Positions 1 through 39,584 of a DNA stretch of 39,584 nucleotides are shown here, piece after piece. Below the pieces are notes generated by a model. The model worked only from the letters and a program-made list of their open reading frames with translations, searched no databases and was not told the DNA's origin. The translations under genes were made by a program, and so were the position numbers. Location: assembly GCA_029211095.1 (NCBI GenBank), contig JARGFS010000008.1, positions 1 through 39,584 on the forward strand, given 5' to 3'. The DNA comes from a bacterium. Lineage in GTDB: Bacteria > Zixibacteria > MSB-5A5 > GN15 > FEB-12. Positions within the stretch are counted from its first letter, which is position 1. Each line of letters begins with the position of its first letter.

Positions 1-201
1 AGTCAGGTGCGAGTATTTACCGATGCAGTCGGCTGCGACGGCCTCGTCATCACCAAACTTGATGGCACGGCCAAAGGAGGCGTCCTGATAGCCATTGCCG
101 AAGAATTAGAGATCCCCGTTGAATATATCGGGATTGGCGAGGGGGTTGAAGATATCCAGCAGTTTGATTCCTCCAAATATGTGGAAGCTTTGTTTGAATG
201 A
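1..201 (+). CDS. ftsY: FtsY, signal recognition particle receptor (3' end only)
   Basis: The reading frame is open from the first base, so only the last 66 codons of the gene are in the window. FtsY is the membrane-associated SRP receptor GTPase that docks ribosome-SRP complexes at the translocon. The visible part is the end of the NG GTPase domain. It contains the TKLDGTAKGG segment (G4 region: guanine-specificity TKLD followed by a Gly-rich stretch) and the YIGIGEGVEDIQQFD segment, which matches the typical GxGE..DL..F ending of FtsY. Ffh is an alternative GTPase of the same family, but it carries a C-terminal M domain; here the protein stops right after the G domain in EALFE, which favours FtsY. 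The TGA stop overlaps the ATG of the next gene. Confidence 0.93.
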   Translation, partial: SQVRVFTDAVGCDGLVITKLDGTAKGGVLIAIAEELEIPVEYIGIGEGVEDIQQFDSSKYVEALFE

Positions 202-602
202 TCACTCTGGAAGTCAGGACTCATCAACGGGAAGAACTGTTAGATATCACCAGTGAGATCGAACAGCTGGTCAGCGAAAACGGTATCTGCGAAGGGCAGG
301 TAACACTCTTTGTCCCCCACACTACCGCTGCACTGACAATCAACGAAAACGCAGACCCGGACGTAAAGCGAGACATCCTGTATAAGTTGGAGAGATCGTT
401 CCCCCGGTCCGATGGCTACCACCATGCAGAGGGAAACTCCGACGCTCACATTAAAGCCAGTCTCTTTGGTTTTTCGGAAACCGTCCTCGTGCACAACGGA
501 AGCCTTCTGCTTGGCCAGTGGCAGGCCATCTACTTTTGTGAATTCGACGGTCCTCGTCCAAGAAAACTGGCCGTGAAGATCAGTCCCGATGTTGAAAGTT
601 AG
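198..602 (+). CDS. yjbQ: YjbQ/UPF0047 family protein
   Basis: A 134-residue protein of the YjbQ (UPF0047) family, described for some members as having thiamine-phosphate synthase side activity; the physiological role is not settled. Family signatures are visible in order: PHTTAALTINENADPDV (about residues 40-57), HHAEGNSDAHIKASLFG (about 75-91), which carries the conserved histidines and Asp of the putative metal/phosphate site, and LGQWQAIYFCEFDGPRPR (about 105-123). The length is normal for the family. The ATG overlaps the stop of ftsY as ATGA, and its own end overlaps rlmH by 14 bases, so the three genes are probably co-transcribed and translationally coupled. Confidence 0.9.
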   Translation: MITLEVRTHQREELLDITSEIEQLVSENGICEGQVTLFVPHTTAALTINENADPDVKRDILYKLERSFPRSDGYHHAEGNSDAHIKASLFGFSETVLVHNGSLLLGQWQAIYFCEFDGPRPRKLAVKISPDVES

Positions 603-1059
603 CATAATAGCTGTCGGCAAAGGGAAGGTAGAATGGGTAGAAAGCGCCTCTGCTCACTACGAGAAATTACTCAAAAAATACGCTGCCATTGAGACTATTA
701 TCCTCTCATCTCGCAAGGACTCGACCAGACTGTCCCCGGACCAGATCAGGAAAGCCGAGCTTGAACGTATCATGCCACGACTCGGCAGCAACTTTACCGT
801 GGCCCTGACCGATCGCGGCACTCAGTTTGACAGCCACAAGTTTGCTAAGAATCTACAGAAATGGCGCGAACAGTGCGGCGGACGGATGCAGTTCCTAATC
901 GGTGGCGCTTACGGACTGGATCAATCTCTGCTGAACCAAGCTGACGCTCGCCTCTCCCTCTCCCCCCTGACTTTCTCGCACCAGTTGGTTCGCCCCATCC
1001 TGCTGGAGCAGTTGTTTCGCGCTTTCTCAATCCTTCAGGGGACTGATTACCACAAATAA
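589..1059 (+). CDS. rlmH: RlmH, 23S rRNA pseudouridine-1915 N3-methyltransferase
   Basis: A 156-residue SPOUT-class methyltransferase that methylates pseudouridine 1915 in helix 69 of 23S rRNA on assembled 70S ribosomes. The trefoil-knot SAM site is visible as FLIGGAYGLD (about residues 102-111) and LSLSPLTFSHQLVRPILLEQ (about 122-141), and the protein ends in the family-typical GTDYHK. The size matches the usual 155-160 residues. It starts inside the end of yjbQ (14-base overlap), which suggests translational coupling. Its TAA stop is followed within six bases by a perfect 11-bp hairpin shared with the convergent giant gene. Confidence 0.96.
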   Translation: MLKVSIIAVGKGKVEWVESASAHYEKLLKKYAAIETIILSSRKDSTRLSPDQIRKAELERIMPRLGSNFTVALTDRGTQFDSHKFAKNLQKWREQCGGRMQFLIGGAYGLDQSLLNQADARLSLSPLTFSHQLVRPILLEQLFRAFSILQGTDYHK

Positions 1060-1064
1060 AAGAA

Positions 1065-1090
1065 AGACTCGCTGATAAATCAGCGAGTCT
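1065..1090 (-). terminator. Hairpin terminator at rlmH / giant-gene junction
   Basis: Perfect 11-bp stem AGACTCGCTGA (1065-1075), TAAA loop, TCAGCGAGTCT (1080-1090). Read on the minus strand it is followed by TTCTTTTATTTG, a T-rich tract, so it fits an intrinsic terminator for the minus-strand giant gene. On the plus strand the following bases (CCCATAGGAA) are not T-rich, so termination of rlmH there is less certain. Confidence 0.75.
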
Positions 1091-1125
1091 CCCATAGGAA
1101 AGAATATAGTGGGGTTATTTTAAGT

Positions 1126-4100
1126 CTACTTGAGCAGGACCATCTTCTTGGTGGCGCTGAAGTCAGATGCTTTCAGGCGGTAGAAGTAAATGCCTGAAGC
1201 TGCCGTCGTGCCGCCTTTGGCCGTTCCATCCCAGTCAAAGCTGACCTGTCCGGCTCCGCTGGAGCCGCGGAATTGTCTGACCAGCTTACCGGTTATATTG
1301 TATATCTCAATTTCCCAATCCGACTGGCGCGGCAATGAGAACGAGATTGTTGTCAACGGGTTGAACGGATTTGGATAGTTCTGATTAAGCGAAAACTCAT
1401 GCGGAAGAGCCGAGCCCTTGTAGTCAGTTGAATACTGACGGGCGAAATAGTCAACGAAATCCGAGGCAACCAATTCAATAGAGCCGGAACCTTCGTATTT
1501 TATCTCCAGCAACTCACGGCTTCCTTCGGGGATAGAGTTTTCGCCAATGTTATAAATAAGCACTCTCAGCTGTTTATCGATGACGCTGTATGCCATATCC
1601 ATATTGGTTGCATCCAGACCCGCCGTAACATCGGATATCTCAACTTCTCCGTTCAGGCTGTAGATCAGATGAGCGGCTCCAATACTGGAGACAGCCTCTG
1701 ACCTAACATGGAGGACGTCATTGATAATTTCCTCAGAAAGCACTAACTGATCCGGATAGGGAGTTACCGGTTTTGGCGTTGGATTGGCGTCACCAATAAT
1801 CACTCTGATCAGTTCCACCAGATCAGCCACAGTCAGAGTCAGGCCATCGGCATTGACATCAGTGGCGGCGGTCTGTCCGGCCGGATTCTTGACAAAAACG
1901 CTGATCCCGTATACAAAGTAGTTTGAGAACAGAACCGCATCAGCGATTTCATAAGGAACTTCGTTCAGATTGATATCGCCCCGATCATCAATCGTATCTG
2001 GATGAACAACACAGATGCCGCCATTTATGAACTCAACACATCTTATAGGAACAGTCGGCTTACTTCCGATACAGGAATCGGGGGCGCCAAGTCCGAACGG
2101 ACGGCTTGATTCGGGATAGATAGCGTCTATGGCTTCGTCCCAGATAATCAGCCGTTCAGCGTTTTTGATGCGGGAGTCAATATACAAATCATCCCCGGTA
2201 CGATTGGAGAATGAGTTGTCGGCACAATCAAACCAGAAGAATGAGATAGGCAGGAACTGATCACCCAGGTTCTGGTCATTGGCAATCTGATACTGCATTC
2301 TCACCAGGCGTCCGTTGGGTCGCAAAGACTCTTCCGGTGGGTGCAGGGCGCCATTGTTGGCATCGGCTATTCCAACCAGCCGGATCATTCCGCCCGGACA
2401 GGCTCCTCCGCAACTCCCGTTGTCGAGAATGCGGTACGTGAAGTATTCCCATCCCTCAATAGCGCCGCCCGAAATCACGGCTGACCTGAATGAGAGAACC
2501 GAAACATCATAACCGATTAACAGTTCAAAACCGCCGATATAATCATTGCTCTCTACATTTACATCAACATTCTGGACAATACCAACCGGCACACATCCGC
2601 CGCCGTCAATGGAGACACGGACGCAGACATCGCAGTCAATTCTTTCCTGAATAGTAACCAGGAAAGAGCCCTGGGCGCTGCTGCAACCGTCATCGGATTC
2701 GTAGCAGAATTCATAAACTCCTATCGAATCAGGCCGGAAACAGACGTTTCCACTACTGGGGCCAACCAGCTCGAACGTTCCGGCACCGCAGGTCTGGACC
2801 AGGCTGGCCGTATCCTGAGCATCGCTGGCAAAGATGCCTTCAATACAGATCAACTCGGTATCACTGGCACATCGGAAAATTGTTGTATCCGAAGGCAGCG
2901 TGAGAGTTGGGCCGGGGTCAGATAAAATATTAACCTGGGCGTAGCAGGTATCGGCATTGCAATCATTGTAGGCGATAATTTCAAGTTCATAATCTCCGGC
3001 TGAATCAACCGGGAAGCAGATTGCGCCGCCAGCGTATGTTCCAAATGGATTTACGTTCACGGAGACGCCGGTACCGGTGATTTCAACCGGGATACAGAGG
3101 CTGTCCGTATTCTCAACACAGGCCATAACGGCAAGAGGGGCCGGACAATTGATGGCCGCGAGTTCCTTGAAGGTTGTGTTGAGGGTGAAGCTACAGGTGT
3201 CGGCCCCACAGAGGCCGTTGGCGGCAACAGTCACCGTTGAGATGCCATCGTTTTCAACATACACACAGATCGTACCACTGGCAGGATCGTAGCTGCCATT
3301 GGGAAGAACCGTTACGGATGCGGTGGATGGCGTGACCGAGACCGGGATACAGACCGAATCCGGTCCTCCGCACAGCGTCGCGTACTGAGTATTCTCAGGA
3401 CAGATAACAACAGCGTTACCACCATGCGACACGGTAATCTTAATCGTATCCATGTCGATCGCGCCACAGGCGTCTTCGGCTGTCACAATGACCGTGCTAA
3501 CACCGTAACTTGTCGGGGTGAAACAGACCGTGGTATCATCAACCACCGTGCCATGCGAGCTAACGACGGACACGACGTTTCCATCGAGATCGGCCACACT
3601 ATAAGGGAAGCAGACTTCCGTTAGTTCGCAGGTTACCGTTTCAAAGTCAGCCCCAACATTTACAATCGGCCTACTGTTCATGGTCGAACTGATATCAAAA
3701 CTGCAGCTATCAACACCGCAGGTGGAGTAGGCGATAAGCGAGACTGTTACCACACCGCTTGATGACAGCGGAACCCGAATGGAATCTCCATCGACAAAAG
3801 CTGGTGCAGAAATCTCCAGGCTGTCATAAGTTCCCTGCAGACCAAAATCAAAAGCGAGAGTATCCGGTCCGCACAGAGCGACAGCGGTATCCCCCGGACA
3901 GGCGATAGCAACACTGGTTCCGATTGAGACAGTTATCATGCCCACCGCCGTATCAGTATTGCAGTCGGCCTCGGTGATAACCATTAACTCATAGATGCCC
4001 GTAGTGTCGGCAGTAAAACAGACCATTCCTTCGCCGAACTGGCCTAAGTTCGTGGTGAGGTTGTTGTAACTTCCTGATACCTGCACCGGGACGCAGATAT

Positions 4101-7100
4101 CGCCGACGTTGCAGAGGAAGACCGAACTATCAGCAACTGTGACATAGGCGCTGCTCTGCTGCTGGACATCTACACAAATAATGGCCTGATCGGTCAAGCC
4201 ACAGGAATCGCGCAAGGTAAGTTCAAGACAGTAGTATCCGCTGGTGTCAGGCAGGAAGCAGAGATAACCGGCATCAAGATCAACATGGCCGAGCGAAGCA
4301 CTTCCGTCCATCAGGTTACCATCGATATCAGTATAATTGAACGGCAGGCAGATGGAATCCAGGTCACAAACTGTGATGACCGTATCAATCGGATACGAGA
4401 TTATCTGCGGAGCGGAGTTTATCAGCGCTTCAATAATCATCTGGTCACTGTCGGCGGCACCACAGGAATCCTGGGCCATTACGGTAACCGTATATGTTCC
4501 CGGTCCGTCAATGGCCAGACATATCTGACCGAATACCGGATCGTAAACACCGCCGGTAACACTGATCTCGGAAATGTTATCATCGGCATCACTGATTCCC
4601 ACCGGAATACAAATGGAGTCCGGCTCACAGAGCGTCACCGTTTCATCCGGTGGCAAAATCACCAACGGACGGCTGTTGCAAACCGAGACCACCGTAAAGG
4701 AGCCGGTGTACTCGCCGCATTCGGTTGTGGCGGTAATGCTGATGTGGTTGGTTGTTCCACAATCAGAGTAGTAGCAAACGGTCTGGGTCGCGGCATCATA
4801 CCAGGTGTTGATACCGTTGACAGTAACATTGGCCCAGGCCGGAATACCGGTAATTGGGAAGCACATCGTATCCGGCACACATGAGAAGATGGTCGTATCA
4901 TTTGGAACTCCGATCGACACATCCTGATCAGTCCGGATGTCAACCAAAGCCGTGTCAACAGCACTCAAGCCACAGCTATCGGTGACCGTGAGGATCACCT
5001 CGTACTGACCAAAACTGCGCGGCATGAAGCAGATCATTCCATTGGAGTAGTAGCCCTGACTGACTGAAACCGAAGCTATGTTTCCATCAATATCTGAGAA
5101 ATCAGCCGGAACACAAATATAGCGCGGATAGCAGAGGTAGAAACTGGAGTCCGGCAGATTGGTGATCAGCGGAGCGCTGTTGAGCTCTATGTTAAGACCA
5201 ACTGTATCCGAAGCCATGAATCCGCAAGTATCGGTGACGGTAACAATCATCTGATAGTAACCGGAGGTATCGGGAGTGAAACAGACCTGTCCGGCCTGAG
5301 AATTGTAAGCGCCGAGATTGGAGATCAGGTTGAGCAGTTCCCCCGATGAATTAACATCAACGCATACTTCGGAAATATCGCACAACTGCAGATTCTGGTC
5401 TTCGCCAAGACTGACCGAAGGGCTCGTGTGCCCTACCACGGTTACCAGCGTGGTATCCGAACCACTCAGGCCGCAGGAGTCAATCGCCTCGACTACAAAA
5501 GTGTAGATTCCAGTAGTATCGGCCGTGAAGCAGATTTCTCCGCTCTGGCTGTCATAACCGGCGGGACCATTCAGAAATTCGATATCGCCATCAGACTGAA
5601 TCAATACGGTGCCAAAGCAGACGAGAGAGTCAGAACAGAGCGTTACCAGGAAGTCTTCCGGCATAGTGACAACCGGAGACGCATTGAGCTCAACAGTTAC
5701 AACAGAGGTGTCAGCATCGTAAGACCCGCAGGAATCAGTTGCAGTCAGAATAATCTCATATATCCCCGCCGTATCAGGAGTAAAACAGATGGTACCACTA
5801 CTCGGATTGTACTGACCAAGATTCGCGATAACAGAGCTGAGGTCGCCGTCGTTGTCTATGACGTTGGCGTCAATACAGATTTCCTGAACATCACAAAGGA
5901 TGAGGGCAGAATCCGGAGCAGTGCTGACTATCGGAGCTGAATTGCTGGTCACCGTGACCGGGACTGTGCAGGTATCGGTTGCGCCGCACTCGTCAATAGC
6001 CTCGATCATAATGCCGAACGAACCGTTCTCAGAGGCTACAAAGCAGATGTTGCTGCCATCTATAAGGGCATTTCCCGAAAGAAGGTTGACCGTTGTCTGG
6101 TCGCCGTCGGGATCATAGACTGAAACATCAAAACAGACGGTGTCGATCCCGCAGACGGCGGCAAAAATCGGTTCAGGGCAGGTAATCTCCGGAGCCCGAT
6201 TCATTATCACGGTAACATTAACCGTGTCACAAAAAGAGATCGGGTTTTTATCTGCACCCACGCATCCGTCGGAGACACAGTAGACGAAAGTATAAGTTGC
6301 CTGGGCAATATCTTCGGGCGTGAAACAGGTTCTGCCGGAGACAGAATCGATCTGGACAAACTGTCCGATCCCATCCGACTGATAGATATTCAAGTAGTCA
6401 AAGTCTGCATCGTAAGCAAAGATATCAAAACAAATTTCTTCAGGGGTGCAGAGGTAGACAGTGGTATCAAAGCCGGTGAATTCAGGCGGTGTGTTGATGT
6501 CAATAACATCCGTGATCCGGGCGGTGTCGACCGAACAGGAATCGGAAACTTCGACCACAAACTGATAAGTTCCTGCCGTATCAACGGCATAGGTGATCAA
6601 ACCGGCATTGTCAATTGTCCCGGTGCCGCTGATCAGCGAGAAGTCCAGCAGACTTCCGTCAGGGTCCGTGGCTACCACCTGAATCTGACGGGTTTCACCG
6701 CTAAAGCAGTAGAACTCTGAGTAAGTCGAATCATCTGCGATCGGAGCCTGGTTGACATCAATAGAAAGCGTGAACGAACTCTCACAGGTCAATCCGCAGG
6801 CATCACTGCAACGAATTGTCACCGTAACGCTTTCGTCCATAGTTGGAGTGTAGCACCAGAATCCTTCGGAGAGCGTGCCCGGCCCGCTTATGATCTGGCA
6901 GCCAGCAAGATCGCCGTCAACATCACTGGCCGTCACCGGCAAACAGATTTCAGCCGGAAGACAGACGGAGATTGAAGTATCATTCGGGATGTCACAAATG
7001 GGGGCCGAATTGAGCGGTACGTTGACAAGGGTAACGCAACTATCTACCGCGCCGCACTCATCGGTAACGGTGTAGACGATTCTATTCTGGCCAACAACCG

Positions 7101-10100
7101 GATCGAAGCAGATCGTCCCCTCGGTCAGGCTGCCAAGGCTTGTTGTCTCGGACAGGATATTTCCGTCCGGATCGGAAGAGCCAAATCCATCCAGGCAGAT
7201 CTGCGTGAGATCACAGAGTATCAGACTCGTATCTCCCGGGCAGAAAGCCTGAGGCGGATTGTTGACGGTAAAATCAAGATTGATGGTCTGCTCACAGAAT
7301 TCGCCGCACTCATCGGTGAAGCGAATAATGGAACTGATCGACTCCGTGCCGGTCGGGGTGTAGCAGAAACTACCTTCGATAATCTCTCCCCCACCACTGA
7401 CTATCTCGGTTGAGACCAGGTTGTTTTCGGCATCGGTTGCACTCAACGGGATACAAACCTCTTCAGGCGTGCACTGTCCTATAGTCGTGTCAATGTCAGC
7501 TTCACAAACTGGAGCCGTATTCAACTCCAGATCGACAACAAAGCTTCCGGAACATTCCAGACCACAGTCATCATAGCAGCGTACCGTGACCAGCACCTGC
7601 CCGGTCGCGGTCGGTTCGTACACCCAGAACCCTTCTATAATCTGGCCCGGTCCGCTGACGATCTCACAGGCGGCAAAGTTTCCATCCGGGTCCGATCCTG
7701 AGACCGGCATTCTAATCGTGTCGGACAGACACATAAAGATAGTTGTATCTCCGGGGAGATTGCAGGTCGGAGGCTGGTTGGCCTGGACCGTTACGTAAAT
7801 CTCATCACTATCAGTCTCGCCACACGTATCGGTTACCTGAATGGTGATATGATAGGTACCACTGGTATCCGGAGTGAAACAGACCTGACCAAAAGTGGGA
7901 TCATAGACAGCGCCGGTCACCTGGACATCGGCCACGTTATCATCGACATCTGAGATTCCTACCGGGAGACAGACCTCAGCTATTTCACAGGTCTGCATAG
8001 CCGTATCCGGTGGCAGAATAACCAGCGGCGGGCTGTTGCAGATGGATGTAACCGTGAAACTGTCGACATATACACCGCACTCAGTGGTAACGGACATGCT
8101 GATTCTGTTGGTGTTGCCACAGTCAGAGTAATAGCAAAGGGTACCACTCTCGGCATTGTACCAGGTGTTGATGCCATTTACAGTAACGTCAGCATCAACG
8201 GGAATCTGCCCCACCGGGAAACAGAGCGTATCAAGCTGGCAAGCAAAAATAACGGTGTCATCCGGCAGGTTCAACTGCACGGCCTGATCGGTCTGAATAT
8301 CGACCAGGGCGGTATCAACAGCAACATTGCCGCAACTGTCGGTTACCGTCAGGATGATCTCGTGGGCACCGGATGATCTCCCCTGGAAGCAGATCTCCCC
8401 TCCCTGCACATAGCCGGTGTTACTGGTGATCGACATGATGTCGCCATCCAGATCATAAGTGGTAAACGGAATACAGATATACTGAGGGAAGCACAGGTAG
8501 ATGGTCGTATCATAAAAATCAGCAATCACCGGCGGCTGTGCCAGATCGACCGTGATATTCATCGTGTCGGCAACCGTGGAGCCACAGGCCCCAAACGCGG
8601 TCAGCACTAATGTATAAGTACCTCCATCAACCGGGGTAAAACAGATATTTGATTCGGCTGGATTGAGCGTACCAATATTAGAATAGATTGAGTCATACGC
8701 GCCAGCAACAGAGTAATCAAGACAGATTTCTTCGGTCTGGCACAAAGCCAGCGAAGTATCACTGCCCAGCGAAACAACGGGACTCTCTTGTTCCGTAACA
8801 ATAATGTTTATGGTATCGGAGGCAATCTGGTCGCAACCATCCCCAACTTCGACAACCACGGTATAGAGTCCGGCTGTGTCAGCCGTAAAGCAGACTTCGC
8901 CGGTCTGGACGTTGTAACCACCAATACTGGAGCTGACATAGTGAATATTCTGATCGACCACATTTATCGGGAAGCAAATCTCCCGGCTGCCGCAAATATC
9001 AAAACTGAAATCATCCCCTACCGTGATCACCGGCAGGTCATTGAATTCGATTCCGACCAAAGTCGTATCGGCATCCACGGCACCGCAGGAATCAGTCACG
9101 GTCAGGATAACTGAATAAAGACCGGCTGTGTCCGGGGTAAAACAGATAGTGTTGTTGGAGGAATTATAAGTACCGATATTGGATACAGCCGATGCAATTT
9201 CACCTTCCGGATCATACGCCAACGCGCTAACACAAATCTGCTCCGGAGCACAGAGGAACATCTCAAAATCATTGCCGGTCGTGGCAACGGGGGGCTGGTT
9301 CGATGCGGTCAGAATCGGAATCGTGCAGCTGTCAGCCTGCCCACAGGAATCGGTAGCGGTTATGACCACATCAATGGAATCGGCCTGATTAGGATTGACA
9401 CAAACGGTCTGGCCGGTAATGGTTGCATTACCGGAGATAACATCATAAATCAGAACATCCCCCTCCGGATCAGAGGCGGAGATATCAAAACAGAAGAGGC
9501 TGTCGGAGAAACAGGCCGGGATTTCCAGAGGACCGGGACAACTCAGTTCCGGCGCCTGGTTGATCACCACCGTCACCCGGCAGGTGTCCACGCAGACACA
9601 GTCGGTCGGGTCGTTGGTGAAAGTCATGCAGCTGTCAGCCGCGCGGAAGACAAAGAAGTAATCGGCGCTGTCCACGGCCGCCGGATCAAAACAGGCCAGC
9701 CCGGAAGTATCGCTATTCATACTGAACGTGCCCGCGCCCTGGACCAGGCGAATCTCTATGGAGTCTCCATCCGGATCATGACCAAAAACATCAAAACAGA
9801 TTTCTTCCGGCTCACAGAGATAAAATACTCGGTCATCACACATCACCTGGGGAGGATTGTTGATAGAGACCTGATCGGTGATTAAAGCGGTGTCCGCCCC
9901 GCACCAGTTTGAGACCACCACTGTCCAGCTATAGCTTCCGGCCGTATCCGGAAAATAACTGATTGCACCGGTATTGGGATCAATTGTCCCCGGACCCGAG
10001 AGCAACGACCAATCAACGGAACCAATGCCGGAAGAATCAAAAGCAAGCGGCAGCAGGCGTGGATCATTTAGATTACATAGTCTGGCGGAGAAAGATTGAT

Positions 10101-10491
10101 CGGCAACTGTCGGCGCAGAACCATAGTCGACCGTAAAGGTCACAGTATCAATAACGAACTTGCCCCAGAGATCGCGTACTTTCCAGATGAACCGATACGT
10201 CCCCACGCTGTCCGGAAGGAAGCAGACATTTGCTGAGACCGGAGGATGACCGCCGATTGAGTCAAACAGAACCGGACCCTCAATAAGGAGGAGCGATACA
10301 ATATCGTTTGTATCCGGGTCGCTCGCGATTACTTCAAAACAGATTGAATCATTGCTGCAGGTAAGAATGGTCGAATCATCGGGAAGAGTAATTTCGGGAT
10401 ACCAGGCCGGATCCGCTTTAACTTCAGATGAAACACCAGGAATAAGAGCTGCAACAAGTATCAGCAACAGTAAATTTCTAACGATCCCCAT
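1126..10491 (-). CDS. Giant multi-module secreted protein with cohesin-like, dockerin-like and T9SS sorting domains
   Basis: A ~3,121-residue exported protein. I place the start at the ATG at 10489-10491, which gives MGIVRNLLLLILVAALIPG (a clean signal peptide), with GGAGG at 10505-10509 upstream; the open frame continues 23 codons further upstream without a signal-like start. Residues ~30-2610 hold about 30 modules of 80-90 residues, each with up to four Cys in a fixed pattern: a Cys near the start, then ICF/ICV, ICFTPDT, and TDSCG near the end. They resemble Ig/PKD/cadherin-like folds and often carry DxDGD. Residues ~2620-2760 look cohesin-like. About 2835-2890 is a dockerin-like pair (GDINLNE and DVNADG loops), followed by a second beta-rich segment. 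Residues ~3034-3121 are a T9SS sorting domain (NQNYPNPFNP, ending KKMVLLK). It is probably a surface fibre or adhesin; the ligand is unknown. A nine-module block is duplicated internally. Confidence 0.9.
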   Translation of the reverse strand: MGIVRNLLLLILVAALIPGVSSEVKADPAWYPEITLPDDSTILTCSNDSICFEVIASDPDTNDIVSLLLIEGPVLFDSIGGHPPVSANVCFLPDSVGTYRFIWKVRDLWGKFVIDTVTFTVDYGSAPTVADQSFSARLCNLNDPRLLPLAFDSSGIGSVDWSLLSGPGTIDPNTGAISYFPDTAGSYSWTVVVSNWCGADTALITDQVSINNPPQVMCDDRVFYLCEPEEICFDVFGHDPDGDSIEIRLVQGAGTFSMNSDTSGLACFDPAAVDSADYFFVFRAADSCMTFTNDPTDCVCVDTCRVTVVINQAPELSCPGPLEIPACFSDSLFCFDISASDPEGDVLIYDVISGNATITGQTVCVNPNQADSIDVVITATDSCGQADSCTIPILTASNQPPVATTGNDFEMFLCAPEQICVSALAYDPEGEIASAVSNIGTYNSSNNTICFTPDTAGLYSVILTVTDSCGAVDADTTLVGIEFNDLPVITVGDDFSFDICGSREICFPINVVDQNIHYVSSSIGGYNVQTGEVCFTADTAGLYTVVVEVGDGCDQIASDTINIIVTEQESPVVSLGSDTSLALCQTEEICLDYSVAGAYDSIYSNIGTLNPAESNICFTPVDGGTYTLVLTAFGACGSTVADTMNITVDLAQPPVIADFYDTTIYLCFPQYICIPFTTYDLDGDIMSITSNTGYVQGGEICFQGRSSGAHEIILTVTDSCGNVAVDTALVDIQTDQAVQLNLPDDTVIFACQLDTLCFPVGQIPVDADVTVNGINTWYNAESGTLCYYSDCGNTNRISMSVTTECGVYVDSFTVTSICNSPPLVILPPDTAMQTCEIAEVCLPVGISDVDDNVADVQVTGAVYDPTFGQVCFTPDTSGTYHITIQVTDTCGETDSDEIYVTVQANQPPTCNLPGDTTIFMCLSDTIRMPVSGSDPDGNFAACEIVSGPGQIIEGFWVYEPTATGQVLVTVRCYDDCGLECSGSFVVDLELNTAPVCEADIDTTIGQCTPEEVCIPLSATDAENNLVSTEIVSGGGEIIEGSFCYTPTGTESISSIIRFTDECGEFCEQTINLDFTVNNPPQAFCPGDTSLILCDLTQICLDGFGSSDPDGNILSETTSLGSLTEGTICFDPVVGQNRIVYTVTDECGAVDSCVTLVNVPLNSAPICDIPNDTSISVCLPAEICLPVTASDVDGDLAGCQIISGPGTLSEGFWCYTPTMDESVTVTIRCSDACGLTCESSFTLSIDVNQAPIADDSTYSEFYCFSGETRQIQVVATDPDGSLLDFSLISGTGTIDNAGLITYAVDTAGTYQFVVEVSDSCSVDTARITDVIDINTPPEFTGFDTTVYLCTPEEICFDIFAYDADFDYLNIYQSDGIGQFVQIDSVSGRTCFTPEDIAQATYTFVYCVSDGCVGADKNPISFCDTVNVTVIMNRAPEITCPEPIFAAVCGIDTVCFDVSVYDPDGDQTTVNLLSGNALIDGSNICFVASENGSFGIMIEAIDECGATDTCTVPVTVTSNSAPIVSTAPDSALILCDVQEICIDANVIDNDGDLSSVIANLGQYNPSSGTICFTPDTAGIYEIILTATDSCGSYDADTSVVTVELNASPVVTMPEDFLVTLCSDSLVCFGTVLIQSDGDIEFLNGPAGYDSQSGEICFTADTTGIYTFVVEAIDSCGLSGSDTTLVTVVGHTSPSVSLGEDQNLQLCDISEVCVDVNSSGELLNLISNLGAYNSQAGQVCFTPDTSGYYQMIVTVTDTCGFMASDTVGLNIELNSAPLITNLPDSSFYLCYPRYICVPADFSDIDGNIASVSVSQGYYSNGMICFMPRSFGQYEVILTVTDSCGLSAVDTALVDIRTDQDVSIGVPNDTTIFSCVPDTMCFPITGIPAWANVTVNGINTWYDAATQTVCYYSDCGTTNHISITATTECGEYTGSFTVVSVCNSRPLVILPPDETVTLCEPDSICIPVGISDADDNISEISVTGGVYDPVFGQICLAIDGPGTYTVTVMAQDSCGAADSDQMIIEALINSAPQIISYPIDTVITVCDLDSICLPFNYTDIDGNLMDGSASLGHVDLDAGYLCFLPDTSGYYCLELTLRDSCGLTDQAIICVDVQQQSSAYVTVADSSVFLCNVGDICVPVQVSGSYNNLTTNLGQFGEGMVCFTADTTGIYELMVITEADCNTDTAVGMITVSIGTSVAIACPGDTAVALCGPDTLAFDFGLQGTYDSLEISAPAFVDGDSIRVPLSSSGVVTVSLIAYSTCGVDSCSFDISSTMNSRPIVNVGADFETVTCELTEVCFPYSVADLDGNVVSVVSSHGTVVDDTTVCFTPTSYGVSTVIVTAEDACGAIDMDTIKITVSHGGNAVVICPENTQYATLCGGPDSVCIPVSVTPSTASVTVLPNGSYDPASGTICVYVENDGISTVTVAANGLCGADTCSFTLNTTFKELAAINCPAPLAVMACVENTDSLCIPVEITGTGVSVNVNPFGTYAGGAICFPVDSAGDYELEIIAYNDCNADTCYAQVNILSDPGPTLTLPSDTTIFRCASDTELICIEGIFASDAQDTASLVQTCGAGTFELVGPSSGNVCFRPDSIGVYEFCYESDDGCSSAQGSFLVTIQERIDCDVCVRVSIDGGGCVPVGIVQNVDVNVESNDYIGGFELLIGYDVSVLSFRSAVISGGAIEGWEYFTYRILDNGSCGGACPGGMIRLVGIADANNGALHPPEESLRPNGRLVRMQYQIANDQNLGDQFLPISFFWFDCADNSFSNRTGDDLYIDSRIKNAERLIIWDEAIDAIYPESSRPFGLGAPDSCIGSKPTVPIRCVEFINGGICVVHPDTIDDRGDINLNEVPYEIADAVLFSNYFVYGISVFVKNPAGQTAATDVNADGLTLTVADLVELIRVIIGDANPTPKPVTPYPDQLVLSEEIINDVLHVRSEAVSSIGAAHLIYSLNGEVEISDVTAGLDATNMDMAYSVIDKQLRVLIYNIGENSIPEGSRELLEIKYEGSGSIELVASDFVDYFARQYSTDYKGSALPHEFSLNQNYPNPFNPLTTISFSLPRQSDWEIEIYNITGKLVRQFRGSSGAGQVSFDWDGTAKGGTTAASGIYFYRLKASDFSATKKMVLLK
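4415..6751 (-). repeat. Segmental duplication, copy 2 (nine modules)
   Basis: The C-terminal-proximal copy of the nine-module block. It aligns collinearly with copy 1 (7775-10120). CACAAATAT...GCAGAGGTAGA near 5111 pairs with ACAGATAT...GCACAGGTAGA near 8471, again 3,360 bases apart. The flanking modules (four before it in the protein, seven after) do not repeat in the same order. Ends are approximate because modules throughout the protein resemble each other. Confidence 0.8.
7775..10120 (-). repeat. Segmental duplication, copy 1 (nine modules)
   Basis: The copy nearer the N-terminus of a nine-module block in the giant gene. Module order and idiosyncrasies match copy 2 at 4415-6751: the eighth module carries VTVNGINTWY and CYYSDCG, and the ninth begins PLVILPPD. 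At DNA level CCAGGTGTTGAT begins at 8161 here and at 4801 in copy 2, a 3,360-base offset that is an exact multiple of three. Toward the 5' end of the gene the offset grows to 3,366-3,369, consistent with small in-frame indels. Ends are approximate. Confidence 0.8.
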
Positions 10492-10699
10492 CGTATATAT
10501 CTTTCCTCCAAAAATGAGTCGATCAGACTCAAACTTTATGGCTGCGGTCAAGGCGACCACAGTATTACCACAATTGCGGCAAATGCTCGAAGGGGTCTAA
10601 AGCGACCTCAATGAGCAATAGAGATATCTTTCCTAAATGACCAAATTGAGCACTGGTAGAACTTCGTGTAGTAATTTTGTCATTCTCTTTAGTCACCGC

Positions 10700-10727
10700 A
10701 ATATACCTTTCCGGGCCCTATTGTCAA
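10700..10727 (-). promoter_or_regulatory. Sigma70-like promoter of the giant gene
   Basis: On the minus strand, TTGACA (10722-10727), 16-bp spacer, TATATT (10700-10705). The predicted transcription start is near 10693, about 200 bases before the start codon at 10491. A GGGCCC palindrome lies in the spacer (10713-10718). Confidence 0.6.
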
Positions 10728-10892
10728 GCCATTCGGGCTCCATCCGCTTACACGCAAGAACCGGGCCAACAAACCAAACTTCCTACTGACAACTACTTAC
10801 AGATTTAATCGAACAGACAACGGCTTAAATGGTCTTTAGTATGAAAGCCGTCTCCATAAGTGTGACTTTCATTTCCTATTACATGAAATTCT

Positions 10893-10901
10893 TGTTAGAA
10901 T
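10893..10901 (+). promoter_or_regulatory. Possible extended -10 promoter for secreted paralog 1
   Basis: TGTTAGAAT gives a TGn-TAGAAT extended -10 with no good -35 upstream. The transcription start would be near 10908. That would leave only about eight bases before the GTG at 10916 and so favours the ATG at 10958 as the translation start. Confidence 0.35.
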
Positions 10902-10957
10902 AGGGTAGAGATCGAGTGGGATTTTCATGGCTGGCAAGCCTCAAACACACCTATATT

Positions 10958-13900
10958 ATGTCTATGACAAGAAAAAGAGTTTTCAGGAGGTCCTGGCCTT
11001 TCAGATCCGGCGCAGTTATTACGCTTTTGGCCCTGCATTTGGGCTCCTTTGTGGCTCTTGCCGAACAAAACGAGAGCGGACAGATCATCACCCCCACTTA
11101 TGACTATCTTGAGCAGTATACTTCAAAATTCACCACCAGGCTCAGCAGCCGCGGCTGGCTGGGTTCCTCCTACAAAGATGCCGGACCGAATTCCGGTTTT
11201 GAGTTCCCGGCTGGCTCCAATACTGAGTTAATCGATGCCCTGGGGCTCTGGGTTGGCGGGATTGTTAGGACTGATACGCTGGTCTCGGTGACCGCAATGA
11301 GAGAGTTTTTCATCCCGATTCGAGACGAAGTCCAATACAGCGAGTTTTTCAATCAATCCCTGCCGGAGAATCAATCCCCTTTTACTCAGATCAAAGTACC
11401 GGGCGGAGTTATCAACGAAACAACCTATTCAGACACGGTCGTCGGTAATACCCCGGAACTTCCGCCGGATTTTTTCTTTCATCGTCCCCACCATCCACTC
11501 GGGATTGATGTCCGCCAGAAGAGCTACTCCCTTAATCTGGCACCGTTCAAAAATATTCTCCTGCTGGACTATACCATCAGCAGTGTCGGTACCGAAAACA
11601 TCCGTGATGCCTATGTTGGAATCTATCTCGACCCGACCACAAAACTTGGAAGCGTCAATCTGTACGGAGCCGGTGGATTGGCCGGAACGTTCAAAGAGAG
11701 TGCTACCGCCTACGCGATAGATGCCGATGGCGAGACCGGGTTCGACTATTACTCGCCGGCACCGGACGCAATTGCTCTGAGATTTGTTTCCGCCTATCCC
11801 CCCCCAACCGACACCAATTTCAACTGGTGGCTGGCCTACCCCGCTCCGGATTTTGGTCCGCGCCAAAAGGAGACGACAGCCGATCCGTTCTTTGATTTTC
11901 GTTCCGGGCGCCTGGGGATGCCAAACGGAGACATCAACAAGTATTACCTCCTGAGCCATCCTGAATGGGACTATGACCAGGTGATGACCGCTCTTGTCCC
12001 GGACAATGATCCAATCTGGACCTATCCGCCGGATATCTGGGCAGACTCAATTGCGCAGGGGCAGAATCCGGCCATGCTTTTGTCGGTGGGACCATTCCAT
12101 CTGGAGCCGAGACAATCTATCCGCCTCATTTTTTCTCTTTTCGGGGCTGAGTACATTCACATTGATCCGGACAACAAAGATGAGTTGTATGCCGGAAACT
12201 ACGAGCAATTCTATAACGGGCTCAACTTTGACTTTCTGCATACATATACTTCTTTATCCAAAGATATGTCCGATGAATTGGTTGATCCGCTGGCCCGTCC
12301 GAGCGGACTGGAACTGATCGACCTGGTCGGTGACCGAGCGATAATCAGGTGGCACCCCTGGGTTTTCCCGGAAGTGGCCGAGTGCAAAGTCTACCTTGAC
12401 AAAGTACCCGCCGAACAACTTCTCACCCCTAACCTGCCCCGACCCAATGCAAGTCCGACTGACCCACGAACAACCTTCCATATCACCTCCGCCGGAAGAC
12501 TCGTCGACACGCTCAACGGATTGGAGCCGGGCCAGCTCTATTTTGTTTCGGTGGCCAATATCGCCGGTCTCTACCGGGGGGAGCTAAGCGAACCGATTGT
12601 TATTGGAGATAGAAATCGCGGCTTTGATCTGTCGGCCGTAAAACCCTTGAGGCAGTTCGCGCACTTTTATGAGTCTGATTCAACTGTCCGTCTGAGTTGG
12701 GAGTCGGAAACACGGGAAGTCAGCAAATACCGGATTTATCGGACCACCGACAGCCTGCTGGCCGCCACTCGCTTTAGTCCGTTACTCTCAGACACAGGCC
12801 TCTCAGCCGACATCTCCCCCACCAGGTGCTGGGGAATTAACGGAAGGAACCTCTGTTTTTATCAGCTCACTCCCTATGACTCGATCAGCGGCGATGCCTC
12901 CGCCTACTATGATCATGACCCGGTCGACAATGCCTGGTACTGGATCACGGCGGTAAACCGGTTTGGGTATGAGTCTGAGCTCTCCACACTGATCAAATCA
13001 GAACGGGCAAAAGCTCCAACCAGAGATGTATTGGTTCTGCTCGGAACTACTTCCTCTCTGCACGACTACGTTAGCCAGGACTCGTTGATTTCGTTTTATT
13101 CGCGTCTGCTGACGGGGCTTGACTTTGACCTCTATGATTGGTCTCAAAATGTTCTGTTCAACCCTGCCTGCAGCCTGAGTAGCTGCCCCGACTGGCAGGA
13201 CTTTGCCGATTACCGCCTGATCCTGGTGGAAGAGTTCCCCTCCCCTCGCCTGCTGGACCCAAACCATGACGGAAAGAACCAACTCCTGGCGCGGCTTCTT
13301 GACGGGGGGCATACCGTTGCTTGTTTTGGCCCACCGCCGGGGAACCGGACTTTGAATCTGGCTTCTGAGTTTCTGCAACTTGATTATTCTGAGAACAGCT
13401 TTGTGCGTGAATATCTTGGAATCAGTGCCACCCATATCAGACCCTGGGCCGTCAGCTACCAGCAGTTTGGCGTCATTGACAGTCTGGCCGGTTTCTGTTC
13501 CGCTATTCCATATAATGATGATCTCCCCCCCCTGGGGATTGATCTTAACAACGTGCGAGTCAACGACTTCTTTCAGGATCTATTTGTCACAACATCCAGT
13601 CTGCCGTTTACACCCGCTTTTCTACCAGAGCGTGAGAGCGAACTGCTCTATCTATACGGATCGCGCTTCCTGACTTCGTCAGAACTGCACGGGATGGCGT
13701 GCGGAGTTCTGAATCATCGAGAGTTTGCCGATGCCTACTCCTTCTCATTCCATCTCTGGGGCATCTCTGAGGGAGATGCCCGGAAGCTGATCGACTATAT
13801 CATGCTCCGGTCCCCTTCCCGCACCATTCCGAACTCCCCGCCAATAATCCCTGTCTCGCTCTCACTCGGACAGAATTTCCCCAATCCGTTTAACGGAGAG

Positions 13901-14134
13901 ACCGTTCTTAGTTTTTCGCTGGATAAGCCATCAAAACTAAACCTTGAGATATTCAATATTCTCGGCCGGAAAGTCCGCACCCTGATTTCCAATCAGCCTT
14001 TTGATGCCGGTAAACATGAAGTCACCTGGGATGGACGGGCAGACTCACATAAAGCTGTAGCCACCGGCGTCTACCTCTATCGGCTGAAAACCGAAACCGA
14101 AACCATGACACGAAAGATGGTGCTGCTAAAGTGA
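10958..14134 (+). CDS. Secreted T9SS-sorted protein, paralog 1 (FN3-like and Rossmann-like domains)
   Basis: A ~1,058-residue exported protein of unknown function. The ATG at 10958 (or 10964) gives a basic n-region, TRKRVFRRSW, then a hydrophobic stretch ending VALAE; an in-frame GTG at 10916 is possible but would give an unusually long n-region. Layout: an N-terminal beta-rich region (~40-440) with FNWW and LLSVGPFHLEP motifs shared with the next gene; two fibronectin-III-like segments (~446-555 and ~564-685); a Rossmann/flavodoxin-like region (~687-945) starting DVLVLLGTTSS and including LARLLDGGHTVACFG, reminiscent of gingipain-like or GATase1-like folds; and a T9SS sorting domain (~968-1058; GQNFPNPFNG, ending RKMVLLK). 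No catalytic dyad can be assigned by eye. The stop overlaps a potential GTG of the downstream paralog, so the two are probably co-expressed. Confidence 0.85.
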   Translation: MSMTRKRVFRRSWPFRSGAVITLLALHLGSFVALAEQNESGQIITPTYDYLEQYTSKFTTRLSSRGWLGSSYKDAGPNSGFEFPAGSNTELIDALGLWVGGIVRTDTLVSVTAMREFFIPIRDEVQYSEFFNQSLPENQSPFTQIKVPGGVINETTYSDTVVGNTPELPPDFFFHRPHHPLGIDVRQKSYSLNLAPFKNILLLDYTISSVGTENIRDAYVGIYLDPTTKLGSVNLYGAGGLAGTFKESATAYAIDADGETGFDYYSPAPDAIALRFVSAYPPPTDTNFNWWLAYPAPDFGPRQKETTADPFFDFRSGRLGMPNGDINKYYLLSHPEWDYDQVMTALVPDNDPIWTYPPDIWADSIAQGQNPAMLLSVGPFHLEPRQSIRLIFSLFGAEYIHIDPDNKDELYAGNYEQFYNGLNFDFLHTYTSLSKDMSDELVDPLARPSGLELIDLVGDRAIIRWHPWVFPEVAECKVYLDKVPAEQLLTPNLPRPNASPTDPRTTFHITSAGRLVDTLNGLEPGQLYFVSVANIAGLYRGELSEPIVIGDRNRGFDLSAVKPLRQFAHFYESDSTVRLSWESETREVSKYRIYRTTDSLLAATRFSPLLSDTGLSADISPTRCWGINGRNLCFYQLTPYDSISGDASAYYDHDPVDNAWYWITAVNRFGYESELSTLIKSERAKAPTRDVLVLLGTTSSLHDYVSQDSLISFYSRLLTGLDFDLYDWSQNVLFNPACSLSSCPDWQDFADYRLILVEEFPSPRLLDPNHDGKNQLLARLLDGGHTVACFGPPPGNRTLNLASEFLQLDYSENSFVREYLGISATHIRPWAVSYQQFGVIDSLAGFCSAIPYNDDLPPLGIDLNNVRVNDFFQDLFVTTSSLPFTPAFLPERESELLYLYGSRFLTSSELHGMACGVLNHREFADAYSFSFHLWGISEGDARKLIDYIMLRSPSRTIPNSPPIIPVSLSLGQNFPNPFNGETVLSFSLDKPSKLNLEIFNILGRKVRTLISNQPFDAGKHEVTWDGRADSHKAVATGVYLYRLKTETETMTRKMVLLK

Positions 14135-14139
14135 GAGCG

Positions 14140-17100
14140 ATGCAATCATCCCCGTACCGGCTGACTTTCTGGTTTCTGCTGTTGACCATGTCGACCGGAG
14201 CAGCCGCCCAGGACAAACAGGAGTATTACGAGCAGAAGTCGCACGCCATCACGGCCGCGCTCGCAAAACCAGGAGTTGAAATCTATGACCCTCCTCTGAA
14301 CTGGCCGCTCTATTGGGGTCTGCAACGAACCAGTGAACTTGAAACCAGTTTTGATTGTTTTGGCGTGATCGGCGGAATCAGAGCATCTCGTCCATATTAC
14401 ACTCCCTACTGGCGCTCCGCTTCGTTTGAATCTCCACCCGGTTCGGGAATAGAGTATATGTATTCCGGTGGTATCTTTATCGGCGGCATAATTGGTGACT
14501 CAACTCATGTTTCCACGGTATTACAGGTTTTCCGGGGATACGATGCCGAATTCCGACCAACCGGGAACATCCTGCCGGGCAAAATTGAGACGGTCACAAA
14601 ATTCAACTACATCAGTGACTTTGCAATGCGGGCGGAACTGGCCGACACTTTTATTGTCTCTTCGCCGCTGATAATTCGCCACCGTCCGATGGGACTCCAG
14701 ATCAGCCTCCGGAATCATGTCTGGCGCACCGATGGAACGGCCGGCACCGTAATTTACGATATGGTACTGACCAACATCGGCCACGAATATATCGAGGACT
14801 GTGTGGTGAGTCTTTACATAGAGCCGGACATTTGCTATGACTGCAATCTGAATTTCGGCTTTTCTGATGATTTGGCGGGCGGTATACAGGAGCTTGGAAT
14901 CGGGTACGCCATTGACAACAACGGGGATCCTTTTGGTGACCCGTACGATCCATTCTACAATCCAATCCGGGCTATTGCCGGTAAGTTCCTTTCAAGCTCT
15001 TTCGCTCCGATAGACACCTCATTTAACTGGTGGACCGGTAGCGGGGGCTACAACTATACTTTTGGACCATACCAGGTTGATTCCGCCGGAAACCCCCTGG
15101 ACTGTATGATCCGGGATTCCATATATGGGACTATTGATCTAACCGAAGAAAACCTTTATTGCTTGCTCAGCGATCGGAGTTGGGACCCGGACCAAGCCTG
15201 GACCTACAAACCGCCCCCCGGCTGGGCCATCCCGAGTGATGCTAACCTGATTGCCACCGGTCGGGACATAAGATTTTTGCTTTCACTGGGGAAGTTTGAT
15301 CTTGCACCCGATTCAAGCATCCGGGTTCAGTTTGCCACCTTTATTGGCCGTGGGGTGCATGTTTCCCCCGACAACTCTTTGAATCTCCCCGTACATCCGG
15401 AGCTATTCACGGACAATCTGAACTTTGATGATCTCATTCTTAACGCGGCAATCTCCGATTCCCTGGGACAGCTTCTGCTTGACCCAACCCTCCCCCCCAT
15501 TGGGTTGCACACGGTTAATCTGAGCGAAGATTCTGCGCACCTCGAATGGGACCCCTGGGTCTATCCCGAAGTGACGGGCTATGAACTGTATGTCACCGAA
15601 ATCCCGGATTCGGTCACCCCATACCCACAAGTTCCTCCCCCCTGGTATAGTCCGTCTGAATTCTCAGACACCATCTCACTCGGAAGAGTAAGAAAACAGA
15701 CTCTCTTTGGCTTAGACCCGTTCAAAATGTACGCGGTTTGCCTTGCACACCGGTTAGCCAGTGGGATTTCACAATTAAGTGATCCGATTTATATCCCTCC
15801 TCAGAAATCACTCCCTCCTCCGAAAATCGAGTCAGAGTACCTTTTTGTTCAAGACAATGAGCCGGTAATTATTGAATGGGAGGCCCCGGACTCTGTCGAC
15901 ACTGACTACTACAACATTTATAAGTTCAACAACCAGACGGCTTCAAATGAACGTTTTGAGCCATTCTATGATGATGGTTTCTGGATGGACTCCTTGATGG
16001 CTGTTGATAGTTTCCTGTATGGCAACACCTATTATTATTACCACATGCCTGTCTATCTTACGGTTGATTCCGGGACTACTTCCACCCTTGACTACTATGC
16101 CGCAGATGGAAATGTATTCGTTATCACGGCTGTCGACAAGAGCGGACAGGAGACCAGTTTCTCAACCGAGGTCTCGGTCAACAAGATTGATGAACGAACC
16201 AAAGATATTCTTGTCATTACCAGTTCCAACAGCTGGTACAATACCCTCGTTTCGACAGATTCCATTGAACTCTTCTATCGAAACCTCCTCTTTGGCTATG
16301 ACTATGATATCTATTCTCTTCATGACTCATTAATCATTGACCAACAGTGGAGAATGGACTGGCACGATCTGACCCGATACAAATCAGTTATCATAGATGA
16401 CCAGATACGCTCTGAGGCTCTTGATGCTTCCTTTGAAGACAGCACCCGAGGAGTAACCCGCTTCCTCGCCTCCGGTGGCAGGCTGGCCTACTTTGGCTCC
16501 CTGGCAACTTTCACTGACAACGGGCTGCACTCGCCACCCGGTTTTCGTCCTCTAACCGGACCTCTTTTTGAGAACTTCATTGGTGTGGACTCGGTCTATT
16601 CGGTTGGACTTGCCTATTATCTGGACAGTACCACTGCGCCGTTCATGGACACGTTGTTCGGATTTCAAAGGGCGGAATCAGTCAATGGCTACATTCCGAA
16701 TCTGACCTTTGAGTATCCGGAGGGTTTTTTCACTCCCTTTCTCCATTCTCTCTGGCCGCAAGCTTCCGCTCCCACCGTGGCCACATTTGCCCCGCGCACC
16801 AACGCAACCGTCACCCATCTTTTCAGGTCTCATTCTCCGACCTCATCCAGAATCGAAGGAAACCCGGTTGGAGTTCTTACCGAGTACGGCGGGGCTGTCG
16901 CCTACCTGTTTGGATTCCATCTTTGGTACATGAACCAGGTCAACGCCCGGCACTTGATTGACTACATCATGCTCCTTCCCACCGATGTTGCCGAAAGTGC
17001 CGAGAACAGCCTTCCCACTTCCATTGAACTGCACCAGAATTATCCCAACCCTTTCAACCCGGAGACTAACATACGGTTCTCTCTTCCTGTCAAAGCGGAG

Positions 17101-17298
17101 ATATCGCTGGAACTGTTCAATATTCTTGGGCGAAAAGTCCGTACGTTGGCCGATCACCAGTCCTTTGCTCCGGGGAGCCACAGTATCAGATGGGACGGTC
17201 TGACCAGATCCGGGCAACCCGCCGCCAGTGGTCTTTACTTTTATCGCCTCAACGTGGCCGAAAAAAGCTATTCGCGCAAGATGATCCTGCTTCGCTAA
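14140..17298 (+). CDS. Secreted T9SS-sorted protein, paralog 2
   Basis: A ~1,052-residue exported protein with the same layout as its upstream neighbour. It has a signal peptide ending STGAAAQ, and an N-terminal beta-rich region with EYMYSGGIFIGGIIGDS and FNWW. FN3-like segments begin near residues 453 and 560. A Rossmann-like region begins near residue 687 (KDILVITSSNSWYN), and a T9SS sorting domain occupies ~961-1052 (NYPNPFNPETNI, ending RKMILLR). Corresponding landmarks fall at almost the same residue numbers in both proteins, but identity looks low, so the tandem duplication is old. The start could be the GTG at 14131, which overlaps the upstream TGA, or the ATG at 14140; both give a plausible signal peptide. 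Function is not recognised; cell-surface or secreted location is inferred from the sorting domain. Confidence 0.85.
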   Translation: MQSSPYRLTFWFLLLTMSTGAAAQDKQEYYEQKSHAITAALAKPGVEIYDPPLNWPLYWGLQRTSELETSFDCFGVIGGIRASRPYYTPYWRSASFESPPGSGIEYMYSGGIFIGGIIGDSTHVSTVLQVFRGYDAEFRPTGNILPGKIETVTKFNYISDFAMRAELADTFIVSSPLIIRHRPMGLQISLRNHVWRTDGTAGTVIYDMVLTNIGHEYIEDCVVSLYIEPDICYDCNLNFGFSDDLAGGIQELGIGYAIDNNGDPFGDPYDPFYNPIRAIAGKFLSSSFAPIDTSFNWWTGSGGYNYTFGPYQVDSAGNPLDCMIRDSIYGTIDLTEENLYCLLSDRSWDPDQAWTYKPPPGWAIPSDANLIATGRDIRFLLSLGKFDLAPDSSIRVQFATFIGRGVHVSPDNSLNLPVHPELFTDNLNFDDLILNAAISDSLGQLLLDPTLPPIGLHTVNLSEDSAHLEWDPWVYPEVTGYELYVTEIPDSVTPYPQVPPPWYSPSEFSDTISLGRVRKQTLFGLDPFKMYAVCLAHRLASGISQLSDPIYIPPQKSLPPPKIESEYLFVQDNEPVIIEWEAPDSVDTDYYNIYKFNNQTASNERFEPFYDDGFWMDSLMAVDSFLYGNTYYYYHMPVYLTVDSGTTSTLDYYAADGNVFVITAVDKSGQETSFSTEVSVNKIDERTKDILVITSSNSWYNTLVSTDSIELFYRNLLFGYDYDIYSLHDSLIIDQQWRMDWHDLTRYKSVIIDDQIRSEALDASFEDSTRGVTRFLASGGRLAYFGSLATFTDNGLHSPPGFRPLTGPLFENFIGVDSVYSVGLAYYLDSTTAPFMDTLFGFQRAESVNGYIPNLTFEYPEGFFTPFLHSLWPQASAPTVATFAPRTNATVTHLFRSHSPTSSRIEGNPVGVLTEYGGAVAYLFGFHLWYMNQVNARHLIDYIMLLPTDVAESAENSLPTSIELHQNYPNPFNPETNIRFSLPVKAEISLELFNILGRKVRTLADHQSFAPGSHSIRWDGLTRSGQPAASGLYFYRLNVAEKSYSRKMILLR

Positions 17299-17307
17299 TG
17301 GTTCCAC

Positions 17308-17337
17308 TTGACAAACAGGACCCACAAAACAGATATT
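17308..17337 (+). promoter_or_regulatory. Candidate promoter of acs
   Basis: TTGACA (17308-17313), 18-bp spacer, GATATT (17332-17337), about 40 bases before the acs start codon. The -35 region (17307-17321) shares 14 of 15 bases with the promoter of the cytochrome operon at 32992-33006. Confidence 0.5.
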
Positions 17338-17377
17338 AACCTAAATTCAAAACCTCGTATCTTTTGGAGAGAGTTCT

Positions 17378-19336
17378 ATGCCGCCCAAAAAGAAGTCTGC
17401 CCCTTCAACCAAAGCTATTGACACCCTCCTTGACGAAAGTCGGAAATTCAAACCGGCCGCTTCCTTCACCCGGCAGGCGAATGCATCCAACGCTCTCTAC
17501 AAAGAAGGAGCAGCCAACCCGGTAAAATTCTGGGAAAAAATGGCCAAAGAACTGGTCTGGAAAAAAAATTGGACCAAAGGACTAATCTGGAATCCGCCCG
17601 ATGCCAAATGGTTTGTCGGTGGTAAACTCAATATAACCGAGTCCTGCCTCGACCGCCACATCAAAGAAGGCAAGCGGAACAAGGCGGCCCTGATCTGGGA
17701 AGGAGAACCGGGCGATCAACGTACTTTCACTTATTTCGATCTCTACCGCCAGGTGAACAAATTTGCCAATGTCCTGAAATCTCTCGGAGTAGAAAAAGGA
17801 GACCGGGTAGCTATCTATCTGCCGATGATTCCGGAACTCATGATTTCCATGCTTGCCTGCGCTCGGATCGGTGCTATTCACTCGGTCGTTTTTGGCGGCT
17901 TTTCCCCTGACTCGCTTCGCGACCGGATCAATGATGCCGAAGCAAAACTTCTTATAACTGCCGATGGCGGCTGGCGTCGCGGTCAGATCGTACCGCTAAA
18001 GCATGATGCCGATGTCGCCATTGCCGACTGTCCTTCAATTGAGCATGTGGTTGTGGTCAAGCGCGGAGACTTCCTCCTCCGGTTCAAGGAAGGGCGCGAT
18101 CACTGGTATCACCGTTTGATGCAGGAGGCCGATGCTTACTGCGAACCGACAGTCATGGATAGCGAAGACCCCCTGTTTATTCTGTATACTTCGGGCACTA
18201 CCGGCAAACCAAAAGGGATCATGCATACCTGCGGCGGCTATCTGACCGGGGTCTACGCCACCACCAAGTATGTCTTTGATCTGAAAGAGGATGATGTGTT
18301 CTGGTGCACCGCCGACTGTGGCTGGATAACCGGACATTCTTACATCACCTACGGTCCAATGGCCAACGGAGCTACACAGGTCATGTACGAGGGCTCCCCC
18401 AACTGGCCGGACGAAGACCGCTTCTGGCAAATTGTGGAAGACTACGGCGTGAGCGTCTTCTATACCGCTCCGACCGCCATTCGCTCATTCATGCAATGGG
18501 GGCGCGAGTGGCCCGACAAACATGACTTGAGTTCTTTGAGGCTGCTGGGGACCGTTGGCGAGCCAATCAACCCGGAGGCCTGGATTTGGTATCACGAAGT
18601 CATCGGTCAGAAAAAGTGCCCTATCGTAGATACCTGGTGGCAGACAGAAACCGGTCACATAATGATAACACCGCTGCCGGGGGCGACCACCACCAAACCG
18701 GGTTCGGCAACCAGGCCGTTTCCCGGAATCGAGGCGGCCATCCTTGACGAAAACGGCAAGCCGGTCAAAAAAGGAGGCGGTTATCTGGCCATCACCAAAC
18801 CCTGGCCGGGGATGCTTCGCGGGATATGGGGAGACCGCCAACGTATGATTGATACCTATTGGTCAAAATGGGACAAAACCTACTTCCCCGGTGATGGCGC
18901 CAAAATAGACAAAGACAAGTATTTCTGGATTCTCGGACGAGTGGACGACGTCATCAATATCTCCGGTCACCGGCTGTCTACTATGGAAGTTGAGTCCGCC
19001 CTGGTTGAGCATGCGCAGGTTACCGAAGCCGCCGTGGTAGGCGTTTCGCATGACATCAAGGGAGAAGGTTTGGTCGCTTTTGTGACAGCCGCCCGGGGGA
19101 CCGCGACTGACGATAAGCTGGTTGCACGCCTCCGCGATTTTGTCGCCAGAAAGATTGGAGCAATCGCCAAGCCGGAGAAGATCATTTTCACCGGTGATCT
19201 ACCCAAGACGAGATCAGGAAAGATCATGCGTCGTCTTCTCAGGGATATCGCGGCCGGTAAGATTATTGGAGATACAACCACCCTGGCCGATCCGGATATT
19301 CTCAACAAGATCAAAGCGCGTTACGAAGAGGACTGA
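17378..19336 (+). CDS. acs: Acetyl-CoA synthetase (AMP-forming)
   Basis: A 652-residue member of the ANL adenylating family that converts acetate, ATP and CoA to acetyl-CoA via acetyl-AMP in the cytoplasm. Visible motifs: the P-loop-like [12 protein letters not shown] (~residue 268), [14 protein letters not shown] (~308), [10 protein letters not shown] (~417), the hinge/C-domain [20 protein letters not shown] (~515-534), and [13 protein letters not shown] (~609), which holds the catalytic Lys that is reversibly acetylated in characterised homologs. Length is standard. A GGAGAG ribosome site lies upstream of the ATG. The Trp in the TWWQTE motif is the usual marker of acetate-size specificity. 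An ATP-grasp gene begins 14 bases after the stop, suggesting one transcript. Confidence 0.97.
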
Positions 19337-19350
19337 TTCGCTGTATCCCC

Positions 19351-20286
19351 ATGAACCAAGACCCTATGATTGAGATTATTTATGAAAATGAGGACTGGCT
19401 TCCCTTCTTTCAAACAGCGCTGGATGAAATCTCAGTCCCTTATCGGCTGAATTTCATTGCCGAACATCATCTTGTTCTGAGCCAGCCGCCGGATGACATT
19501 GTTTATCTCAATCGGATATCTCCGTCCAGCCACACTCGCGGTAACGGTCGGGCCCTGATTAACGGGGAGCAGTATTTGGACTACCTGCAGTCTTATAATC
19601 GGCGTGTGATAAATCCGATGCCTACCATGAACTATGAAATGAGCAAGGTTGAGCAGTACCGGCTTCTCAAGCAGCATGGCCTCGCTTACCCCCGATCGGT
19701 CTTCTCTTCGGATATGGCCGAGCTCAACAAAGCCGCTCGCGCCCTTCCTTTTCCGGTCCTGACCAAACAGAATTGCTCCGGGAAAGGACTGGGCATCCGG
19801 AAATTCGACAGTCCGGCGCACCTGACTGAGTACCTGCTCTCCGGAAGTGTGGAGCAGTCACCGGATGGCATCCTGCATGTGCAGGAGTATATAGAACCGA
19901 AGGGGAATTTTGTCACTCGCGTTGAAATTGTCGACGGCAAACTCGTGTACGCCTTCCGCAGTTCATGCGAGCAGGGGTTTGAGCTCTGTCCGGCCGATGC
20001 CTGTCGTATTGATCAGGGGAGCGGAAAGTCCTCGGCGCCGGACTCAGCGAGTTCGCTGTTCCAGTGGGTAGAATCGTTTGAGCATCCGCTTGTGGCCAAG
20101 TACATTGAGATTTCACAGGCGGCCGGTTTTGATATGGCCGGATTTGAATTCATTGAGAGCCAGACCGGGGCCGTATATACCTATGATATCAACGGTACCA
20201 CCAACTACTCCCCCGATGTAGAACGACAGTCCGGCAATATGGCCAGACACGCATTTCAGGAGTTTATTACCCGACTGGCCAAATAG
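19351..20286 (+). CDS. ATP-grasp ligase-like protein (RimK/glutathione-synthetase type)
   Basis: A 311-residue protein with ATP-grasp features in the expected order: SKVEQYRLLKQHGLAYP (~residues 92-108, start of the ATP-binding domain), TKQNCSGKGLGIRKF (~138-152, nucleotide-binding loop), VQEYIEPKGNFVTRVEIVDG (~175-194), GFDMAGFEFIE (~258-268) and YDINGTTNYSPDVE (~276-289), with the D-x-N metal ligands. Enzymes of this fold make acyl-phosphate intermediates and join them to amines or thiols. The N-terminal ~85 residues are not recognised and may set substrate choice. The start could be the ATG at 19351 or 19366; neither has a strong ribosome site. It is probably co-transcribed with acs; the substrate is unknown. 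A hairpin follows the stop. Confidence 0.75.
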   Translation: MNQDPMIEIIYENEDWLPFFQTALDEISVPYRLNFIAEHHLVLSQPPDDIVYLNRISPSSHTRGNGRALINGEQYLDYLQSYNRRVINPMPTMNYEMSKVEQYRLLKQHGLAYPRSVFSSDMAELNKAARALPFPVLTKQNCSGKGLGIRKFDSPAHLTEYLLSGSVEQSPDGILHVQEYIEPKGNFVTRVEIVDGKLVYAFRSSCEQGFELCPADACRIDQGSGKSSAPDSASSLFQWVESFEHPLVAKYIEISQAAGFDMAGFEFIESQTGAVYTYDINGTTNYSPDVERQSGNMARHAFQEFITRLAK

Positions 20287-20289
20287 AAA

Positions 20290-20315
20290 CTCCGCCGGTC
20301 AGATGACCAGCGGAG
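20290..20315 (-). terminator. Hairpin between ATP-grasp gene and SPFH gene
   Basis: Arms CTCCGCCGGTC (20290-20300) and GACCAGCGGAG (20305-20315) pair with one mismatch around an AGAT loop. On the minus strand it is followed by TTTCTATTT, fitting a terminator for the SPFH gene. On the plus strand no T tract follows. Confidence 0.6.
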
Positions 20316-20343
20316 CTCTGAGATTCTAATGTCACTCGGTAGC

Positions 20344-21159
20344 CTATTTTTCATCCCCACCAAGAATAATCGGAAGACTTCCGGCATCATTGCCAACAAT
20401 TACTACTTTAGTGTTAGGCGATTCGGCAATCTTCAATGTCGCCTCAATCCCCTTCCATTTCAGGAGTGAATTGGTAATTCCGGCACTGACGATTTTTTGG
20501 AAGTCGGCAATACCCTGGGCTTCAATCCTCTTCCGCTCAGCTTCCAGCTTCTCTTTCTCAATAGTGAATTTCATCTTCTGAGATTCCTGCTCAGCGGTCA
20601 GCTTGAAATTGATCGCCTCCGAGATTTTTTGCGGTATCTGCACATCCCTGATGACAAGGTTTTCTATCTCAATGAACTTGTCGGCCATAGCGTCCTGCAG
20701 ACCGGTAATCATCTCGGTAGCCAACTCCTCTCGTTTAGTTGAGTAAATCTCCTCAGGAGTAAATCGGCCGGCAACGGATCGCGTGATCCCTCGCATGGCC
20801 GGGGCCAAAGAGACAGCGTAATAGTTGGGTCCAATCCCAATCTGGAGCGAATCCAGTTTAGACATGAGAGGCCGATAGAGAACCGAAAACTCCATCCCGA
20901 TTGTCGCACCATCTGAGGACAGTACATTCATGGTCTCTTTGTTCTCCTGCAACTGTATTTTGTAAACAAAGATATTGTTCCAGGGGAGATGCCAGGAGAA
21001 TCCTTCGGGGTAGATTTTCCCCATTTCAGTTCCATCGCCAAATTTGGAATAGAATACCCCTCGGTGACCCGAAGGAACCTGGGTTCCGCAGCCGATTGCA
21101 CCAAGCGCCATGATAATAATGAGCAGCGCCGGTAATAGTTTGAGATTAGGTCCTTTCAT
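20344..21159 (-). CDS. SPFH/prohibitin-domain lipoprotein
   Basis: A 271-residue protein with the SPFH (stomatin/prohibitin/flotillin/HflK-C) fold. It has an N-terminal hydrophobic segment, LKLLPALLIIIMALG, and then AIGC with Cys24 in a lipobox, so it is predicted to be lipid-anchored and extracytoplasmic rather than held by a transmembrane helix. The SPFH core (~30-200) includes VPSGHRGVFYSKFGDGTEMG, GFSWHLPW and GRFTPEEIYSTKREEL, as in prohibitins. It is followed by a charged coiled-coil, TAEQESQKMKFTIEKEKLEA, and AQGIADFQKIV. SPFH proteins form ring or cage scaffolds that organise membranes and control proteases; no protease partner is adjacent here. There is an ideal AAGGAGG ribosome site seven bases before the ATG and a good promoter upstream, so it is a monocistronic unit. 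Confidence 0.87.
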   Translation of the reverse strand: MKGPNLKLLPALLIIIMALGAIGCGTQVPSGHRGVFYSKFGDGTEMGKIYPEGFSWHLPWNNIFVYKIQLQENKETMNVLSSDGATIGMEFSVLYRPLMSKLDSLQIGIGPNYYAVSLAPAMRGITRSVAGRFTPEEIYSTKREELATEMITGLQDAMADKFIEIENLVIRDVQIPQKISEAINFKLTAEQESQKMKFTIEKEKLEAERKRIEAQGIADFQKIVSAGITNSLLKWKGIEATLKIAESPNTKVVIVGNDAGSLPIILGGDEK

Positions 21160-21211
21160 AGAAAACCTCCTTGTATGAATGAGCTGACAAAAACTATATT
21201 TGTTATCAAAC

Positions 21212-21240
21212 TGTATAGAGGTATTACTCGAAATAGTAAA
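21212..21240 (-). promoter_or_regulatory. Promoter of the SPFH gene
   Basis: On the minus strand, TTTACT (21235-21240), 17-bp spacer, TATACA (21212-21217). The predicted start is near 21205, about 45 bases before the start codon. Confidence 0.55.
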
Positions 21241-21362
21241 GAGAATTCAATTAAAAAGCCCGCAGGTCGTGTTGCTTTATGCCCCGGGGGAAATCCAGGC
21301 TGTGAGTAGATCACGAGGAAAGGGAATAAAGTCGGCCCATTGCCCTCAATAAGCCAGCCTGG

Positions 21363-22250
21363 CTACAGCTTTGTCCGGTACGGAATAGCCCAGAAAGCCC
21401 GGGCGGTCGGCCAGTCGTTTACGAAGTCAAAACTGATGAAATTAACCGTATGCCAGAGCTTTTCCGTCCCGGGCAGAGTCCTGAGCGTGTCAGTTGAGTG
21501 ATAGAGCGTAATGGAATCCATCTTTTGATAGTAGTCACCATCGGCTGTCTGTGCCGATATGAAGGTCGGAAAGACCTTCAGGGTAGCGGAAGTATCAGAT
21601 ACCGCATCAATGCTGACCAGACTGGAAGGGCTCAGCTGCGGCATGTCTTCCAGTTTTATTGTCGGAATGGTCCTGAAACTAACATCAAATGGGGACGAGC
21701 GGTACAAGCGCTGGTCGCCGTCAAAACTAACCGCCCCACTGCTGTCACTAACATTTACCGTCACCGGAATAGAAAGACCCAAATGGTTATATCCGGAAAA
21801 GCTGTACAATTTCCAGCCTATGAAGGGACGGGAATCATCCCCAATCTTCAGAAAGTGCCCATTCCGCACCAGTGTCCGTATTTCCTGTCGGTAACTGGTT
21901 CCGGTAGATTTGATTTTTGCAATTGTCACATAGTATTCATCGGTGACGTTCACGACCGCCTCTCTCAAATCTCCCAGCCCTCCCGCGTCAACGGTTGACT
22001 TGCTGAATGAGACAGCCGTCACTCTTTTGATTGAGTCAACAACTTCCCGGTAGCTGCCGGGCCGCGAAGGGACCGTGTATTCCAGTGTGTCCAGCCCGTC
22101 CTGACCGAATAGCTCCACCGCATCTTCGCTCTGGGCCATATAATTCATAATCTCATCTTCATCGGATACAAAAGGAACATCTTTTTCTTCACAGCCAATC
22201 AGAGCGATCAACATCGAAAATAGAACAAGAACCAAGCTCAGTTTTTTCAT
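21363..22250 (-). CDS. Lipoprotein of unknown function
   Basis: A 295-residue protein that I do not recognise. The N-terminus is a type II signal peptide: KK, a hydrophobic run, then LIGC with Cys20 followed by EEKD, so it is predicted to be a lipoprotein of the envelope. Residues ~25-55 are acidic and possibly flexible. The rest alternates beta-strand-like segments, including a short Ser/Thr/Val-rich stretch (VTVNVSDSSGAVSF, ~165-178) suggesting a beta-sandwich. No catalytic motif is visible. It starts 48 bases after the uvrB stop on the same strand, with AAGG as ribosome site. It may be read from the uvrB transcript, although no functional link is evident. It is followed by ~200 bases holding the SPFH promoter. 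Confidence 0.8.
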   Translation of the reverse strand: MKKLSLVLVLFSMLIALIGCEEKDVPFVSDEDEIMNYMAQSEDAVELFGQDGLDTLEYTVPSRPGSYREVVDSIKRVTAVSFSKSTVDAGGLGDLREAVVNVTDEYYVTIAKIKSTGTSYRQEIRTLVRNGHFLKIGDDSRPFIGWKLYSFSGYNHLGLSIPVTVNVSDSSGAVSFDGDQRLYRSSPFDVSFRTIPTIKLEDMPQLSPSSLVSIDAVSDTSATLKVFPTFISAQTADGDYYQKMDSITLYHSTDTLRTLPGTEKLWHTVNFISFDFVNDWPTARAFWAIPYRTKL

Positions 22251-22298
22251 ATCTGCCTTAAATCCGGATATCCGTTTCGCTTTCAGTAATTAAACGTA

Positions 22299-24332
22299 TC
22301 AACGCTTCTTTTGTTTTCTGGTTTTTAGTTTTTCAGTCAGACGGGCCGCCTCATCCCGGATTAGCATGGCTGTTTCAAAATCCAGATTGTCCGCTGACTG
22401 CTTCATCGCCTTCATCAGAAAAGACAGTTGGTCTTCCCCGCTCATACGCGTGAAACTGTCCGGTTTTTCAAAAGAAACCTCTTCTTCGGTCTTGCTGTCA
22501 GCAAACTGAGTTGTGCGGAGGATTTCGTCTCTGGTTTTGAAGACTGTCTCGGGATTGATATTATGCTCTTTATTGTAGGCCATCTGCTTCTCACGTCGTC
22601 TTGAGGTCTCATCAATGGCAATTTGCATCGACCTCGTGACTTTGTCAGCATAGAAAATCACTTCACCATTTTTGTTTCTGGCCGCACGCCCGGCTGTCTG
22701 AATCAGAGCCCTGGCCGACCTGAGAAACCCTTCCTTGTCCGCATCCAGAATCGCGACCAGTGAGACTTCCGGCAAATCCAGCCCTTCTCGGAGCAAGTTT
22801 ACACCTACCAGCACATCGAACTCGGCCAGCCTCAGGTCCCGGACAATGGCGGTGCGGTCAATCGCGGCGATTTCGCTATGAAGATAACGAGAGCGGATGC
22901 CCATCTTGTTGAGGTAGTCGTTAAGATCCTCAGACATTCGCTTGGTGAGCGTGGTAACCAGAACCCGCTCCCCCGATTTTTTCCGCAATCTCGCCTGTTC
23001 CAGAAGATCGTCAACCTGTGTTGCCAGCGGCTTTACAATGATCTTTGGATCAAGAAGGCCGGTTGGCCGAATAACCTGATCCACTACCACTCCCTCGCAC
23101 TTCTCCAACTCAAAGTCTGCCGGGGTAGCAGAGACATATATTGTGTTTGGAGTTAGTTCTTCGAATTCATCAAAAAAGAGCGGGCGATTGTCCAGGGCCG
23201 AAGGCAGCCGGAAACCATGCTCCACAAGTACCTCTTTGCGGCTGCGATCCCCGGCAAACATCCCTCTTATCTGTGGTATCGACTGGTGCGACTCGTCAAT
23301 AATGGTCAGGAAGTTGTCCGGGAAAAAGTCTATCAGACAGAAGGGGCGTTCCCCTTCCTTTCGTGCCGTGAGATGACGGGAGTAGTTCTCAATCCCGGAG
23401 CAGTAGCCCACCTCCTGGAGCATCTCAAGATCATACTTGGTTCTGGATTCCAACCGTTGGGCTTCAAGCAGCTTGTTGTTGGAGCGAAGAAACTCCAGCC
23501 GTTCATCAAGCTCATCTTTGATCAGCTTGATCGCCCCTTTCAATTGCTCCGGAGAGGTTACAAAGTGCTTGGCCGGATAGATTGAGACCCGTTCCCGCTC
23601 TGCCAGAATCTCCCCGGTCAGAGGGTCAATTTCTGAAACTCGCTCCACTTCATCCCCAAAAAACTCGAATCGAAAGGCGTGCTCATGATAGGCCGGTATC
23701 AACTCGATGGTATCCCCCCGTACCCGGAACTTCCCTCTTGAAAAATCGACCGCATTCCGGACATAGTGAATATCGATCAAGCGGCGGATCAGTTCATCCC
23801 GATCAAGCTCTTCCCCCTGCCGGATGACCATGAACTGCCGTTTGTATTCTTCGGGCGAACCCAGACCATAGATGCAGGAGACCGAGGCCACGATAATTAC
23901 ATCATCCCTGTCCAACAATGAGGCAGTGGCCCGGAGGCGGAGCCGATCGATATCCTCATTAACGGCCGTATCCTTCTCGATATAGACATCCGTATTCGGG
24001 ATATAAGCTTCGGGCTGGTAGTAGTCATAATAGCTAATGAAAAACTCGACCGCATTGTCCGGGAAAAAGGCTTTAAGTTCCCCAAACAGCTGAGCGGCCA
24101 GAGTCTTATTGTGCGAAATCACCAGGGCCGGTCGCCCCAGCCTGGCGATTGTATTGGCAATGGTGAAAGTTTTGCCGGAGCCGGTAACTCCAAGAAGAGT
24201 CTGATATTTCCGCCCCTGCTCGACAGATTTGACCAGTTCCTCAATCGCCTGAGGCTGGTCCCCTTTGGGCGTCAGACCGCTCTTGATTACGAATAGGGAT
24301 TTATCACCCAAGGCGGTACGCTCCCGGCTCAA
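22299..24332 (-). CDS. uvrB: UvrB, excinuclease ABC subunit B
   Basis: A 677-residue nucleotide-excision-repair helicase that receives DNA from UvrA, verifies the lesion and recruits UvrC. Motifs: Walker A GVTGSGKT (48-55), the beta-hairpin [12 protein letters not shown] (101-112), DESHQS (~345-350, Walker B/motif II), [12 protein letters not shown] (~510), QTAGRAARN (~545, motif VI), and the C-terminal UVR domain [20 protein letters not shown] (~640-660), which contacts UvrC. The start is TTG at 24330-24332. No ATG or GTG lies between it and the conserved [17 protein letters not shown], and AAGGA lies exactly six bases upstream (24339-24343). It has its own promoter and no recognisable SOS box. 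Confidence 0.97.
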
Positions 24333-24364
24333 CGGATATCCTTGCTAATCGTATGCATCTCATC

Positions 24365-24392
24365 AATATAGGTACAAATCCGGCCTTGACAA
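24365..24392 (-). promoter_or_regulatory. Promoter of uvrB
   Basis: On the minus strand, TTGTCA (24387-24392), 16-bp spacer, TATATT (24365-24370). The transcription start is predicted near 24358, leaving a leader of about 26 bases before the TTG start. Neither a CTGT-N8-ACAG nor a GAAC-N4-GTTC SOS box is seen. Confidence 0.55.
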
Positions 24393-24513
24393 TCACAAAG
24401 GAGCTTAATTATCACTTAGTTTTCACCTGGATTGACCTGGTTTTATTCGAACAGAATCCGCTCCCAATGGTTTAAGAGGCGAAATCCGAAACAGAAAGGC
24501 GGTAAGAATTGCC

Positions 24514-24544
24514 TTGACTTCCGGTTCGTTATTGTTAGTTTAAT
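24514..24544 (+). promoter_or_regulatory. Possible promoter of the rplU-bamA cluster
   Basis: TTGACT (24514-24519) is a good -35. The -10 is weak: TAGTTT with a 16-bp spacer or TTTAAT (24539-24544) with a 19-bp spacer. It lies about 55-80 bases before the rplU start. Confidence 0.35.
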
Positions 24545-24596
24545 TGGCTAACTTATTACGGGTAAAGAAATTCTGATTCCTGGAGGACCAGTAGAA

Positions 24597-24917
24597 ATGT
24601 ACGCTGTTTTTCAAATATCCGGCTTTCAGTTTAACGCTGAGGTAGGCGAAGTTATTCAGATTCCGTCTCAGTCGGTTGAAAGCGGTTCAAAACTGGACAT
24701 CAACGAAGTACTGCTGTTGAAAAAAGAAGATAACCTTCTTATTGGTCAGCCGTTTGTCGAAGGTGCCCGGGTTGAGGCCGAAGTTGTTGAGCATGGCAAA
24801 AACGAGAAAGTGGTTGTTTTCAAAAAGAAACGTCGTACCAAGTACCGCCGCACTCAGGGCCATCGTCAGGGATTTAGCGAGATCAAGATCAACAAGATCG
24901 TAGCACCTGAAGCCTAA
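24597..24917 (+). CDS. rplU: 50S ribosomal protein L21
   Basis: A 106-residue ribosomal protein L21, which binds 23S rRNA together with L20 in the large subunit. It shows MYAVFQISGFQF at the N-terminus (the usual GGKQ reads SGFQ), the NEVLLL strand, GQPFVEGARVEAEVVEHGK (~57-75) and the signature VFKKKRRTKYRRTQGHRQ (~80-97). The ATG has GGAGG at 24582-24586. The customary downstream partner rpmA (L27) is absent: the next start codon, 11 bases after the stop, belongs to bamA. It probably heads the bamA-skp-lpxD transcript. Confidence 0.96.
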   Translation: MYAVFQISGFQFNAEVGEVIQIPSQSVESGSKLDINEVLLLKKEDNLLIGQPFVEGARVEAEVVEHGKNEKVVVFKKKRRTKYRRTQGHRQGFSEIKINKIVAPEA

Positions 24918-24928
24918 ATAATCTATTG

Positions 24929-27403
24929 ATGAGCACTTGTAGGGCACGGATAGCTCTTATTGGAGCCTGCTTTCTACTGCTGGCTTTCTCAGTTGCGGCT
25001 CAGCCTGACTATCGTATCAACGAAGTCGTAGTCGAGGGAAACCATCGCGCCAGCAAGTCGCTCATTCTTGGAGCCGCCGCCCTTGACGTTGGCTCTCCCC
25101 TCTCCGCCACAGATATCAGTGCGTCTATCCGCAGGCTCTACCGGCTGGACATCTTTTCTGATGTCCATATTGATGCCGAGCCGGTCGCGGACGGACTGAA
25201 AGTATTCATTGTCGTCAAAGAGCGGCCCAAGCTCATTGGTCTCAATTTTAAGGGGAATGACAAGATCAAGTCCAAGGATTTCAAGGAAAAACTCGGACTT
25301 GCCGTTGGGGGTTATATCTCACCCAATCTTATCAAAGAGAAGATGAACGAGATGAAAAAGCTGTATGATGAGAAAGGCTACTTTCAGGCCTCAATCAAGC
25401 CGGAGTTGGACTACAGCCCGGACTCATCGGATGCTTCGCTCACTTTCGCCATTGATGAGCGCTCCAAAGTAAAAGTTGAGAACGTTGTCATTACCGGCAA
25501 CGTACGGGTGAAGCCGAGTGATCTCGTTGGCAAAATGCGCAATCGGAAGCGCGGATTCTTGAGAAGCTCAGATTTTGCCCGTGACAAGTATGCCGAAGAT
25601 CTCGAAAAGGTCATCACCGAGCTTCACAATCGGGGCTATACCGATGCCTACCTGATCTCCGATTCCATGACCATTGATACCGTGCGCAGCCGGATGACCA
25701 TCTTTCTGCAGCTTTACGAAGGTCCACAGTACTACTTTGGCGAAGTGGAGTTCGTCAACAATGATAAGCTGAGTGACAGAATCCTCAGGAAGAGTCTGAA
25801 GTTCAAGTCCGGTGATGTTTTCAACGGTGAAGGATACGATGAAACTATATATGAATTGTACTCCGCCTACCAGGAGATTGGGCATCTCCATACGCAGATA
25901 CTGGATGAAAGAGCAACCGTTAGTGATTCCATTGTCAACGTGACCTACACTGTCACCGAGGGGCTCCCCTCGCACATAAACTTAGTACATATTACGGGCA
26001 ATCATAAAACCAAGGACAAAATTATTCGCCGGGAGATATCCAGTCTCCCCGGTCAGGTTTTCAGCCGCGCCCGTCTGATTCGGTCGGTGCGGGATGTCAT
26101 GGCCCTGAATTTTTTCAGCAACGTCCTCCCCGAACCGATCAGCCTCCCCAATGGGGATGTTGATGTTGAGTTCAAAGTGGAAGAAAAACAGACCGGCCAG
26201 ATATCGGCCGGTGCCGGATATAATTCGGAGGACAAAGTTGTCGGTACGCTCGGCATGGCCATCCCCAACTTCCGGGGTAACGGACAAAACCTTACTTTTA
26301 ATGTCGACTTTGGCAGCCGAAGAAACTCAACCTCGGTCTCATTCACCGAACCCTGGCTGCTTGGCCGTCCCACTCTCTTCGGGACCGACCTCTACACTAC
26401 GAACAGGCGCTGGTATGACGACTATACCGAAGGACGCCAGGGGGGATCGATCCGTCTGGGCCGGAGACTTCGCTGGCCTGACAACTATTTCCGCGTCCAT
26501 ACAACCTACCGTCTGGAACGTAACCGTTTCGATGACTTTGATGACAGCTACCGCCTCTCTAACTCGTTTAAGCGGATCGACCTGTATGATGTAGACAAAA
26601 ATGGTAACTATTACAACGCCTCAGATAGTAGTACGACCTCTGACAGAGAACCGTATCCCGGCTCGATCCTGACTTACGATGAAAAGTGGCAGACGGCTTC
26701 GCGTATCTCGTTCACCATAACCAGAGACTCACGAGATTTGCCGGAATTTGCCACCTCGGGCTCAAAAATCTCCTACACTTTTGAGAACACGGGCGGCTTT
26801 CTGGGCGGCTTCTGGTCATATCAAAAACACTCCTTCTCAGCCGCAAAGTTCTTCCCCCTCTTTTGGAATATGGCTCTGGCGGCAAAAGTTCAATACGGAG
26901 CTGTCACATCACCCAATGGTGACTCTCGGATATTCCTTTCTGACCGCTTCACCCCCGGTGGAACAGCCTATGATGGTATTGTACGCGGATATGATGACGG
27001 TGTCCTGACGCCTGATTCGCTGGTAACATTTAAGGATACTGTCGTATACTATTCCGGGTTCCCCGATAGCGCGACCTACGACAGCACAAATCTGGCCACG
27101 GTAAGTGAGTTCACCACCCGGGTCAGGGGCAAATACATGCTGATCTCCAATATTGAATTGCAGTACCCGGTTGTCCGTCAGCAGATTTATGCCATGCTCT
27201 TTTTTGATGCCGGTAATTCCTGGCTTAATCAGTCGGACATTAAACCGTTACGCGATCTCTACAAAGGATTTGGAATCGGATTTAGAATCGTAGTCCCCGG
27301 GATCGGGACGATTGGATTTGACTTTGCTCGAAGGCTTGACGATCTTCGAGGAGAAGGTCTCGGTTGGAAACCGCACTTCCAAATTGGTACGACCTTCAGA
27401 TAA
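24929..27403 (+). CDS. bamA: BamA, outer-membrane protein assembly factor
   Basis: An ~824-residue Omp85-family protein, the channel of the BAM complex that folds beta-barrel proteins into the outer membrane. A signal peptide (residues 1-~24, ending FSVAAQ) is followed by about five POTRA domains (~25-415; e.g. RINEVVVEGNHRASKSLIL, VKVENVVITGNVRVKPSDL and INLVHITGNHKTKDKIIRRE). The barrel begins near GQISAGAGYNSEDK (~425). The Omp85 L6 motif is VRGY (~690), and the C-terminal strand is PHFQIGTTFR, with Phe as the penultimate residue rather than the last. I prefer the ATG at 24929 to the adjacent TTG at 24926. No clear ribosome site is present, so coupling to rplU is likely. It is followed by skp and lpxD, a classic order. 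Confidence 0.96.
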   Translation: MSTCRARIALIGACFLLLAFSVAAQPDYRINEVVVEGNHRASKSLILGAAALDVGSPLSATDISASIRRLYRLDIFSDVHIDAEPVADGLKVFIVVKERPKLIGLNFKGNDKIKSKDFKEKLGLAVGGYISPNLIKEKMNEMKKLYDEKGYFQASIKPELDYSPDSSDASLTFAIDERSKVKVENVVITGNVRVKPSDLVGKMRNRKRGFLRSSDFARDKYAEDLEKVITELHNRGYTDAYLISDSMTIDTVRSRMTIFLQLYEGPQYYFGEVEFVNNDKLSDRILRKSLKFKSGDVFNGEGYDETIYELYSAYQEIGHLHTQILDERATVSDSIVNVTYTVTEGLPSHINLVHITGNHKTKDKIIRREISSLPGQVFSRARLIRSVRDVMALNFFSNVLPEPISLPNGDVDVEFKVEEKQTGQISAGAGYNSEDKVVGTLGMAIPNFRGNGQNLTFNVDFGSRRNSTSVSFTEPWLLGRPTLFGTDLYTTNRRWYDDYTEGRQGGSIRLGRRLRWPDNYFRVHTTYRLERNRFDDFDDSYRLSNSFKRIDLYDVDKNGNYYNASDSSTTSDREPYPGSILTYDEKWQTASRISFTITRDSRDLPEFATSGSKISYTFENTGGFLGGFWSYQKHSFSAAKFFPLFWNMALAAKVQYGAVTSPNGDSRIFLSDRFTPGGTAYDGIVRGYDDGVLTPDSLVTFKDTVVYYSGFPDSATYDSTNLATVSEFTTRVRGKYMLISNIELQYPVVRQQIYAMLFFDAGNSWLNQSDIKPLRDLYKGFGIGFRIVVPGIGTIGFDFARRLDDLRGEGLGWKPHFQIGTTFR

Positions 27404-27445
27404 GTGGAAAAAATCATCTGTTAAAACTCTGTTAAGGAGCCATAC

Positions 27446-27985
27446 ATGCGCAGCATAAGCAAAATCATTCTCACTCTGTTTGCGGCCCTGATTCTGACTT
27501 CGGCCGCCGCTGAATTTGTCAACGCCCAGGGGACCAAAATGGGCTTTGTCAATGATGAGAGAATCAAGATGGAATACCGCGCCTGGCAAAAGGCACAGGA
27601 ACAATGGGAACTGGAAGCCAAGGCCTGGGAAGAAGAAGCTATTGCCAAGCAGGAAGAACTTCGTGAAATGGAAGAAGAATACGATAAGCAGAAACTGATC
27701 CTTTCCGAAGAAAAGAAAAAAGAGAAAGAGGCTGCCATTAAGGTGAAGTCGGATGATCTGGACGCCTATACCAGACGAGTCTTTGGACCTAATGGCGAAG
27801 CGGAGAGAAAACAGGCCAGTCTTCTTCAGCCATTGCTGGACAACGTGACCGCGGCTATCGAAGCTGTCGCGGTTGAGGAAACTTACGACGTTATCTTCAC
27901 CCTGCAGAGCGGTCTGGGCTATATAAACCCGACACTGGATATCACAGATAAAGTGTTAAAGTATCTCGAAGAAAATGAAGGCTAA
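27446..27985 (+). CDS. skp: Skp/OmpH-family periplasmic chaperone
   Basis: A 179-residue exported protein with a signal peptide ending FVNAQG, then the family entry motif KMGFVNDERIKMEYRAWQKA. A long, strongly charged helical coiled-coil (~45-125, rich in E, K, Q) forms the tentacles. A C-terminal strand segment (~140-170) includes YDVIFTLQSGLGYINPTLDIT, where the typical ending is a DIT motif. Skp trimers hold unfolded outer-membrane proteins and deliver them to BamA, encoded immediately upstream. AAGGAG lies seven bases before the ATG. The end overlaps the start of lpxD by 11 bases. Homologs are also annotated as OmpH. Confidence 0.9.
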   Translation: MRSISKIILTLFAALILTSAAAEFVNAQGTKMGFVNDERIKMEYRAWQKAQEQWELEAKAWEEEAIAKQEELREMEEEYDKQKLILSEEKKKEKEAAIKVKSDDLDAYTRRVFGPNGEAERKQASLLQPLLDNVTAAIEAVAVEETYDVIFTLQSGLGYINPTLDITDKVLKYLEENEG

Positions 27986-29000
27986 GCTCGAGTACACGCT
28001 TGCTGAAATAGCGGAAAAGATCGGTGCCGATATCCAGGGGGATCCTTCCTGCAAAATAAACGGAGTCGCACCGATACAAACGGCCGGTCCGGGAGACCTG
28101 ACGTTTATCGCTAACAAAAACTACTATAAACATCTGGCCGACACTACTGCGTCGGCCGTTGTTTTATCCCCTGACTCGCCTGAATGCCCAATACCATCTT
28201 TGAGACATGCCAACCCGTATCTGAAATTCTCTGAAACGATCGACCTGCTCTATCCCGATTCAGACGACCAGCCTGTCGGTGTCGACAAAAGCAGCGTTGT
28301 TGAAGAAAGTGTTAGTCTGGACCCTACTTGCTTGGTCGGCCCTCTGTGCCATATTAAAAAGGGCACCGCGATCGGCAAGAGTACTAAACTCATTTCATCT
28401 GTTTTTGTTGGGAAGGATGTAACGATTGGTGATAACTGCCTGATTTACCCGGGGGTCAGAATACTTGACAGCTGTAAGATCGGCAACAATGTGATCATTC
28501 ACGCTTCCACCGTGGTTGGCTCTGATGGATTCGGATACGCTGAATCTCCCACCGGTCTCAAAAAAATCAAGCAGCTGGGCTGGGTTGAGATTGAAGATAA
28601 TGTTGAGATTGGATCAAATTGCTCTATTGATCGTGGCGCTCTTGAGGCTACCCGTATTGGAGCCGGGACCAAGATTGATAATCTGGTCCAAATAGCTCAT
28701 AACGTTGAGATTGGCCAGCATTGTATTATCATCAGCCAGGTCGGAATTGCCGGTTCTACCAAACTGGGCAATCAGGTTGTCCTGGCCGGACAGGTTGGTG
28801 TTGTGGGTCATATTTCAATCGGCGATGGCGCTCAGGTTGGAGCCCAGTCCGGGGTCAAGAAAGACCTTGAAGGCGGCAAGAAGTACTTTGGCAGCCCGGC
28901 CCGCGAGTTTTTGACCGGGGCGAGAATCGAGGCAGCCCAGGCAAAACTACCGGACTTACTGAAGCAAATCTCCCAATTTAAAAAGAAGCTCTCTGAGTGA
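27975..29000 (+). CDS. lpxD: LpxD, UDP-3-O-(3-hydroxyacyl)glucosamine N-acyltransferase
   Basis: A 341-residue left-handed beta-helix acyltransferase that adds the second hydroxyacyl chain in lipid A synthesis, at the cytoplasmic face of the inner membrane. The N-terminal uridine-binding domain (~1-100) includes GVAPIQTAGPGDLTFIANKNY. Hexapeptide repeats cover ~110-310. The catalytic His is H242 in NLVQIAHNVEIG. A C-terminal helix (~315-341) closes the protein. It shows that this organism makes lipid A, or at least carries that step. The next genes commonly seen (fabZ, lpxA) are missing; a bidirectional hairpin overlaps the stop codon and a convergent ssb follows. Confidence 0.96.
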   Translation: MKAKLEYTLAEIAEKIGADIQGDPSCKINGVAPIQTAGPGDLTFIANKNYYKHLADTTASAVVLSPDSPECPIPSLRHANPYLKFSETIDLLYPDSDDQPVGVDKSSVVEESVSLDPTCLVGPLCHIKKGTAIGKSTKLISSVFVGKDVTIGDNCLIYPGVRILDSCKIGNNVIIHASTVVGSDGFGYAESPTGLKKIKQLGWVEIEDNVEIGSNCSIDRGALEATRIGAGTKIDNLVQIAHNVEIGQHCIIISQVGIAGSTKLGNQVVLAGQVGVVGHISIGDGAQVGAQSGVKKDLEGGKKYFGSPAREFLTGARIEAAQAKLPDLLKQISQFKKKLSE

Positions 29001-29010
29001 GAGCTTCTTC
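28984..29010. terminator. Bidirectional hairpin terminator, lpxD / ssb
   Basis: Perfect 11-bp stem AAGAAGCTCTC (28984-28994), TGAGT loop, GAGAGCTTCTT (29000-29010). The lpxD stop codon lies in the loop and the first base of the right arm. CTCATTTTCTCT follows on the plus strand and TTTTAAATT on the minus strand, so it can serve both convergent genes. Confidence 0.75.
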
Positions 29011-29041
29011 TCATTTTCTCTGCAAACCACCAATTAATTCT

Positions 29042-29464
29042 TTAGAACGGGAGATCGTCATCATCACCGGCCGGCGGGGGGGGCGGCGGTGGAACATCAC
29101 CGGAACCGGACGAAGCTCCACTTCCAGCCGATGAACCACGAGGCTCAATGAAAGTAAAATTCTGTACAACGACTTCAGAGATATACTTCTTGTTCCCTTC
29201 CTTGTCGTCATAGCTGCGATTGGAGATACGCCCTTCAACATAAACCTGCTGTCCTTTGGACAGGTATTCCTTCATCACCTCAGCCTGTCGGCCCCAGGCG
29301 ACAATATTATGCCAGACGGTCGATTCCTTCTTCTCGCCATCCTGCCCTTTCCATCGCTCGGACGTAGCCAGTGAAAAAGTCGCCACCGCTTTGCCACTGG
29401 GCGTATATTTGAGCTCCGGGTCCTTGCCTAAGCGGCCAATCAAAATTGCCTTATTTACGCTCAT
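29042..29464 (-). CDS. ssb: Single-stranded DNA-binding protein
   Basis: A 140-residue SSB that coats single-stranded DNA during replication and repair and recruits partners through its tail. The OB-fold (~1-105) begins MSVNKAILIGRLGKDPELKY and includes VWHNIVAWGRQAEVMKEYL and VYVEGRISNRSYDDKEGNKK. A Gly/Ser and Pro-rich linker follows, and the acidic tip DDDDLPF is the canonical protein-interaction motif. It has its own near-consensus promoter and AAGGGG before the ATG. It is convergent with lpxD and shares the terminator. Confidence 0.97.
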   Translation of the reverse strand: MSVNKAILIGRLGKDPELKYTPSGKAVATFSLATSERWKGQDGEKKESTVWHNIVAWGRQAEVMKEYLSKGQQVYVEGRISNRSYDDKEGNKKYISEVVVQNFTFIEPRGSSAGSGASSGSGDVPPPPPPPAGDDDDLPF

Positions 29465-29498
29465 GAATCCCCTTCCAAAAGTATATGTTTATGTCCGA

Positions 29499-29527
29499 AT
29501 ATTACCATCCGCCATTCTTCCTGTCAA
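29499..29527 (-). promoter_or_regulatory. Promoter of ssb
   Basis: On the minus strand, TTGACA (29522-29527), 17-bp spacer, TAATAT (29499-29504), the closest match to sigma70 consensus in the window. The predicted start is near 29492, about 28 bases before the ATG. Confidence 0.7.
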
Positions 29528-29546
29528 GAGGAGGGGGAAAAATTGC

Positions 29547-29575
29547 TTGATGTTACCCCCGGATCAGGCTATCGT
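29547..29575 (+). promoter_or_regulatory. Candidate promoter of the nadE-rsmI-PAP2-lgt run
   Basis: TTGATG (29547-29552), 17-bp spacer, TATCGT (29570-29575), with a predicted start near 29582. It is divergent from the ssb promoter. It supports the ATG at 29600 as the nadE start rather than the TTG at 29543, which would lie upstream of the transcript. Confidence 0.45.
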
Positions 29576-29599
29576 TTGTCCACAATGGGAGTTGAAATC

Positions 29600-30406
29600 A
29601 TGAGCGAATTGGACTTGAAACAGACATTGCAAACCTTAACCGAATTTCTCCGGAAACAGTTGGAATCAAGTGGACTGGAAGGTTTTGTGGTTGGCTTGTC
29701 AGGCGGCATTGACTCAGCCCTCTCTTCGTCACTAGCCGTGAATGCGGTAGGAAAAGACCGCATCCTGGGGATTCTAATGCCGTTTCGCACTTCCTCAACG
29801 GAATCAGTTTCTGACGCTCGTGAATTGGCCGCGCATCTTGGTATCAAGACCCGTGAAATCGATATCTCTCCGATGGTGGATGCCTATTTCCCCGAGATCA
29901 GCGAGAACCTCCTGCTCCGGGCAGGCAACAAGATGGCCCGGGAGCGAATGTCAATACTCTTTGATATTGCCGCTGAGACCAGGTCGCTGGTTCTGGGAAC
30001 CGGCAACCGGACCGAGATCGCTCTTGGCTATACAACCTGGTACGGTGACTCAGCCTGCTCCATAAACCCATTGGCCGAACTCTACAAACGTGAAGTAAGA
30101 AAACTGTCGGCCATGCTGGATGTCCCCAAAAGCATTCTTACCAAGGCACCTTCGGCTGACCTCTGGACCGGACAGACTGATGAGGGCGAGATTGGGGTGA
30201 CGTATGAAGAGATCGATAAACTCCTCAAACTGATCATCGACCAGGGCCTAACCTCAAGAGCCGTTCTCCTCGAAAAAGGATTCGAGTCCGCCGATATTGA
30301 ACGAGTGGTCAGCCTGGTCAATGCCAACAGCTTCAAGAGAAAGCTACCGGAAACAGCCAGTCTTGATCGCCCACCCATTCCGTACTCCGTCTCTCTACAG
30401 GAGTGA
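29600..30406 (+). CDS. nadE: NAD+ synthetase (ammonia-type)
   Basis: A 268-residue N-type ATP pyrophosphatase that amidates nicotinate adenine dinucleotide to NAD+, the last step of NAD synthesis. The PP-loop is GLSGGIDSAL (~31-40). LGTGNRTEIALGYTTWYGDSA (~133-153, quoted in two parts by position: LGTGNRTE, then GYTTWYGD) and KAPSADLWTGQTDEGEIG (~180-197) are family signatures. No nitrilase-type glutaminase domain is fused, so it should use ammonia or a separate amidotransferase. I chose the ATG at 29600 because GGAG lies nine bases upstream and the conserved protein starts there. Its TGA overlaps a GTG at the start of the rsmI frame. Confidence 0.94.
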   Translation: MSELDLKQTLQTLTEFLRKQLESSGLEGFVVGLSGGIDSALSSSLAVNAVGKDRILGILMPFRTSSTESVSDARELAAHLGIKTREIDISPMVDAYFPEISENLLLRAGNKMARERMSILFDIAAETRSLVLGTGNRTEIALGYTTWYGDSACSINPLAELYKREVRKLSAMLDVPKSILTKAPSADLWTGQTDEGEIGVTYEEIDKLLKLIIDQGLTSRAVLLEKGFESADIERVVSLVNANSFKRKLPETASLDRPPIPYSVSLQE

Positions 30407-30411
30407 AGATT

Positions 30412-31134
30412 TTGCGCTCTGATAGTTCCGGCCAGCTGTTTTTGGTCCCCACTCCGATTGGTAATCTGCAGGATCTGACAGAGCGGGCAGTCAAAACGCT
30501 CAAAGAGGTCGATCTGGTCGCCTGCGAAGACACCCGGCACAGCGGCCGCCTGCTGAAGGCTCTCGAGATCAAGACGGCCCTGATCAGCTACCATGATTTC
30601 AACGAGTCCAGAAGATCAGAACAGCTCCTGAGCCAGCTTAAATCCGGTAAGAGCATTGCCGTTATAACCGATGCCGGATCACCCGGGATTTCTGATCCTG
30701 CCTATCGTATCGTCCGCACCGCAATCGACAATGACATCGAGATCGTCCCCCTCCCCGGCCCCTGTGCAATAATCCCGGCCCTGACCGCTTCCGGACTCCC
30801 GACCGACCGCTTCTTTTTTGAAGGTTTCCTGCCGGTCAAATCGGGCGCACGCTTGCGGAAGCTGGGGCAACTTAAGGACCTCGCTCACACGCTCGTCTTT
30901 TATGAATCCCCTTTCCGAATTGAGAAGACGCTAAGTGCGGCGCTTGAAGTTCTCGGTGATCGTGAGGCCTGTCTGGCCAGGGAGATTTCAAAACTGTATG
31001 AACAGTTCATAAGGGGACCTCTCGGCGACATTCTGGCCACCATCCAGGCGAAACCAGTCAAAGGGGAGATTGTCCTTGTCATTGCCGGAGCAGATTACAC
31101 CAGCAAAAAGAAGACTGAGCCAGCCGATGAATAA
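30412..31134 (+). CDS. rsmI: RsmI, 16S rRNA C1402 2'-O-methyltransferase
   Basis: A ~240-residue tetrapyrrole-methylase-fold enzyme that 2'-O-methylates C1402 of 16S rRNA in the decoding centre. Motifs: LVPTPIGNLQDLTERA (~residues 11-26), ACEDTRHSGRLLKAL (~38-52), VITDAGSPGISDP (~84-96), PLPGPCAIIPALTASGLPTD (~110-129), FFEGFLP and FYESPFRI. I propose a TTG start at 30412: AGGAG sits at 30399-30403, eight bases upstream, whereas the GTG at 30403 directly abuts that ribosome site. The C-terminus is Lys-rich and overlaps the start of the PAP2 gene by eight bases, so the run from nadE to lgt is tightly coupled. Confidence 0.94.
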   Translation: MRSDSSGQLFLVPTPIGNLQDLTERAVKTLKEVDLVACEDTRHSGRLLKALEIKTALISYHDFNESRRSEQLLSQLKSGKSIAVITDAGSPGISDPAYRIVRTAIDNDIEIVPLPGPCAIIPALTASGLPTDRFFFEGFLPVKSGARLRKLGQLKDLAHTLVFYESPFRIEKTLSAALEVLGDREACLAREISKLYEQFIRGPLGDILATIQAKPVKGEIVLVIAGADYTSKKKTEPADE

Positions 31135-32050
31135 ACCAACAACTCAAAGACGATATTGGCCGGTCGACTGGATCATAATCGGTTACTCCCTTTTGATGAG
31201 CATATTGATTCTGATCCTGGGACGTCCGTTTGCGAGTTACCATTCAGAACTGTTTTTTTACAGTTCTATGGCCGGGCTGGCCGTTCTCATTCCCCGTTTT
31301 GTCAATCCCAGCCGAGGCTGGTTGTTCGCGCTGATTCGCTACCTGTATCCGGGAGCGATGCTGGCCTTTTTCTATCTTTTCACCGCCGGTACCATGTTCC
31401 TTCTGTTTGACCACTTTCTTGATGCCTCACTGACTCAGTTTGAGCGCGAATTGATCGGGGTCAATTTGACTCTTCTGATTGATCGAGAATATCTCAACGT
31501 CTGGGTGACGGAGATAGTGTCATTTTGTTACTTCGCCTACTATCCCATGATCCCCGTGTATGTATTTTCCCTGTTCATCACTAAACGGTATGAGTTGCTT
31601 CAGAAATCGTTCGCGACCATTTGCCTGACTTTCTTTTGCGGATATATGCTCTTTTTCCTTTTCCCTATTGAAGGCCCCCGCTGGTTTTATCGGGCTGATT
31701 ATATCAATCAGGTACAGGGACCGCTCTTTCGCCAGATGGTTGACTGGGTTATTGCCAACGGAGCGGTCCGGGGCGGTTGTATGCCGTCCACCCATTTTGC
31801 CGTCGCGCTGGTCATTCTCCTGTACTGCTTCAAGCATTTCAAAAAAACCGCCTGGCTTCTCCTTCCGGTGGATATCGGACTGGCGGCCGGAACGGTCTGG
31901 GGCAGATTTCACTACCTCTCCGATGTTATTGTTGGAGGAATCATTGGGGCGACAGCATATTGGTTCGTAGAAAAACATTACGCCAATTGGGTCAGCAGTC
32001 GATTGGTAATTGATAAAGAACAAAAGTTGAGTAAAACAAATGTATCCTGA
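31127..32050 (+). CDS. PAP2-superfamily membrane phosphatase/phosphotransferase
   Basis: A ~307-residue integral membrane protein with about six hydrophobic helices (e.g. WIIIGYSLLMSILILILG and AMLAFFYLFTAGTMFLL). It carries PAP2-type active-site motifs: GPRWFYR (~183), CMPSTHFAVAL (~217, the PSGH-like motif with the first catalytic His) and GRFHYLSDVIVGG (~258, the second His and Asp). The PSTH and HYLSD forms resemble the PAP2_3 branch that includes inositol phosphorylceramide synthase-like phosphotransferases. Lipid phosphate hydrolysis or headgroup transfer is therefore likely, but the substrate is not identified. The start is the ATG at 31127, overlapping rsmI; an upstream in-frame start would lie well inside rsmI. 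Its end overlaps lgt by 11 bases. Confidence 0.83.
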   Translation: MNKPTTQRRYWPVDWIIIGYSLLMSILILILGRPFASYHSELFFYSSMAGLAVLIPRFVNPSRGWLFALIRYLYPGAMLAFFYLFTAGTMFLLFDHFLDASLTQFERELIGVNLTLLIDREYLNVWVTEIVSFCYFAYYPMIPVYVFSLFITKRYELLQKSFATICLTFFCGYMLFFLFPIEGPRWFYRADYINQVQGPLFRQMVDWVIANGAVRGGCMPSTHFAVALVILLYCFKHFKKTAWLLLPVDIGLAAGTVWGRFHYLSDVIVGGIIGATAYWFVEKHYANWVSSRLVIDKEQKLSKTNVS

Positions 32051-32843
32051 ATTTTTCCATATCGGCCCTTTCCCCGTCCGCGCCTATGGTGTCATGCTGG
32101 CCGCGGCCTTCTTTCTGGGAATCCTCTATTTGCGTTACCTGGCCAAGCGCGACAACCGCTCATTTGAAGAACTGCTCAGTATTTCCTATGTGACAATTTT
32201 TGGCGGGGTTATCGGGGCCCGGCTGGCCTATGTTCTTTTCCATCTGGATGATTTTTCAGGACGCTGGACAGACACGTTCAATCCGTTTGCTTCGGGACAG
32301 TTTGGAATCGCCGGAATGAACCTTTACGGCGGGGTCCTTTTGGCCATGATTGGCATTGCCGCTTATGCTCGTCTGAAAAAACTCAGAATTCTGGATATCT
32401 TTGATATTATCGCCCCAACCCTGGCTCTGGGTATCGCTCTGGGACGAATCGGCTGCCTGCTTAATGGCTGCTGTTTTGGTACCCCCTGTGATCTCCCCTG
32501 GGGGATCAGTTACGATCCGGGCTCCATCCCGTATTCCGTCTATGGCGATGCCCACCTGCACCCGGCCCAGATATATTCCGCCCTGTACGGGTTCGGATTG
32601 TTTGGACTCACCCATGTTTTGATTAAAAAGAGGAAGTTTTTCGGCCAGGTAGTCTCGATTATGCTGATGGTTGAAGCTGTCTTTCGGGTGGCAATTGAGC
32701 ATGTGAGATACTACGAAGCAGAGATGTTTTTTGAAATCGCCGGTCTGGAGATCACCTATAACTATGCCATTGGGATACTTCTTTTCTCTACCGGACTGAT
32801 CATCTATATCACACAAAAAAACAAGCCCCAAGGACCCTCCTGA
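32040..32843 (+). CDS. lgt: Lgt, prolipoprotein diacylglyceryl transferase
   Basis: A 267-residue inner-membrane enzyme that transfers diacylglycerol from phosphatidylglycerol to the lipobox Cys of prolipoproteins. Features: the N-terminal PVRAYGVMLAAAFFLG, the GGVIGARLAYVLF helix (~58-70), YGGVLLAMIG (~96-105), and the signature region LGRIGCLLNGCCFG (~137-150), which follows the GRxGxxxNG pattern. LHPAQIYSALYGF (~176-188) and a final membrane helix follow. About seven transmembrane segments fit the family. It overlaps the PAP2 gene, so the two envelope-lipid enzymes are probably made together. Four predicted lipoproteins in this window are its natural substrates. Confidence 0.95.
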   Translation: MYPEFFHIGPFPVRAYGVMLAAAFFLGILYLRYLAKRDNRSFEELLSISYVTIFGGVIGARLAYVLFHLDDFSGRWTDTFNPFASGQFGIAGMNLYGGVLLAMIGIAAYARLKKLRILDIFDIIAPTLALGIALGRIGCLLNGCCFGTPCDLPWGISYDPGSIPYSVYGDAHLHPAQIYSALYGFGLFGLTHVLIKKRKFFGQVVSIMLMVEAVFRVAIEHVRYYEAEMFFEIAGLEITYNYAIGILLFSTGLIIYITQKNKPQGPS

Positions 32844-32966
32844 CCATTATCATCCTGTAAGCCGCTCTCCTCACAGAACTTACAACGCAAGATATAGACT
32901 TTATCGAGCTACGATGCTAAAGAGTGGAAGTCGTATTTCAGATAATTAAGATCGCCTCGGTAAATC

Positions 32967-32986
32967 TTTGTGAATATTTGCACAAA
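32967..32986. promoter_or_regulatory. CRP/HcpR-family-like operator palindrome
   Basis: TTTGTGA-ATATTT-GCACAAA: perfect TTTGTG/CACAAA arms at 32967-32972 and 32981-32986. It reads TGTGA-N6-GCACA, one base from the CRP-type TGTGA-N6-TCACA and from TTGTGA-N6-TCACAA sites described for HcpR-like regulators. It ends six bases before the -35 box of the cytochrome operon and is centred about 50 bases upstream of the predicted start. Confidence 0.5.
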
Positions 32987-32992
32987 TTCTCC

Positions 32993-33020
32993 TTTACAAA
33001 CAGGACAAAATAGTTAATAT
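32993..33020 (+). promoter_or_regulatory. Promoter of the cytochrome-FeS-NrfD operon
   Basis: TTTACA (32993-32998), 16-bp spacer, TAATAT (33015-33020), with a predicted start near 33027 and a ~60-base leader. AGGAG at 33064-33068 precedes the ATG by a rather long 18 bases. Confidence 0.6.
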
Positions 33021-33086
33021 TTTCCCCTAATTCTAAGAGGAGTCGATTCTAATTCAGAATCAAAGGAGCTGGGAAATAACAACATT

Positions 33087-33827
33087 ATGTCAAGAATCCC
33101 CCAACAAGTAATCCCGTTGGTTGTGATCTTCACCTTGGCTTTAGCTGCCCTCATTGTGGGCAGGCAGCTTTTGGTCCCTGAGAGTTTTGGTGATCTGGGT
33201 CACTACCGGGCAGATGCGGTCGGCGAAGTTGCCGCGCTGGACATCTCGTATGCCGGCGCACAAGCCTGCCTTGACTGCCATGAAGATATTTACGATACCA
33301 AACAGGAAGGACACCATCAGGGGCTGTCCTGCGAAACCTGCCACGGACCGGCTGCCAATCACGCGGAGGCACCGGATGAGTTCCTGCCGCTGGTCCCCCG
33401 TGGCCGTGACTACTGCACTCCCTGCCATGGTTACAATCCGGCTCGTCCATCCGGATTTCCTCAGATTATCGAAGAAAACCATAATCCTGGTGAATCCTGT
33501 TTGACGTGCCACAATTCTCACAATCCCGCAACGCCGGAATCCCCGCAGGAGTGTGCGGCCTGTCATCGCCCGATAGTAAACCAGAAACTTGTCTCGCATC
33601 ATACCAATGTTGAGTGTACTACCTGCCACACCGTGCCGGATGAACATATGTCAAATCCGAGACTGGTCCGGGCCAAGCGCCCGACCGAACCGGAGACCTG
33701 CGGGCAATGCCACAGCCGGTCGGCCAACAGTTCCAAAAACATTCCACGAATTGATATGCAGACTCACGGAAATCGTTATAACTGCTGGGATTGCCATTAC
33801 CCTCATTCTCCGGAGGCAAACCGATGA
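33087..33827 (+). CDS. Octaheme c-type cytochrome, membrane-anchored
   Basis: A 246-residue protein with eight CxxCH haem-binding motifs, at residues 61-65, 82-86, 110-114, 138-142, 156-160, 177-181, 205-209 and 233-237. An uncleaved or cleaved N-terminal hydrophobic segment (~8-30) directs it to the periplasmic side. His-rich stretches (EGHHQG, VSHHTN, NHAEAP, NHNPGE) supply distal ligands. It resembles multihaem electron carriers of the NrfB/DmsE/NapC-related type, but I cannot place it in one subfamily, and it lacks the CxxCK haem of nitrite reductase NrfA. Its stop overlaps the ATG of the FeS gene as ATGA, and an NrfD-type subunit follows, so it probably takes electrons from the quinol module encoded behind it. 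Confidence 0.9.
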   Translation: MSRIPQQVIPLVVIFTLALAALIVGRQLLVPESFGDLGHYRADAVGEVAALDISYAGAQACLDCHEDIYDTKQEGHHQGLSCETCHGPAANHAEAPDEFLPLVPRGRDYCTPCHGYNPARPSGFPQIIEENHNPGESCLTCHNSHNPATPESPQECAACHRPIVNQKLVSHHTNVECTTCHTVPDEHMSNPRLVRAKRPTEPETCGQCHSRSANSSKNIPRIDMQTHGNRYNCWDCHYPHSPEANR

Positions 33828-34588
33828 AAGAAAGACCGACTATGCACCGCCGGGAGTTCTTGAGGAATTTTTCCAGAAAGATCCCCACTGTCCTAACCCT
33901 GGCAACTATACCGATTCACAAATTGGCCGCTGCCGTTGAGGGCGAATACAAAGCTTCTGACCATGCCTATGCTATGGGAGTTGATATCCACAAATGTATT
34001 GGCTGTGGCAAGTGTGCCGATGCATGTAAAACCGAAAACAAAGTTCCAAGAGAACCCCACTTTTTCCGTACCTGGGTCGAGCGATATGTCGTACCCGATG
34101 AAGGTCCGGCCCGGGTCGACAGTCCTAACGGCGGGATCAATGGATTCCCTGAACAGGGTGAACAGAATGATGTTCTTCGACAGTTCTTTGTTCCCAAACT
34201 TTGCAATCATTGCCAGAACGCTCCCTGTGTACAGGTCTGCCCGGTAGGGGCAACCTTCACATCCGAAGATGGAGTTGTTCTTGTAGACGATACTTACTGT
34301 GTCGGCTGCCGCTATTGCATTCAGGCTTGCCCTTACGGCGCTCGCTATTTGCACCCAACCAAACATGTCGCCGACAAGTGTACTTTCTGCTATCACCGAA
34401 TTACCGATGGGCTTTTGCCTGCCTGTGTTGAGGTCTGTCCAAACCAGGCCAGAGTATTCGGTGAACTCGGCCAGCGCAGTAGTCCCCTGAGACGTCTGCT
34501 TCGATTCAATGACATTATAGTCCTGAAGCCGGGTCTGAATACGGAACCGAAAGTATTCTATGCCGGAGCCGATGGGGAGGTGCGATAG
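33824..34588 (+). CDS. Tat-exported 4x[4Fe-4S] ferredoxin subunit (NrfC/DmsB-like)
   Basis: A 254-residue iron-sulfur electron-transfer subunit. The N-terminus HRREFLRNFSRK (residues 8-19) followed by a hydrophobic stretch is a twin-arginine signal, implying export with clusters inserted. Four cluster motifs are visible: CIGCGKCADACK (~58-69), CNHCQNAPCVQVCP, CVGCRYCIQACPYGARY, and CTFCYHRI with CVEVCPNQAR. This is a full set of 16 cysteines, as in NrfC, DmsB and PsrB. The start at 33824 overlaps the cytochrome stop (ATGA) and has GGAGG seven bases upstream. The stop abuts the NrfD gene with no gap. It should relay electrons between the quinol subunit and the cytochrome in the periplasm; no molybdopterin catalytic subunit is encoded nearby. 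Confidence 0.93.
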   Translation: MKERPTMHRREFLRNFSRKIPTVLTLATIPIHKLAAAVEGEYKASDHAYAMGVDIHKCIGCGKCADACKTENKVPREPHFFRTWVERYVVPDEGPARVDSPNGGINGFPEQGEQNDVLRQFFVPKLCNHCQNAPCVQVCPVGATFTSEDGVVLVDDTYCVGCRYCIQACPYGARYLHPTKHVADKCTFCYHRITDGLLPACVEVCPNQARVFGELGQRSSPLRRLLRFNDIIVLKPGLNTEPKVFYAGADGEVR

Positions 34589-35806
34589 ATGTTTGACATA
34601 ATTGCCTCCGCAGCCGCAAATCTGCCCGGAATTACTGGATATATTTATCCCAATGAATATGAACTTCAATGGGGCCTGTTGATTATAATTTATCCCTACC
34701 TGACCGGGTTAGTGGCTGGCGCTTTCATCCTCGCTTCATTGGAGCGGGTCTTTAATGTCTCTGTCCTGAAGCCGGTTTACCGGTTGTCACTGTTGACAGC
34801 CCTTTCATTTATGATCATTGCTCCACTTCCGCTGTTGGCCCATCTCGGCCATCCGGAACGAGCCCTGGAAATGTTCCTGACCCCGCACACAGCCTCCGCG
34901 ATGGCGATGTTTGGCTTTGTCTATGCCTGGTATCTGATGGTCGTGCTGCTCTTGGAGATCTGGTTTGACTACCGGCAGGATTTTGTCCGCTGGTCGCGCG
35001 AAAAGACCGGCCTGGTCAAGTATGTCTACCTGGCTCTGACGCTCGGTGCCACCGATATCTCGGATAAGGCGCTTGCATTTGACGAAAAAATCGGGCGAGT
35101 CATAACTATTATAGGTATTCCTTCGGCCTTCCTTTTACACGGCTATGTCGGATTTATTTTTGGATCGATCAAGGCTAACCCGTGGTGGAGTTCGGTTCTA
35201 ATCCCAATAGTCTTTCTTTTTTCGGCCATTGTCTCTGGAATTGCGCTGGTGATTGTCATCTATATGGTGTCCACTATGTTCCGTCTCAAGCGGCTTGACA
35301 TGAGATGCCTGAACAAGCTGGCCGAGCTTCTTCTCTATGCTATGATTGTTGATTTTTCTCTGGAACTGCTGGATTTCATCCATCGCCTCTATGAGTCCGA
35401 GGAATCAATTCATATCCTTTCAGAAATGATATCGAGTCGCCTTTTTGTCAGCCTGATTATCAGCCAGATTTTCCTGGGAACTGTTATTCCCATGGTCTCC
35501 ATATCGATTGCACGTTTTGGGAAGTTCCCGGCGGAAATGCGCCGTCTATCTTATTTCATTGCCGCCCTGCTGGTCCAGGTCGGTATTTTCAGCACCCGTT
35601 GGAATGTGGTGATCGGCGGACAGCTCTTTTCAAAGAGCTTACGTGGCCTGACTGTTTACAAGCTGGACCTCTTTGGTCTTGAGGGACTGCTTATGGGAGT
35701 CGGCCTTCTGCTGCTTCCCTTCCTCATTCTGTGGGGTATGACCAAGCTGTTGCCCCCCTGGCCGGATGTCGAAGAAGCCGCCGAAGCCCGTCCCGCGCTG
35801 ACTTAG
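34589..35806 (+). CDS. nrfD: NrfD/PsrC-type quinol-interacting membrane subunit
   Basis: A 405-residue polytopic membrane protein with roughly eight to ten hydrophobic helices, of the NrfD/PsrC family that exchanges electrons between menaquinone and a periplasmic FeS subunit. Visible landmarks are ELQWGLLIIIYPYLTGLVAG (N-terminal helix with acidic residue), PLPLLAHLGHPERALEMF (~80-97), which resembles the conserved D/H-L-G-x-P-x-R segment of the family, and GYVGFIFGSIKANPWWSSVL (~185-204), which corresponds to the family's conserved loop with small residues and Trp. The ATG directly follows the stop of the FeS gene. A strong intrinsic terminator lies 25 bases after its stop, so the operon appears to be complete with three genes. 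The symbol is by family; direct involvement in nitrite reduction is not shown. Confidence 0.9.
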   Translation: MFDIIASAAANLPGITGYIYPNEYELQWGLLIIIYPYLTGLVAGAFILASLERVFNVSVLKPVYRLSLLTALSFMIIAPLPLLAHLGHPERALEMFLTPHTASAMAMFGFVYAWYLMVVLLLEIWFDYRQDFVRWSREKTGLVKYVYLALTLGATDISDKALAFDEKIGRVITIIGIPSAFLLHGYVGFIFGSIKANPWWSSVLIPIVFLFSAIVSGIALVIVIYMVSTMFRLKRLDMRCLNKLAELLLYAMIVDFSLELLDFIHRLYESEESIHILSEMISSRLFVSLIISQIFLGTVIPMVSISIARFGKFPAEMRRLSYFIAALLVQVGIFSTRWNVVIGGQLFSKSLRGLTVYKLDLFGLEGLLMGVGLLLLPFLILWGMTKLLPPWPDVEEAAEARPALT

Positions 35807-35831
35807 TGTGGCAACTGTACTTGACAGACAG

Positions 35832-35861
35832 AAAAGCCCTCCGAGAACGGAGGGCTTTTTT
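35832..35861 (+). terminator. Intrinsic terminator of the cytochrome operon
   Basis: GCCCTCCG (35836-35843), AGAA loop, CGGAGGGC (35848-35855), then TTTTTT (35856-35861) and ATTT. The stem can be extended by AAAA/TTTT pairs. This is the strongest rho-independent terminator in the window. It may also act on the convergent BNR gene. Confidence 0.9.
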
Positions 35862-35952
35862 ATTTGGCCTGTAATTTCAAAAGAAATCCGGAAACACTCC
35901 CAAGGTTGTGCCAATCAGGGGCGTGGTTGCGCCAACCCCGGCCATTGTCACG

Positions 35953-37617
35953 CTATTTCTTGCCTGCCAGCCTTGCCCTGAAAATTGTCCCATCATCACC
36001 GACAACCCAGCCGGTAGTCTGGTTTACGAAATCAAGCGCATGGAACCAGAACGAGCCATCCCCTCCAAAGTCCTGAGCGCTCCAAGTCGCGCCGCCATCA
36101 TCAGTTGACAACACGGTACTGTGATTCCCCACAACCCAGCCCCGATCAGCCGTAATGAATTCAACATCATCAAATGACTCGGTCGTGCCCGGGTCAAGCA
36201 CCGTCCAGTTCCGACCGCCATCGGTGGACTTGGCTATGAAGCCGGTTTCGCCGACCACCCATCCGATATCCGAATCAATAAAGGAGATCGCACGGAGATC
36301 GGTTAATTCGTAAGGACTGGGGAGGGTGCTGGGAAGCCAACTGACCCCGCCATTGTTGGTATATTGAAGTGTCCCGCGATTTCCTACAAACCAGCCATCG
36401 AGATTGTTGACAAAAGTTATATCGGAGAGGTCAGGATTTCCGGAAATGAATTTCCCTGTCCAATGGCTCCCACCATCTTCGGTCCGAACAAACAGACCGC
36501 CCTTTCCTACCGCCCAACCACGGGAAGTTGAGGCAAAGAAAACATCCTGGAGATCATCACCCTGGGACAATTGGTCGGCCTGATAGTCCCACCGAGCCCC
36601 TCCATCACTGGTATGAATAATTGTTCCACTCTGTCCGACCGCCCACCCATTGGAACGATCGACAAAATGTATTCCACCCAGTCCGCGCGGTCGGGGAATG
36701 GGCGGTGAGAGATGATTCGGGTCGGTCTGGAAAGAGAACTCCCAGGTATCCCCTCCATCGGTTGTCCTGACGACAATTCCCACAGTCTCATTCGATGAGG
36801 CTCCGGCCGCAAACATCACCGCCCAACCGTACTCTTCATCCACAAACGAAACAGACTTCAGATCGTTTGAATAAACGGCTGGCAGGGTCTGCTTGGTCCA
36901 GCTGGAGATGTTCATCTGCACTGTCACCTGGGCCGTTCCACGAACATCCGGTGAAGAGAATTCAATCAGTTCTCGGTGACTGCCGACTTCAAAAGTAGTA
37001 TCAGCATATTGAATTAGAATCGTGTCCGGAGTGGTCCCGGAGTATTTGTTCAACGTCAGCCAGGTGGGTACATTGTGCCTTGCTTCCCAGCCAATAGCAG
37101 AAAATCCGGTGCCCCCCCCGCTCTCTATTATCATCGTATCAGGGTAAAGTGTATCAGCCTGTGATTTCCAGTTGGTAATAAAGGGGCGATCAACCACCAA
37201 CGACGTGATTATTTCAAGCTGAAACAGGGTGTAAACCGGAGCATTATCGGCATCATCGGAATAGAAAGCCACCGAGTCGATATAGGTCCCGTCGGAGAGT
37301 CCGGTTGGGGATATCTTGACAAACAGCTCGCTCGGAGTGGTGCCGGTATCAATCGGGAGCAGCAGCCAGCTGGCTTCAGAAATCGCCTCATACCTTATCT
37401 GTTTAAGAGCATCGGAGCTACGCACCTGAATGTATTGAGACTCAAGTTCATCACCACCGAACGAATACTCTCTTAGCACAGTATCCGGTCTGACTGACAT
37501 CAACGGCCTCAAAGCGCCCTCGGCAATGAATTCTTCCTCTGAACAGCTGACCAACAGCATCAGGACAGGGAATATCACCAAACTTGCCAGAATAACCACC
37601 TTGATCAGTCGCGCCAT
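35953..37617 (-). CDS. Ycf48/BNR-repeat lipoprotein with BACON-like N-terminal domains
   Basis: A ~554-residue predicted lipoprotein. A hydrophobic signal ends LLVSC (Cys25), followed by SEEE. Residues ~30-235 hold two BACON-like beta domains, with the characteristic SWLLLPIDTGTTPSELFVKI and TWLTLNKYSGTTPDTILIQY segments. Residues ~240-550 hold about seven Ycf48/BNR beta-propeller blades, each with a GWAVG-type turn and a Ser/Thr-x-DGG-x-x-W box (for example TTDGGDTW, TSDGGARW, STDGGRNW). Such proteins are extracytoplasmic binding or assembly factors, and the partner here is unknown. I chose the second ATG (37615-37617) because GGAG then lies nine bases upstream; the first ATG is only three bases from it. 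It has its own promoter and is divergent from a TPR lipoprotein. Confidence 0.88.
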   Translation of the reverse strand: MARLIKVVILASLVIFPVLMLLVSCSEEEFIAEGALRPLMSVRPDTVLREYSFGGDELESQYIQVRSSDALKQIRYEAISEASWLLLPIDTGTTPSELFVKISPTGLSDGTYIDSVAFYSDDADNAPVYTLFQLEIITSLVVDRPFITNWKSQADTLYPDTMIIESGGGTGFSAIGWEARHNVPTWLTLNKYSGTTPDTILIQYADTTFEVGSHRELIEFSSPDVRGTAQVTVQMNISSWTKQTLPAVYSNDLKSVSFVDEEYGWAVMFAAGASSNETVGIVVRTTDGGDTWEFSFQTDPNHLSPPIPRPRGLGGIHFVDRSNGWAVGQSGTIIHTSDGGARWDYQADQLSQGDDLQDVFFASTSRGWAVGKGGLFVRTEDGGSHWTGKFISGNPDLSDITFVNNLDGWFVGNRGTLQYTNNGGVSWLPSTLPSPYELTDLRAISFIDSDIGWVVGETGFIAKSTDGGRNWTVLDPGTTESFDDVEFITADRGWVVGNHSTVLSTDDGGATWSAQDFGGDGSFWFHALDFVNQTTGWVVGDDGTIFRARLAGKK

Positions 37618-37663
37618 ATTCATCTTCTCCTCGGCTTAAGTTGAGACAACGGTTTATCCACAT

Positions 37664-37692
37664 ATTGTAAAACTTTACATTGAGGATGTAAA
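37664..37692 (-). promoter_or_regulatory. Promoter of the BNR-repeat gene
   Basis: On the minus strand, TTTACA (37687-37692), 17-bp spacer, TACAAT (37664-37669). The predicted start is near 37657, about 40 bases before the ATG. Confidence 0.6.
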
Positions 37693-37723
37693 CCGGTTTG
37701 ATCTATCCTCTACCATTGCAGCC

Positions 37724-37758
37724 ACTGGCCGCAAACGGAAATCACGCAAGCGGTCAGT
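37724..37758. repeat. Imperfect inverted repeat in divergent region
   Basis: ACTGGCCGC (37724-37732) and GCGGTCAGT (37750-37758) pair at eight of nine positions across a 17-base loop. It lies about 30 bases upstream of the -35 box of the BNR promoter, with no T tract, so an operator or structured element is possible; chance cannot be excluded. Confidence 0.3.
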
Positions 37759-37901
37759 TTGGGGCGGCCCAATAATAAAACGTAAATCTGGCCGCTGTTG
37801 TCCAAATAATCTTCGGGAACGCAGAAATTGAATCAGAAATGTAAGTATTGTTGCCTATTCCGGAAGTCGGTCGGCTCATTTCAGCTCGGCTCAAATAGGA
37901 C

Positions 37902-37930
37902 TTGATTTGTGTCTCGACACGGCTTAATTT
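37902..37930 (+). promoter_or_regulatory. Candidate promoter of the TPR lipoprotein gene with palindromic spacer
   Basis: TTGATT (37902-37907), 17-bp spacer, TAATTT (37925-37930), about 35 bases upstream of the presumed start codon. The spacer contains the perfect inverted repeat GTGTC-TC-GACAC (37909-37920). Confidence 0.4.
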
Positions 37931-37973
37931 ATGAGGCTTATAGGTTTAGGCAAATAGTGCCGATAGGCAGAAT

Positions 37974-39482
37974 ATGCTTCAAGAAATAAAGAATACTTTC
38001 GTTACCTCGCTCATAATCCTGCTCGCAGTCGCCGGATGCTCTGATCATGCGTCGATTACCAAGCGATACCAGGCTGAGAAACTGCTTTTTGAAGCAAACC
38101 GTCTGATGCAAAACTATACTAACAGCGGCATGATTAGAGATGCCGCCAATCGACAAACCCTGCTGAACGCCTACTCAGAGACTTATGATTTTTCAACCGA
38201 AGCTCTCTCCACACTTGATCAGGTGGAACCTATCCCCGAAACATGGGAATTACGCTCGGTTGCGTTTAGCGCTGCCAACCGGATGGGCCAACTCTACTTT
38301 GCCGAAAGCAACTACGACAGCGGTATCAGAGTTCTCAGCCGGTTGATTGCCGAAGTCCCGCTTTCAAACTCGGCCAGTGTAACAACGTACCTCAATCTGG
38401 GGCAGGCACTGCACGCTGCCGGAAAGATTGACAGCGCCGTTGCAACCTATGACAATTTGATGGCCAATGTAGAGAGTCCAATCGATAACAGAGGTACAAT
38501 TGTTTATCCGCTGTTTAATCTGCCCCTCCACATTTATCAGGTCTTCAAAGCGGCTGGCGATCCGGAAACGGCGCAGACTCGTTTCGGGCAGGCCGAATCC
38601 TATTACTCCACGCTCCTGGACGATGACAAGGAACAAATGATCAGCGATGCCTGCCATACCAATCTATCAATGCTCTATCATAGTGGAGAATTTTTTGAGC
38701 TGGCTGTGGAACATTTGCTGGCCATTCGGGACAGCGTTGGAGAACCTCATATGGCCGCTCAGATTAGAGCAGTTGACATCCTGTCCGAAGAGTTAAATGA
38801 TCTTAACCAGGCGGAGTCAAAGCTGTCGGCGCTCCTTGAAAACAGAGACAAGCGGGACACTCTTTTCTATCCGGTCCTGCTCTGGCGTAAAGCGAATTTG
38901 GAAATGAAAAGGAAGGACTTCTCAGAAGTGCGGGCAGATTTGAACCGAGTAAAGAACGACTACGATAGATTCTATGATCGCAATCCGGCCATTCAATTAC
39001 TAATAGCGCAGTCCTTTGAAGAGGAGAAAAACTGGACTCGAGCAAAACTCGAGTACGACCTGCTCACCAAAAAATATCCATACTCGGATGAGACAATGGC
39101 CGCATACCTTCACCTGGCCGACCGAGCCGAGAAACGGAACGACCAGGCCGATAGCAAGAAACTGCTCGGCGAAGCTGAACAGCTATATCAGGAACTAATG
39201 AATAAAGGGAAAGGAACTCTGTTGGAAGCCAGAGCAGCCCTGTTTATGGCTGATTTGCGCTCCAGGCAGAAGGATTGGGACAGTTCGGCGGAACTTCTCG
39301 TTACTATCGGGCGGAACTTTAAGGGGACGCAATTCGCCTGGGAGGCGTTGTCGGCAGCCGCCGATATATACGAAAACCAGCTCCAAGACAAGGCCAGGGC
39401 TGATTCCTTGCGAAATGCCGTAATTCTTGACCGGGCCCAGGTCCGTGGAGAGACCGATTTCGCGGATCAAATGATAGAGTAA
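37974..39482 (+). CDS. TPR-repeat lipoprotein
   Basis: A 502-residue predicted lipoprotein. The signal segment FVTSLIILLAVAGC places the lipidated Cys at residue 22, followed by Ser-Asp. The remainder is nearly all helical, with tetratricopeptide-type pairs, for example YLNLGQALHAAGKIDSAVATY (~140-160, quoted only by its start YLNLGQALHAAGKIDSA), NPAIQLLIAQSFEEEKNWTR (~340) and AAYLHLADRAEKRNDQADSK (~370). The last third resembles the BamD/YbgF-type arrangement of repeats that scaffold envelope complexes. No enzymatic motif is visible. It is divergent from the BNR-repeat lipoprotein and followed 41 bases later by another exported-protein gene on the same strand, which may be its operon partner. 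Confidence 0.85.
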   Translation: MLQEIKNTFVTSLIILLAVAGCSDHASITKRYQAEKLLFEANRLMQNYTNSGMIRDAANRQTLLNAYSETYDFSTEALSTLDQVEPIPETWELRSVAFSAANRMGQLYFAESNYDSGIRVLSRLIAEVPLSNSASVTTYLNLGQALHAAGKIDSAVATYDNLMANVESPIDNRGTIVYPLFNLPLHIYQVFKAAGDPETAQTRFGQAESYYSTLLDDDKEQMISDACHTNLSMLYHSGEFFELAVEHLLAIRDSVGEPHMAAQIRAVDILSEELNDLNQAESKLSALLENRDKRDTLFYPVLLWRKANLEMKRKDFSEVRADLNRVKNDYDRFYDRNPAIQLLIAQSFEEEKNWTRAKLEYDLLTKKYPYSDETMAAYLHLADRAEKRNDQADSKKLLGEAEQLYQELMNKGKGTLLEARAALFMADLRSRQKDWDSSAELLVTIGRNFKGTQFAWEALSAAADIYENQLQDKARADSLRNAVILDRAQVRGETDFADQMIE

Positions 39483-39523
39483 AGTGTAGAAAGATGAGCG
39501 AAATAACTACCTCAGGAGGAAAA

Positions 39524-39584
39524 ATGAAACTATTCAGAGCGCTAATTGGGTTACTATTAATCGTCTGGACAATACCGACTCTGG
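39524..39584 (+). CDS. Exported protein, 5' end only
   Basis: The first 20 codons of a gene cut by the window end. AGGAGG at 39514-39519 lies a few bases before the ATG at 39524. The peptide MKLFRALIGLLLIVWTIPTL looks like the start of a signal peptide. An in-frame ATG at 39494 exists but would place the ribosome site inside the coding sequence. Product unknown. Confidence 0.75.
   Translation, partial: MKLFRALIGLLLIVWTIPTL

Follow-up and report, generated by a model that had tools for sequence, protein, structure and literature searches.

Giant repeat proteins tend to be viewed as chains of interchangeable beads. In titin (connectin), super-repeats have been described as 7- and 11-domain units in the A-band and as 6-Ig and 10-Ig units in the middle-Ig region, and its domain classes A to J recur in order, with different blocks duplicated in different lineages (PMC12241362). 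Among bacteria, the BAP proteins of Acinetobacter are giant surface proteins built from 80- to 110-aa Ig-like modules, which fall into several classes in a lineage-dependent order (PMC4647330).

Here we examine a giant repeat protein encoded in a 39,584-nucleotide stretch of Zixibacteria DNA, the whole of which is called the window. Our literature search found no paper on giant proteins from Zixibacteria. We consider it fairly probable that the protein is an exported string of beads in which a block with the modules g-h-i was duplicated long ago, gene conversion has since acted on h, and the two blocks offer matched contact sites at a flexible distance.

Results

The giant gene lies at positions 1126 to 10560 on the reverse strand of the window, in a 3,144-aa open frame. 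An internal Met at residue 24, which precedes the putative signal peptide, gives a protein of about 3,121 aa, in line with the ~3,120 residues estimated by an earlier sequence-only reading. The layout consists of a putative signal peptide, 30 Ig/PKD-like modules, a C-terminal region, and a type IX secretion system (T9SS) tail. The N-terminal hydrophobic stretch, MGIVRNLLLLILVAALIPGVSSEVKA, was taken by eye as a Sec signal peptide. The tail (1135 to 1377, reverse strand; residues 3062 to 3141) matched the type A T9SS sorting domain TIGR04183 with 49.3 bits against a cut-off of 23, as type A cargo does. There are 37 T9SS cargo tails in the window's genome, which also has a PorU-like sortase match (286.7 bits, under the cut-off of 420) on broken contigs. 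The sorting domain and the cargo tails suggest that the giant protein is displayed on the cell surface or released via type IX secretion.

The C-terminal region (1378 to 2628, reverse strand) fell into no Pfam family. Segments in it looked cohesin- and dockerin-like by eye only, and this identity was rejected, as Pfam gave neither a cohesin nor a dockerin hit at E values up to 10. The predicted fold of the region was also poor (pLDDT 46.9), and the assignment was not used. No RNA families were found in the window, and a search of the PDB by sequence gave only weak PKD/FlgD matches. Two adjoining genes (10916 to 17298; 1,072 and 1,055 aa), which are paralogs of one another and both have T9SS-type C-terminal domains, are oriented head to head relative to the giant gene. 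Contig C175 of the same genome carries a 3,153-aa open frame with a T9SS tail, which may be the second giant protein known from related genomes (L044 to L049, below).

Using an iterated module HMM, we delimited 30 modules of about 86 residues each between residues 54 and 2640. The modules matched Big_9 (PF17963; E 4e-33) and PKD (PF00801; E 3e-16) in Pfam, both above the cut-offs. Written as classes, the array is N-abcdefghi-wxyz-abcdefghi-pqrstu-C, all on the reverse strand. Module M1 (class N; 10120 to 10401) lies outside the duplicated block and is followed by block A (M2 to M10; 7774 to 10119; residues 148 to 929), a spacer of w, x, y, and z (M11 to M14; 6751 to 7773), block B (M15 to M23; 4411 to 6750; residues 1271 to 2050), which is collinear with A, and the tail modules p, q, r, s, t, u, and C (M24 to M30; 2629 to 4410). 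Within the spacer, M11, M12, and M14 match one another best. M1 and M30 (2629 to 2913) are also reciprocal best matches (46% identity), yet they cap opposite ends of the array.

In a set of 1,080 modules, model columns 15 and 70 nearly always held a cysteine, and three further pairs covaried (C21-C51, phi 0.97; C6-C76, 0.98; C4-C74, 0.97). The covarying columns likely mark disulfides. Module h is atypical, with an additional pair of cysteines and the motifs NGINTWY and CYYSDCG. Its block A copy (M9, VTVNGINTWYN...CYYSDCG; 8032 to 8283) is 62% identical to the block B copy (M22; 4672 to 4923), which has six cysteines. An AlphaFold2 model of the block B triad g-h-i (4411 to 5175; the block A triad is at 7774 to 8535) had a mean pLDDT of 91.7 and three all-beta domains. 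The best fold matches of this model were 4m00_A (SraP; E 8.8e-12) and titin I65-I70 (3b43; E 1.1e-9). The matches are strings of Ig and cadherin domains, and the triad is predicted to be a tandem array of beta-sandwiches like them.

The sequence-only reading had claimed that a collinear block of nine modules occurs twice, with four modules between the copies and registers of 3,360 and 3,366 bases. This held, with M2 to M10 repeated as M15 to M23 and M11 to M14 between them; its landmarks were accurate to within a few bases, and a 3,357-base stretch lies between the two registers. The self-comparison that it had proposed as a check gave ungapped diagonals near 1,120 residues. Residues 548 to 931 aligned with 1668 to 2051 (+1120; 384 aa, 51% identity; 3,360 bases in the DNA), 357 to 530 with 1476 to 1649 (+1119; 44%; 3,357 bases), and 196 to 318 with 1318 to 1440 (+1122; 44%; 3,366 bases). 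Paired modules of A and B were 36 to 62% identical at offsets of 1,119 to 1,122 aa. In a 30x30 score matrix, 7 of the 9 pairs (a, b, c, d, g, h, and i) were reciprocal best matches. The exceptions, e (M6/M19) and f (M7/M20), are outscored by M18/M20-type modules. An offset of 13 modules had the top mean score among all 28 offsets (145.5; the next was 93.9). When M15 to M23 were permuted, 1 of 200,000 arrangements reached the observed sum, and this was the observed order itself, the maximum. As in titin, then, an ordered block of distinct classes is repeated in the same order.

When relatives were included in a module tree, a, b, c, g, h, and i grouped with their own classes and d, e, and f were not resolved; the class assignment of these three is weak, and module trees rest on only about 84 columns. 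The duplication is old, as had been proposed, for it is common to the sister genus g16, and the z-type spacer also occurs in g4, g15, g21, and g28. The g16 gene is split over two contigs, with the A block and a z-x-y-z spacer on one (L120) and the B block on the other (L019). Between A and B of the window, 10 of 23 four-fold sites are alike in h and 9 of 17 in i, with most silent sites at background.

Relatives found by protein search were Candidatus Zixiibacteriota MAGs, with matches in 49 of the 54 genomes of the window's family. We fetched 40 loci as an ortholog set and assigned each module to a class; the MAG contigs are fragmented and several orthologs are truncated. At most loci the giant gene is followed by RlmH, UPF0047, and SMC, and acetyl-CoA synthetase often precedes it. 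The window carries the marker genes of this locus, for UPF0047 and a SPOUT methyltransferase (RlmH), at 198 to 1059 on the forward strand. Because of the giant-RlmH-UPF0047-SMC synteny, we regard the giant genes as true orthologs. Three genomes (G002, G001, and G030) have the syntenic locus without the giant gene and the gene elsewhere, and genomes of genus g11 have the neighbor genes and no giant gene. The G040 gene is split over two contigs with near-identical overlapping ends, the 3' contig being at the syntenic locus. Homologs of the 10916 to 17298 pair lie between RlmH and acetyl-CoA synthetase in g11 genomes without the giant gene (L092); at another g11 locus (L097), the pair is present and the synthetase was not seen. 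Several of the same genomes encode a second giant Cys-rich module protein (L044 to L049) with its own collinear block of 7 to 12 modules at an offset of 10.

We counted 14 genera with two-block forms and 4 with single-block forms. Three orthologs (L010, L034, and L025) have the single-block string abcdefghi-i'-qrstu-C, and with L014 (truncated) and L024 (e/f expansions) five family members have one g-h-i. The possibility that single-block forms are paralogs at another locus was partly excluded, as the gene is at the syntenic locus in G039 and, judged by its 3' contig, in G040; in G002, G001, and G030, as noted above, it is elsewhere. The window-type two-block plan, with 4 to 9 spacer modules, occurs in genera g4, g15, g16, g21, and g28. 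The other half of the family duplicates another unit, efghi-i'-qrstu, at an offset of 11 or 14 modules. In two g15 orthologs (L006 and L008), an unrelated region of ~170 residues replaces the N-terminal module. Judged by class assignment, the modules retain their positional identity throughout the family.

Could the second block be no more than extra length, gained by unequal recombination and ordered without function? Local amplifications elsewhere would fit such neutral growth (M11, M12, and M14 in the window; the zyzyzyzyz spacer of g21), as would the lack of conserved spacing and the viability of single-block forms. However, the classes stay in place from genus to genus, and h remains paired as its neighbors diverge. 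We think neutral growth rather unlikely.

An rpoB tree separated the family into two subgroups, and a tree of the f-g-h-i unit recovered the same two. In the unit tree, A and B of one genus were sisters in most genera, not sorted by position, and well-supported branches forced at least 12 label changes. With all four modules, AU tests rejected a single family-wide A/B split without later exchange and also rejected an all-A clade in each subgroup; across both subgroups, the single split was rejected even without h (p 2.7e-5). For subgroup II, removing h allowed an all-A clade (AU p=0.144), while h alone rejected it (delta lnL 180, p 2e-122). Splitting the unit thus explains the pairing by genus in subgroup II, where h carries most of it. 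For subgroup I, an A clade was rejected both with and without h. The z-type spacer modules of six genera (the window's and five others) formed one starred clade and are absent from single-block forms. This shared clade in subgroup I therefore implies one origin of the two-block plan, with exchange extending beyond h.

The sequence-only reading expected each module of A to be sister to its counterpart in B. This was true of h, whose copies pair, and failed for module a; with relatives included, a-B of the window paired with a-B of g16, and a-A paired with a-A of subgroup II. For module b, the A-A and B-B identities with g28 were higher than the cross values. These comparisons present the block as a mosaic, its edges old and orthologous and its core homogenized.

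The sister position of A and B in most genera, seen in the four-module tree, is also what recurrent independent duplication would leave, with a second block that is young in every genus. The duplicated unit differs as well, being a-i in subgroup I and e-u in subgroup II, which calls for at least two independent events or heavy remodeling. Against this, architecture and spacer types are common to several genera, the offset-14 forms share the same s-q junction in several genera, and A/B orthology is already seen for the flanking modules a and b. Moreover, the within-genome pairing of subgroup II largely dissolves without h, where a single A clade is allowed. We consider recurrent duplication improbable and continue with one old block that was later homogenized in part.

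In the window's family, the two copies of h change in concert, and h was the peak of A/B identity in most genomes. In subgroup II, the A and B copies of h averaged 73% identity within a genome versus 58% for the same position between genera; for g and f, the two kinds of identity barely differed. A/B identity was above that to every copy from other genera in 13 of 23 genomes for h, in 1 for g, and in 2 for f. The clearest case was L030, whose h copies are 96% identical in amino acids and 93% in DNA. Here, 30-base windows had 80 to 100% DNA identity across h and mostly 30 to 75% in either flank. Of 42 four-fold sites in h, 32 matched (background 35%, p 5e-8), and there was a 101-bp exact repeat, with a maximum of 15 after synonymous shuffling. 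The tract is absent from the congener L021 (h A-A 79%), implying that the transfer was recent. Since the copies differ and lie on long contigs, the tract is unlikely to be an assembly artefact. A weaker and older tract was present in L018 (25 of 36 four-fold sites, p 3e-4). After correction, silent-site support for conversion was significant in only two genomes; elsewhere, the window included, saturated third positions hide the difference between older copying and selection, and selection on h could account for part of the matching. In genus g30 (L035, L036, and L039), both h copies, about 930 residues apart, have lost the C21-C51 pair, now R and W. In L028 and L027, this pair was lost from copy A only.

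Selection alone, acting on both h copies through the same constraint, might yield coordinated adaptation without any exchange of DNA. Silent sites that match no better than background in most genomes are consistent with this, and the paired disulfide loss in g30 resembles coordinated change. The silent-site identity and sharp tract borders of L030 and L018 go beyond what selection at the protein level could produce, and we doubt that selection suffices. We conclude that recombination between blocks copied h in L030, that the tract in L018 supports the same there, and that such copying may have kept h matched elsewhere in the family.

The sister families f3 and f4 belong to the same taxonomic order as the window's family, and their proteins have the same start (N-a-b) and end (q-t-u-C). 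They also carry two or more h modules, usually two, with three in one or two cases. Their h copies are not concerted, and the h modules of the window's family all fall into one clade relative to f3 and f4 (starred support of 99). Either the block doubled ahead of the split between the families, with h homogenized afterwards in the window's family, or each family doubled its block separately. One sister-family protein of 4,190 aa (L113) has three h modules at steps of exactly 14 modules, with runs of 12 to 13 y-type modules in between, which looks like a third, independent super-repeat.

The retained block order had been taken as a hint of a functional super-unit or a length constraint. The latter found no support, since A and B are 11, 13, 14, 18, or 19 modules apart in the family and h modules are 3 to 19 apart in the sister families; the constant period that ties titin repeats to a structural ruler is missing here. 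A molecular ruler, in which the ~1,120-aa register sets physical spacing, is largely refuted by this variability and most improbable; offsets of 13 or 14 do recur in several genera, and steps of 14 in L113, but 3, 4, 8, 9, 11, 12, 16, 18, and 19 also occur. The super-unit found partial support, since the g-h-i core is retained in relatives and the full set of nine modules is not. Blocks in the window's family (f1) were recognized by the ghi triad, so this retention is partly circular, but f3 and f4 have more than one h module as well. What persists, as far as the class strings tell, is the triad g-h-i, centered on the NGINTWY module h.

Discussion

In the reading that we favor, Ig/PKD-like modules stapled by likely disulfides occupy fixed positions, and a block ending in g-h-i was duplicated long ago. 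Recombination between the homologous blocks would then insert or remove modules and copy h from block to block. The triad, centered on h, may be the active part that contacts a ligand or partner, in which case two matched h copies would provide a pair of equivalent contact sites whose distance can vary, and the remaining modules could serve as rigid spacers. We regard h as a candidate functional module because it stays matched between blocks, probably through copying. Counting against this reading are the five family members with one g-h-i, the h copies of f3 and f4, which are not concerted, and the PorU-like match under its cut-off. A more specific proposal is that h is the working site, with intragenic conversion keeping its two copies identical in each species as every other module drifts apart, so that the protein acts as a bivalent receptor with co-tuned sites; we offer this tentatively, as one chance among several.

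On this evidence, the beads of this protein have conserved addresses across a bacterial family, and copying between blocks sets one of these, h, apart. This copying points to a likely seat of function in a family on which our literature search showed no experimental work.

The window's modules pass the Pfam cut-offs for both Big_9 (PF17963) and PKD (PF00801). They differ from proteins of those families in their invariant C15-C70, the covarying C21-C51, C6-C76, and C4-C74, and their positional classes. The ligand-binding region of SraP and the Ig and cadherin strings in the PDB are the best fold matches of the g-h-i model, although sequence identity is only 10 to 20% and whole-chain TM is 0.3 to 0.5. 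Such low values are expected because the matches are domain by domain. Giant Ig-like adhesins such as BAP seem to be the closest bacterial analogues, with no membership claimed. In the portions of the Acinetobacter report drawn on here, BAP has other modules and C-terminal regions and no T9SS tail, and no collinear pair of blocks with a single concerted module is reported (PMC4647330).

Like titin, the giant protein is a very long chain of Ig folds that has grown by multidomain blocks as well as by single domains and has positional classes. Titin is eukaryotic and intracellular and has many copies of its super-repeats, whereas the protein described here has two copies, is bacterial, probably secreted, and Cys-stapled, confines copying to one module, and has no fixed period. 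It offers a bacterial parallel to titin's growth by blocks, traceable across dozens of genomes.
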